DNA of 46,368 bases from Lachnospiraceae bacterium. Lineage in GTDB: Bacteria > Bacillota > Clostridia > Lachnospirales > Lachnospiraceae. Shown here in pieces: positions 1-46,368 of this stretch (the stretch's first letter is position 1; each line of letters begins with the position of its first letter). The notes under the pieces are model-generated. The model did not search any database and had not been told where the DNA came from. It saw nothing but the letters and a program-made list of their open reading frames with translations. Both the position numbers and the translations under genes were made by a program. Location of the stretch: NCBI GenBank assembly GCA_021770245.1, contig JAETRI010000019.1, forward strand, positions 1-46,368, in the 5' to 3' direction.

Positions 1-159
1 AGTGATAGTAGGAGGGGTGACGAAACCCTGGAGAAATGAAGAAGGCTTTGTCATTATGGGAATGAGGTATTTTCTGTTGAATTCAGACAGCCTGGAATTT
101 TGATATGCCAGAAAGCCATCTGTATCAATGCCTTTGTCCCGGGCCTAATGAAAACTTTA

Positions 160-188
160 TTGCATGGACGGTATTTTTATGGTAGTAT
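160..188 (+). promoter_or_regulatory. Probable sigma-A promoter of argH
   Basis: A TTGCAT -35 box (160-165) and a TAGTAT -10 box (183-188) are separated by exactly 17 bases, about 60 bases before the argH start. The preceding 160 bases show no coding frame that I would support. Confidence 0.6.
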
Positions 189-249
189 CATCTTTAATTG
201 AAATTTTAGATCATGCTTCGGCCGCTCGGACGGCGGAATGGAGGTATCT

Positions 250-1632
250 ATGGCACAGCTTTGGGGCGGCCGTTTTACGAAAGAAACGGACCGTCTGGCA
301 TATCGGTTCAATGCATCCATTTATTTTGACAAACGGTTTTGGGAAAAGGATCTGGAGGGCAGCATTGCCCATGCGTTGATGCTGGCGGGTCAGGGAATTC
401 TGACGGAAGAGGAAAGGGACGCGATCGTCCGCGGCCTTGAGGGAATCCGCGAAGATGTGAAGGAAGGAAGGCTGGAGATCACGGACGAGTATGAGGATAT
501 CCACAGCTTTGTGGAAACCAATCTGATCGACCGGATCGGGGATGCGGGGAAAAAGCTCCATACCGGCAGAAGCAGGAACGATCAGGTGGCGCTGGATATG
601 CGGCTCTATGTACGGCAGGAGATCCTGGAGATCGACGGTCTGCTGAAAGCCTTCCTGGAGACGCTGGACGGCCTGATGGAGGCGCATCTGGAGACCTATA
701 TGCCCGGCTTTACCCATCTGCAGAAGGCGCAGCCCGTCACGCTGGCGCACCATCTGGGTGCTTATTTCGAGATGTTTAAAAGAGACAGGCAGCGGATGAA
801 GGACATTTACCGCCGTATGAATTACTGCCCGCTGGGCGCCGGGGCGCTGGCGGGAACCACTTACCCGCTGGACCGGTTCGAGACGGCGTCTATGCTGGGC
901 TTTGAAGGGCCCACGTTAAACAGCATGGATTCGGTTTCGGACAGGGATTATGTGATCGAGCTTTTGTCGGCCCTGTCCACGGTGATGATGCATTTAAGCC
1001 GGCTTTCCGAGGAGGTGATCCTCTGGAATTCCAACGAATACGGGTTCGTGGAGATTGACGACGCCTATTCCACGGGCAGCAGCATCATGCCCCAGAAGAA
1101 GAATCCGGATATCGCGGAGCTGACCCGGGGAAAGACGGGACGCGTCTATGGGGCGCTGGTTTCCGTTTTAACCGTTATGAAAGGGCTGCCCCTGGCCTAT
1201 GATAAGGACATGCAGGAGGACAAGGAAGTCACTTTTGATGCCATCGATACCGTGAAGAGCTGTCTGACGCTGTTTAACGGCATGATGAAAACCATGCGTT
1301 TTCATAAGGAAAGAATGGAGAAAAGTGCGGCGAACGGTTTTACCAACGCCACGGACGCGGCGGATTATCTGGTAGGAAAGGGCGTACCCTTCCGGGATGC
1401 CCACGGGATCATCGGCAGTCTGGTGCTGTATTGCATCGATCGAAAGAAGGCGATCGACGAGCTGAGCCTCGCGGAGCTAAAGGAGATCAGCCCGGCGTTT
1501 GAAGAGGATATCTATGAGGCGGTATCCTTAAAGACCTGCGTGGAGAAGAGGCTGACTTTGGGAGCTCCGGGAACGGAGGCCATGAAGAAGGTGATCGCGT
1601 TAAACAGGAAGTATCTGGAGGAAGAGGAATAG
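250..1632 (+). CDS. argH: Argininosuccinate lyase
   Basis: Catalyses the last step of arginine synthesis, splitting argininosuccinate into arginine and fumarate in the cytosol. The 460-residue length is normal for the family. The N-terminus MAQLWGGRF is the typical ArgH start, and the signature loop GSSIMPQKKNPD with the catalytic serine lies at about residues 276-287. The start at 250 is chosen over an in-frame ATG at 238 because GGAGG (240-244) then sits 5 bases upstream; the ATG at 238 overlaps that site. A small GCCG/CGGC hairpin precedes the ribosome site, as at many genes here. No argG or other arg gene is visible next to it. The following gene is asd. Confidence 0.97.
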   Translation: MAQLWGGRFTKETDRLAYRFNASIYFDKRFWEKDLEGSIAHALMLAGQGILTEEERDAIVRGLEGIREDVKEGRLEITDEYEDIHSFVETNLIDRIGDAGKKLHTGRSRNDQVALDMRLYVRQEILEIDGLLKAFLETLDGLMEAHLETYMPGFTHLQKAQPVTLAHHLGAYFEMFKRDRQRMKDIYRRMNYCPLGAGALAGTTYPLDRFETASMLGFEGPTLNSMDSVSDRDYVIELLSALSTVMMHLSRLSEEVILWNSNEYGFVEIDDAYSTGSSIMPQKKNPDIAELTRGKTGRVYGALVSVLTVMKGLPLAYDKDMQEDKEVTFDAIDTVKSCLTLFNGMMKTMRFHKERMEKSAANGFTNATDAADYLVGKGVPFRDAHGIIGSLVLYCIDRKKAIDELSLAELKEISPAFEEDIYEAVSLKTCVEKRLTLGAPGTEAMKKVIALNRKYLEEEE

Positions 1633-1771
1633 AGGCTGAAGGCCGAAAATCCTGGATCTGTGAAAAAAACGTCGTTTAACGGCACAATGAGAAATCGCAT
1701 TCGCAATTTCTCAGACATGGATCGAAGATTCATGTTGCACCGCCGCAAGGGACGCGGCATGGAGGATTGTT
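1633..1771 (+). promoter_or_regulatory. Hairpin-chain leader before asd
   Basis: The gap between argH and asd holds three successive stems. They are GAGAAATCGC/GCAATTTCTC (1689-1712, loop ATTC), CATGGATC/GATTCATG (about 1716-1734, one G-T pair) and GCCGC/GCGGC (about 1743-1759). The last ends directly at the asd Shine-Dalgarno GGAGG (1761-1765). The first and last stems recur in other leaders of this window (4923, 12317, 26157, 38054). I see no clear promoter here, so asd may be cotranscribed with argH. Confidence 0.7.
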
Positions 1772-2857
1772 ATGGATCATAAATTGAAAGTCGGTATTTT
1801 AGGCGGAACGGGTATGGTAGGGCAGCGTTTTATCGCGCTGCTGGAGGACCACCCCTGGTTTGAGGTGACCACCATAGCGGCCAGCCCCAGGTCCGCGGGA
1901 AAGACCTACGAGGAAGCGGTGGGGGGACGCTGGAAAATGGATACTCCCATGCCCGAGGCCGTAAAGAGTCTGACGGTCATGAATGTGAACGAGGTGGAGA
2001 AGGTCGCATCGCAGGTGGATTTCGTTTTCAGCGCCGTGGACATGACCAAGGAGGAAATCAAAAGGATCGAAGAGGAGTATGCGAAAACCGAAACTCCCGT
2101 GGTTTCCAACAACAGCGCCCACCGCTGGACGCCGGATGTGCCCATGATGGTGCCGGAAATCAATCCGGAGCATATGGAAGTGATCGATGCGCAGCGGAGG
2201 CGTCTGGGGACCACACGCGGCTTTGTGGCGGTCAAGCCCAACTGTTCCATCCAGAGCTATGCGCCGGTGCTCACCGCATGGATGGAATTTGAACCCTATG
2301 AGGTGGTGGCGACCACCTATCAGGCCATTTCGGGGGCGGGAAAGACCTTTGCGGACTGGCCGGAGATGGAAGGGAACGTCATTCCTTACATAGGCGGGGA
2401 AGAGGAAAAGAGCGAAAAGGAGCCGCTGCGTATCTGGGGAAGGGTGGAAAACGGCGCCATCGTTCCGGCCGAAAGCCCGGTGATTACCTGCCAGTGCATC
2501 CGCGTCCCCGTGCTGAACGGACATACAGCGGCCGTTTTCGTAAAATTCCGTAAGAATCCCACGAAGGAACAGCTCCTTGACAGGCTGAAGGGGTTTCGCG
2601 CTCTTCCTCAAAAGCTGGGGCTTCCCAGCGCGCCGAAGCAGTTCATCCAATATCTGGAGGAGGATAACAGGCCCCAGGTTGCGCTGGACGTGGACTACGA
2701 AAAAGGGATGGGCATCTCGGTGGGCAGGCTGCGGGAGGATACGGTCTATGACTGGAAGTTTGTGGGGCTTTCCCACAATACCGTGCGCGGGGCGGCCGGA
2801 GGAGCCATCCTGTGTGCGGAGCTTCTGAGGGCGAAGGGATATATCGCGCAAAAGTGA
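1772..2857 (+). CDS. asd: Aspartate-semialdehyde dehydrogenase
   Basis: Reduces aspartyl phosphate to aspartate semialdehyde with NADPH, feeding lysine, methionine and threonine synthesis. The 361-residue protein has an N-terminal dinucleotide-binding loop GGTGMVGQ (residues 11-18). The catalytic cysteine is C158 in PNCSIQ, followed by the QAISGAGK stretch. The C-terminal GISVGRLRED...GLSHNTVRGAAGGA region is typical of the longer archaeal/fungal-type Asd branch rather than the E. coli branch. GGAGG lies 6 bases before the ATG, at the base of the last leader hairpin. The gene sits 17 bases before topB, so the two are probably cotranscribed. Confidence 0.95.
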   Translation: MDHKLKVGILGGTGMVGQRFIALLEDHPWFEVTTIAASPRSAGKTYEEAVGGRWKMDTPMPEAVKSLTVMNVNEVEKVASQVDFVFSAVDMTKEEIKRIEEEYAKTETPVVSNNSAHRWTPDVPMMVPEINPEHMEVIDAQRRRLGTTRGFVAVKPNCSIQSYAPVLTAWMEFEPYEVVATTYQAISGAGKTFADWPEMEGNVIPYIGGEEEKSEKEPLRIWGRVENGAIVPAESPVITCQCIRVPVLNGHTAAVFVKFRKNPTKEQLLDRLKGFRALPQKLGLPSAPKQFIQYLEEDNRPQVALDVDYEKGMGISVGRLREDTVYDWKFVGLSHNTVRGAAGGAILCAELLRAKGYIAQK

Positions 2858-2874
2858 CAGATACGAGGTAGAAT

Positions 2875-4923
2875 TTGGGCAAATACTTATTTATTGCGGA
2901 AAAACCCAGCGTTGCCCGGGAGTTCGCAAAGGCGCTGAATTATACAATGAGCAACCGGGACGGATATATGGAATCCAAGGAAGCTATCGTTACCTGGTGC
3001 GTGGGGCATCTGGTATCCATGAGCTATCCGGAGGCCTATGATCCCGCTCTGAAGCGTTGGACGCTGCAGACCCTGCCCTTTCTGCCGAGGGAATACAAGT
3101 ACGAGGTGATTCCCGGGGTAAAAAAGCAGTTCGATATCGTGAGTTCCCTTCTGAACCGGGAAGATGTGTCGCGGATCTATGTGTGCACGGACTCCGGCCG
3201 GGAGGGGGAATACATCTATCGGCTTGTGGAACGGCAGGCCGGCGTTACGGGAAAGGAACGGCGCAGGGTGTGGATCGATTCCCAGACGGAGGAGGAGATC
3301 CTGCGCGGGATCCGGGAGGCCAAGGATCTGTCCGCTTACGATAATCTGTGCGATGCGGCGTATCTGAGGGCTAAGGAAGACTACCTGATGGGAATCAATT
3401 TTTCCCGGGTGCTCACGCTCAAATACGGGGATCCGGTGAAAAACTATTTAAAAGCGGAGAAAGCGGTCATCTCCGTGGGACGCGTAATGACCTGCGTCCT
3501 GGGCATGGTCGTGAACCGGGAGCGGGAAATCAGGAAGTTTGTAAAAACGCCCTTTTACCGGGTGACGGGGAAATTCCTCTTAAACGGCCCGGAAAACGGG
3601 AAAAGGGATTTTGAGGGGGAATGGCGGGCCGTGGAAGGCTCCTCCTATTACCAATCCCCGCTGCTTTATAAAGAAAACGGCTTTTTGAAAAAGGAGGACG
3701 CCCAGGCACTGGCCGCCTTTCTGATGCAGGAACCGAAAGAGAGAGCGTTGATCGAAAAGGTGGAGCGGAAAAAGGAACAGAAAAATCCGCCGCTTCTGTA
3801 CAACCTGGCCGAGCTGCAGAACGACTGCTCCAAGCTGTTCAAGATCAGCCCGGACGAAACCCTGCGCATCGCCCAGGAGCTGTATGAGAAGAAACTGACC
3901 ACCTATCCCCGCACGGATGCCCGGGTGCTGTCCTCTGCCGTATCGAAGGAAATCAAAAAAAACATCGGCGGATTGAGGAATTATCCCCCGGCCGCCAATT
4001 TCGCAGCAGAAGTTTTACAGAACGAAAGCTATAAGGGGATCGCAAAGACCCGCTATGTGAACGACAAACAGATCACCGATCATTATGCCATCATTCCCAC
4101 CGGGCAGGGCTTTGGCGCACTGCGTTCCCTGTCCCCGGCCGCAGCCAGGGTTTATGAGCTGATCGTACGGCGTTTCCTGGGGATTTTCTATCCCCCCGCC
4201 GTGTATCAGAAGGTTTCCCTGGTGTGTATCCTGAAAAAGGAGCGATTCTTCTCCGGTTTTAAGATCCTCACGGAGGAAGGCTATCAAAAGGTGGGACGGC
4301 TTTCCTTCGCAAAGAAACCGGCAGAAACCAACCGGCAGGAAGGAGAGCGTCAGGAGGAAGAAAAGTGTGACGCCGCCTTCCTGCAGATCCTGCAGGGGCT
4401 GAAAAAGGGGATGAGCGTGGAATGCGGCGGGCTGGAAATCAAAGAAGGGGAGACCTCCCCGCCTAAACGCTATAATTCCGGCACCATGATCCTGACCATG
4501 GAAAACGCGGGCCAATTCATAGAAGACGAGGAGCTGCGGGCACAGATTAAGGGAAGCGGGATCGGAACCAGCGCCACCAGGGCGGAAATCCTGAAAAAGC
4601 TGGTGGCCATAGGCTATCTGGCCTTAAACAAAAAAACGCAGGTGATCACGCCTACCCAGATGGGGGAAATGGTCTACGATGTGGTATCGGATTCCATCCG
4701 GCCGCTTTTGAATCCGGCGCTGACGGCGAGTTGGGAAAAGGGGCTCTCCATGGTGGCGGACGGGACGATCACCAGCGACGAATATATGAAGAAGCTCAGC
4801 GATTTTGTGGGACGCAGAACCAATATGGTCAAGGGACTGAACAACCGGCAAATCCTGTATCATCAATTTGAGGAAAGCGCAAAATATTACGGAAACCGGC
4901 CGTCAAAGGGCAGGGAAGGATAG
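2875..4923 (+). CDS. topB: DNA topoisomerase III (type IA)
   Basis: Type IA topoisomerase of 682 residues that relaxes or decatenates DNA through a 5'-phosphotyrosine link. The TOPRIM domain is at the N-terminus, with E9 in FIAEKPSVA and the acidic stretch CTDSGREGE (residues 104-112). The active tyrosine is Y344 in TTYPRTDARV, followed by the PPLLYNL-preceded cap region and the GIGTSATRAEI motif. It starts at TTG, with GAGG at 2865-2868 as ribosome site. There is no C-terminal zinc-finger tail, so it resembles the short TopB form common in Firmicutes chromosomes and conjugative elements. No conjugation genes are nearby, which favours a resident copy. The stop codon abuts the first hairpin of the next leader. 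Confidence 0.93.
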   Translation: MGKYLFIAEKPSVAREFAKALNYTMSNRDGYMESKEAIVTWCVGHLVSMSYPEAYDPALKRWTLQTLPFLPREYKYEVIPGVKKQFDIVSSLLNREDVSRIYVCTDSGREGEYIYRLVERQAGVTGKERRRVWIDSQTEEEILRGIREAKDLSAYDNLCDAAYLRAKEDYLMGINFSRVLTLKYGDPVKNYLKAEKAVISVGRVMTCVLGMVVNREREIRKFVKTPFYRVTGKFLLNGPENGKRDFEGEWRAVEGSSYYQSPLLYKENGFLKKEDAQALAAFLMQEPKERALIEKVERKKEQKNPPLLYNLAELQNDCSKLFKISPDETLRIAQELYEKKLTTYPRTDARVLSSAVSKEIKKNIGGLRNYPPAANFAAEVLQNESYKGIAKTRYVNDKQITDHYAIIPTGQGFGALRSLSPAAARVYELIVRRFLGIFYPPAVYQKVSLVCILKKERFFSGFKILTEEGYQKVGRLSFAKKPAETNRQEGERQEEEKCDAAFLQILQGLKKGMSVECGGLEIKEGETSPPKRYNSGTMILTMENAGQFIEDEELRAQIKGSGIGTSATRAEILKKLVAIGYLALNKKTQVITPTQMGEMVYDVVSDSIRPLLNPALTASWEKGLSMVADGTITSDEYMKKLSDFVGRRTNMVKGLNNRQILYHQFEESAKYYGNRPSKGREG

Positions 4924-5060
4924 GTTGAAAAATAAGCCCGATGGCTTATTTTTCAACCGCAATTTGTGCCGCAGGCGGCCCAAATTGAATCGCAGATGAG
5001 AAATCGCATTCGCGACTTCTCATCGCGTCGCCGCAAAGGATGCGGCAGGGAGGAGTAGCC
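4923..5060 (+). repeat. Four-module hairpin-chain leader (reference copy)
   Basis: Four consecutive stems fill the whole gap. Module 1 is GGTTGAAAAATAAGCC, loop CGAT, and its perfect complement (4923-4958). Module 2 is CAATTTG(T)GCCGC paired with GCGGC(C)CAAATTG (4960-4987). Module 3 is GATGAGAAATCGC, loop ATTC, paired with GCGACTTCTCATC (4995-5024). Module 4 is GCCGC/GCGGC (about 5030-5046), directly followed by the Shine-Dalgarno GGGAGGAG (5048-5055). Module 1 may also stop transcription after topB, although it lacks a separate T-run. Related copies at 12317 and, on the other strand, 38054 keep the same order. Confidence 0.8.
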
Positions 5061-5726
5061 ATGGAAGCTTGTAAGATCAAAAATTTATATGAACTTAAGG
5101 AAACCATTGCGGCAGAGGTGTTTGAGGGAGCGGAATATCCCTGGGAGGTCCTGCCGAAGATCAAGGAATTTATCATAAAGCTGGGAAACAGCCTTCCTTC
5201 TGACCGCTACGATAGGGTCGGTGAGAATATCTGGGTCGCAAAGAGCGCCACAGTGGCTCCCACCGCCTGCATCAACGGCCCGGCCATCATCGATGAGGAG
5301 GCGGAAATCCGCCATTGCGCTTTCATCCGGGGCAGCGCCATCGTGGGAAAGGGAGCCGTGGTGGGAAATTCCACGGAGCTTAAGAACGTGATCCTGTTCA
5401 ATAAGGTACAGGTCCCTCACTATAATTACGTGGGGGATAGTATCCTGGGATTCAAGTCCCATATGGGCGCCGGTTCCATCACGTCCAACGTGAAAAGCGA
5501 CAAAACCCTGGTGGTGGTGCGTTGCAACGGGGAGGAATGCCATACCGGGCTGAAGAAGTTCGGAGCCATGCTGGGCGACTGCGTGGAGGTGGGATGCAAC
5601 AGTGTGCTGAATCCCGGCACGGTGATCGGGCGGGGCAGCAATATTTACCCCACGTCCATGGTGCGGGGGTATGTGCCTGCGGACAGCATTTATAAAAACC
5701 GTACGGAAATCGCCGCAAAGGTCTGA
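5061..5726 (+). CDS. Left-handed beta-helix (hexapeptide) protein, UDP-GlcNAc pyrophosphorylase/acyltransferase-like
   Basis: A 221-residue protein. Roughly residues 65-210 show repeated hexapeptide turns such as APTACINGPAIIDEEAEIRH, IVGKGAVVGNST and NPGTVIGRGSNIYP, which build a left-handed beta helix. The first 60 residues (IKNLYELKETIAAEVFEGAEYPWEVLPKIKEF) form a helical cap. Proteins of this pattern are usually annotated as nucleotidyltransferase- or acyltransferase-related, but no uridyltransferase domain is present, so the reaction is unknown. The start at 5061 is preferred over an upstream in-frame ATG at 5040, which lies inside the leader hairpin; GGGAGGAG sits 5 bases before 5061. 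It is followed by a long hairpin without a T-run. Confidence 0.8.
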   Translation: MEACKIKNLYELKETIAAEVFEGAEYPWEVLPKIKEFIIKLGNSLPSDRYDRVGENIWVAKSATVAPTACINGPAIIDEEAEIRHCAFIRGSAIVGKGAVVGNSTELKNVILFNKVQVPHYNYVGDSILGFKSHMGAGSITSNVKSDKTLVVVRCNGEECHTGLKKFGAMLGDCVEVGCNSVLNPGTVIGRGSNIYPTSMVRGYVPADSIYKNRTEIAAKV

Positions 5727-6161
5727 ATGGCCTCATCCGGGGAGGCGGAGACTTCCGTATTTCTCTCCTCCCCGGACAGAGAACCGGCGGGCCGCGCGTA
5801 ACGGCCCAGGCACCCCGCAGTTTCCCGGACGATAGGGCAGCGGGCTTCCGGCAGGTTTCCCCGGCGTCCGGGAACCGGCGGGATGCCTGATTTGTTACTA
5901 AAATCTCGGATTATTCCGGATTATTCCGGATTATGAACGAAAATTCTTGCATCGCCGAATTTATTGTGATATTATAGCAAAGTGGTTGATAGAATTTATC
6001 GGGTCAAAGGCGGCCGGCTTGCCGGGCGTCCTTGTTTATAGCCTGAATGTCCGCGTAGAAATGATATCTGTTTTCTGGTGGAGGACACCGGAAGGGCGTA
6101 TGGAAAGATTCCCGGCATTTTCTATGGAAGAAACAGTACAAAAAGAAAAGGAGTGTTTCAA
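5727..6161 (+). other. Intergenic region with palindromes and opp leader
   Basis: This 435-base gap has no supported gene. It holds a 10-bp perfect stem (5736-5776, TCCGGGGAGG and its complement) just after the preceding stop. A second palindrome with TTCCCGGAC/GTCCGGGAA arms spans about 5815-5882. A tandem CGGATTATTC decamer (2.7 copies) lies at 5907-5933. The opp promoter follows at 5947-5975, then about 185 bases of untranslated leader before oppB. Confidence 0.6.
5947..5975 (+). promoter_or_regulatory. Probable sigma-A promoter of the opp operon
   Basis: TTGCAT (5947-5952) and TATTAT (5970-5975) are 17 bases apart. Three tandem CGGATTATTC-type units end 13 bases upstream of the -35 box, a position suited to an activator or upstream element. 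Confidence 0.65.
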
Positions 6162-7073
6162 TTGGCAAAATATGTTGTAAAAAGAGTCCTCCTCGCAGTC
6201 GTGACATTGTTCATCATATGCGGTATTACTTTCTTTGCCATGAACGCGATCCCCGGCGGCCCTTTTGACGGGGAGAAGGCGGTCTCGCCCGAAGTGAAGG
6301 CCGCAATGGAAAGAAGGTATAACCTGGATAAGCCTCTTGCTGAGCAGTTCGTGCTCTATATGAGTAATCTGTTCCAAGGGGATTTCGGGATATCCACGAA
6401 GACAGGCCGGGATATCAAGACGATCATCTTTGAATCCTTCAGCGTTTCCGCCAGGCTGGGCGGCATGGCGATCCTGGTGGCGCTTTTCATGGGCCTGATT
6501 TTCGGCAGCATCGCAGCCTTAACCAGGAACCGGCTTCCTGACCGGCTGATCATCTTTTTTTCCACGCTGTTCACGTCTCTGCCCAGCTTTGTGTTTGCCA
6601 CATTGCTGCTTCTGGTATTCTGTGTAGAATTAAAACTGATTCCCGTATGGGATGCCAACCATCAGAGTTATGTGCTTCCGGTTATTGCGTTATCCGCAAG
6701 CCCGATGGCCTACATAACCCGTTTAACCAAGACGAGTATGTTGGACGTGGTGGGCCAGGATTATGTCCGGACCGCCAGGGCCAAGGGTGTAAGCCGCCTG
6801 AAAGTGATTTTCAAGCATACCCTGCGCAATGCCCTGATTCCTGTGGTCACCTATGTGGGGCCGATGACCGCATCCATCTTAACCGGCTCCCTTGTGGTGG
6901 AAAAGATTTTCACCATCGGCGGTCTGGGCGCAAAGTTCGTGGACGGGATTACAAACCGGGATTATCCGATGATTATGGGCACCACAATCTTCCTGGCAAT
7001 TCTTATGGTTACCATGAACCTGGTCACCGATATCGTATACAAAGTGGTTGACCCGCGTATCAAACTGGATTAA
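6162..7073 (+). CDS. oppB: Oligopeptide ABC transporter permease OppB
   Basis: Inner-membrane permease of a peptide importer, 303 residues. It has an N-terminal membrane helix (KRVLLAVVTLFIICGITFFAM) and about five more helices. The cytoplasmic coupling motif is around residues 195-225 (DYVRTARAKGVSRLKVIFKHTLRNALIP), the EAA loop that contacts the ATPases. The start is TTG at 6162, preceded at 8 bases by AAAGGAG (6147-6153). The upstream in-frame ATG at 6078 has no ribosome site and would add a non-membrane extension. It is the first gene of oppBCDFA; oppC follows after 16 bases. Confidence 0.93.
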   Translation: MAKYVVKRVLLAVVTLFIICGITFFAMNAIPGGPFDGEKAVSPEVKAAMERRYNLDKPLAEQFVLYMSNLFQGDFGISTKTGRDIKTIIFESFSVSARLGGMAILVALFMGLIFGSIAALTRNRLPDRLIIFFSTLFTSLPSFVFATLLLLVFCVELKLIPVWDANHQSYVLPVIALSASPMAYITRLTKTSMLDVVGQDYVRTARAKGVSRLKVIFKHTLRNALIPVVTYVGPMTASILTGSLVVEKIFTIGGLGAKFVDGITNRDYPMIMGTTIFLAILMVTMNLVTDIVYKVVDPRIKLD

Positions 7074-7089
7074 GGGAGGAGATGGCAAA

Positions 7090-8172
7090 ATGGATAATCA
7101 GAAAAAAAGTATCGATGAAATGCCAAAGAAATCTCCTTTGAGCATGCAGATAGATTTAAGCAAATTCGAGAAAGCGACGGAGGAAGAAAAGCGCCAGCAG
7201 GATGTGATGAGCGAATCCGTTTCTTTTTTCAAGGACGGCATGCGCAAACTGATGAAAAATCCCCTGGCCGTGGGAAGTATCGTCGTGCTGTGTGTGATCA
7301 TTCTGATGATTTTGATCGTCCCCCATGTGGTTCCCTATTCCTATTCCCAGATCATCACCGTGAACGGGAAGCGGGATAAGAGCGCGTCCAATATGGCGCC
7401 TTTCCAGTATTCGGATATGGAAAAGGCCTATATGGAAGAAGGGGGAGAGGTATTCCCTCATATTATGGGGACGGACGAGATGGGACGCGACTATTTTGTC
7501 CGTGTGATCTATGGCACCAGAGTATCCCTGGGCGTGGGCGTGTTCGCAGCGGTGATCGTGCTGATCATCGGTATCCTGTACGGAAGCGTATCGGGGTATT
7601 TCGGGGGAAAGGTGGATTTGATCATGATGCGTATCGTGGATATCATCTATTCCCTGCCGGATCTGCTTATCGTGGTGCTTCTGTCCGTTGTGCTGCGGGA
7701 GGTGCTGAACGTGGATAAGTTTCCCATGCTTCAGAGGATGGGGACGAACATGATTTCCATGTTCATCGTATTCGGCCTTCTGTACTGGACGGGGATGGCC
7801 AGATTGGTGCGCGGCCAGATCCTTACCATTAAGCAGAACGACTATGTACTGGCGGCGCTGGTGAGCGGCGCGAAATCCGGGAGGATCATCCGCAGGCATA
7901 TTTTACCCAACTGCATCAGCGTTATCATTATTTCCGCAGCCCTGCAGATCCCTTCCGCCATCTTTACGGAAAGCTTCCTGAGCTTCATCGGCCTGGGCGT
8001 ACAGGCTCCCATGCCTTCCCTGGGTTCCCTTGCGAATGCGGCGAGGGCGGGTATCAACGCTTATGCCTATAAACTGGTGTTCCCGGCTGCAATGATCTGT
8101 ATGATCACGCTCGCTTTCAACCTTTTGGGAGACGGGCTCCGCGATGCCTTTGACCCGAAGCTGAGACGGTAG
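7090..8172 (+). CDS. oppC: Oligopeptide ABC transporter permease OppC
   Basis: Second permease of the importer, 360 residues. A cytosolic N-terminal tail of about 60 residues precedes the first helix (NPLAVGSIVVLCVIILMILIVP). A periplasmic-type loop follows, containing GTDEMGRDYFVRVIYGTRVSLGVG, a typical OppC/DppC landmark. The EAA loop is YVLAALVSGAKSGRIIRRHILPN. The ATG at 7090 is chosen because GGGAGGAG (7074-7081) lies 8 bases upstream; an in-frame ATG at 7048 lies inside oppB. Confidence 0.93.
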   Translation: MDNQKKSIDEMPKKSPLSMQIDLSKFEKATEEEKRQQDVMSESVSFFKDGMRKLMKNPLAVGSIVVLCVIILMILIVPHVVPYSYSQIITVNGKRDKSASNMAPFQYSDMEKAYMEEGGEVFPHIMGTDEMGRDYFVRVIYGTRVSLGVGVFAAVIVLIIGILYGSVSGYFGGKVDLIMMRIVDIIYSLPDLLIVVLLSVVLREVLNVDKFPMLQRMGTNMISMFIVFGLLYWTGMARLVRGQILTIKQNDYVLAALVSGAKSGRIIRRHILPNCISVIIISAALQIPSAIFTESFLSFIGLGVQAPMPSLGSLANAARAGINAYAYKLVFPAAMICMITLAFNLLGDGLRDAFDPKLRR

Positions 8173-8235
8173 GGGACGGCGGCAGAGCCGCCTGCGGTTT
8201 GAGTGCCCGTCAAAGCGGGCGGAATGAGAGGAAGA
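8173..8235 (+). promoter_or_regulatory. Two-hairpin leader with ribosome-site cassette before oppD
   Basis: Stems GGCGGC/GCCGCC and GCCCG/CGGGC follow each other. The second runs straight into the cassette GGCGGAATGAGAGGAAG, whose AGAGGAAG is the oppD Shine-Dalgarno. The same cassette wording occurs before oppF and smpB. Confidence 0.6.
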
Positions 8236-9225
8236 ATGAGTGAGACAATACTTTCAGTAAAGAACCTTCATACCTCCTTTACCACGGATAAGGGGGAGGT
8301 AATGGCAGTAAACGGCGTTTCCTTTAATCTTGACAAGGGAAAGATCCTGGGTATCGTGGGAGAGTCCGGTTCCGGGAAATCGGTTACCGCCTATTCCATC
8401 ATGCAGATTTTGGAGAGCAACGGGAGCATCACGGAAGGCCAGGTGCTCTATAAGGGAACCGATATCACCAAATACAGCGAGAAGCAGATGCGGGAGTTTC
8501 GGGGAAAATGCTGTTCCATCATTTTCCAGGATCCCATGACCAGCCTGAATCCGGTCTTTACCGTGGGAAATCAGCTGCGGGAGGCGATCGAGCTGCATAC
8601 GGACAGAAAGGGAAAGGAAGCGGAAGCGCGGGCGGTGGAGATGCTCACCCTGGTGGGCGTGAACGAGCCGGAGAAGCGGGTGAAGCAGTATCCCTATGAA
8701 CTGTCAGGCGGCATGCGTCAGCGTGTGATGATCGCTATGGCGCTGGCCTGCGAACCGGATATCCTGATCGCGGATGAGCCCACCACGGCTCTGGATGTGA
8801 CCATCCAGGCGCAGATTCTGGAGCTGATGCAGAGCCTGCAGAAAAAGCTGGGGATGGCCATTATTATGGTGACCCATGATCTGGGCGTTATCGCGGATAT
8901 GTGTGACGAGATCATCGTCATGTACGGCGGACGCGTATGTGAAAGAGGGACGGCGGAGGATATTTTCTATCGTCCGTGCCATGAATATACGAGAGGACTT
9001 CTGCGTTCCATACCCAACGTGGACCGGATCGGGGAGAAGCTCGTTCCCATTCCGGGAACGCCGATCAATCTGTTGAATATGCCCAAGGGCTGTGCGTTCT
9101 GCCCCCGCTGTGAAAATGCGATGAAGATCTGTATTGATGAGGTTCCGCCGGAAATGCAGATGCCTGACGGGCACTATGCCTCCTGCTGGCTGAACATGAA
9201 GGAGCAGATGCAGAAGAAAGGGTGA
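8236..9225 (+). CDS. oppD: Oligopeptide ABC transporter ATP-binding protein OppD
   Basis: Cytosolic ATPase of the peptide importer, 329 residues. The Walker A is GESGSGKS, the Q-loop is in [12 protein letters not shown], the signature is LSGGMRQRV, the Walker B is [13 protein letters not shown], and the switch histidine is in MVTHDLG. The C-terminal oligopeptide-transporter extension has the cysteine pattern [15 protein letters not shown]...C, which in characterised family members can bind an Fe-S cluster. The start at 8236 (MSETIL) is preferred over in-frame ATGs at 8203 and 8224, because the latter is inside the AATGAGAGG ribosome-site cassette. Confidence 0.93.
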
Positions 9226-9334
9226 AGAAAGGCCGCCATCAAGGTAAAGAGGCTTTTCTGCCCAAAGGCCCATGCCGCCACAGGAAGGTTTCTTGATGCG
9301 AAAGCCGCATGACGGCGGCGGAATGAGAGGAAAG
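9226..9334 (+). promoter_or_regulatory. Hairpin-chain leader before oppF
   Basis: The gap contains GCCGCCATCAAG near its 5' end. Complementary blocks lie near the 3' end (CTTGATG at about 9292, GGCGGC at about 9316), so the whole leader can close on itself. ATGCG/CGCAT forms a smaller inner stem. It ends in GGCGGAATGAGAGGAAAG, the ribosome-site cassette of oppF. Confidence 0.55.
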
Positions 9335-10294
9335 ATGAGCGAATATCTGGTTGAGGTCAACGACCTGAAACAATATTTTCCTATAAAAACAGGTTTTATG
9401 AAATCCATTCCCTTAAAAGCCGTGGACGGGGTATCCTTTGCCATCAAACCGGGCGAAACACTGGGACTGGTGGGGGAGTCCGGCTGCGGGAAGACCACGG
9501 TGGGACGTTCCCTGCTGCGGATTTATACGCCCACCGGCGGGGAGGCTTACTATAACGGGGAGAAGATCGACAAAAGCAGCATACGCCACATGCGCAAAGA
9601 GATGCAGATGGTGTTCCAGGATCCCTATTCTTCCCTGAATCCCCGTATGACCGTGGAAGATATCATCGGGGAGCCTCTGGACGTGCATAAGATGTATTCC
9701 ACCAAGGGAGAAAGACACGACAAGATCATCGGATTGATGGAACTGGTGGGGCTGAATGCGGAGCATGCCACCCGTTATGCCCATGAATTTTCCGGCGGAC
9801 AGCGCCAACGTATCGGGATTGCCAGGGCTCTGGCCACAAATCCTAAGTTTATCGTCTGCGACGAGGCGGTGAGTGCACTGGACGTGTCCATCCAGGCACA
9901 GGTGATCAATATGTTCGAAGAACTGCAGGAAAAATTGGGGGTGGCCTATCTGTTCATTGCCCATGACCTGCTGGTGGTGCACCATATATCGGACCGCATC
10001 GCGGTAATGTACCTGGGGAGGATCGTGGAGATCGCGGATGCCAATGAGCTGAACGAAAATCCGCTTCATCCCTATACCCAGTCCCTTCTGAGTGCCGTAC
10101 CCTATCCGGATCCGAAGATGGCGAAGGAGAGGCAGCGTATCGTCCTGGAGGGAGACGTGCCCAGCCCCCTGCACATGCCCAGCGGCTGTTCCTTCCGTAC
10201 CCGCTGCCGGTATGCAACGGAGCGGTGCGCCCAGGAATGCCCGGCCTTGACGGACCGGGGGAACGGGCACCAGATCGCCTGCTGGAATAAATAG
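9335..10294 (+). CDS. oppF: Oligopeptide ABC transporter ATP-binding protein OppF
   Basis: Second ATPase of the importer, 319 residues. The Walker A is GESGCGKTT, the Q-loop is in [15 protein letters not shown], the signature is FSGGQRQRI, the Walker B is [12 protein letters not shown], and the switch is FIAHDL. It has the C-terminal oligopeptide extension with cysteines ([15 protein letters not shown]...C). The start at 9335 follows AGAGGAAAG. The upstream in-frame ATGs at 9272, 9296 and 9323 lie in leader hairpins, and the last sits within the ribosome-site cassette. It would pair with OppD as a heterodimer. Confidence 0.93.
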
Positions 10295-10400
10295 GGAAAC
10301 GGGGCGCAAAATCGCGTTCTTTGGTAAAATTAGACGGAAAACAGAGCAGGTTGTATAGAAAAGACTGTTTTTGGGCCAATAATCTTGTTACAATTCGTCC

Positions 10401-10429
10401 TTTTCATTTAAAAAAGGGCATTGTATAAT
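10401..10429 (+). promoter_or_regulatory. Probable second promoter, for oppA
   Basis: A perfect TATAAT (10424-10429) lies 17 bases after TTTTCA (10401-10406), about 43 bases before the oppA start. A separate promoter would allow the binding protein to be made in excess over the transporter subunits. Confidence 0.55.
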
Positions 10430-10471
10430 AAACCGTATCTTTTAAAATTATTTTTCATGGGAGGAATGTTT

Positions 10472-12295
10472 ATGAAGAAAAAGTATCTGGCATTTGTGCT
10501 GGCTGCTTCCATGGTTATGAGCACCCTCGCTGCCTGCGGCGGTTCAGGGTCGAATACCCAGGAACCTGCTGCCAGCGAGGCCGAATCCACCGCTGAAGCG
10601 TCGGACGAACAGGCACCGGAAGAGAGCGCCGAAGAGTCCGAAGCGGAAGAGGGGGGGGAGGTTTCCACAGCTCATGGTCCGTCCAGCGAAGCGGCTCCTG
10701 CATGGGAAGCATATGACGCGAGGATCAAGGAGATCAGGCTTGAAACCGACCTGGCAAAGCGTGAAGCCCTGATGCATGAAGCGGAAGACGAACTGATGTC
10801 CACATGGGCCGTTATCCCGCTTTACTATTACAACGATGTTTATATGCAGGATACCGGTGTGGACGGTATCTACAGCAATCTGTTCGGATTCAAGTATTTT
10901 GGTTTTGCCACTGCTCCGAACAACGTACTGCCTCTTCAGGTCGCTTCTGAACCCGATAAGCTCGATCCGGCTCTGAACTCTACGGTTGACGGCGCCTGCC
11001 TGGCTATCCTGGCATTCTCCGGCCTGTATATGTATGATGAGAACGGACAGCTGGTTCCCGATCTGGCCGAAGGCTATGAGATGAGCGATGACGGCATGAC
11101 CTATACCTTCACCATGAAGGACGGCCTGAAGTGGTCCGACGGCACGCCTCTTACCGCTGCGGATGTGGAATACAGCTGGAAGAGGATGGCCAACCCCGAT
11201 ACGGGTGCCGATTATGCATACCTGGCTGATCTCATTGCAAAAGGCGCTGACGGAGAGCTGGATGTGACGGCCTCCGAAGACGGAAAGACCTTCACCGTGA
11301 ACCTTACCGCTCCTTGTGCATATTTCCTTGACCTGTGTGCATTCCCTGCGTTCTATCCCGTTCCCCAGGCTGCCGTAGAAGGCGCCGACGGCTATGCGGA
11401 GAACCCCGGTGCATGGTGTACGGAAGCCGGTTTCGTATCCTCCGGCCCGATGGTCTGCACCGGCTGGAAGCATGACGAGTCCATGACTTATGAAAAGAAC
11501 CCGAACTACTATAACGCAGACAAGGTTTCCCTCGACAAGATCGAGTTCATGTTAAGCTCCGACGATACCGCGATCTGGAACGCTTTCCAGGACGGTTCCC
11601 TGCTTTTCATTGATTCTATCGCTACGGACAATATGCCCACCGCGAAGGAAATGCCCGAATATCATAAGGTACCCACTCTGGGAACCTACTATGCGGGCTT
11701 CAATGTAAACAGCGAACTGTTCGCAGGCAAGACCGTGCAGCAGGCTGCCGATATGAGAAAGGCTTTCTGCCTTCTGATCGACCGTCAGTACATTGTTGAT
11801 ACCATCGCCCAGGCCGACCAGGAAGTTGCCAACACCTTCATTCCCACCGGAATGGCAGACGGCAACGGCGGCGTATTCAGAGAGAACGACAGCGACTATA
11901 CATATCCTATGGAAGATGTGGTCGGTTACTATGATGCTTCCCAGGATGCATATGAAGCAAACCTGGAAGAGGCCAGGACCCTGCTTGAGAGCGCCGGCTA
12001 TCAGTTCGACGAAAGCGGCATGCTTTCCGCCGATACGCCCATCAACATGACCTACTTAACCAACGATTCTTCCGGTAATGTGAAGATCGGCGAAGCAATC
12101 CAGCAGGATTTCGCTGCCATCGGCATCAACCTGACTGTGGAGACCCGTGAGTGGTCCGTATTCCTGAACGAGAGAAAAGACGGCCAGTTCGACTTTGCCC
12201 GTGAGGGATGGCTCGCAGACTACAACGATCCGATCAACATGCTGGAGATGTGGGAGACCAACTCCGGTAACAACGATATGCAGTTCGGCAGATAA
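10472..12295 (+). CDS. Oligopeptide-binding lipoprotein, apparently circularly permuted
   Basis: Extracellular substrate-binding lipoprotein (SBP family 5, OppA/DppA type) of 607 residues. The lipobox LAAC puts the lipid anchor on C22, followed by an acidic linker to about residue 74. Residues 75-148 (EAYDARIKEI...KREALMHEAED...VIPLYYYNDVYMQ...NLFGFKYF) match what is normally the C-terminal end of OppA. The usual N-terminal start (ASEPDKLDPALNSTVDGA) begins only at about 152, and the protein stops at SGNNDMQFGR, exactly where the missing tail would begin. No tail is encoded after the stop. GGGAGGAA (10459-10466) fixes the start. It is the last gene of the opp cluster and has its own promoter. 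Confidence 0.9.
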   Translation: MKKKYLAFVLAASMVMSTLAACGGSGSNTQEPAASEAESTAEASDEQAPEESAEESEAEEGGEVSTAHGPSSEAAPAWEAYDARIKEIRLETDLAKREALMHEAEDELMSTWAVIPLYYYNDVYMQDTGVDGIYSNLFGFKYFGFATAPNNVLPLQVASEPDKLDPALNSTVDGACLAILAFSGLYMYDENGQLVPDLAEGYEMSDDGMTYTFTMKDGLKWSDGTPLTAADVEYSWKRMANPDTGADYAYLADLIAKGADGELDVTASEDGKTFTVNLTAPCAYFLDLCAFPAFYPVPQAAVEGADGYAENPGAWCTEAGFVSSGPMVCTGWKHDESMTYEKNPNYYNADKVSLDKIEFMLSSDDTAIWNAFQDGSLLFIDSIATDNMPTAKEMPEYHKVPTLGTYYAGFNVNSELFAGKTVQQAADMRKAFCLLIDRQYIVDTIAQADQEVANTFIPTGMADGNGGVFRENDSDYTYPMEDVVGYYDASQDAYEANLEEARTLLESAGYQFDESGMLSADTPINMTYLTNDSSGNVKIGEAIQQDFAAIGINLTVETREWSVFLNERKDGQFDFAREGWLADYNDPINMLEMWETNSGNNDMQFGR

Positions 12296-12316
12296 GAAAA
12301 TTTCTGCAGCGGATTA

Positions 12317-12441
12317 GGTTGAAAAATCAGCCTGGTGGCTGATTTTTCAACCACAATTTGGGCCGCTTGCGGCCCAAATTGAATCGCAGATGAGAAATTG
12401 CACGCGCGATTTCTCATCGCGCAGCCGCGTAGGACGCGGCA
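12317..12441 (+). repeat. Orphan copy of the four-module hairpin chain
   Basis: Modules are in the same order as at 4923. Module 1 is GGTTGAAAAATCAGCC with its perfect complement (12317-12352). Module 2 is a perfect 13-bp CAATTTGGGCCGC stem (12354-12381). Module 3 is GATGAGAAATTGC/GCGATTTCTCATC (12389-12418). Module 4 is GCCGC/GCGGC (about 12424-12440). Compared with 4923, module 1 differs by paired changes that keep the stem intact. Here no Shine-Dalgarno or gene follows; a terminator follows instead. Confidence 0.8.
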
Positions 12442-12470
12442 TGTCGGTTAATGTGAAGATATGGTTTATA

Positions 12471-12514
12471 CCTGCCCGTGTGCGGCCTGTATGGCGGTAT
12501 GCGGGCAGGTTTTT
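12471..12514 (+). terminator. Rho-independent terminator of the opp cluster
   Basis: CCTGCCCG (12471-12478) pairs perfectly with CGGGCAGG (12502-12509), and the arm is followed by five T (12510-12514). Confidence 0.75.
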
Positions 12515-12528
12515 GATAATCGTGCAAC

Positions 12529-12638
12529 ATCCCGCAGGCTCCCGGACGCGGGGCGCACAGAAGGATCCTGTCGGAAGCCCGCCGCCCTTTGGGCCGCCTC
12601 TAAAGCCGCCGTGCCCGGCTTCCGGGAGCCTGCGGGAT
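12529..12638 (+). repeat. Dispersed palindromic repeat, copy 1
   Basis: Perfect 17-bp outer arms, ATCCCGCAGGCTCCCGG (12529-12545) and its complement (12622-12638), enclose a core. The core contains GATCCTGTCGGAAGCC, a GCCGCCC/GGGCCGCC-like inner stem and TAAAGCCGCCGTGCCCGGCTTC. The core recurs at 27228-27405 (same orientation) and 33175-33330 (opposite orientation). Confidence 0.75.
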
Positions 12639-12688
12639 ATCCGTCACGGTTTTTGCGTATTTTTTTCAGAAATATTTACCCTTGTGTA

Positions 12689-12717
12689 TTGTAAATTATT
12701 GTCCACTATGTTAAAAT
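12689..12717 (+). promoter_or_regulatory. Probable sigma-A promoter of secG-rnr-smpB
   Basis: TTGTAA (12689-12694) and TAAAAT (12712-12717) are 17 bases apart, about 45 bases before the secG start. Confidence 0.6.
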
Positions 12718-12761
12718 ACTCTTTGTCTGGGTGAATACTCGGGTGTGAGGAGGTGTATAAA

Positions 12762-13001
12762 GTGGCAGTTGTGCGAATCATACTGACAGTGATTTTCATA
12801 TTGATCTGTATTGCGTTGACAGCATTGGTTCTTATGCAGGAGGGTAAATCGGCCGGACTGGGAGCGATCAGCGGCGCGGCGGAAACTTACTGGGGCAAGA
12901 ACAAGGGACGTTCCATGGAGGGTACACTCGTTAAGGTGACCAAATACCTTGCGATTTCTTTTATCGTAATCGCCGCCATCCTGAATATTTCTAAATTCTG
13001 A
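12762..13001 (+). CDS. secG: Preprotein translocase subunit SecG
   Basis: Small membrane subunit of the SecYEG channel, 79 residues. It has two membrane helices (residues about 3-25 and 57-77) joined by the conserved loop LMQEGKSAGLGAISGAAETYWGKNKGRS. The GTG at 12762 is chosen as start because GAGGAGG (12747-12753) lies 8 bases upstream; another GTG at 12753 overlaps that site. It is first in the conserved Firmicutes order secG-rnr-smpB. Confidence 0.93.
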   Translation: MAVVRIILTVIFILICIALTALVLMQEGKSAGLGAISGAAETYWGKNKGRSMEGTLVKVTKYLAISFIVIAAILNISKF

Positions 13002-13007
13002 TCACAA

Positions 13008-13045
13008 AAGAACTCTGCCGCTTATGGAAGAGTTCTTTTCGTTAC
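13008..13045 (+). terminator. Terminator or attenuator between secG and rnr
   Basis: AAAAGAACTCT (13008-13018) pairs perfectly with AGAGTTCTTTT (13031-13041), and the 3' arm itself ends in a short T-run. It may partly stop transcription after secG. Confidence 0.65.
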
Positions 13046-13087
13046 CGGCAGCTGTCCCGCAAAGCGTGGCAGTGTTTGTAAGAATGA

Positions 13088-13157
13088 GCCGCCCTGCGTA
13101 GCATGGCGGCGTTTGTTGATTATCCGGGTTATCCCGAAGGATGCAGGAGGGAATTTT
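13088..13157 (+). promoter_or_regulatory. Two-hairpin leader before rnr
   Basis: A GCCGCC/GGCGGC stem (13088-13110) and a CGGG-TTAT-CCCG stem (13125-13136) precede the rnr ribosome site AGGAGGG (13145-13151). This is the same leader architecture as elsewhere in the window. Confidence 0.5.
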
Positions 13158-15332
13158 ATGGCAGTTTCCGATGGCGGAGAAGCAAGGAAAAAGAAAATAA
13201 TCAGTCTGATGGAGAATCCTTCCTATGTGCCCATGCGGGAAAAGGATCTGGCCTGTATCATGCAGGTAAAGGTGGAGGAGAGGCCGGAATTAAAACGGCT
13301 TCTGGAGGAGCTTGCGGCAGAGGGAAAGATCCGGATGAACAGGCGGGGGCGTTATCTTCTGCCGGATGAAACGTCGTTTACGGGGGTTTTTACCGCCCAC
13401 CCGAAGGGCTTCGGGTTTGTGGAGACGGAGGGCGCTTCGGAAGAGTTTTATATCCCGGAGGATAGGGTAAACGGAGCCTGGCATCGGGATACGGTGGAGG
13501 TGAGGCTTCTGCCGGGAGGCAGAGGGCAGCGCCGGGAGGCGGAGGTGGTCCGTATTATCGCCAGAGGACTGAGCCAGGTGGTGGGAACCTGGGAGAGCCG
13601 GGGCGGATTCGGATTTGTGGTGCCGGACAGCAACAGGGTTTTCGCGGATCTTTTCATCCCGCAGGAACGCTCCAAAGGGGCGGCTGACGGAGCAAAGGTG
13701 GTGGCGGAGATCACCGATTACGGGAAAGGCCGTCCGGGGAAGAGCCCGGAGGGAAGGATCGTGGAGATTCTGGGCCGTCCGGACGAGCCGGGGGTGGATA
13801 TTCTGTCCGTAGTGAGGGAATTCGGCCTTCCGGAGGCTTTCCCGGAAAGGGCGGAAAGGCAGGCTGCCCGCTGCCCCGGCCAGGTTACCGAGGCGGACCG
13901 GGCCGGCCGTCTGGATCTGCGGGAGCTTCCCATGGTGACCATAGACGGAGAGGACGCAAAGGATCTGGACGATGCGGTGAGCCTTTCCCGGGAGGGAGAA
14001 AATTACTGCCTGGGCGTGCATATTGCCGACGTAGCCAATTATGTGCAGGAGAATTCCGCCCTGGATCGGGAGGCGCTTGACAGGGGGACCAGCGTATATC
14101 TGGTGGACCGGGTAATCCCCATGCTGCCCCGGGCTTTGTCCAACGGGATTTGTTCGCTGAATGCGGGAGAGGACAGGCTGGCGGTAAGCTGCCTGATGAC
14201 CGTCAGCCCGAAGGGGGAAATGGTGGACTACAGGCTGGCCGAGACGGTGATCCATGTGGACCGGCGCATGACTTATACCGCCGTGGCCAGGATCCTGGAA
14301 GGGGACGGGGAAGAATGTGCACGTTATGAAGAGTTGGTGCCCATGCTGTGCGAGATGGCGAAGCTTTCCGATATCCTGCGCAGAAAGCGGCATCGCAGGG
14401 GCGCTGTGGAATTCGACTTCCCGGAAAGCAAAATCACCCTGGACGGACAGGGGCGCCCGGTGGACATCAGACCCTATGAAAGGAATGCCGCCACGAAGCT
14501 GATCGAAGATTTCATGCTGCTGGCCAACGAGACGGTGGCCCAGCATTTTTACTGGATGCAGGTTCCCTTTCTCTACCGGAGCCACGAAAGCCCGGACCCG
14601 GACAAGGTGCACAGCCTGGGAATTTTCGTGCGGAATTTTGGTTATTCCATGAAGCTGGGACAGGAGGAAATCCACCCGAAGGAATTCCAGAAACTTTTGG
14701 AAAGGGCGGAGGGCACGCCGGAGGAACCTCTGATCAGCCGGATGACGCTGCGCAGCATGCGTCAGGCGTGCTACACGACGCAGTGCGTGGGACATTTCGG
14801 CCTGGCGAGCCGTTTTTACTGCCATTTCACTTCTCCCATCCGCAGGTATCCGGATCTGCAGATCCATCGGATCATCAAGGATCAAATCCGGGGAAGGCTG
14901 GATGAAGGGCGCCTTGCCCATTATGCCGGCCTGTTACCCGACGTGGCGAAACAGTCGAGCCGGACGGAGCGGAGGGCGGACGAGGCGGAACGGGAAGTGG
15001 ACAAGCTGAAGAAAACGGAATATATGGAAGGGCATATCGCGGAAGTCTTTGACGGGGTCATATCCGGTATTACGGGCTGGGGACTGTATGTGGAACTGCA
15101 AAACACTGTGGAAGGGCTGGTGCATGTGACGCGGCTGGGCGACGACTTTTTCTTCTATGACGAAGAAGCCTGTGAGATGCGGGGAACCCATACGGACGTT
15201 GTGTACAGGCTGGGACAGCGGCTGCGGGTGCGGGTGAGGTTTGCGGACCGTTTTACCAAGACGATCGACTTTGACCTGGCGGAGGATGCCGCACAAAATC
15301 CCCTGCCAGAGGGCCGCTGGGCGGCAGAATGA
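13158..15332 (+). CDS. rnr: Ribonuclease R
   Basis: 3'-5' exoribonuclease that degrades structured RNA and, with SmpB/tmRNA, nonstop messages. The 724-residue protein has an N-terminal winged-helix region (about 1-65) and cold-shock domains (about 65-220). The RNB catalytic domain carries the acidic cluster [16 protein letters not shown] and [15 protein letters not shown], and a C-terminal S1 domain begins at about residue 630. It lacks the long lysine-rich tail of E. coli RNase R. The start at 13158 follows AGGAGGG by 6 bases; an upstream in-frame ATG at 13113 lies in the leader. Its last codons (GRWAAE) and stop are written inside the hairpin and ribosome-site cassette of smpB. Confidence 0.95.
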
Positions 15333-15340
15333 GAGGAAAG
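15312..15340 (+). promoter_or_regulatory. Ribosome-site cassette of smpB overlapping the rnr end
   Basis: GCCGC-TGG-GCGGC is followed by AGAATGAGAGGAAAG, nearly identical to the cassettes before oppD and oppF. Here the TGA inside AATGAGAGG is the rnr stop codon and AGAGGAAAG is the smpB Shine-Dalgarno. Confidence 0.6.
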
Positions 15341-15805
15341 ATGGCGAAGGAAGCACAGAAACTCGTGGCTAATAATAAAAAGGCGTTCCATGATTACTTC
15401 GTGGAGGAGAAGATGGAAGCCGGCCTGGTGCTGCACGGCACGGAGGTTAAGTCTTTACGCATGGGAAAGTGCAGCATTAAGGAATCCTTCATCTCCATTG
15501 ACGGCGGGGAAGCATTCATCAACGGCATGCATATCAGCCCCTATGAAAAGGGGAATATTTTTAATAAAGATCCTCTGCGTACGAGGAAGCTTTTGATGCA
15601 CAAGACGGAGATCGCAAAACTGGCCGGAAAGGTGGCGGAGCGGGGCTATACCCTCATGCCCCTCCAGGTCTATTTCAGGGACGGAAGGGCAAAGGTGGAA
15701 GTGGGTTTGTGCCGGGGCAAAAAGCTTTACGATAAGCGCCAGGATATTGCAAGGAAAGATATGCGCAGGGAGACGGAGCGGGATTTCAAGGTGAAGAACC
15801 TTTAA
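15341..15805 (+). CDS. smpB: SsrA-binding protein SmpB
   Basis: Binds tmRNA and delivers it to stalled ribosomes in trans-translation. The 154-residue length is normal. Conserved segments are [42 protein letters not shown] and the basic C-terminus [24 protein letters not shown]. The ATG at 15341 (MAKEAQK) is chosen over an in-frame ATG at 15329, which lies in the ribosome-site cassette and overlaps rnr. Coupling to rnr fits their joint role in ribosome rescue. The ssrA gene is not in this window. Confidence 0.95.
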
Positions 15806-15871
15806 AGCCCGGGGCTCCGGTAGACGTGCTTGATATGAGTGTGCGCTTTAGCGCGCAGATGGGAGCCAAAA

Positions 15872-16726
15872 ATGGTTTTGAAAATTGCATTGCTACAATT
15901 ATTGCCGGGAAACGGTTTAGAAGAGCAGTTCAGGATAGGAAAGGCAGCCTGTGAAAGGGCAAAAGAAATGGATGCGGATATTGCCCTGTTTCCGGAAATG
16001 TGGAGTGACGGTTATGCGATTCCACAGGATGAGACGGCGCTTCATGACCTGTCGATTACCGCCGACAGCGATTTTATACAGGGATTCGGACACCTGGCAG
16101 CAAAATTGCGGATGGCGGTCGGCATCACATATCTTGAGAGACATAATCCGAAACCGCGAAATTCCGTGATCCTTTTTGACAGGGACGGTAAGCGCAGGCT
16201 GCATTACTCCAAGGTACATACATGCGATTTTGACTTGGAGAAGATGTTGTCGCCCGGCGGGGATTTTTACGTTACCGATCTGGACACAGGCAGGGGGAGC
16301 GTGAAAGTCGGATCCATGATTTGTTTCGACAGGGAATTCCCGGAAAGCGCAAGGATTCTGATGCTTAAGGGCGCGGAGGTGATTCTCGCTCCGAATGCCT
16401 GCCCGATGGAAATAAACCGCCTTGCCGCACTTCGTACCAGAGCTTATGAAAATATGCTCGCCGTTGCCACGTGTAATTATCCCGCAGGACAACCGGACTG
16501 CAACGGGCATTCCACCGTATTTGACGGCGTCGCATGGAGTCGTAATGAGCCGGGAGTACGGGATATGTGTATTCTTGAAGCGCCGGAGGAGGAGGGCGTC
16601 TATCTGGCCGAGATTGACATGGACATGCTCCGGGAATACCGTGCGCACGAGGTAATGGGAAGCCGGTATCGTCATCCGGAGAAATATGGGCTTTTGAATC
16701 AACCTATCCTTTCCTCGGCAGAGTAA
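15872..16726 (+). CDS. Carbon-nitrogen hydrolase (nitrilase superfamily)
   Basis: A cytosolic amidase/nitrilase-fold enzyme of 284 residues. The catalytic triad is visible as E42 (LFPEMW), K114 (YSKVHTC) and C151 (MICFDREFP). The specific amide or carbamoyl substrate cannot be told from sequence. The ATG at 15872 follows GGGAG in the phrase GCGCGCAGATGGGAGCC, which ends a small GCGC/GCGC hairpin; nearly the same phrase precedes the permease at 31359. The gene overlaps the 3' end of the convergent sensor kinase gene by 23 bases. Confidence 0.88.
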   Translation: MVLKIALLQLLPGNGLEEQFRIGKAACERAKEMDADIALFPEMWSDGYAIPQDETALHDLSITADSDFIQGFGHLAAKLRMAVGITYLERHNPKPRNSVILFDRDGKRRLHYSKVHTCDFDLEKMLSPGGDFYVTDLDTGRGSVKVGSMICFDREFPESARILMLKGAEVILAPNACPMEINRLAALRTRAYENMLAVATCNYPAGQPDCNGHSTVFDGVAWSRNEPGVRDMCILEAPEEEGVYLAEIDMDMLREYRAHEVMGSRYRHPEKYGLLNQPILSSAE

Positions 16727-18587
16727 TGTCTATGATCGTCCCCTCTCCCGTCCGGCTTTCAACGGTAAGCCCGTATTCCGGCCCGTAATAGCTGCGAAGC
16801 CTTTGATCCACATTGAAAAGGCCGATGGAATGATGTCTGCGGCCGCTTACCGGGGAGGAGGAGCCTTCTCCGTCACTTTCGCGTGCCATGGCGGCCCTTA
16901 TTTCCCGAAGAAGCTCCTCGGGGATACCGCAGCCGTTGTCGGAGATCAGGAGGTGGAGACGGGATTCGTCCAGACTGTATCCGATGCTGATATAACAGTC
17001 TTCCTCTTTGTCGGAAAAACCGTGTTCGATGCTGTTTTCCACCAGAGGCTGCAGGGTAAAGGTGGGGATGCAAAAATCCATGAGAGATCTGGGGATGCTG
17101 CAGTCGAACAGGAATTTGCCGGGGAAGCGGATGCTCTGTATGGTGAGATATCGGGATACCTGTTCCAGTTCGTCGCTCAGACGGGCGATGGGAAAATTCT
17201 CTAAATTGTACCGAAGCAGATCGGACATGCAGACGGCGATCTGTCCGATCTGCGGGATATGGTTAAGATCCACCAGGGATTTGATGGTATTGAGCGTATT
17301 ATAGAGGAAATGATGGTTGATCTGGAACTGCAGCATTTGAATTTTCATCTTTTGCTCGGCCAGTTTACTATGGTAATTGAGTTCCAGGCTGTCCGCCAGG
17401 CGCAGATAGAGCCTGTTAAAGCTGATAACCAGTTTCTGCAGTTCCAGGTTATCCCCGCAGGCGGACTGGCTGATGGATACGGGGTAGGCGGCTTCCCTTC
17501 GGCCTGCGGAGGCGGTTTGGGAAACGTCGTCCGGGGAAGCGATTTCCGCGGATTCTATTTCCTGGCAGAGACGGGAAATGGACTTGGTCAGCCTGCCGGA
17601 GATCATGACGGCCAGAAACAGCCCCAAAAGGAGGCTGAAGAGAAAAATGCCGGAGTGGCTCAGCAGGTTGTTTAAATAGGCCCTGGTGACGACCTGGTTA
17701 TCCGCAAACTGGAGGATATTCCACCGGGTCGTTTTATTTCGGCAGCCGTTCACCAGCCAGGTAGATCCGCCGACGGTAATTTTGCGGGTAACGATGGAGC
17801 CGTCCTCGGGCAGGCTGGCAGAGAAGCCGGCCAGGGAGGAAAGCAGGGCGGCGTGCTGATCCGGGGCAGAAAGGTAGGAAGGATCCGTGGAATAGGTCAG
17901 GCTGCCTTCCGTATCGTAGATCAGTACGGTGTTTTCCAGGCTGCGGGAGGAGATCAGGATCTTTTCCAGGGGTTTTAAATCGATCTCCGCATAACAGATA
18001 CCGATTTCCTTATAATCGAATCCGTCGTAAAGGACTTTGAGCATGGGGAGCACATTTCGGGATGTGATGGAATAGGTGGAGCTTTGCAGGGGCGCATAAT
18101 AAATATGATGGGGGGAGCGGGAAGCCATGGACCGGAAATTATCTATGTTTTCCTGGATCCGGCCCAGCTGTCTCGCGTTTAAAATGTTGTAATCGAAGTT
18201 ATAGCCATATCTGCTCTGGAACACGCAGGTCATCAGATTGCTGTTGAGCCGGTTGGTCTGCTTGAAAAGGTTGCGGAAAGTGGTGGAATCCCTGGCATAG
18301 GAGAGGTAGTCGCTCCGATAGTTTGTGACCATCGCTTTATGAATATCGTCGCTTAAAAGGGGCATGTCCGCGATTTTCGTGGCATCCTCCAGCAGAATAT
18401 CCAGGGCCAGGCTGGCCTGATTCACGATAGCTGCCATAGAATTGTTGTATTCCGCGGATATCTCCGATATGCTTCGCGTGGCGGAGGAGATGCTCAGCAG
18501 GGTAGTGGGTATGATGATCAGGAGCAGGGAATAGAAAAAGATCTGTGATCGGTAAGAAAGTTTTTTATGGGCTTTCAGGATCGTCAT
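16704..18587 (-). CDS. Sensor histidine kinase, YesM type
   Basis: Membrane sensor kinase of 627 residues. Helix 1 is at about 16-36, an extracellular sensing region spans about 40-305, helix 2 is at about 311-331, a HAMP-like linker follows, and the His_kinase plus ATPase domains lie at about 410-625. The phosphoacceptor is H426 in QINHHFLYNTL, where the usual proline before it is a histidine. ATP-binding boxes are ENSIEHGF, ISDNGCGIP and GIGLFNVDQRL. GGAAGGAG precedes the start on the - strand. No regulator gene adjoins it; the likely partner is the AraC-type regulator at 24633, with the sugar importer between them. Confidence 0.9.
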   Translation of the reverse strand: MTILKAHKKLSYRSQIFFYSLLLIIIPTTLLSISSATRSISEISAEYNNSMAAIVNQASLALDILLEDATKIADMPLLSDDIHKAMVTNYRSDYLSYARDSTTFRNLFKQTNRLNSNLMTCVFQSRYGYNFDYNILNARQLGRIQENIDNFRSMASRSPHHIYYAPLQSSTYSITSRNVLPMLKVLYDGFDYKEIGICYAEIDLKPLEKILISSRSLENTVLIYDTEGSLTYSTDPSYLSAPDQHAALLSSLAGFSASLPEDGSIVTRKITVGGSTWLVNGCRNKTTRWNILQFADNQVVTRAYLNNLLSHSGIFLFSLLLGLFLAVMISGRLTKSISRLCQEIESAEIASPDDVSQTASAGRREAAYPVSISQSACGDNLELQKLVISFNRLYLRLADSLELNYHSKLAEQKMKIQMLQFQINHHFLYNTLNTIKSLVDLNHIPQIGQIAVCMSDLLRYNLENFPIARLSDELEQVSRYLTIQSIRFPGKFLFDCSIPRSLMDFCIPTFTLQPLVENSIEHGFSDKEEDCYISIGYSLDESRLHLLISDNGCGIPEELLREIRAAMARESDGEGSSSPVSGRRHHSIGLFNVDQRLRSYYGPEYGLTVESRTGEGTIIDITLPRKG

Positions 18588-18658
18588 GTCTTCTCCTTCC
18601 TTTCCGGCGTTTGCCGTGTCTGTTATCTAAATCAATACGAAAATTTAGGGCCAGTGTT

Positions 18659-18688
18659 AGTATATCATGCAGGCGGCCCGTATATCAA
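18659..18688 (-). promoter_or_regulatory. Probable promoter of the sensor kinase
   Basis: On the - strand, TTGATA (plus 18683-18688) and TATACT (plus 18659-18664) are separated by 18 bases, about 70 bases upstream of the kinase start. Confidence 0.55.
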
Positions 18689-18865
18689 ATCAGAATATCC
18701 AATCAATCACCTATCGCTTTCAAAGGAATCACCTATTTTCCCTTCTTTCTTTTCCCTATAATTACAGTAAGCCGGTTTGAAGCAGCGTTTCCCTGCCGAG
18801 TCGAAAGATCGTTTCGGATGCGCTGCAGGCCGCACAACTACGGAGAGAAGGAAAGGAAGAGGGGA

Positions 18866-20149
18866 ATGGATCACGAAAGATACCGAAATTATCTCGCTAT
18901 CCTGAAGGAGGAACTGATCCCGGCCCTGGGATGTACGGAGCCGATCGCTCTGGCCTATGCGGCCGCAAAGGCAAAGGAGATCTTTGAACATGTCCCGGAG
19001 CGGATGGAGGTCTGGTGCAGCGGGAATATTATCAAAAATGTGAAGAGCGTCACGGTGCCCAACTCCGGGGGGATGCGGGGCATAGAAGCCGCCGCAGTTC
19101 TTGGGATGACGGGCGGGGACGCTTCGAGAGGGCTGGAGGTGCTGGAAGGCGTTGATGCGGCTGCAAAGGAACGGGCGAAATGGCTGCTGAAGGAGGGCTT
19201 CTGTTCCTGCTTCCTCCGGGAAGGAGTGGAAAATCTGTATATTTTGGTGAAGATTATGGGGCAGGGCCATGAATCCGCGGTGGAAATTGCGGACAGGCAC
19301 ACCCGCATCGTACGGATGGAAAGGGACGGCAGACAGATCTATCGGATCCAGGAGGAGACGGCCAAGGAGCAGGAAGCGGATCGGTCGCTTCTGAATGTGC
19401 GCGACATCCTTTCCTTTGCAGAAACGGCGGACTTCGGGGATATCAGGGATGTCATAGGACGTCAGGTGCGTATGAACGGGGCGATTGCGGAAGAAGGATT
19501 GGCCCATGCGTACGGTGCGCAGGTGGGAAGAACGCTGCTGGAGGTTTACGGGGATAATGTGAAGGTCCGGGCGAAGGCACGGGCGGCGGCCGGTTCCGAT
19601 GCCAGGATGAACGGCTGTCCCCTTCCCGTGGTCATTAATTCGGGCAGCGGAAACCAGGGGATGGCCTGCTGCCTGCCGGTGATGGAATTTGCCCGTTATC
19701 TGGAGGCAGGGGAGGAAAGGATGTATCGGGCCCTGGTGGTCAGCAACCTGACCGCGATCCATCAGAAGAAATATATCGGCAGCCTGTCCGCCTACTGCGG
19801 CGCGGTAAGCGCTGCCTGTGGCGCCGGCGCGGGGATCACCTGGCTGTACGGAGGAGACTACGAAGCCGTGTCCAGAACCATCACCAATACCATAGCCAAC
19901 GTGGGAGGGATCGTCTGCGACGGAGCGAAGTCTTCCTGTGCCGCGAAGATCGCCTCCGCGGTGGATGCGGCGGTTATGGCCCATTTTCTGGGGGAACGCA
20001 GCCGCTGCTTTGAACCCGGGGAAGGACTTGTAGGGGAGAACGTGGAAAAGACGATCCGGAATGTGGGGTATGTGGGAAAGGCCGGGATGCGGGATACGGA
20101 TGTGACGATCCTGAATCTGATGATCGCCCGGGATGGAAGTTCTGTTTGA
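18866..20149 (+). CDS. L-cysteine desulfidase / L-serine dehydratase alpha-like protein (UPF0597, YhaM/CyuA family)
   Basis: A 427-residue cytosolic enzyme of the family that removes sulfide from cysteine, or ammonia from serine, using an Fe-S cluster. The N-terminal motif ALGCTEPIALAYAAAKA carries C23. The C-terminal half has the conserved cysteine-rich segments SLSAYCGAVSAACGAGAGITW and GGIVCDGAKSSCAAKIASA, the likely cluster ligands. The start at 18866 follows GAAGAGGGG; an ATG-less upstream extension to 18545 would overlap the divergent kinase. The family assignment is firm; whether cysteine or serine is the substrate here is not. Confidence 0.88.
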   Translation: MDHERYRNYLAILKEELIPALGCTEPIALAYAAAKAKEIFEHVPERMEVWCSGNIIKNVKSVTVPNSGGMRGIEAAAVLGMTGGDASRGLEVLEGVDAAAKERAKWLLKEGFCSCFLREGVENLYILVKIMGQGHESAVEIADRHTRIVRMERDGRQIYRIQEETAKEQEADRSLLNVRDILSFAETADFGDIRDVIGRQVRMNGAIAEEGLAHAYGAQVGRTLLEVYGDNVKVRAKARAAAGSDARMNGCPLPVVINSGSGNQGMACCLPVMEFARYLEAGEERMYRALVVSNLTAIHQKKYIGSLSAYCGAVSAACGAGAGITWLYGGDYEAVSRTITNTIANVGGIVCDGAKSSCAAKIASAVDAAVMAHFLGERSRCFEPGEGLVGENVEKTIRNVGYVGKAGMRDTDVTILNLMIARDGSSV

Positions 20150-20209
20150 ACAAAGGAATCTTCTATCCGCCTCCTAGTAATTGTCCTATTTTTTTGGGAG
20201 CGCGTTTTT

Positions 20210-20215
20210 TATAAT
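20210..20215 (+). promoter_or_regulatory. -10 box before the URO-D family gene
   Basis: A perfect TATAAT, preceded by a T-run, lies 40 bases before the start at 20255. I see no good -35 box, so an activator may be required. Confidence 0.35.
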
Positions 20216-20254
20216 GAAGATGTGGAAGAACCCACAAGGAGAGGAGAGAAAGCT

Positions 20255-21220
20255 ATGAACAAAGCACAGAGAGTCCGTGCAGTGATGCGCAGGGAAAAGG
20301 TGGATCATGTCCCGGCGGGATTTTGGTTCCATTATGGGCCGTCTTATACGGAAGAGGAGATGATCGAGGCTCATCTGCGGCTCTTCCTGGAAACGGACAT
20401 GGATGTGGTCAAGATCATGCAGGATTATTCCTATCCTGTGACCGGCAGTATTTCCTGTGCGCAGGACTGGTATCAAATCGGGATCAAGGGGACGGATTCG
20501 GAAGAGTTTTCCAAAATGGCCCGCATCATTAGTAAAATCCGGGAGAGGGCAGGGGAAGAGGTGCTGATCTTCCAGACGATGTTCGGCCCCATGAAGGCGG
20601 CATCCATCGCATTCGGGGACGATGTACTGATGAGATACTGCCGGGAGGATCCGGAAGCGGTGAAGGCGGGACTGAAGCGCCTGTCCGACGGGCTGTGCCA
20701 GTGGGCGCAGGGTTATCTGGATGCGGGAGCCGACGGCATCTATTATTCCGCCCAGTTCGGGGAGGTGGGCAGATTTGCCAGACGGGAATGGGAGGAATTG
20801 GTAAAGCCCTGGGATCTGGCCGTTTTGAACGTGGCCTGCGGCATGGAGGATAAGTACAACATTCTGCATATCTGCGGAGAACCGGAATATGATTTTGCCG
20901 TACATGTGGATCGTTATGGGGACTATCCGGCAGATTTGGTGAATTGGTCGGTGAAGGATAACGGATATGGCCTGGAAAGAGGGCGGGACTATTTTAAAGC
21001 CGGTATCCTGGGCGGCATGGACAATAAGGGAAATATCCTGAAAGGGCCCGGAGAGGCGATCCGGAAGGAAGTGACGGATATTTTGGAGCGGTTTGGAACG
21101 AAAGGTATCATGATCGGGGCCGACTGTACCATCCAGGGTGAGGGGATCCGCCTGGATTTCATCCGCGAAGCGGTGAAAGCGGCCCATGAGTACGTAGAAA
21201 AGGAGGAAGAAAGGGTATGA
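20255..21220 (+). CDS. Uroporphyrinogen decarboxylase (URO-D) family protein
   Basis: A 321-residue TIM-barrel protein of the URO-D/MtaA/CmuA family. Landmarks are the N-terminal VPAGFWFHYGPSYTEEEM, the central QGYLDAGADGIYYSAQFGEVG and the C-terminal GPGEAIRKEVTDILERFG..GIMIGADCTI. No heme synthesis gene adjoins it, and it is coupled to a sugar importer: its stop overlaps the ATG of the binding-protein gene (ATGA). A role in heme synthesis is therefore doubtful. Family relatives include methyltransferases acting on corrinoids, but the substrate here is unknown. The start follows AAGGAGAGGAG; an in-frame ATG-like start at 20222 lacks a ribosome site. Confidence 0.8.
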   Translation: MNKAQRVRAVMRREKVDHVPAGFWFHYGPSYTEEEMIEAHLRLFLETDMDVVKIMQDYSYPVTGSISCAQDWYQIGIKGTDSEEFSKMARIISKIRERAGEEVLIFQTMFGPMKAASIAFGDDVLMRYCREDPEAVKAGLKRLSDGLCQWAQGYLDAGADGIYYSAQFGEVGRFARREWEELVKPWDLAVLNVACGMEDKYNILHICGEPEYDFAVHVDRYGDYPADLVNWSVKDNGYGLERGRDYFKAGILGGMDNKGNILKGPGEAIRKEVTDILERFGTKGIMIGADCTIQGEGIRLDFIREAVKAAHEYVEKEEERV

Positions 21221-22551
21221 AGAAAAAAGCGGCATTGGCGCTGGTACTGGCACTGGTAATGACGGGGTGCGGGGGAGGAAGCAGGGATTCGTCTTCCCAG
21301 GCTCCCGCGGCGGAAAACCGGACGGAAGAAGAAACACAGCAGGCGGCCGATTCCAAGGCTGACGACACGGCCGATGAAGCGTCGGGCGATGTGCTGACCA
21401 TTGAATTTTTCCAGCAGAAGACCAACGAAGGCCCTCAGAAGGGATATCAAGAGATTATCGACCATTTCAATGAGGAAAACCCGGATATCAGGATCGAGAT
21501 GAATACCGTACCGGATGCGGGAACCGTGCTCACGTCCCGTATTTCCTCCGGAGATATCCCGGTAATTTTCTCGGATTACCCCACGCAGGTCCAATTCAGG
21601 CAGAAAGTGGCGAACGGATATGTGCAGGATCTGAGCGACCAGGAATTTTTAAATAATGTGAACGAAGCTGCGCTGGAGATGACCAGGCAGGAGGACGGGA
21701 AATACTATGCGCTGCCCTACAGCCATAACTACATGGGAGTCTACTATAATATCGATATTTTCGAGGAGAACGGGGTGGAGGTGCCCTCCACATGGGACGA
21801 GTTCATCCAGGTATGTGAGAAACTGAAGGCGGCGGGAATCACCCCCATGGGGCTGCACGGTAAGGATCCGGGACGCGTGGGACACATGTTCCAGTGCGCC
21901 GTCATTACCTGGGCGCCCAACGGTGTGGAAATTATCGAGGATGCGGTAGCGGGCGAAGCGAAGCTGGAGGGGAACGAGGAGTTCATCAATGTGTTTGAAA
22001 AGATGAAGATCCTTTTCGATTATTCCAATGAGGATGCGCTTGCCCTGTCCGATACGGCCTGTTATGAGAATTTCGTGAACGGACAATATGCGATGTGCAT
22101 TACCGGTTCCTATTCCCGGGGAACGTTGATGGCCAGCAATCCGGACATCCGTTTGGGCGTATTCGGCCTGCCCAGCGACACCAAGGAAAGCACAAAGACC
22201 CTGGCGGGCATCGATGCGGCGATCTGCGTATCCGCCAGCGCAACGGACGAAGAAAAGGCGGCTGCCTATCGCTTCCTGGATTATCTGTCCAAGACGGAAA
22301 ACGCACAGATTTTCTGCAACTATGACGGAGCTCCCTCCTGCATTAACGGGGTGGTGAGCGACGATGAGGGCGTGGCTCCCATGCTGGATCTGATCGCTGC
22401 CGGACAGACTCATGACTGGATGGCATCCACGATCAGCAATAACGTGGTAACCGACCTTTATAATGTGGTACAGGGATTCTGGGCGGATAAGGATGTGGAT
22501 GCCGTTCTGAAAAATATGGATGCGTCGATTGCAGTAACGTCGGCGGAATGA
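21217..22551 (+). CDS. Sugar ABC transporter substrate-binding lipoprotein (family 1)
   Basis: Extracellular solute-binding protein of 444 residues, with lipobox VMTGC and lipid anchor at C18. A Ser/Glu-rich linker is followed by the family-1 fold with landmarks IIDHFNEENPDIRIEMN, LPYSHNYMGVYYNIDIFEENG.EVPSTWDEF, and the later INGVV...W region. The start is coupled to the upstream URO-D family gene by a 4-base ATGA overlap, with AGGAGGAAG as ribosome site. With the two permeases that follow it makes a carbohydrate importer. The sugar cannot be named from sequence. Confidence 0.9.
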   Translation: MKKKAALALVLALVMTGCGGGSRDSSSQAPAAENRTEEETQQAADSKADDTADEASGDVLTIEFFQQKTNEGPQKGYQEIIDHFNEENPDIRIEMNTVPDAGTVLTSRISSGDIPVIFSDYPTQVQFRQKVANGYVQDLSDQEFLNNVNEAALEMTRQEDGKYYALPYSHNYMGVYYNIDIFEENGVEVPSTWDEFIQVCEKLKAAGITPMGLHGKDPGRVGHMFQCAVITWAPNGVEIIEDAVAGEAKLEGNEEFINVFEKMKILFDYSNEDALALSDTACYENFVNGQYAMCITGSYSRGTLMASNPDIRLGVFGLPSDTKESTKTLAGIDAAICVSASATDEEKAAAYRFLDYLSKTENAQIFCNYDGAPSCINGVVSDDEGVAPMLDLIAAGQTHDWMASTISNNVVTDLYNVVQGFWADKDVDAVLKNMDASIAVTSAE

Positions 22552-22706
22552 GGCCTTTCGCCACGAAAGGAAGACGCCGTCTGCAAAAGACGCAGCAGGA
22601 AGGTTGGAACGAGAAGAAGCGTTCAACTGCCTGGATGTAAGAACGCCGGGATGGGACAGCCATCCCGGCATTTCAAAAGGCAGGTTTTGCCGGGAGGGAG
22701 ACGGAT
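22552..22706 (+). promoter_or_regulatory. Hairpin-chain leader between binding protein and permease genes
   Basis: Several stems follow one another: CCTTTCG/CGAAAGG (about 22555-22571), a GTC/GAC-containing stem, GTT..AACG/CGTT.AAC, GCCGGGATG/CATCCCGGC (about 22648-22672) and GGCA/TGCC. The last runs into the ribosome site GGAGGGAG of the permease gene. Such an element after a binding-protein gene can stabilise the upstream message and lower permease expression; that role is inferred. Confidence 0.6.
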
Positions 22707-23606
22707 ATGAGTACGGGAGGACGGGCCAAACGGGGAAAGAAGGGATCCGGCAGACTTACCTTTTTTCTGTTTACCGTGGTTCAGGTAGCTTTATATTCTT
22801 TCTTTTATGTGATTTCCGTGATCAACGGGATCCGTTACAGCTTTACGAACTGGGACGGGATGTCCCAGGAATATGACTTCGTGGGATTCAGGAATTATGC
22901 GCTCCTTATGAAGAACCCGAATTTCTGGAAGTCCATGCGGACAACGGTCTGCTATAGCCTGCTTCTGGTGATCAGTGTGGTAACGGCAGCGCTGACCCTG
23001 GCCATTGCCCTGAACTCCCTGAAGCGTTTTAAGACTTTTGTAAAATCCATTTTCTTTGTGCCTGCCATGATAGGCGGTGTGACCATTGCGCTGATATGGG
23101 ATCAGCTGTATTATCGGGTGGTACCGCTTATCGGTCAGGCGCTCGGCATCGGCTGGCTGTCCCAGAGCCTGCTGATGAGCGGCAGGACGGCCCTGCCCGC
23201 CGTGGTATTCGTACATGCCTGGCAGGCGGTGGCGATTCCCACCGTGATTTTCATTGCGGGACTGCAGCAGATACCGGAGGAACAGTACGAATCGGCTCAA
23301 ATCGACGGCGCCAGCCTGTTTCAGCGGTTTTGTTATATTACGCTGCCCTGCCTGCTTCCTACGATCACCGTCAATCTGGTACTGTTGGTGAAGCAGGGAT
23401 TCACTTCCTTTGACTTCTCCTATGCCCTTACGGGAGGAGGGCCGGTACGGGCTACGGAGGTGATCGGAATTCTGATCTATAATGATGCTTTTATGAATAT
23501 GCGGTTTTCCGTGGCGAATGCGGAGGCCTGTATCCTGTTTGTGGTTGTGGCGATCTTCTCGTTAACACAGCTGAAATTGACCGGCAGGGGAGGGATGGAG
23601 CAGTGA
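22707..23606 (+). CDS. Sugar ABC transporter permease (MalF/UgpA-like)
   Basis: Inner-membrane permease of 299 residues with six predicted helices, beginning with a basic cytosolic N-terminus (TGGRAKRGKKGSGR). The EAA coupling loop is EQYESAQIDGASLFQRFCYI. Other landmarks are SFTNWDGM..EYDFVGFRNY and the FDFSYALTGGGP segment. GGAGGGAG lies just upstream of the ATG. It overlaps the next permease by the GTGA junction at 23603-23606. Confidence 0.92.
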   Translation: MSTGGRAKRGKKGSGRLTFFLFTVVQVALYSFFYVISVINGIRYSFTNWDGMSQEYDFVGFRNYALLMKNPNFWKSMRTTVCYSLLLVISVVTAALTLAIALNSLKRFKTFVKSIFFVPAMIGGVTIALIWDQLYYRVVPLIGQALGIGWLSQSLLMSGRTALPAVVFVHAWQAVAIPTVIFIAGLQQIPEEQYESAQIDGASLFQRFCYITLPCLLPTITVNLVLLVKQGFTSFDFSYALTGGGPVRATEVIGILIYNDAFMNMRFSVANAEACILFVVVAIFSLTQLKLTGRGGMEQ

Positions 23607-24463
23607 AAAAGAACACATCAGGATATTTTTTCCTAAAAGAAGGGACCGTATGGTACCTGCTTCGGGATCTGCTGCTGCTTTTCGGTGCGGTACTGATTCT
23701 GTTTCCTCTCTACCTTGTGGTGTGCAATTCCTTCAAGACTCTGGAGGAGGCGGGAAAGGATTTTTTCTCGCTTCCGCCCAATCCCGATTTCGCGAATTTC
23801 AAGGCCCTGTTTACGGATACGAATTACTGGATCTTCCTGAGAAATTCCGTGAAAATATCGGTGATTTCGGTCGCTGCGATCCTAATCCTCGTACCTTCCG
23901 TTTCTTACTCTATTGCAAGAAATTTTGAAAAAAGGTATTATAAGAGTATTTATTATTACCTGATGCTGGGCCTTTTCATCCCTTCCCAGGTGATTATGCT
24001 TCCGGTGACCAAAATGATGACAAAGCTGAACCTGCTGGGCCCTGACGGGCTGATTATCCTCTACGCGGCCTTCAGCTTAACCCAGGGGGTATTTCTGTTC
24101 GTCAACTATATTCGCGGCCTGCCTTTAGAAATAGAAGAATCGGCGCAAATTGACGGGTGCAGCGTATTTCAAACGTATTTAAGGATCGTGCTGCCGCTGG
24201 TGAAACCGATGATCTCCACGCTTCTGATCATGGATGCCCTCTGGATTTGGAATGATTTCATGCTTCCGCTGCTGATCCTGAACCGCTCCCGGAGTATATG
24301 GACGCTGCCGTTATTTCAGTACAATTTTAAGGGAGAGTATTCTTTCAACTATCCAATGGCGTTTACCGCATATCTGATGGCGATGCTGCCCATGCTTATC
24401 ATATACTGCCTGGGGCAGAAGTATATTATTAAGGGACTGACGGCAGGATCGGTGAAGGGATGA
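23603..24463 (+). CDS. Sugar ABC transporter permease (MalG/UgpE-like)
   Basis: Second permease, 286 residues with six predicted helices. The EAA coupling loop is EIEESAQIDGCSVFQTYLRI, and the C-terminus FIKG-like end is QKYIIKGLTAGSVKG. It starts with GTG overlapping the stop of the first permease. No ATP-binding gene follows, so the complex probably uses a shared MsmX/UgpC-type ATPase encoded elsewhere. The downstream response regulator gene is separated by two strong hairpins. Confidence 0.92.
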   Translation: MKKNTSGYFFLKEGTVWYLLRDLLLLFGAVLILFPLYLVVCNSFKTLEEAGKDFFSLPPNPDFANFKALFTDTNYWIFLRNSVKISVISVAAILILVPSVSYSIARNFEKRYYKSIYYYLMLGLFIPSQVIMLPVTKMMTKLNLLGPDGLIILYAAFSLTQGVFLFVNYIRGLPLEIEESAQIDGCSVFQTYLRIVLPLVKPMISTLLIMDALWIWNDFMLPLLILNRSRSIWTLPLFQYNFKGEYSFNYPMAFTAYLMAMLPMLIIYCLGQKYIIKGLTAGSVKG

Positions 24464-24543
24464 GGCAGAGAATGTAAACTGCGAAAACGGGTCCTTCAGC
24501 CTGCGTCAAAGCCGGGAGAGGACGATGTGGCAGAATGAGAAGA

Positions 24544-24632
24544 AGATTGAAAATTAAAATTTTCAATCTTACGGATTTGGGCCTATTCCCGTTTTGGGTC
24601 TTCCCAAAACGGGAATAGGCACGGGTATAAAT
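24544..24632 (+). promoter_or_regulatory. Two strong hairpins before the response regulator
   Basis: The first is a module-1-like palindrome, AGATTGAAAATT and its complement (24544-24569). The second is a perfect 17-bp stem, CCTATTCCCGTTTTGGG, loop TCTT, and its complement (24582-24619). The second ends only 13 bases before the regulator's ATG, and only a weak CGGG remains as ribosome site. This suggests low or controlled translation. Confidence 0.65.
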
Positions 24633-26162
24633 ATGATTACAATACTGGTGGTGGAAGATGAAATATATGCGAGGAGGTCGCTGGTAGGGCAGATTGAACG
24701 GTATGCATCGCCGGAACGGTTCCGCATCCTGGAGGCCGGCAACGGGGAGCAGGGGCTTTTCGTCTATCGGGAGGAGAATCCCGATCTGGTATTAACGGAT
24801 ATCCGTATGCCCAAAATGGACGGCCTGGGGCTCCTAAAGGCGATCCGCGTTACGGATGCGGATACCATGGTAATTATGGTGAGCGCTTATACGGATTTTG
24901 AATACGCCATAACGGCCCTGAAACAGGGGGCGGTGGACTATCTGCTCAAGCCCATCGAGGAGGAACGGCTGAAAGACTGCCTGGATAAGTGCCTGAACCG
25001 GAACAGGACCAGAAAGAGGGAACATATCATTACAGGGCAGGATGTGGCGGCCCGATATGCCAGAAGAGCGATTGGGGACGGAGAATATAGTGACTACGTG
25101 GGCCGGAATGTTTTTTGCAAAACCTTCCCCAGGTATCGGGTGCTGAACCTTTGGTCCGCTCATATACGGGACATGGAATGGGAGCAGCTGTACGAAAAGA
25201 TGGAGGAAGTTTTTCAGGAGGACAGGCCCTTCCGCCTCCTCCAGAATCCGGGGAAGGTCTGGACCCTCCTCATCGCTTCCGGCGGGGAGGATATCTTTCT
25301 CTTAAGAAAAATTCTGCGGGCTTTGACAGAGGAGGGATATGGGGCATACCTGGCGGCCAGCGGAATTCATACGGAACCGGAGGAAGTGAAGAGTGCTTAC
25401 CAGGAAGCCCTTCATGCGTTGAAATATAAGATCCTAACGGAGGAAAGGATTCTGTGGGAAGAAAAGATGGATGAGGACGATAGGACGAATTATGTCTGGC
25501 CTCCGGGCCAGGAGTCCATGCTCCGGGAGGCTTTGCGGGAAAGAAATCAGGACAAGCTGCAGCATGCGCTGGCCAGGATCTTCCGATCCGTCCGCAATTG
25601 TGATAAAATCAAAATAGAAAGTCTGGAACTCCTCTTTTACAGGATTACACTCCGCTTTCGCGAACTGATCCAGGAGTCCGGGAGTCTGAAGATACAGATT
25701 CGGGAAGGAAGCACGGGAATCCTGGATTTTGACGATCTGGAGGAGATGGAACGCTTTCTTGGGAATATCGGCAGCAATGTCTGTAGAATGACGGACAGCG
25801 GGGGAGACAGGGATCTGGTTGATATCGTCTCGGAATATGCGGCGGCCCATTATGATCAGGATGTAACGATCAAGGAGATTGCGGAAAAGGTCCTGTTCAT
25901 GAATCCTGCCTACGTAAGCCATGTTTTTGCGGAGAGGAAGGGGATCGGCTTTTCGGCCTGGCTGAGACAGCTGCGCATGGATCATGCCAGGGAATTGCTG
26001 GAAGGAGGCAGCCTGTCGGTGACAAAGGTGGCATCCCTGTCCGGATACAACGATACCTCTCAGTTTATCAGACTTTTTAAACAGGAAACCGGAATGACGC
26101 CGGGCAAATATCGGGAAAACAGGAACGGAGAATTACCGGCCGAGAAAGGGGAACAAGGTTGA
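24633..26162 (+). CDS. Response regulator, YesN type (REC plus AraC HTH)
   Basis: A DNA-binding two-component regulator of 509 residues. The receiver domain is at residues 1-120, with acidic pocket E8/D9, phosphoacceptor D56 (LTDIRMPKMDG), and the conserved lysine in DYLLKPIEEE. A middle linker follows, then an AraC-type double helix-turn-helix at about 405-500 (DVTIKEIAEKVLFMNPAYVSHVFAERKG, VTKVASLSGYNDTSQFIRLFKQETGMTPGKYR). It likely receives phosphate from the YesM-type kinase at 16704 and controls the sugar importer between them. Its stop codon lies inside the first hairpin of the next leader. Confidence 0.9.
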   Translation: MITILVVEDEIYARRSLVGQIERYASPERFRILEAGNGEQGLFVYREENPDLVLTDIRMPKMDGLGLLKAIRVTDADTMVIMVSAYTDFEYAITALKQGAVDYLLKPIEEERLKDCLDKCLNRNRTRKREHIITGQDVAARYARRAIGDGEYSDYVGRNVFCKTFPRYRVLNLWSAHIRDMEWEQLYEKMEEVFQEDRPFRLLQNPGKVWTLLIASGGEDIFLLRKILRALTEEGYGAYLAASGIHTEPEEVKSAYQEALHALKYKILTEERILWEEKMDEDDRTNYVWPPGQESMLREALRERNQDKLQHALARIFRSVRNCDKIKIESLELLFYRITLRFRELIQESGSLKIQIREGSTGILDFDDLEEMERFLGNIGSNVCRMTDSGGDRDLVDIVSEYAAAHYDQDVTIKEIAEKVLFMNPAYVSHVFAERKGIGFSAWLRQLRMDHARELLEGGSLSVTKVASLSGYNDTSQFIRLFKQETGMTPGKYRENRNGELPAEKGEQG

Positions 26163-26294
26163 AAGAAGTACACTTTCAACCTCCCTGATTGGAGAGCCCG
26201 CTGAAGCGGGCAGAGGGGAACAATCACAAACGTGAAATCGCATACGCGATTTCACGTTGCGATCCGCAAAGGGCGCGGCATGAAAGGGGTTAAA
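26157..26294 (+). repeat. Hairpin-chain leader before the aldo/keto reductase
   Basis: Four stems are present. They are GGTTGAAAG/CTTTCAACC (26157-26181), GCCCGC/GCGGGC (about 26199-26214), ACGTGAAATCGC/GCGATTTCACGT (26230-26257, loop ATAC) and CCGC/GCGG (about 26264-26278). The last is followed by the ribosome site AAAGGGG. The third stem matches module 3 at 4995 but with GTG/CAC replacing GAG/CTC, a paired change. Confidence 0.75.
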
Positions 26295-27212
26295 ATGAAA
26301 ACAATTCAGGTAAAAGACGGAAAGCTTACGGTACCGCAGATCGCCTTAGGTTGCATGAGAATCACCGGATTAAAGGACAAAAAGGAAATTCGGAATCTGA
26401 TCGATGTGGCGATGGAAAACGGGATCGACTTCTTCGACCATGCGGATATCTATGCGGGCGGGGAAGCGGAAGCAGTATTCGGGGAAGCGGTGCCGGGAGA
26501 ACTTCGCAGGAAAATGACGATTCAGACCAAATGCGCCATCCGGCCGGGGATCTGCTATGACTTTTCTAAGGAACATATCCTGAAATCCGTGGAAGGGAGC
26601 CTGAAGCGGCTTCGCACGGATTATATTGATATCCTCCTCCTGCACCGTCCCGATACTCTGATGGAGGCAGAAGAGGTGGCGGAGGCTTTCGACAGCCTGG
26701 AGAAGAAGGGAATGGTGCGTTACTTCGGCGTGTGCAACCAGAACGCCATGCAGATGGAACTTTTGAACAGCTGGTGCGGCGGAAAGCTCCTGATTAACCA
26801 GCTTCAGCTTAGCATCGCACATTGTGATATCATCGACTCCGGCATCAATGTGAATGTACATAACGATGCAGGAGCAAACCGGGATGGGAGCATCCTGGAA
26901 TACTGCCGTTTGAAAAAGATCCTGATTCAGGCATGGTCTCCTTTCCAGTACGGAATGTTTGAGGGGGTATTCATCGGAAACGAGAAATATGAAGAATTAA
27001 ACCGGGTACTCGACCGTCTGGCTCAAAAATACGATGCTACGCCGAATGCCATCGCGGTAGCCTGGATCCTGAGGCACCCTGCCGGAATTCAGACGATTGT
27101 GGGGAGTACCAATGCGGAACGTATCCGGGGGATCTGCAGGGCTTCGGAAATCCGGCTCACCCGTGAGGAATGGTATGAACTGTATATGGCGGCCGGGAAA
27201 AAGCTGCCGTAA
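26295..27212 (+). CDS. Aldo/keto reductase (YdhF-like)
   Basis: NAD(P)H-dependent oxidoreductase of 305 residues with a TIM-barrel fold. The catalytic tetrad is complete: D48 and Y53 (DFFDHADIY), K79 (IQTKCAI) and H117 (LLLHRPD). The C-terminal cofactor-binding stretch is IVGSTNAERIRGI. The closest named relatives by pattern are YdhF-type reductases. It follows the sugar importer and regulator on the same strand and could act on the imported sugar, which is inference. The start at 26295 follows AAAGGGG; an upstream in-frame ATG at 26232 lies within the leader hairpins. Confidence 0.9.
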   Translation: MKTIQVKDGKLTVPQIALGCMRITGLKDKKEIRNLIDVAMENGIDFFDHADIYAGGEAEAVFGEAVPGELRRKMTIQTKCAIRPGICYDFSKEHILKSVEGSLKRLRTDYIDILLLHRPDTLMEAEEVAEAFDSLEKKGMVRYFGVCNQNAMQMELLNSWCGGKLLINQLQLSIAHCDIIDSGINVNVHNDAGANRDGSILEYCRLKKILIQAWSPFQYGMFEGVFIGNEKYEELNRVLDRLAQKYDATPNAIAVAWILRHPAGIQTIVGSTNAERIRGICRASEIRLTREEWYELYMAAGKKLP

Positions 27213-27227
27213 GGGGACAGTTTAAAC

Positions 27228-27405
27228 GCCCGCAGGCTCCCGGGCGCTGGGGCGATCAAAAAAGGTCCTGTCGGAAGCCATCTGTCTCTTTGGAGCTGCT
27301 TTTATAGCTTCCGAGAGCGGCTTCCTTGCGAATGCGGCGTTGTCCGACGAGCACAGCGAGGAGTTTCGCCGCATTCGCAAGGCCTGAAGCCGGTCACGGC
27401 GGCTT
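27228..27405 (+). repeat. Dispersed palindromic repeat, copy 2
   Basis: It shares with copy 1 (12529) the block CCCGCAGGCTCCCGG and the core GGTCCTGTCGGAAGCC. The right half contains a perfect 16-bp stem, CCTTGCGAATGCGGCG (27324-27339), with its complement at 27367-27382. It then runs CTGAAGCCGGTCACGGCGGCTT, matching in direct orientation the left part of copy 3 at 33180-33240. It may terminate transcription after the reductase gene. Confidence 0.7.
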
Positions 27406-27790
27406 GATATATGGCGTGCCAGTCGTAGGTACATGAAACAAAACACAGGGTAGGAACACACTGGAAAAGGGATTGCGAGATGCAGTCCTTTTTTGATACG
27501 GAAATTTAGGAGGATGAGGGGATATGACAAATTTAACAAAATACGAAATGAAAACGGTAGTAAATTACAATATCGGAGACAGTGATAGGGGATAGGCTTA
27601 ATTGAGAGCGTAAGACAGTGGTTAGGTAAGCCCAATATTATTACATGAAAAGTTGCTCTGGTAGCTTTTATATGCAGTTGCAGTTCATTTAATTTATTAC
27701 CATATTTTACAGATTTATGTTTTGATTTGTGATAGCAGGCAGTGTTATCCGTGACTTGGCTCATGGTATTTTTGTAAGATTGTTTTATTA

Positions 27791-27945
27791 GAGCAGGAAA
27801 TTATTTTCTTTTTTGAAACTTTTAAGATACCTGAAAAATCTGTATAGTAAAAGAAAGATTTCTATCAGATTGCTATAGCAGAGCAGAAATTTATTTTCCT
27901 TTTTTGAAACTTTTAAAACACCCGAAAAATCTATATAGTAAAAGA
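27791..27945 (+). repeat. Duplicated promoter region of the ECF sigma operon
   Basis: Two 65-bp copies (27791-27855 and 27881-27945) share TTTTTTGAAACTTTTAA, then CGAAAAATCT or TGAAAAATCT, then TATAGTAAAAGA. The TGAAAC block followed by a second conserved block fits an ECF-type promoter, in line with autoregulation by the sigma factor encoded just downstream. Which copy is active cannot be told. Confidence 0.6.
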
Positions 27946-27969
27946 GCAAAAGAAAGGTGCACATCTGTT

Positions 27970-28467
27970 ATGAAACAAATATTATATGAAGGGCTGATTC
28001 AATATGTTCTTGAAAACCAAGATCGGTTTTACCGAGTGGCTTATAGTTATACCAGGCATCAGGAGGACGCTCTTGACGTTGTCCAAAATGCAGTCTGCAA
28101 AGCACTCGAGGCGCATGAAAGCATAAAAAATGAGGATGCAATCAAGACCTGGTTTTATAGAATATTAATTAATGAAAGTCTGTCGGTCCTGAAAAAGCGG
28201 AAGAGGTTTTTGTTTTCCGACGATGAACTGGGGCAGGAGGAGGTGTATTACGAAAAGGGCTATGAACAGGATGACCTGGAAAAAGAATTAGACAGATTGG
28301 ATCTGGATGTACAGGTAATTATTAAACTCCGTTTTTTTGAAGAGATGTCTTTGAAAGAAATTTCCTGTATCACCGGATTAAATCTGAATACGGTTAAAAC
28401 GAAACTCTATCGTGGCTTGAAACAATTAAAGGAAAATATTCAGGAGGCAGAGATATGGGCAAATTAG
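27970..28467 (+). CDS. ECF-type RNA polymerase sigma factor (SigV-like)
   Basis: A 165-residue extracytoplasmic-function sigma factor. Region 2 spans about 15-80 (DRFYRVAYSYTRHQEDALDVVQNAVCKAL.., WFYRILINESL), and region 4 spans about 105-160 (QVIIKLRFFEEMSLKEISCITGLNLNTVKTKLYRGLKQLK). The ATG at 27970 follows AAAGGTG; the frame upstream of it runs through the promoter. It overlaps the anti-sigma gene by 13 bases, implying coupled synthesis. The SigV-like label rests mainly on its RsiV-like partner. Confidence 0.9.
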   Translation: MKQILYEGLIQYVLENQDRFYRVAYSYTRHQEDALDVVQNAVCKALEAHESIKNEDAIKTWFYRILINESLSVLKKRKRFLFSDDELGQEEVYYEKGYEQDDLEKELDRLDLDVQVIIKLRFFEEMSLKEISCITGLNLNTVKTKLYRGLKQLKENIQEAEIWAN

Positions 28468-29345
28468 ATACGATGAAAGAAAGATATGGCCAGATTACGA
28501 TCCCGGAGGAACTTAACGTCCGGATTCAGCAGGAGATACAAAAGTCAAGGAAACAGCAGGAAGAAAAAAATGGGGTTGGCAGGATTCACAGATTCAAGAG
28601 GATAATACACAGTGTGGAAGCAGCGGCAGCGGCTGTATGCATTCTTTTTACAGCGGCTTTGAATACGAGTCCGGCATTTGCAAAAGAAGCAGGAGAGTTC
28701 CCGGTGATTGGCGGGCTTGCCCGGGTACTGACATTCCGTTCTTATGAAACAGAAAAGAATGATATAGCGGTAACTGTGGAAATCCCAACGATTGAGATGA
28801 TCGCAGAGGATACCGGAATCACGGTGGATGGGATCAATCAGGAAATCCTTGATTGCTGCAGTCAGTATGCAGATGAGGCGCTCCAACGTGCAGAAGAATA
28901 CAGGAGCGCTTTCTTGGAAACAGGAGGAACGCTGGAAGAATGGGCGGAGCACAATATCAAAATTACCGTGGGTTATGAAATAAAGCAGCAAGGCAGCGAT
29001 TACCTTTCCTTTGTTGTGCGGGGAACTGAAAGCTGGACATCCGCTTATAGTGAATCAAGATATTACAGCATGGATTTGCGAACAGGAAAGCTGGTCACGT
29101 TAAAGGATATGCTGGGCGATGGTTATGTGGAACTGGTAAACGAAAGCATCAGGGAACAGATCGCTGAAAGGCAAAAAGCAGGAGATGTATTCTTTACAGA
29201 AGAGGAAGGCGGTTTTACAGGGATTTCGGAAGAGGCAAAGTTTTATATCAATAAGAATAACCGCCCGGTTATCGTTTTTGGAAAATATGAAATTGCACCC
29301 GGTTCATCAGGAGAGATTGAATTTGAAATTACAGGAGGAAAGTAA
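28455..29345 (+). CDS. Anti-sigma factor, RsiV-like (DUF3298-type)
   Basis: A 296-residue single-pass membrane protein expected to hold the sigma factor inactive. The cytosolic N-terminus is residues 1-50 and the membrane helix about 51-70. The sequence TSPAFA-KEA (residues 71-79) reads like a signal-peptidase site; in B. subtilis RsiV cleavage at such a site after lysozyme binding frees the sigma factor. The extracellular region contains YYSMDLRTGKLVTLKDML and the terminal FGKYEIAPGSSGEIEFEI, typical of DUF3298. Lysozyme as signal is inferred from the family only. Confidence 0.85.
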   Translation: MGKLDTMKERYGQITIPEELNVRIQQEIQKSRKQQEEKNGVGRIHRFKRIIHSVEAAAAAVCILFTAALNTSPAFAKEAGEFPVIGGLARVLTFRSYETEKNDIAVTVEIPTIEMIAEDTGITVDGINQEILDCCSQYADEALQRAEEYRSAFLETGGTLEEWAEHNIKITVGYEIKQQGSDYLSFVVRGTESWTSAYSESRYYSMDLRTGKLVTLKDMLGDGYVELVNESIREQIAERQKAGDVFFTEEEGGFTGISEEAKFYINKNNRPVIVFGKYEIAPGSSGEIEFEITGGK

Positions 29346-29346
29346 G

Positions 29347-29949
29347 ATGAGAAAGAAAAGGAAGAATATGGCTGTTAGGGTATTGGGTTTTGCCTTGGCA
29401 GGAGCGGTTCTGACGGGATGCGGCGAAAGTCGGCAGTCCCGACAGGCTATGCCGCAGGGCATCACCACGGGTATATCGGAGGAAACCGGACAGGAATCTG
29501 TACCAGAGAAGGCAGAACCGGAAACTACAGAAAAGGCGGAACCGAAAACGACAGGGAAAGCGGGACAATCGGAAATGGCCGGGGAAGAAATACAGACGTC
29601 ACAAATATATGAGGATAACTTTGCAGTTGACAGCGGGGCGGCAAAGAAATTTGCCGAGAAAGTTCAGGATGTAACCGCCCAAAAGGATCTGGAAGCGTTG
29701 GCAGAGCTGGCTGCATTTCCGATTTATGTGGGATTGCCGGATGCCGGTCTGGTAGAGACCAAAGAGGACTTCCTGAAGCTTGGTGCAGAAGCCGTGTTTA
29801 CGGACGAATTATTGGAATCCGTAGAAAAGGCTGATCTCGAAAATTTTAAACCCTGTATGGCGGGATTCCCTATTTCAGACGGAAGGATAGCCAGCATAAG
29901 CTTTGGCGTGGTAGACGGGGTGCTGGCGGTTATCGCAATTAATTATTGA
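29347..29949 (+). CDS. Lipoprotein with NTF2-like C-terminal region, third gene of the ECF operon
   Basis: A 200-residue exported lipoprotein. The lipobox VLTGC sets the anchor at C25, followed by a Glu/Thr/Lys-rich linker with repeats of the type PETTEKAEPKTTGKA. The C-terminal domain (about 95-200) has the pattern KFAEKVQDVTAQKDLEALAELAAFPIYVGLPDAG. It starts one base after the anti-sigma stop, with GGAGGAAAG as ribosome site, so it belongs to the operon. Its function is unknown; a role in cell-surface defence or signal sensing fits the context. Confidence 0.75.
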   Translation: MRKKRKNMAVRVLGFALAGAVLTGCGESRQSRQAMPQGITTGISEETGQESVPEKAEPETTEKAEPKTTGKAGQSEMAGEEIQTSQIYEDNFAVDSGAAKKFAEKVQDVTAQKDLEALAELAAFPIYVGLPDAGLVETKEDFLKLGAEAVFTDELLESVEKADLENFKPCMAGFPISDGRIASISFGVVDGVLAVIAINY

Positions 29950-29978
29950 TCATTTTCCGGATTTTTCGAAAAAATTGA

Positions 29979-30007
29979 TTGACGAATGCCACGGTTTTGT
30001 GTATAGT
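29979..30007 (+). promoter_or_regulatory. Probable sigma-A promoter of the second ABC importer
   Basis: TTGACG (29979-29984) and TATAGT (30002-30007) are 17 bases apart, close to consensus. Confidence 0.7.
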
Positions 30008-30016
30008 AACAAGTGG

Positions 30017-30049
30017 ACGCGTTGACGCTTGCACGCGTTAAAGCGTCAA
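30017..30049 (+). promoter_or_regulatory. Operator-like repeats at the transcription start
   Basis: Just downstream of the -10 box, ACGCGTT occurs twice, 16 bases apart (30017-30023 and 30033-30039). TTGACGC (30022-30028) is also the exact complement of GCGTCAA (30043-30049). This could be a repressor site or an RNA stem in the leader. Confidence 0.5.
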
Positions 30050-30072
30050 ATGGCGAGAAAGGGGATTTTGTT

Positions 30073-31140
30073 ATGAAAAAGTTATTGGCAATGGCTGTGG
30101 CGTTTACCATGACGGCCGCCGTTCTGGCGGGCTGTGGCAATAATGCTTCCGGTTCTTCGGATGCCGCTTCTTCGGGAAACAACGCGCAGGAGAACGGCGC
30201 GCAGGAAGAGAGTACGGCAGAAGAAAGTGCGGAAGTGCAGCCGGCGGGGGACGGCACCGTCTACAATATCGGGATCTGCCAGCTGCTCCAGCATCCTGCT
30301 CTGGACGCCGCCACGGAAGGATTCAAAGCGGCTCTGGTGGAAGGGCTTGGAGAAGCGAACGTGAAGTTTGACGAGCAGAATGCTTCCGGTGAGTCTTCAA
30401 CCTGTGCTACCATCATCAATCAGTTCGTATCCGCGGAAGTGGATTTGATTCTTGCGAATGCGACGGCATCCCTGCAGGCGGCCCATGCGGGAACGGGAGA
30501 GATCCCGATCCTGGGAACTTCCATCACGGACTATGCTACCGCATTGGAGATTGATAACTGGACGGGGACGACGGGAATGAATATTTCCGGCACCTCTGAC
30601 CTGGCTCCGCTGAAGGATCAGGCGGCCATGCTGAACGAACTGTTCCCGGATGCGAAGACGGTCGGTCTGTTATACTGCTCTGCAGAGCCGAACTCCCATT
30701 ATCAGGCGACTACCATCCAGGAGTATCTGGAGGAATACGGATATACCTGCGAAACCTATACTTTTGCGGATTCCAATGATATCGCATCGGTGACCACCAA
30801 TGCTTCCGGAGCCTGTGACGTGATCTACATTCCCACGGATAACACGGCTGCATCCAACACGGAGGTGATTAACAACATCTGCCTCCCTGCCGGCGTGCCG
30901 ATCATTGCGGGAGAAGAAGGAATGTGCGCAGGCTGCGGTGTGGCGACGCTTTCCATCAGCTATTATGACATCGGCTACAAGGCCGGTGAAATGGCAATCG
31001 ATATCCTGACGAACGGGGCGGACGTATCGGCCATGCCCATTGAGTTTGCACCCAATGTGACCAAGGAATATAATGAGTCGATTTGTACGCAGCTGGGAAT
31101 TACCATTCCCGACGGCTATGAGGCGATTCCGGCGGAATAG
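30073..31140 (+). CDS. ABC transporter substrate-binding lipoprotein (TrpX-like, PF04392 type)
   Basis: A 355-residue extracellular binding protein with lipobox VLAGC and lipid anchor at C21, then a low-complexity linker to about residue 60. The two-lobed fold is marked by YNIGICQLLQHPALDAATEGFKAAL and the central VGLLYCSAEPNSHYQ. The C-terminal SISYYDIGYKAGEMAIDIL is typical of the family often linked to tryptophan/tyrosine or thiamine-precursor uptake. No T-box or riboswitch was seen to name the substrate. AAAGGGG precedes the ATG at 30073. It is the first gene of a three-gene importer. Confidence 0.88.
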   Translation: MKKLLAMAVAFTMTAAVLAGCGNNASGSSDAASSGNNAQENGAQEESTAEESAEVQPAGDGTVYNIGICQLLQHPALDAATEGFKAALVEGLGEANVKFDEQNASGESSTCATIINQFVSAEVDLILANATASLQAAHAGTGEIPILGTSITDYATALEIDNWTGTTGMNISGTSDLAPLKDQAAMLNELFPDAKTVGLLYCSAEPNSHYQATTIQEYLEEYGYTCETYTFADSNDIASVTTNASGACDVIYIPTDNTAASNTEVINNICLPAGVPIIAGEEGMCAGCGVATLSISYYDIGYKAGEMAIDILTNGADVSAMPIEFAPNVTKEYNESICTQLGITIPDGYEAIPAE

Positions 31141-31161
31141 CTTATAAAAAGAGACAGGTTT

Positions 31162-31358
31162 GGGCAGCTGTGTTCCGGCTTTTTTATAGGGAGGGCGGCT
31201 GCCCGTCCTGAAAAATAGGACGAGTGATATGCAGGCGGTGAAGAGGGATTGCTTTTTGCCGCTTTCGTGCATTTGAACGGGAGGCAGGAAGATTGAAAAT
31301 TGACATTTTCAATCTCCTTGATTTGTATGCGCGCCGGAGCGCGCAGATGGGAGCAAAC
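31162..31358 (+). repeat. Five-hairpin leader before the permease
   Basis: Stems in order are GGGCAGC/GCTGCCC (31162-31204), CGTCCT/AGGACG (about 31204-31225), GCGG/CCGC, module-1-like AGATTGAAAAT/ATTTTCAATCT (31290-31315) and GCGCGC/GCGCGC (about 31329-31344). The last is followed by AGATGGGAGC, the ribosome site. The final phrase is shared with the leader at 15842. Confidence 0.65.
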
Positions 31359-32288
31359 GTGAATTTTGCAGTGCTTTTCAATTCACTGCCGGGAGCATGC
31401 GCCCAGGGGATGATCTGGGGACTCATGGCGGTGGGGGTCTACATAACATATAAAATCCTGGATTTGGCCGACCTGACCGTGGACGGAACGATGTGTACCG
31501 GCGGGGCGGTCTGTATTATGATGATGCTTAGCGGTCATTCCGTGGGAATTTCCCTGTTGGCGGCTTTCGCGGCGGGCATGGTGGCCGGCCTGGCAACGGG
31601 AGTTTTTCATACGGTGATGGGGATTCCGGCCATCCTGGCGGGTATCCTCACCCAGCTTGGCCTATATTCCATCAATCTGCGGATCATGGACGACCGGGCG
31701 AACCAGGCTATCAGCGTGGAAAAGTACGACCTGCTGGTTTCCCTCCGTTTTGTGAAAAACGTTCCTTTCTATAAAAATACCATTTTAATCAGCGCCGTCA
31801 TCCTGCTCATCCTGGTGGCGATTCTGTATTGGTTCTTTGGGACGGAACTGGGATGCTCCATCCGTTCCACCGGCTCCAATGCCAACATGTCCAGGGCGCA
31901 GGGAATCAATACGGACGTCTGCAAAATCCTCGGCCTGATGCTTTCCAACGGGATTGTGGCCCTTGCCAGCGGCCTGTACGCCCAGTACCAGGGATTTGCG
32001 GACATCAATATGGGCCGTGGTGCTATCGTGATCGGACTGGCTGCCGTTATTATCGGGGAAGTGGCGTTTGGCCGCATATGCTCGAATTTTGCCTTCCGCC
32101 TGATCTCCGTGGCGCTGGGGGCCATTATCTACTATCTGGTGCTGCAGGTGGTTTTGTGGCTGGGCCTGCGTTCCAACGATTTGAAGCTGCTCTCCGCTCT
32201 GGTTGTGGCTGTATTTTTGGCCATTCCTTACATAAAGGACAAATACTTTTCAAAGCCGGTGAAAAAAGGAGGTGCGCCTCATGCTTAA
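31359..32288 (+). CDS. ABC transporter permease (TrpY-like, branched-type)
   Basis: A 309-residue inner-membrane permease with about eight helices. The start is typical of the family: a short tail, then GMIWGLMAVGVYITYKILDLADLTVDGTMCTGGAV. A conserved cytosolic loop follows, GCSIRSTGSNANMSRAQGINTD. GTG at 31359 is preferred because GGGAGC (in AGATGGGAGC) lies just upstream. The frame extends further to a TTG at 31293, but that would translate a palindromic hairpin. It overlaps the ATPase gene by 8 bases. Confidence 0.87.
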   Translation: MNFAVLFNSLPGACAQGMIWGLMAVGVYITYKILDLADLTVDGTMCTGGAVCIMMMLSGHSVGISLLAAFAAGMVAGLATGVFHTVMGIPAILAGILTQLGLYSINLRIMDDRANQAISVEKYDLLVSLRFVKNVPFYKNTILISAVILLILVAILYWFFGTELGCSIRSTGSNANMSRAQGINTDVCKILGLMLSNGIVALASGLYAQYQGFADINMGRGAIVIGLAAVIIGEVAFGRICSNFAFRLISVALGAIIYYLVLQVVLWLGLRSNDLKLLSALVVAVFLAIPYIKDKYFSKPVKKGGAPHA

Positions 32289-33075
32289 ACTGGAAGGAAT
32301 CGCAAAAACCTTTAATGCGGGTACCGTGAACGAAAAAACGGCGTTAAATAATCTGAATCTGGAGCTGACGGAAGGGGACTTTGTCACGGTCATCGGCGGA
32401 AACGGAGCGGGAAAGTCCACCATGTTGAACGCGGTGGCCGGCGTATTTCCGGTGGATGCGGGAACGATTACCATAGACGGCGTGGATGTGACGAAACTTC
32501 CGGAATATAAACGGGCCGGATATCTCGGGCGTGTATTTCAGGATCCTATGACCGGGACCGCCGCCAATATGCAGATCGAGGAGAATCTCGCTCTGGCGTC
32601 CCGCCGGGGCAGCCACAGGACATTGAGACGCGGCATTACGCAGAAGGAGAGGGAATTCTATAAGGAAAATCTGACCATTTTAGGCCTGGGCCTGGAAAAC
32701 CGCCTGACGAACAAGGTCGGCCTCCTTTCCGGCGGCCAGAGGCAGGCGCTTACCCTGCTCATGGCGACGCTGAAACGCCCCCAACTCCTTTTGCTGGATG
32801 AACATACCGCAGCCCTGGATCCCAAGACGGCGGCAAAGGTACTGGAGGTTACGGAGCGCATTGTGGAACGGGACCGCTTAACGACGCTGATGATCACTCA
32901 TAACATGAAGGATGCCATCACCCACGGAAACCGCCTTATCATGATGCATGAGGGGAATATCATCTATGACGTTTCCGGCGAAGAGAAGAGCAGGCTCCAC
33001 GTATCGGATCTGCTGCAGAAATTCGAGCAGGCCAGCGGAGGCGAATTCGCCAACGACCGCATGATACTGACATGA
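32281..33075 (+). CDS. ABC transporter ATP-binding protein (TrpZ-like)
   Basis: A 264-residue cytosolic ATPase. The Walker A is GGNGAGKST, the Q-loop is in GRVFQDPMTGT, the signature is LSGGQRQAL, the Walker B is LLLLDEHTAALD, and the switch histidine is in MITHNMKDA. AAGGAGG (32266-32272) sits 8 bases before the ATG, inside the end of the permease gene. Its last five codons and stop form part of a 49-bp unit that is repeated downstream. Confidence 0.92.
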   Translation: MLKLEGIAKTFNAGTVNEKTALNNLNLELTEGDFVTVIGGNGAGKSTMLNAVAGVFPVDAGTITIDGVDVTKLPEYKRAGYLGRVFQDPMTGTAANMQIEENLALASRRGSHRTLRRGITQKEREFYKENLTILGLGLENRLTNKVGLLSGGQRQALTLLMATLKRPQLLLLDEHTAALDPKTAAKVLEVTERIVERDRLTTLMITHNMKDAITHGNRLIMMHEGNIIYDVSGEEKSRLHVSDLLQKFEQASGGEFANDRMILT

Positions 33076-33168
33076 TAAAGGAATATAGACTGCGGTCGTT
33101 TAAGACCGCATGATACTGACATGATAAAGGAACATAGACTGCGGTCGTTTAAGGCCGCATGATACTGC
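33059..33168 (+). repeat. 49-bp tandem repeat spanning the ATPase gene end
   Basis: Unit 1 (33059-33107) contains the last codons and stop of the ATPase gene. Unit 2 (33108-33156) copies it with two changes, and a partial third follows (33157-33168). Each full unit carries a TGCGGTC/GACCGCA-type stem (unit 2 has one G-T pair). The stem lacks a T-run, so termination is uncertain. Confidence 0.8.
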
Positions 33169-33174
33169 CGTAAT

Positions 33175-33330
33175 TCTGACTTCCCGTGCAGTGAGGAGTT
33201 CAATTGCATTCTCAAGGTCCGAAGCCGGGCACGGCGGCTTTAGAAGCAGCCTAAAGGGGCAGCGGATTTCCTACAGGATCTTTTCCGGCATCCCGGCATC
33301 TGGGCGCCTGCGGGGTGGCGGCACTGTTAC
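33175..33330 (-). repeat. Dispersed palindromic repeat, copy 3 (reverse orientation)
   Basis: Read on the - strand it contains GATCCTGTAGGAAATCC, CCTTTAGGCTGCTTCTAAAG and CCGCCGTGCCCGGCTTC, aligning with the core of copy 1. Its plus-strand left part, with GAGGAGTTCA, GCATTCTCAAGG and GAAGCCGGGCACGGCGGCTT, aligns directly with the right half of copy 2. The rest of the 436-base gap (33331-33511) is AT-richer and has no gene that I support. Confidence 0.7.
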
Positions 33331-33511
33331 CCGGTATGACATTTTTTATCAAAAGGGCTGGATTTTTATATGAAAATGTGAGAAAATAGAGCGAGCGATT
33401 AGGGACAGGTACTTGTGCGGATTTTTGATAGAAATTTTACTCCGTTGATAGGTGCATCCGCAGGGTGTCATTGTTGCTAACACAAATCTACATATTGAAA
33501 GGAGTTTTCAC

Positions 33512-34204
33512 ATGATCTATTCAAAAGAAGTTGAAGAAATGTGTCCAGTAGCACAAGGCGTTGCTCATGGCTGTGCTCCGATCCCTGAAGAAGCGAAATG
33601 GGTGAAGTCGAAAGAAGTGAAGGACATCTCCGGCCTGACTCATGGTATCGGCTGGTGCGCACCTCAGCAGGGCGCCTGCAAGCTGACTCTGAATGTGAAA
33701 GAGGGGATTATCCAGGAGGCGCTGGTGGAGACGATCGGATGCTCCGGTATGACCCATTCCGCAGCCATGGCGGCAGAAATCCTTCCCGGCAGAACCGTTC
33801 TGGAAGCTTTAAATACAGACCTTGTTTGTGACGCAATCAACACGGCCATGAGAGAACTGTTTTTACAGATCGCATACGGCAGAACCCAGAGCGCCTTCTC
33901 TGAGGACGGACTTCCGATTGGGGCAGGCCTTGAGGATCTCGGAAAGGGTTTGAGAAGCCAGGTCGGCACCATGTACGGCACCCTGAAAAAGGGCCCTCGT
34001 TATCTGGAAATGGCGGAAGGCTATGTAACAGGAATCGCTCTTGACGAAGAAGACCAGATTATCGGCTACCAGTATGTGAGCCTGGGCAAGATGACAGACT
34101 TCATCAAGAAGGGTGATGACCCGAACACCGCATATGAGAAGGCAAAAGGTCAGTACGGACGCGTTGCGGATGCTGCGAAGATCATCGACCCCAGAAAAGA
34201 ATAA
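33512..34204 (+). CDS. NifU-like iron-sulfur cluster scaffold protein
   Basis: A 230-residue protein related to the IscU/NifU N-terminal scaffold. Cysteines are at 11, 21, 49, 56, 77 and 106, in contexts GIGWCAPQQGACKL and ALVETIGCSGMTHSAAMAAEIL that resemble scaffold ligand sites. The C-terminal half (about 125-230) has no motif I recognise. AAAGGAG lies just before the ATG. It is 17 bases from the GGGtGRT gene, a pairing common in Clostridia, so both probably act together. Actual cluster assembly is inferred from the family. Confidence 0.82.
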   Translation: MIYSKEVEEMCPVAQGVAHGCAPIPEEAKWVKSKEVKDISGLTHGIGWCAPQQGACKLTLNVKEGIIQEALVETIGCSGMTHSAAMAAEILPGRTVLEALNTDLVCDAINTAMRELFLQIAYGRTQSAFSEDGLPIGAGLEDLGKGLRSQVGTMYGTLKKGPRYLEMAEGYVTGIALDEEDQIIGYQYVSLGKMTDFIKKGDDPNTAYEKAKGQYGRVADAAKIIDPRKE

Positions 34205-34221
34205 AGAGGAGGTAGCGAATA

Positions 34222-35232
34222 ATGGCTTTATTTGAATCCTATGAAAGACGTATTGATAAAATCAACGCCGTATTGAACAGCTACGGTATCGCTTCTCTGG
34301 AAGAAGCCGAGAAAATCACCAAGGACGCAGGACTGGACGTATATGATCAGGTGAAGAAGATCCAGCCCATCTGTTTTGAAAATGCCTGCTGGGCATACAT
34401 CGTGGGCGCTGCAATTGCGATCAAGAAGGGCTGCAGGAAAGCATCCGAGGCCGCTGCGGCGATCGGCGAAGGGCTTCAGGCTTTCTGCATTCCCGGTTCC
34501 GTTGCGGATACCCGTAAGGTAGGCCTTGGCCATGGCAATCTGGGCAAGATGCTCCTGGAAGAGGATACGGAGTGCTTCTGTTTCCTGGCCGGACATGAGT
34601 CCTTTGCGGCCGCAGAAGGCGCCATCGGTATCGCAGAAAAGGCCAATAAGGTTCGTCAGAAACCTCTGCGGGTTATCCTGAACGGCCTTGGTAAGGATGC
34701 GGCGCAGATCATTTCCAGGATCAACGGATTTACCTTCGTTGAAACGGAATATGATCCTTATACCAATACGGTGAAGGAAGTATACCGTAAGTCCTATTCC
34801 GAGGGACTGCGCGCGAAAGTAAACTGCTACGGCGCAAACGATGTGTTGGAAGGCGTTGCTATTATGCATAAGGAAGGCGTGGATGTTTCCATCACCGGCA
34901 ATTCCACCAATCCGACCAGATTCCAGCATCCGGTGGCGGGTACTTATAAGAAAGAGTGCAATGAGCAGGGCAAAAAATATTTCTCCGTTGCTTCCGGCGG
35001 CGGCACGGGTCGTACCCTGCATCCCGATAACATGGCGGCAGGCCCCGCTTCCTACGGCATGACGGATACCATGGGCCGTATGCATTCCGACGCGCAGTTC
35101 GCAGGTTCTTCCTCCGTTCCTGCCCATGTGGAAATGATGGGTCTGATCGGCGCAGGAAATAACCCGATGGTCGGCATGACCGTGGCGGTGGCAGTTTCGA
35201 TTGAGGAAGCGGCGAAGGCTGGCAAATTTTGA
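34222..35232 (+). CDS. GGGtGRT protein (conserved, function unknown)
   Basis: A 336-residue protein named after its motif, present here as G259-G-G-T-G-R-T265 in VASGGGTGRTLHPDN. Other conserved-looking segments are YDQVKKIQPICFENACWAYIVG, GHGNLGKMLLEEDTECFCFLAGHESFAAAEG and AGPASYGMTDTMGRMHSDAQFAGSSSVPAHVEMMGLIGAGNNPMVGMTVA in pieces along the C-terminus. No signal peptide or membrane helix is obvious. AGAGGAGGT precedes the ATG. It is cotranscribed with the NifU-like gene and followed by a strong terminator. The biochemical role is not known to me. Confidence 0.85.
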   Translation: MALFESYERRIDKINAVLNSYGIASLEEAEKITKDAGLDVYDQVKKIQPICFENACWAYIVGAAIAIKKGCRKASEAAAAIGEGLQAFCIPGSVADTRKVGLGHGNLGKMLLEEDTECFCFLAGHESFAAAEGAIGIAEKANKVRQKPLRVILNGLGKDAAQIISRINGFTFVETEYDPYTNTVKEVYRKSYSEGLRAKVNCYGANDVLEGVAIMHKEGVDVSITGNSTNPTRFQHPVAGTYKKECNEQGKKYFSVASGGGTGRTLHPDNMAAGPASYGMTDTMGRMHSDAQFAGSSSVPAHVEMMGLIGAGNNPMVGMTVAVAVSIEEAAKAGKF

Positions 35233-35276
35233 TTGAGTTGAATAAAAAACCGTAAAAACAATATATAAATACAGAC

Positions 35277-35312
35277 AAAACGCCATGATTCTTTTGAATT
35301 GTGGCGTTTTTT
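35277..35312 (+). terminator. Rho-independent terminator after the GGGtGRT gene
   Basis: CGCCATGATTC pairs with GAATTGTGGCG around a TTTT loop (two G-T pairs), extended by AAAA/TTTT and followed by a T-run ending at 35312. Confidence 0.9.
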
Positions 35313-35602
35313 AACACAATATTAACGCATTTTGGCTGAAAATTGGTGGTTAGTGCGACAGAAGCGTATTTTACGCTCCCACCATAACGAAAAAGGGAAA
35401 TAGCCTGAAACTGCGCGGGTTCTGGGGTTTCCGCATTTATGATGTTTAAGATAAATCGAGATAATTCGAGTTCGTAGCACCCAAGCAGCACCCGTATAGC
35501 CCCAAACCGTAGCACCCCAAAAATATAATTTCACACAATTTATAAGGGATTTCAGTAATGGAATATTTGAGATAGAGTAGAAGATAAAAATTTTAATATA
35601 AG

Positions 35603-35631
35603 TTGTCGAAAAGAATAGTTCGTGCTATAAT
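35603..35631 (+). promoter_or_regulatory. Promoter of the type I toxin gene
   Basis: TTGTCG (35603-35608) and a perfect TATAAT (35626-35631) are 17 bases apart. The leader that follows contains CCTCCCT (35666-35672), the exact complement of AGGGAGG (35686-35692). The toxin Shine-Dalgarno can therefore be locked in a stem. Confidence 0.7.
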
Positions 35632-35700
35632 TTGGCAAAGGAGTAATCGTGTTGCAAGGTGGCAGCCTCCCTAACTTGAAAGAGAAGGGAGGTGGTGCAG

Positions 35701-35796
35701 ATGAGTACCTACGAAGTTTTAACATTGTTAATTCTGTTCGGAACGTTTCTTGTCGCATTGCTTGCCTACATAGATAGGAATAACAAGCGAAAATAA
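35701..35796 (+). CDS. Type I toxin, putative holin-like membrane peptide (31 aa)
   Basis: A 31-residue peptide beginning MSTYEVLTLLILFGTFLVALL, a single membrane helix, and ending in a basic tail (YIDRNNKRK). This is the pattern of the small holin-like toxins of type I toxin-antitoxin systems in Firmicutes, which depolarise the membrane when overexpressed. GGGAGG lies 8 bases before the ATG and can be masked by an upstream anti-Shine-Dalgarno. A promoter on the opposite strand downstream would produce an overlapping antisense RNA. Base composition is lower in GC than in neighbouring genes. Confidence 0.8.
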   Translation: MSTYEVLTLLILFGTFLVALLAYIDRNNKRK

Positions 35797-35883
35797 ATAA
35801 GCCTACCTTGTACTTGGCGGTCTAGGTAGGCTTAAAAACTTATCCGGGAGGTCAACCACTTTGTGGGCGGTTACTCCTTTTAT
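35790..35883 (-). ncRNA. Predicted antisense RNA antitoxin
   Basis: Expected to start near 35883 from the - strand promoter at 35890-35918 and to end after the stem AAGCCTACCT/AGGTAGGCTT (35799-35833). On the - strand that stem is followed by the T-rich ATTTATTTT. The RNA would overlap the 3' part of the toxin message, whose own terminator-like stem (about 35847-35877, then TTTT) lies in the shared region. The ends are predicted only. Confidence 0.6.
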
Positions 35884-35889
35884 GCTTAA

Positions 35890-35918
35890 AATATACCATA
35901 TTTGTCAGAAGGATTCAA
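35890..35918 (-). promoter_or_regulatory. Promoter of the antisense RNA
   Basis: Read on the - strand, TTGAAT (plus 35913-35918) and TATATT (plus 35890-35895) are 17 bases apart. Confidence 0.65.
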
Positions 35919-35992
35919 GTCATAAAATAGAGATAGTGTCAGTTAATCGCAGATAAATCGAGTTGGCAGCACTCGCATATCATCCAAACGGC

Positions 35993-36021
35993 TTGAAAAC
36001 GCCGAAATAAGTTAGCATATA
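35993..36021 (+). promoter_or_regulatory. Possible promoter of the flavodoxin-fold gene
   Basis: TTGAAA (35993-35998) and CATATA (36016-36021) are 17 bases apart, with TATAGA overlapping at a longer spacing. This is a weak match, about 55 bases before the start. Confidence 0.35.
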
Positions 36022-36075
36022 GATACATAGCAGAAAAAAGCATTGATTCTTCACGATATTCCGGAGGCATAGAGA

Positions 36076-36792
36076 ATGAATATTACTGTCATTAACGGAA
36101 CGGAAAAACGCGGTGTAACTTACCGCTTGAAAGAGTTGTTTTTAGCGGAGTTTAAGGATAAAGGGAATATTACGGAATACTATCTCCCGAAGGATTGTCC
36201 CAATTTCTGCAAAGGCTGCCTAAGCTGCATGTTAAAAGGAGAAAACACCTGCAAAGACGCAGAATACATCGGAAGAATTGATAAATCACTTTTGGAAGCG
36301 GATTTAATTGTTATGACTTCACCCGCATATGTGTTTCACTCTACGGGAGCAATGAAAGCATTTCTCGACCATTTTGCTTACCGCTGGATGCCGCACCGCC
36401 CTGCTCCTGAGATGTTTGGAAAGCGGGCGGTGATTATCACGCAGTGCTTAGGTGCGGGAGCAAAATCGGCGGCGAAAGATATGAAAGATAGTTTATCATG
36501 GTGGGGTATCTCTAAAATCGAAATATTCACCGGTGCATTGATGGGTGACATTGTCTGGGATAAGCTTTCCGAAAAGAAGCGGGCAGAACTGACAGGAAAA
36601 GCGAAAAAACTATCCCAAAAGTTTGCACAGATAGATTATACAAAACCCGCGTATACAAATTTGATTACAAAAATAAAGTTTTCTTTTTGCCGAATGATGC
36701 AGCAATCGCTACATAAAAACGACCCCGAATATCTTGACGGGAAATATTGGGCGGAGCAAGGCTGGCTTGGCAAAACAAGGCCGTGGAAATAA
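36076..36792 (+). CDS. Flavodoxin-fold NAD(P)H oxidoreductase with Fe-S-type cysteine motif
   Basis: A 238-residue protein with the flavodoxin-like fold: strand and phosphate loop ITVINGTEKRGVTYRL, then SPAYVFHSTGAMKAFLDHFAYRW for the flavin region. C45-X2-C48-X2-C51-X7-C59 (CKGCLSCMLKGENTC) matches the compact motif of iron-sulfur flavoproteins, so it may hold both FMN and a 4Fe-4S cluster. The physiological electron donor and acceptor are unknown. CCGGAGG lies just upstream of the ATG. It stands alone after the toxin locus and is convergent with the aminotransferase gene. GC is lower than in most of the window. Confidence 0.8.
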   Translation: MNITVINGTEKRGVTYRLKELFLAEFKDKGNITEYYLPKDCPNFCKGCLSCMLKGENTCKDAEYIGRIDKSLLEADLIVMTSPAYVFHSTGAMKAFLDHFAYRWMPHRPAPEMFGKRAVIITQCLGAGAKSAAKDMKDSLSWWGISKIEIFTGALMGDIVWDKLSEKKRAELTGKAKKLSQKFAQIDYTKPAYTNLITKIKFSFCRMMQQSLHKNDPEYLDGKYWAEQGWLGKTRPWK

Positions 36793-36808
36793 TATGGCAG
36801 AAATAAAT

Positions 36809-38053
36809 TCAGAATGGATACGAAGGGAAAGTGCGCATTCTGCCCGCTGCCTTTGTTCCCTCTATTTTTTCCCATAAAAGCTCTCCCAGCCGGCGGATTC
36901 CTTCTTCAATGACAGGACAGTCGGCATTGCTGTAATTCAGCCGCATGGCATTCACGTCCCTTTCGTCTATATAGAAAGGATCTCCGGGAACAAAAGCCAC
37001 TTTTTTCTCCAGTGCAGAGGTGAAGAGGGACAGGGCGCTGATCCCTTTCGGGAGGGTGATCCAAAGGAACATGCCGCCGCGGGGCCTGGTGGATTTTACG
37101 GAAGGCGGGAAATACCGGTCTATGGCATCCGTCATGGCCTGTGCCTGTCGTTTGTAAAGCGCCGTAACGGAAGCAATATGGGCCTCGTAATCGTTATGCT
37201 GCAGGTAATCCCAAATCAGGTACTGGGCGAAGATATTGGTATGCAGATCGCTGGCTTCCTTGGCTACGGAAAGATGCCTGATCAGTTCCTTATTTTCGCA
37301 GATCAGATACCCTACCCGCATGCCCGGGGTGACCGTTTTGGAAAAGGTGCCGAGAAGGACGCTGCCGGGAAGACGGCCTGCGCCGATATAAGGCAGGCGG
37401 GAGCCTTCAAAACGCAGTTCCCCATAGGGATCGTCCTCCACCAGGACGAGATTTTTATCGGATAAAAGTTCCCGAAGTTTTTCCCTGTTTTGAGCGGAAT
37501 AGGAAAGTCCGGTCGGGTTTTGGAAATCCGGAATGGCATAGAGGAATTTTACGGGATATCGCAGGGCATCCTCCAGCCGGTTTGGATCCATCCCGTCTTC
37601 GGTCAGTTCCACAGGATGGAAAACGGGGCGGTATTGGGAAAATGCCTGCAGGGCGCCCAGATAGCTCGGTTTTTCTATGATAACCCCATCCCCAGGGTTC
37701 AATAAGACTTTGGAAAGCAGATCCAGGGCCTGTTGGGAACCGGTGGTGATGAGAACGTGATCGGAACCGATGTTTAAGCCGAATTTCTGCCGGTACCGCA
37801 GGGCGACCGCTTCCCGCAGTTCGGGAAGCCCGGCCGTGACGGAATATTGAAAGACGCGGCTTTTGTAGGTGCAAACGATCCGCTCCATGGAGGCAAGAAG
37901 CGCTTCCTCCGGAAACGTGGCCGGGTTGGGCAGTCCCCCTGCAAAGGAAATGATTTCCGGATCCGCGGCGGTGTTCAGGATATTGCGGATAAACGAAGGC
38001 GGCGTATGCCGGATCTGCTCGGAAAGTAATTGATCGACATTTAAAATTTTCAT
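36809..38053 (-). CDS. PLP-dependent aminotransferase, class I (MocR-target type)
   Basis: A 414-residue cytosolic aminotransferase resembling 2-aminoadipate/valine-pyruvate type enzymes. The PLP lysine is K239 in GTFSKTVTPGMRVGYL. Further landmarks are ITTGSQQALDLL (cofactor phosphate region), IPDFQNPTGLSYS and LVEDDPYGELRF. The substrate is not predictable from sequence. The start at 38053 follows GCGAGG on the - strand at the end of a hairpin-chain leader. It is divergent from a MocR-type regulator gene, which is the usual arrangement for regulator and target. Confidence 0.9.
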   Translation of the reverse strand: MKILNVDQLLSEQIRHTPPSFIRNILNTAADPEIISFAGGLPNPATFPEEALLASMERIVCTYKSRVFQYSVTAGLPELREAVALRYRQKFGLNIGSDHVLITTGSQQALDLLSKVLLNPGDGVIIEKPSYLGALQAFSQYRPVFHPVELTEDGMDPNRLEDALRYPVKFLYAIPDFQNPTGLSYSAQNREKLRELLSDKNLVLVEDDPYGELRFEGSRLPYIGAGRLPGSVLLGTFSKTVTPGMRVGYLICENKELIRHLSVAKEASDLHTNIFAQYLIWDYLQHNDYEAHIASVTALYKRQAQAMTDAIDRYFPPSVKSTRPRGGMFLWITLPKGISALSLFTSALEKKVAFVPGDPFYIDERDVNAMRLNYSNADCPVIEEGIRRLGELLWEKIEGTKAAGRMRTFPSYPF

Positions 38054-38220
38054 AATAACCTCGCATTCCGGAGCGCTTTCGCGACGGGGCGACGAGAATT
38101 CGCGGAGGCGAATTCTCGTCTGCCATTATGGCAATTTGTGACGCTCCGGCACAAATTGCCGGGTTGAAAAAAGGCCATCGGGCCTTTTTTCAATCTAATC
38201 CTCCATGCCGCGTCCTTTGC
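38054..38220 (-). repeat. Hairpin-chain leader of the aminotransferase gene
   Basis: Read on the - strand, it begins with a module-4-type GCCGC/GCGGC stem plus ATGGAGGATTAG (about 38220-38196). Module 1 follows, GATTGAAAAAAGGCC, loop CGAT (38195-38162). Module 2 is a perfect 11-bp GGCAATTTGTG stem with 9-base loop CCGGAGCGT (38160-38130). Module 3 is ACGAGAATTCGC/GCGAATTCTCGT (38119-38092). The tail GCGCTCCGG (38076-38068) sits just before the ribosome site and is complementary to the module-2 loop. Confidence 0.75.
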
Positions 38221-38251
38221 GGCTGTGGTCTTGCGTGTATGTATGAACCGG

Positions 38252-38280
38252 ATTATACGCTTGCATAGAAAAGCAAACAA
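38252..38280 (-). promoter_or_regulatory. Promoter of the aminotransferase gene
   Basis: On the - strand, TTGTTT (plus 38275-38280) and TATAAT (plus 38252-38257) are 17 bases apart. It overlaps the divergent promoter of the regulator gene. Confidence 0.65.
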
Positions 38281-38289
38281 TAGTAAAAT
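38261..38289 (+). promoter_or_regulatory. Promoter of the MocR-type regulator gene
   Basis: TTGCAT (38261-38266) and TAAAAT (38284-38289) are 17 bases apart. The two divergent promoters share about 20 bases, so one bound regulator could affect both. The near-palindrome ATTGTGTGCAAGACAAT lies at about 38287-38303. Confidence 0.65.
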
Positions 38290-38390
38290 TGTGTGCAAGA
38301 CAATTTTTATAGAATGGATATGGTATGCGAAAAGTCGTCTGCATGCGGCGGCATTTCATTCGGTCGGATTAAAATAAGGAGATGAAAACC

Positions 38391-39776
38391 ATGCCCGTAA
38401 ATTCTTTTGAGAATTATCCGATGAGCTGGAAACCGGATTTGACCGGCACAAAAGGCCCCAAATATATGGCGCTGGCACGTCTTTTGGAGGAGGATATCGG
38501 AAGCGGCGCGCTGAAAGCGGGGACAAAGCTTCCCCCACAGCGGGAGCTGGCCGATTTCCTGGACGTGAATCTGAGCACCGTGTCCAGGGCGTTTCGGCTA
38601 TGTGAACAGAAAGGGCTGTTATCCGCTTCCGTGGGGAAAGGAACCTTCGTGTCTTCGGATGCGGCGGCCGAAACGATTTTTCTGTGCGCGCGGGAACGGG
38701 AGAACCTGATCGAAATGGGGGCGATCGTCCCGCAGATCGCGGGGAATGCCCGGGTGGGGCAGTATACGGAAAAACTGCTGAAAAAGCCCGATGCTCTGCG
38801 TCTTTTTTCTTATGGAGTTCCGGAAGGGACGAAGCGGCAGCGGGAGGCAGGGGCCGCCTGGTTTGGAAGGTCGGGTTTTCGGACGGACGAGGGCAGGATC
38901 CTTCTGGCAGCAGGCGGACAGAATGCGCTGATGGCTTCCCTGGGCGCGGTTTTTCCCAGAGGAAGCAGGGTGGGGACGGATCCGTTAACCTATCCCGGAA
39001 TCAAGACGGCTGCAAGACTTCTGGGAATCCGGCTGATCCCGGTGCGGGGAGAAAACGGGGAAATGACGGAAGAGGGGATCCGGTATGCGGCGTTGAACGA
39101 AAAAATCAGGGGAATTTATCTCATACCGGATTGCCACAATCCCACGGCGCATACCATGTCCCTGGAAAGACGCGGGCAGATCGCTCAAACGGCTAGGAAA
39201 CTGGATCTGGTAATCATCGAGGATTCCATCAATAATGCTCTGGGGGAAATCCCTCTGCTCCCGGTGGCTGCATTTGCGCCGGAGCGGGTGATCTGCCTCG
39301 CCAGCCTGTCTAAAGCTATTTCTCCGGGGGTGAGGACGGCATTCCTCCATGTGCCGGATGCCTACAGGCAGGAGCTGATCAACACCTTATACGCCATGAA
39401 TATCGCCATTTCCCCGCTGCTGGCCACCGTGGCGGCCGGGTTGATAGAGGAAGGGATTGCGGATGAAATCGTGGCGGAGCGGAAAACGGAAATCGCGCAG
39501 CGCAACCAAATTGTGGATGAAATACTGGGAGCGGGCAGGGCGGACGGAGCGTCCGCAAGCCCGCTTCGGTATATCCGCCTGCCGAAGGGGTGCACCGGAA
39601 GGTTGTTTGAGAATCGGGCGAAAGCCGCAGGGGTGCAGGTGTATGGGACGGAGCGGTTTTCCGTGTGAAACAGGATTTTTGAGGAAGCGGTCAGGCTGTC
39701 CGTGACCACGCCGGGGACGCCGGAGGAGCTGGCAGAAGGGATTAGACGGATCAGGACGCTTCTGGAAGCAGATTGA
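38391..39776 (+). pseudogene. MocR-family regulator (GntR HTH plus aminotransferase domain) interrupted by an in-frame TGA
   Basis: Residues about 25-95 form a GntR-type winged helix (YMALARLLEEDIGSGALKAGTKLPPQRELADFL, NLSTVSRAFRLCEQKGLL). An aminotransferase-like domain follows, with the PLP lysine in LASLSKAISPGV. Translation from 38391 stops at TGA 39666-39668 after 425 residues. The same frame continues for 35 codons, reading FEEAVRLSVTTPGTPEELAEG, the family's normal C-terminus, to a TGA at 39774-39776. In relatives the stop position is usually glycine, so a single GGA to TGA change fits. The start at 38391 is 9 bases from AAGGAG; the ATG at 38382 touches that site. A sequencing error is an alternative. 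Confidence 0.8.
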
Positions 39777-40090
39777 CAGGGCTGTTCATGCGCTTCCTGG
39801 GTGTCCGGCCTGTTAGACATCCCGGCGCCCGATAGCCTGCAGGGTGCCTGATTCGTTGAACGATCCGGAGCCCGGATGCCGTTCCTGCTTTCATTATGGA
39901 AGCGACAGTCGTTTTAATGCAGTTTTTGGTCGATTCGTGACAGTGTGCTCCTTTTGGCAGACGATTCCGGTATACTTTACATTGTAATATTTTGTGGTGT
40001 CCAAGCGCACAGAGAAGAGTCGGACAGGAAAAACAAACCTACACGATAAGTTTAAGCATATTTTCTTTTGCTTAAGAAGGGAGCGGGATT
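39777..40090. other. Intergenic region before lemA
   Basis: About 39786-39880 resembles the 5815-5905 palindromic region, sharing GGTGCCTGATTCGTT against GATGCCTGATTTGTT. A good -10 box TATACT (39971-39976) is present, but I see no convincing -35. A TTAAGCA/TGCTTAA stem (about 40051-40075) precedes the ribosome site of lemA. No gene is supported. Confidence 0.45.
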
Positions 40091-40639
40091 ATGGGAATTA
40101 TCATTGCAGGCATCGTTATCATACTTCTGGTTTGGTGGGCTATCTCCTGCCAGCGAAGGCTGGCGGTGATAGATGAGAATATCAACAACGCTATGGCCCA
40201 GATCGGCGTGCAGCTCTCCTCTCGCTTTGACGCTCTCACCGCTCTGCTGGATCTGACGAAGGGTTACGCCGCCCACGAATCCCATACACTGATCGAGACC
40301 ATCAAATCCAGGCGAAGCGTTATCACCGCCACTTCCACCCCGGATGATGTAATGAAGCAGGAGGGCGTGATCTCCGAGGCTCTGGGGCGCATTTCCATGG
40401 TGGCGGAGCGCTATCCGGAGCTGAAAGCCAATGAGAACTACGCCAAGTGCATGAACGCGGTGGACAGCTATGAGAAGATGGTGCGTACCAGCCGCCTGAT
40501 CTATAACGACAGCGTGACTAAGCTGAACCGGGAACTGCGGATGTTCCCCACTTCCCTGGTAGGCGGAATATTCGGATTTCGGCAGCGGGATTACCTGGAA
40601 GCCGTGGAGGAGAAGGCGGATATGCCGACCATGAGGTGA
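40091..40639 (+). CDS. LemA family membrane protein
   Basis: A 182-residue protein with an N-terminal membrane helix (residues 2-20, IIIAGIVIILLVWWAISC). A long alpha-helical domain outside follows, with NNAMAQIGVQLSSRFDALTALLDLTKGYAAHE and LNRELRMFPTSLVGGIFGFRQRDYLEA, typical of LemA. The function of LemA proteins is not settled; they are often paired with a DUF2207 protein, as here. AAGGGAG precedes the ATG. The next gene begins 4 bases after its stop, so the two form an operon. Confidence 0.9.
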   Translation: MGIIIAGIVIILLVWWAISCQRRLAVIDENINNAMAQIGVQLSSRFDALTALLDLTKGYAAHESHTLIETIKSRRSVITATSTPDDVMKQEGVISEALGRISMVAERYPELKANENYAKCMNAVDSYEKMVRTSRLIYNDSVTKLNRELRMFPTSLVGGIFGFRQRDYLEAVEEKADMPTMR

Positions 40640-40643
40640 GGAT

Positions 40644-42287
40644 ATGAAAAAGACAGCTACAGCGCTTCTGCTCTCTTTCCTCTGTGCAGCGTTCTGCCTT
40701 CTTCCGGCAGCAGCTAAAAATCACGTGTCTGACATGGAGATCGATGTGGCTCTGCGCCGGGATGGCTCTGCGGCTGTCACCCAGATCTGGACGGCGGATA
40801 CCGACGAGGGGAGTGAGTTCTATCTGGCCTGCCGGGACAGCGGTTATCTGAGCATCACGGATTTCTCCGTCTCCGACGGGGAGGGAGCCTATACCTTTTT
40901 AGAGGACTGGGATGTGGATGCCTCCTTTGAGGAGAAGGCGGGCAAATGCGGCATCGTGGAGACGGAGGACGGCGTGGAACTTTGCTGGGGGATCAGCGAA
41001 TACGGATCCCGCCGGTATACCGTTACATATGTCCTCCATGACCTGGTTGGCGCTTACGCCGATGCGGACGGCTTTCACCATCGCTTTGTAGACGAGATGG
41101 GCACCTTTCCCACAGATGTGTCGCTGACCGTCCGCTGTCAGGATGGCACGCCTCTGACCGAAGAAAACTGCGGTATCTGGGCGTTCGGCTATGACGGAAC
41201 AATCCGGTTTGAGGATGACGTGATCCGGGCCGGCAGCGAGAGTGCGCTGGAGAGCGGCCAGCATATGACTGTTATGGTGTCGATGGGGAAAGAGATCCTC
41301 TCCCCTCTGCGCCGGGTGGATGGCAGCTTTGCCGAGGTGAAGGAGCAGGCCTTTGAAGGCAGCGATTACGACGAGGAGGAGGGCGGCTTCTTGGAGCTCC
41401 TGATCGGCTCGGCCGTTCTGGCCCTTATTGTCGGGATGGTCGCCCTGGGCATGACGGCCGCCGCACGGGCGCGGAAGGCCAAGCTGAATCGACGGTCAAA
41501 ACGGATAGAATACTTCCGGGATGCGCCTAACAACGGCAGGCTGAATATGACCCACCGTCTGGGAGCTGCCTGCGGACTATGCAGGGAAGATTCCCTGTTA
41601 GGAGCCTATTTGCTGCGGCTCATCAACGACGGCGCGTTGGAACCGGAGGAAACTGCCGCGCGTTCTCCCCAGGTGAACCTGCGGCTGGTCCGCCCGCCTG
41701 TCAGCGGCAATCCCTACGATGATGCCTTTTACACCATTTTAGAGGCGGCAGCGGGAGGGGACAGAGCGCTGCAGGCCAAGGAGCTGGAGCAGTTCTGCAA
41801 TCGGAATGCCAAACCTCTGACCCGGTTTGTGGACTCCTGTCAGAAAGAAGCCGACCTGGCAATGATCCGGGAGGGCTGTCTCAAGGGGGCCGTCTGCAGG
41901 GGTGTGAAAAGCCTCACTCCAAAGGGCGAGCAGCAGCTGGACGAAATTTTGGGGCTGAAGCGGTTTCTGTTGGACTTCTCTCTGATCCATGAGCGCGAAG
42001 TTAAGGAGACAGTCATTTGGCAGGATTATCTGATTTATGCCTATCTGATGGGAATTGCGGACCGGGTTGTCCCTCAGATCCGCAGGCTCTATCCGGATGA
42101 TCTGCCAAAGGTGGAGCGGTTTGAACGCTATATTAGCTATACCGGCTATTATGGCGGTTATATGTACGCCGCCTGCGAACGGGAACGGCAGCAGCAGCAG
42201 TCCCACCGCAGCGGGGGCGGCGGCGGCAAAGCCTCCTTTGGCGGGGGCGGAGGATTTTCCGGCGGCGGAGGCGGAGGAACCAGATAA
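40644..42287 (+). CDS. DUF2207-type membrane protein with glycine-rich tail
   Basis: A 547-residue protein. A signal peptide (residues 1-24, ending LLPAAA-KN) is followed by an extracytoplasmic domain to about residue 250 (VSDMEIDVALRRDGSAAVTQIW and later RRYTVTYVLHDLVGAYADADGFHHRF). A membrane helix lies at about 252-272. A cytosolic region follows, ending in a Gly-rich tail (GGGGGKASFGGGGGFSGGGG). This architecture is that of DUF2207/YciQ-like proteins, which co-occur with LemA. The function is unknown. GAGGTGAGG overlaps the end of the lemA gene. Confidence 0.85.
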   Translation: MKKTATALLLSFLCAAFCLLPAAAKNHVSDMEIDVALRRDGSAAVTQIWTADTDEGSEFYLACRDSGYLSITDFSVSDGEGAYTFLEDWDVDASFEEKAGKCGIVETEDGVELCWGISEYGSRRYTVTYVLHDLVGAYADADGFHHRFVDEMGTFPTDVSLTVRCQDGTPLTEENCGIWAFGYDGTIRFEDDVIRAGSESALESGQHMTVMVSMGKEILSPLRRVDGSFAEVKEQAFEGSDYDEEEGGFLELLIGSAVLALIVGMVALGMTAAARARKAKLNRRSKRIEYFRDAPNNGRLNMTHRLGAACGLCREDSLLGAYLLRLINDGALEPEETAARSPQVNLRLVRPPVSGNPYDDAFYTILEAAAGGDRALQAKELEQFCNRNAKPLTRFVDSCQKEADLAMIREGCLKGAVCRGVKSLTPKGEQQLDEILGLKRFLLDFSLIHEREVKETVIWQDYLIYAYLMGIADRVVPQIRRLYPDDLPKVERFERYISYTGYYGGYMYAACERERQQQQSHRSGGGGGKASFGGGGGFSGGGGGGTR

Positions 42288-42320
42288 CGGAATTTTATAA
42301 AACAGCAGGGAGGTACCTAT

Positions 42321-42986
42321 ATGGGATTGTTTTCAAAAAAAGACGCCTGCCCGGTTTGCGGCGGGGAAGTGAAAGGTTTGTTTTTGGTAAAAATCGGCGA
42401 CAAGAAGACCCTGTGCAAAAACTGCTCTCGGCAGATCTCCATGAGCAAGGAGCTGCTCAAGACCGCCACGCCGGAGTTCATCGAAGAGCATTTGGATTAT
42501 CGGCGGGAAAATGCAGAGAAATATGCTGCCCATAACTGGACGGTAAAAGTTACCTCGATCGTCGGGCTCCAGTTTGGTTTAGACGAGGCGGGCAGAGCCA
42601 TTTACCTGATCCACGACGATCTTCACGACGAGGACAATCCGGTGGTTTTCTCCTTCGATCAGATCACCGGCTATGAACTGCTGCGCGGGAAGAAGAAGCT
42701 GGACGGCATGGAGGACACCGGCCAGATTCCTCTGGAGACCGGTTTGAGCGCATTGGGCGGCGTCGCCCGGGCACTCAAAAATGACGATTCCACCAGCACG
42801 GATTGTTTCCATCTGAAGCTGACCACCACGGATCCCTATTGGAAGGAGATTGACCTCAAGATCAGTTTTACGGACAGCCAGCTCTACGGCACCTTCGGGA
42901 TCGGCGGATTTGCCGGGGACTTCAAACAGGTCTGCCAGATCATCAAGAGCATCATCCGCAAGGAGCCGGTTCACTATATCGGCTGA
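42321..42986 (+). CDS. Zinc-ribbon protein (DUF4428-like)
   Basis: A 221-residue cytosolic protein. Its N-terminus has two cysteine pairs, C10-X2-C13 and C32-X2-C35 (CPVCGGEV...LCKNCSRQ), as in DUF4428 zinc ribbons. The remaining 170 residues look like a PH/GRAM-type beta domain (IYLIHDDLHDEDNPVVFSFDQITGYELL, CFHLKLTTTDPYWKEIDLKI). No enzyme motif is seen. GGGAGGT precedes the ATG. It is probably in the same operon as lemA and the DUF2207 gene (33-base gap). Confidence 0.8.
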   Translation: MGLFSKKDACPVCGGEVKGLFLVKIGDKKTLCKNCSRQISMSKELLKTATPEFIEEHLDYRRENAEKYAAHNWTVKVTSIVGLQFGLDEAGRAIYLIHDDLHDEDNPVVFSFDQITGYELLRGKKKLDGMEDTGQIPLETGLSALGGVARALKNDDSTSTDCFHLKLTTTDPYWKEIDLKISFTDSQLYGTFGIGGFAGDFKQVCQIIKSIIRKEPVHYIG

Positions 42987-43014
42987 GACATAAACAATAG
43001 AGTAGGGGAGTTAG

Positions 43015-43145
43015 GTTGAACAATAAGCTTGATGGCTTATTGCCTCGCAGGAGAACCATGTTCGCCTGGCTGTTTGCGCCGGAGCGTCGCAAACAGCTTT
43101 GATGGCATACCCCCGTCGCGTAAACGCTCCGGAATGGAGATTTTT
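43015..43145 (+). repeat. Hairpin-chain leader with loop complementary to the pre-Shine-Dalgarno tail
   Basis: A decayed module 1 (GGTTGAACAATAAGC..GCTTATTG, 43015-43052) is followed by CTGTTTGCG/CGCAAACAG (43070-43096) around the 9-base loop CCGGAGCGT (43079-43087). The tail ACGCTCCGG (43124-43132) is the exact complement of that loop, and GGAGA (43136-43140) follows it as ribosome site of the next gene. Confidence 0.7.
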
Positions 43146-44099
43146 ATGGGATTATTTGGAGGAAGCAAGAGACAGTGCCCCATCTGCGGGAACCCGGCGA
43201 TCAAATTTTTATCGACAAAGGTGGAGGGACAGCCCCTCTGTTCCGACTGCGGTTATAAAACCGTGTTTCTGCCCAGCGAAAATAACGTGAAGAATATGTC
43301 GCTGGATCAAGTCCGGGAGTTTCTCTCCTTTTATGACGAAAACGCTGCCCTGCGCAGCACATTCCAGGAGTCCTACAGGCATAAATTCGGCTTCCTGGGC
43401 GGCGTGATCATCCTGGATACCGTCAACAGGCTGCTGCATTTCAACAGTTCGGAAGAAGGGATCGTCTATAAGGCGTCAGAGATCAAGTCCTTTTGTATCT
43501 CCGAGGACTCGGAGCCCCTGTTCGAAGGCACCAGTGAGGAGCTGCTCTGTTATCAGAGTACCGTGCCGGACCGTGCCAGAAACCTGGGACCTGAGATCAA
43601 CCGCTTCCTGATGGATCAGCAGCAGTATGAGCAGATGAAGAACATGGAAGAGATGCTGAAAAAGCAGGCCGAGCAGGCGGGGAAGAGCTATACGTCAAAC
43701 TACTATTCTTCTCCCGATGTGGACCGGCTCAAGCCCTTTGGCAGTTTTTGCTTAAAAATTGAATTGGACCATCCTTTCTGCAGCAAGGAGGAATACAGCC
43801 AGGGTGCTCCCGGCTTCTCCAGCTATACCCCTTCCATCACCGACTATCTGCGTGATTACGAAGAGAAGGTGGGCGAGATGCGGAATCTGGCAAATCAGCT
43901 CATGGCGGTCCTGAACCCGGACGCGCCGGCGCGTGAGGTGGTTCCCCAGCCGGCGCCCGGCACGCAGAATGCTTCCGCCGTGCCCGGTTCTTCGACGGAC
44001 GCGGTAGCGGAGATCAAGAGATACAAGGAACTGATGGACAGCGGTGTGATTACGGAAGAGGAGTTTGCCGCAAAGAAGCGACAGCTTCTGGGCATTTAA
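43146..44099 (+). CDS. Zinc-ribbon protein with C-terminal SHOCT domain
   Basis: A 317-residue cytosolic protein. It has a zinc ribbon C11-X2-C14...C32-X2-C35 (CPICGNP..LCSDCGYK) and a middle PH/GRAM-like beta region (GGVIILDTVNRLLHFNSSEEGIVYKASEIKSF). A Gln/Glu-rich helix follows, then a Pro/Ala linker, and a terminal SHOCT motif (AEIKRYKELMDSGVITEEEFAAKKRQLLG). It shares the MGLF start and ribbon layout with the preceding gene, suggesting duplication. The start at 43146 follows GGAGA by 5 bases; the upstream in-frame extension to 43029 crosses the hairpin leader. The function is unknown. Confidence 0.82.
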   Translation: MGLFGGSKRQCPICGNPAIKFLSTKVEGQPLCSDCGYKTVFLPSENNVKNMSLDQVREFLSFYDENAALRSTFQESYRHKFGFLGGVIILDTVNRLLHFNSSEEGIVYKASEIKSFCISEDSEPLFEGTSEELLCYQSTVPDRARNLGPEINRFLMDQQQYEQMKNMEEMLKKQAEQAGKSYTSNYYSSPDVDRLKPFGSFCLKIELDHPFCSKEEYSQGAPGFSSYTPSITDYLRDYEEKVGEMRNLANQLMAVLNPDAPAREVVPQPAPGTQNASAVPGSSTDAVAEIKRYKELMDSGVITEEEFAAKKRQLLGI

Positions 44100-44154
44100 A
44101 AGCAGGCCGCGGACAATAGGCATCCGGGGAGAAGGGTAATTTTAGGAGGAAGAC

Positions 44155-46137
44155 ATGAAAAAGAAAAGACTTTTGGTATTATGTTTGACACTGGTTATGA
44201 TCCTCACCCTGGCATCCTGCGGCGGAGAAGATGCCGAGAGCAGTAGTTCGTCGGTCCTTGCAGAGCCAAGCGCTCCCGACGACAGCCCGGAGGACGGCAA
44301 AAGCTGGGCCGTGTACTGGTACCTGTGCGGCAGTGATCTGGAGAGCAACGGCGGCTTTGCCAGCATAGACTTAAGCGAGATGATGGAGGTGGAGCTGCCC
44401 GAAGATGTTACGGTGGTCATCCAGACCGGAGGTGCGGCCGCATGGCAGAACGAGCTGATGGATCCCGGCAAGCTCCAGCGATGGGTGTACAACAGCGAGG
44501 GACTGTCGTTAATTGAGGAGGCGGAAACCGCCGATATGGGCGATGCCCAGACGCTCTATGAGTTTCTGGACTTTGCCGATACCAACTATCCTGCCGATAA
44601 GGTGGCGGTCACTTTCTGGAACCACGGCGGCGGTTCCGTGTCCGGCGCTGCCTTTGACGAGCTGTACGGCCTGGATTCTCTGGATCTGGCCGAGATGTAC
44701 CAGGCTTTCAACGAGGTCTGGCCCGCCAATGCGGACAATCCCGCACTGGAACTGGTGGGTTTTGATACCTGCCTGATGGCAACGATAGATGTGGCTGCAG
44801 TGTTTCAAAATTTTGCGAAATACCTGGTTGCCTCCGAGGAGCTGGAACCGGGCAACGGCTGGCTCTACTCCGGCTGGCTGGCCGAGTTGGCCCAAAATCC
44901 CGACATGGACGGGGACAGTTTAGGCATCGCCATCTGCAATGCCTACTACGAGGGCTGTGAGGCCGTGGGGACCGAGGGACAGACCACGCTTTCCGTCACC
45001 GACTTAACGAAGCTCACCCCTCTGCTGGAGGCCTATGAGGCTTTCGGACAGGAAGCGTTCGTGGCTGCGGCGGAGGATCCGGGCTTCTTCGCCCAGCTGG
45101 GCCGGGCTGCCGCCCAGAGCGAAAACTACGGCGGAAATACCCGGGAGCAGGGTTACACAAACATGGTGGATCTGGGCCATCTGGCCCGTCAGACGGCGTG
45201 GATGCTCCCTTCCGCCCAGGGGGTCTGCGACGCGCTGGCCGACTGCGTAATCTACCAGGTGGGCGGTCCCTACCGTGCCGAGGCTACCGGCCTGAGCTGC
45301 TATTACTCTTACAGCGGGGATGTGGACGACTTCAACGGCTATGCCAACGTGGGAGCAGGCCTGGCTTTTAAACAGCTTTTTGCCTATGGCCTCACCGGCG
45401 AGCTGGGCGCGGGCGGCGAGGAGTATCTGTCCTCCCTGGACATCCAGGAACTGCCCGATGTGCCAACCCTGGCCGACACCGACTGGGACGGCGCTGCCCT
45501 GGATGTGAACGACGAGGGCGCTGCTTTCCTGACTTTAGGGCCCGAGGCGGAAAATATTCTGTCCGGCATCGGTTTTTCCCTGTTTTATGTGGACGAGGAA
45601 AGCGATCAGATGATGTTCCTGGGCACCGACAATGATATGGAAGCAGATTGGGAGAACGGCATATTTTACGACAACTTCCGAGGCGTATGGGGCGCCATCG
45701 ACGGCTGTATCGTGTATATGGAGCTGTCTTTTGAGGGGGATGGCTACAATTTGTACTCTATCCCCATCCTGCTCAACGGCGAAGAATATAATCTCCAGGT
45801 GGCTTACGACTTCTCCGATCAGACGTGGTCCATCCTGGGCGCGTCCCAGGGGCTGGACGAATCCGGTATGGCCTCCAAAGAGCTGCGGCTGTTATCGGAG
45901 GGCGACGTGATTACCACCATCTGGCAGCTGTCCTCCTTCAGCGGAGACGACGACTTTGAGATGTATGCCGCCGAAGAACTGACCGTAACGGCAGACACCT
46001 CTTTTGGGGAGGTATCTTTGCCCGACGGACAGTACGGTATGGTCTTTGAGATGCGGGACTTTGCAGAAAATTACGTCTACTCCGACGCCGTACTCTTTGA
46101 CTGCGCAGGAGGTGAAATCTTCACCAACGTATATTAA
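44155..46137 (+). CDS. Clostripain-family cysteine protease lipoprotein
   Basis: A 660-residue surface lipoprotein: lipobox LASC with anchor at C22, then a Ser/Asp/Glu-rich linker to about residue 48. The caspase-like C11 peptidase domain spans about 50-430 ([25 protein letters not shown]). The catalytic pair is H157 (FWNHGGGSV) and C206 ([12 protein letters not shown]). The C-terminal part (about 440-660) is a beta-rich accessory region. Unlike clostripain itself, no clear self-processing site is visible. AGGAGGAAG precedes the ATG. It is the last gene of the lemA cluster and is followed by a terminator. Confidence 0.9.
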
Positions 46138-46182
46138 AGCCGGATTTCCCAAGTATATCCGCAAGAACAAACAGATCACCTG

Positions 46183-46213
46183 TGGCCGGGGGCTTATGTC
46201 CCCGGCCATTTTT
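46183..46213 (+). terminator. Rho-independent terminator after the protease gene
   Basis: TGGCCGGGG (46183-46191) pairs perfectly with CCCCGGCCA (46200-46208), followed by TTTTT (46209-46213). Confidence 0.9.
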
Positions 46214-46368
46214 GAATTCCCTGCTGCACCCCTGCCCGGCCCCGCGTCGCGAGGTGATCCATCGGGGACCCGCTTTCGCTCAGCCAAAAACGCAGCGGTA
46301 CTAAGCTCGCAAAGGACGCGCTCGCTAAGTGCCCAATGTGGTCAACTTAAGACCTCGGGCGCTCTCCC
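46214..46368. other. End of window, hairpin-bearing non-coding sequence
   Basis: No gene is supported. GGTACTAAGCTCGC (from about 46297) is largely complementary to GCGCTCGCTAAGTGCC (to about 46340), forming another imperfect intergenic palindrome cut off near the window edge. Confidence 0.4.

Follow-up and report, generated by a model that had tools for sequence, protein, structure and literature searches.

A circularly permuted gene for an OppA-like putative lipoprotein beside oppBCDF in a Lachnospiraceae genome, and its permuted relatives with four cut sites

The window, which is the whole stretch of 46,368 nucleotides analysed here (contig JAETRI010000019.1 of the Lachnospiraceae bacterium assembly GCA_021770245.1), contains an opp operon with two permease genes and two oligo_HPY ATPase genes, and directly 3' of oppBCDF lies an oppA gene whose parts are in a rotated order. 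The features of the locus are as follows.

6078..7073, + strand: oppB, permease (Pfam PF00528, E 5.2e-44; PF19300)
7048..8172, + strand: oppC, permease (Pfam PF00528, E 3.9e-32; PF12911, OppC_N)
8203..9225, + strand: oppD, ATPase (Pfam PF00005; PF08352, oligo_HPY)
9272..10294, + strand: oppF, ATPase (Pfam PF00005; PF08352, oligo_HPY)
10472..12295, + strand: permuted oppA, 607 aa plus stop, single open frame (Pfam PF00496, E 3.1e-81)
10472..10537, + strand: putative signal peptide with lipobox LAAC, by pattern only; Cys22 is the presumed lipidated residue
10538..10696, + strand: acidic Ser/Glu/Ala-rich linker, residues 23-75, from the sequence
10697..10915, + strand: displaced C-terminal segment (the tail), residues 76-148, single copy (DppE match, tail HMM)
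10901..10927, + strand: join of the old C-terminus and old N-terminus, residues 144-152, between KYF and the first body strand (alignment of relatives)
10916..12292, + strand: body, comprising the canonical N-terminal and middle parts, residues 149-607 (Pfam, phmmer, body HMM)
12197..12232, + strand: AREGWLADYNDP, residues 576-587, aligned to OppA ARAGWCADYNEP with Arg413 and Asp419
12263..12295, + strand: new C-terminus SGNNDMQFGR plus stop (sequence, alignment of relatives)
12319..12350, + strand: terminator-like hairpin behind oppA, by pattern only

Downstream of the permuted oppA are genes that we take to be secG, rnr and smpB. The only Pfam family in the permuted OppA is PF00496 (SBP_bac_5), which covers residues 194-601 at 273.8 bits against a gathering score of 32.4. 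Alignment to OppA places the motif GWxADYxxP with the peptide-anchoring Asp at residues 576-587; we assume that this Asp holds the N-terminus of the peptide, as in OppA, and that Arg413 and Asp419 of OppA have a peptide-binding role. Judged by homology the protein is a member of SBP_bac_5 / OppA (cluster C), although it does not have the canonical N-to-C order.

The rotation is seen directly in phmmer comparisons with proteins of known structure. Chain positions 20-444 of Bacillus subtilis DppE (8ay0_A) match residues 149-601 of the query (i-Evalue 7e-58) and chain positions 451-512 match residues 79-140 (i-Evalue 1.2e-6), such that two consecutive pieces of DppE are matched in swapped order; OppA 8are_A is matched in three pieces, again rotated in this way, with a weak match for the tail piece (i-Evalue 0.0047). 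The window's own gene (L097) matches the body HMM at positions 3-458 and the tail HMM at positions 1-72, once each and tail first, and in the alignment a 9-residue join links the old C-terminus to the old N-terminus. All parts of OppA are therefore present once in a rotated order by HMMs and tblastn, which is what defines a circular permutant. No second copy of the tail, intact or frameshifted downstream of oppA, is present in the window (the next tblastn match has an E of 0.49), and in the genome (G000) the next-best relative scores 32 bits against 1386 bits, there being no other close relative. The first-pass annotation had described the ORF, with correct coordinates, reading frame and motifs, as an OppA permutant with the tail placed ahead of the body, nothing missing or duplicated, and had argued for a move rather than a truncation plus insertion; the swapped DppE pieces, the single HMM matches and the complete, single-copy, tail-first chain bear this out, and the second C-terminal segment that it named as contrary evidence is absent from the window.

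One might consider that OppA was truncated and an unrelated helical segment inserted after the anchor, the likeness to the tail being fortuitous, given that the region is just 73 residues long and matches OppA 8are_A weakly, but the chance of this is minute. The DppE tail match begins exactly where the body match ends, the tail alone matches all 10 canonical loci at 3.5e-21 or better (among the ORFs of the fetched loci, a small search set), and alignments show the tail motifs YYYND and MHxAED in both chain orders. The DppE and canonical-locus matches refute chance likeness.

The rotated order is widely shared. Among 122 pattern matches in genome contigs, 91 encode a relative, and the best 80 of these 91 gave 78 loci, which derive from Eisenbergiella, Blautia, other Lachnospiraceae, other Clostridia and one Christensenellaceae bacterium, and also span several spirochaetes (Treponema, Sphaerochaeta). 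The order is tail-body in 67 of the 78 and body-tail (canonical) in 10, with one too partial to tell; in the genus, matches occur in 11 of 13 genomes and all 11 are permuted. Since the draft genome behind the window is in 237 contigs, and metagenome-assembled genomes supply many of the related loci, one could suspect an error of assembly or annotation, or a gene in decay. We give this explanation virtually no weight: the order is shared by the cultured strains Eisenbergiella tayi DSM 26961, Blautia caecimuris DSM 29492 and Treponema bryantii XBD1002 and by a complete genome (AP025576.1), the gene is a single open frame, and dN/dS is far below 1, which together refute it. Relative to the nearest relative, L019, dN/dS (NG86) is 0.043 for the tail and 0.019 for the body, and is highest, at 0.164, in the signal plus linker; relative to four more distant relatives (L033 was left out of the comparison) it is 0.058-0.135 for the tail and 0.065-0.18 for the body, these ratios being rough because dS there is 1 to 2. 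The moved tail and the body are both under purifying selection.

The first-pass reading proves too narrow, in that the protein belongs to a conserved family and represents one of four cut-site classes. Using HMMs for the tail (T) and the body (B, positions 1-458), type 1 (P1) is T-B; type 2 (P2) is B113-456, T, B1-113, cut near body position 113; type 3 (P3) is B377-456, T, B1-362, cut at 362|377; and type 4 (P4) is B~270-456, T, B1-266, cut at about 266|270-280. A non-redundant set of 199 OppA-like ORFs over the loci fetched by then, omitting ORFs with a body score below 60 bits and L094, which is too partial to class, comprises 87 of P1, 79 canonical, 14 of P4, 13 of P3, four of P2 and two that are tail-less. 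PF00496 is split into two stretches in all five proteins of types 2-4 tested, with the best stretch sitting where the rotated order predicts. The ligand-anchoring Asp pattern [WFY]xxD[YFW]x[DE]P is retained in 37 of 40 permuted rows (P1 14/15, P2 4/4, P3 8/8, P4 11/13) compared with 41 of 46 canonical rows. We note that G1473 carries type 4 five times over, with one tandem pair (L201, 2610-4298 and 4489-6147) and the remaining copies at L200, L202 and L203.

Placed by eye on OppA 1b05, the cuts lie at 441-444 (type 1), 126-133 (type 2), 355-357 (type 3) and 279-286 (type 4). With the domain limits that we assume for OppA (I, 1-44, 169-270 and 487-517; II, 45-168; III, 271-486), types 1, 3 and 4 open domain III and type 2 opens domain II, and the type 4 cut is near the start of domain III, leaving each lobe nearly contiguous. 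A preference for domain III as the new anchor place was considered on these same limits, and three of four sites there is no more than chance, since domain III makes up about 42% of OppA. The cut sites are in length-variable loops, at percentiles 99.8, 97.5, 90.7 and 97.2 over 46 canonical rows in a post hoc comparison, and 56 of 20000 random sets of four alignment windows are equally variable, the windows having been chosen after the cuts were known.

Profiles of the join, which also brought up the OppA proteins with other orders, were run at cut-offs of 1e-48 to 1e-28, with up to 9 candidates per genome scored in the largest searches. The profile A2 matched across the whole join in 10 of the 150 genomes searched in the family and in 1 of 198 sampled around a Treponema genome (the centring genome itself). 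The other searches gave matches across the join in 3 of 196 genomes in the order sample, 5 of 391 in the class sample, 2 of 398 and 9 of 358 in two phylum samples, 21 of 118 in the order of G683 (two ending early, at profile positions 151 and 168), 8 of 118 in the order of G673 and 3 of 38 in the family of G290. The 10 of 150 and the figures for the order, class and both phylum samples include the genome of the window itself; these counts are not frequencies, because the cut-offs vary, the samples overlap, the own genome is included and the candidates are limited. Many of the genomes are drafts, though the 3.1 Mb of G673 form one contig.

The place beside the transporter genes is conserved for types 1 and 2 and for part of type 4. 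Of the 134 OppA-like ORFs that have flanks, 101 are preceded on their own strand by all of oppB, C, D and F and 14 by none of them; four of these 14 are, by reading, at or near contig ends. Types 1 and 2 and the canonical genes nested within type 1 (see below) follow oppBCDF, with the exceptions of type 1 L078 and L241. Type 4 follows oppBCDF in G673, G1510 and G418, and this is partly seen in G970 and G1347, but in G1473, G1442 and G707 no oppBCDF precedes it on its own strand. Type 3 L208 is beside oppBCDF on the opposite strand and type 3 L245 is without oppBCDF.

A more complex history emerges from the trees, from which tail-less ORFs, those with fewer than 300 body positions and near-copies are omitted. 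On a quick tree of 86 re-ordered OppA rows, which leaves out L193, L198 and L204 as long-branched or odd, the labels together need 11 changes; taken singly, P1 needs 4, P2 1, P3 2, P4 4 and canonical 10. A single P3 clade is rejected (p-AU 3.8e-5), as is a single P4 clade (p-AU 5e-54), and a single P1 clade is rejected on a careful OppA tree of 53 rows (p-AU 9e-7). On the latter the canonical proteins of Roseburia, Agathobacter, [Clostridium] polysaccharolyticum and kin are inside P1 (nodes 100/100 and 100/98), and the P1 rows L103, L105 and L106 are among these nested canonicals. One further quick tree has long branches around L149/L150. Since the OppA alignments might mislead, a quick tree was made from OppB, C, D and F (62 rows), and it too shows canonicals nested in P1; the transporter genes reject one P1 clade (p-AU 9.9e-5, quick tree of 49 rows, 13 of the 62 having been dropped as long or distant). 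On the transporter tree canonical L233 is sister to P1 L215/L216, and P1 L214 (45% of columns) falls within canonicals. P2 is one group in the OppA trees and scattered on the transporter tree, where it needs 3 changes, of which starred branches force 1. The second P3 group and the P4 group of G1473/G707 are sisters on the 86-row tree (99, starred), and so may share one first permutation, one perhaps being a re-cut of the other. With canonicals nested in P1 in both OppA and transporter trees, the order has changed several times beside the same transporter, and there have been several separate rearrangements, at four cut sites.

The loop at the type 1 cut site bears on the direction of these changes. 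Canonical proteins outside type 1 have 2-4 residues there in 8 of the 11 listed, and L252 has 15; in L218 and L220, the nearest of them, the loop is 28 residues long, begins QFGKG and ends in TW, and so may be an old feature. In the 12 nested canonicals listed it is 6-8 residues long and consists of QFGK or QLGK, an S/A-rich part and P.W or similar, and this looks like a type 1 C-terminal end run into the end of a type 1 linker. Regain of the canonical order by reversal is the more economical reading. A rather doubtful course is that type 1 was gained several times in Lachnospiraceae at one vulnerable loop and that canonical order was never regained; the long QFGKG loop of L218 and L220 at the very site would be an easy target, and other cut sites have been used more than once, but canonicals lie deep in several type 1 branches, about six gains (counted from the drawn tree) would be needed against 4 changes with reversal, and repeated gain must contend with the resemblance of all 12 nested loops to type 1 ends.

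It is improbable that canonical and type 1 oppA genes were instead swapped between paralogues or by gene transfer, with no re-cutting. In its favour, G054, G1390 and G1404 show one more match each, to the body only and with its order unchecked. Against it, the OppA tree puts the nested canonicals within type 1, a quick tree of the body alone agrees and rejects one P1 clade (p-AU 1.8e-4), and the transporter tree agrees also; a quick tail-only tree has too few columns to place the nested canonicals, so a swap of the tail by itself may have occurred. A bolder reading of re-cutting with reversal has a somewhat less than even probability: the order of OppA would be evolvable and reversible in Clostridia and their kin, with at least 8 re-cuts at four loops (by parsimony with canonical order ancestral) and canonical order regained, because moving the tether to the other lobe, or giving a lobe a contiguous chain as in type 4, alters how the clamp docks on the importer.

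It is highly probable that the protein is a naturally occurring, circularly permuted OppA of family 5 (SBP_bac_5, cluster C) that serves the adjacent oppBCDF importer as its working receptor, and that it is one of at least four cut-site classes derived from several separate rearrangements. A short loop (residues 144-152) links its old termini, and its new ends lie in a loop of variable length that corresponds to about OppA 441-444. The chain would be predicted to fold into the usual two-lobed clamp, with the tail strand in its ordinary place, and would most likely bind peptides and deliver them to OppBC as usual. Physically, it would be expected to differ mainly in its lipid tether, which would leave domain III (lobe II) and not domain I (lobe I). 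A tether may be absent in part of the family: a lipobox-like pattern is lacking in 21 of 87 type 1 proteins compared with 9 of 79 canonical ones, such that the anchor argument cannot hold for all, and it is lacking in 8 of 13 type 3 proteins, one of the eight being cut by a contig end. L030, L033, L055, L258, L260 and others have a signal peptide without a lipobox-like cysteine, and permuted OppAs without a lipobox are perhaps released or held otherwise.

The simplest origin would be that the gene was duplicated, the copies fused in frame and opposite ends then lost, with the signal peptide and linker kept. Permutation by duplication is a general model that predicts complete, unduplicated permuted chains. 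The permuted OppA is complete and unduplicated as predicted, and tandem oppA copies do occur (G1473); no ORF with two tails, and thus no intermediate, is present among the 199 OppA-like ORFs.

Known OppA and DppE proteins (SBP family 5, cluster C; 8ay0, 8are, 1b05) share the Pfam family, the operon place and the ligand-anchoring motif with the permuted OppA, but have the canonical chain order, and among the matches listed (60 of 94) there is no PDB entry whose best stretch spans the permuted join. The closest parallel is TpMglB-2 (Tp0684) of Treponema pallidum, which, from the parts of the report available to us, is a natural circular permutant of a tethered SBP with relatives in treponemes and Gram-positive, often gut, bacteria, and for which its authors offer tethering as a possible reason for the permutation (PMC4990184). 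It resembles the permuted OppA as a natural permuted SBP with relatives also in treponemes and Gram-positives, but is a sugar binder of type I/cluster B, the last 100 residues of which have 13% identity to the first 100 of Escherichia coli MglB, and it forms, as far as those parts describe, one permuted subclass (PMC4990184), compared with several cut sites and apparent reversal in OppA. The type I sugar-binding fold of that group (Type Ic / cluster Bc) would not be expected in the permuted OppA, PF00496 being its sole Pfam family. A literature search that reached a minority of subscription papers and no preprints found no permuted OppA, and PMC2265533 mentions OppA and permutation in unrelated places. 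Permutation in cluster C, the four cut sites, the repeated rearrangement and the apparent reversal are, as far as we have seen, new.

To our knowledge, most circular permutants described from nature are isolated cases of old date. Here one well-studied family has been cut repeatedly, both by re-use of a loop and by use of other ones, and its canonical sisters accompany the same transporter genes; this makes the path, cost and reversibility of circular permutation testable in nature. Annotation by linear profiles hides such changes of order, Pfam reporting SBP_bac_5 for all six permuted proteins tested.

Among the various other ORFs, we note that type 2 L125 (4821-6623; Subdoligranulum variabile OY725879) has a C-terminal extension rich in Ser and Ala, which is reminiscent of a lipoprotein linker and could be a relic of rearrangement. 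L148 (G1380) is a type 1 ORF of 380 aa that lacks body positions 78-315 through an in-frame internal deletion. L283 (1208-4354, - strand, G1520) is a 1048-aa ORF with Pkinase (E 1.3e-38) and canonical SBP_bac_5 (E 2.8e-79) matches; it was considered as a fused tandem OppA and rejected, since Pfam identifies a fusion of a Ser/Thr protein kinase with OppA, perhaps a peptide-sensing receptor kinase.
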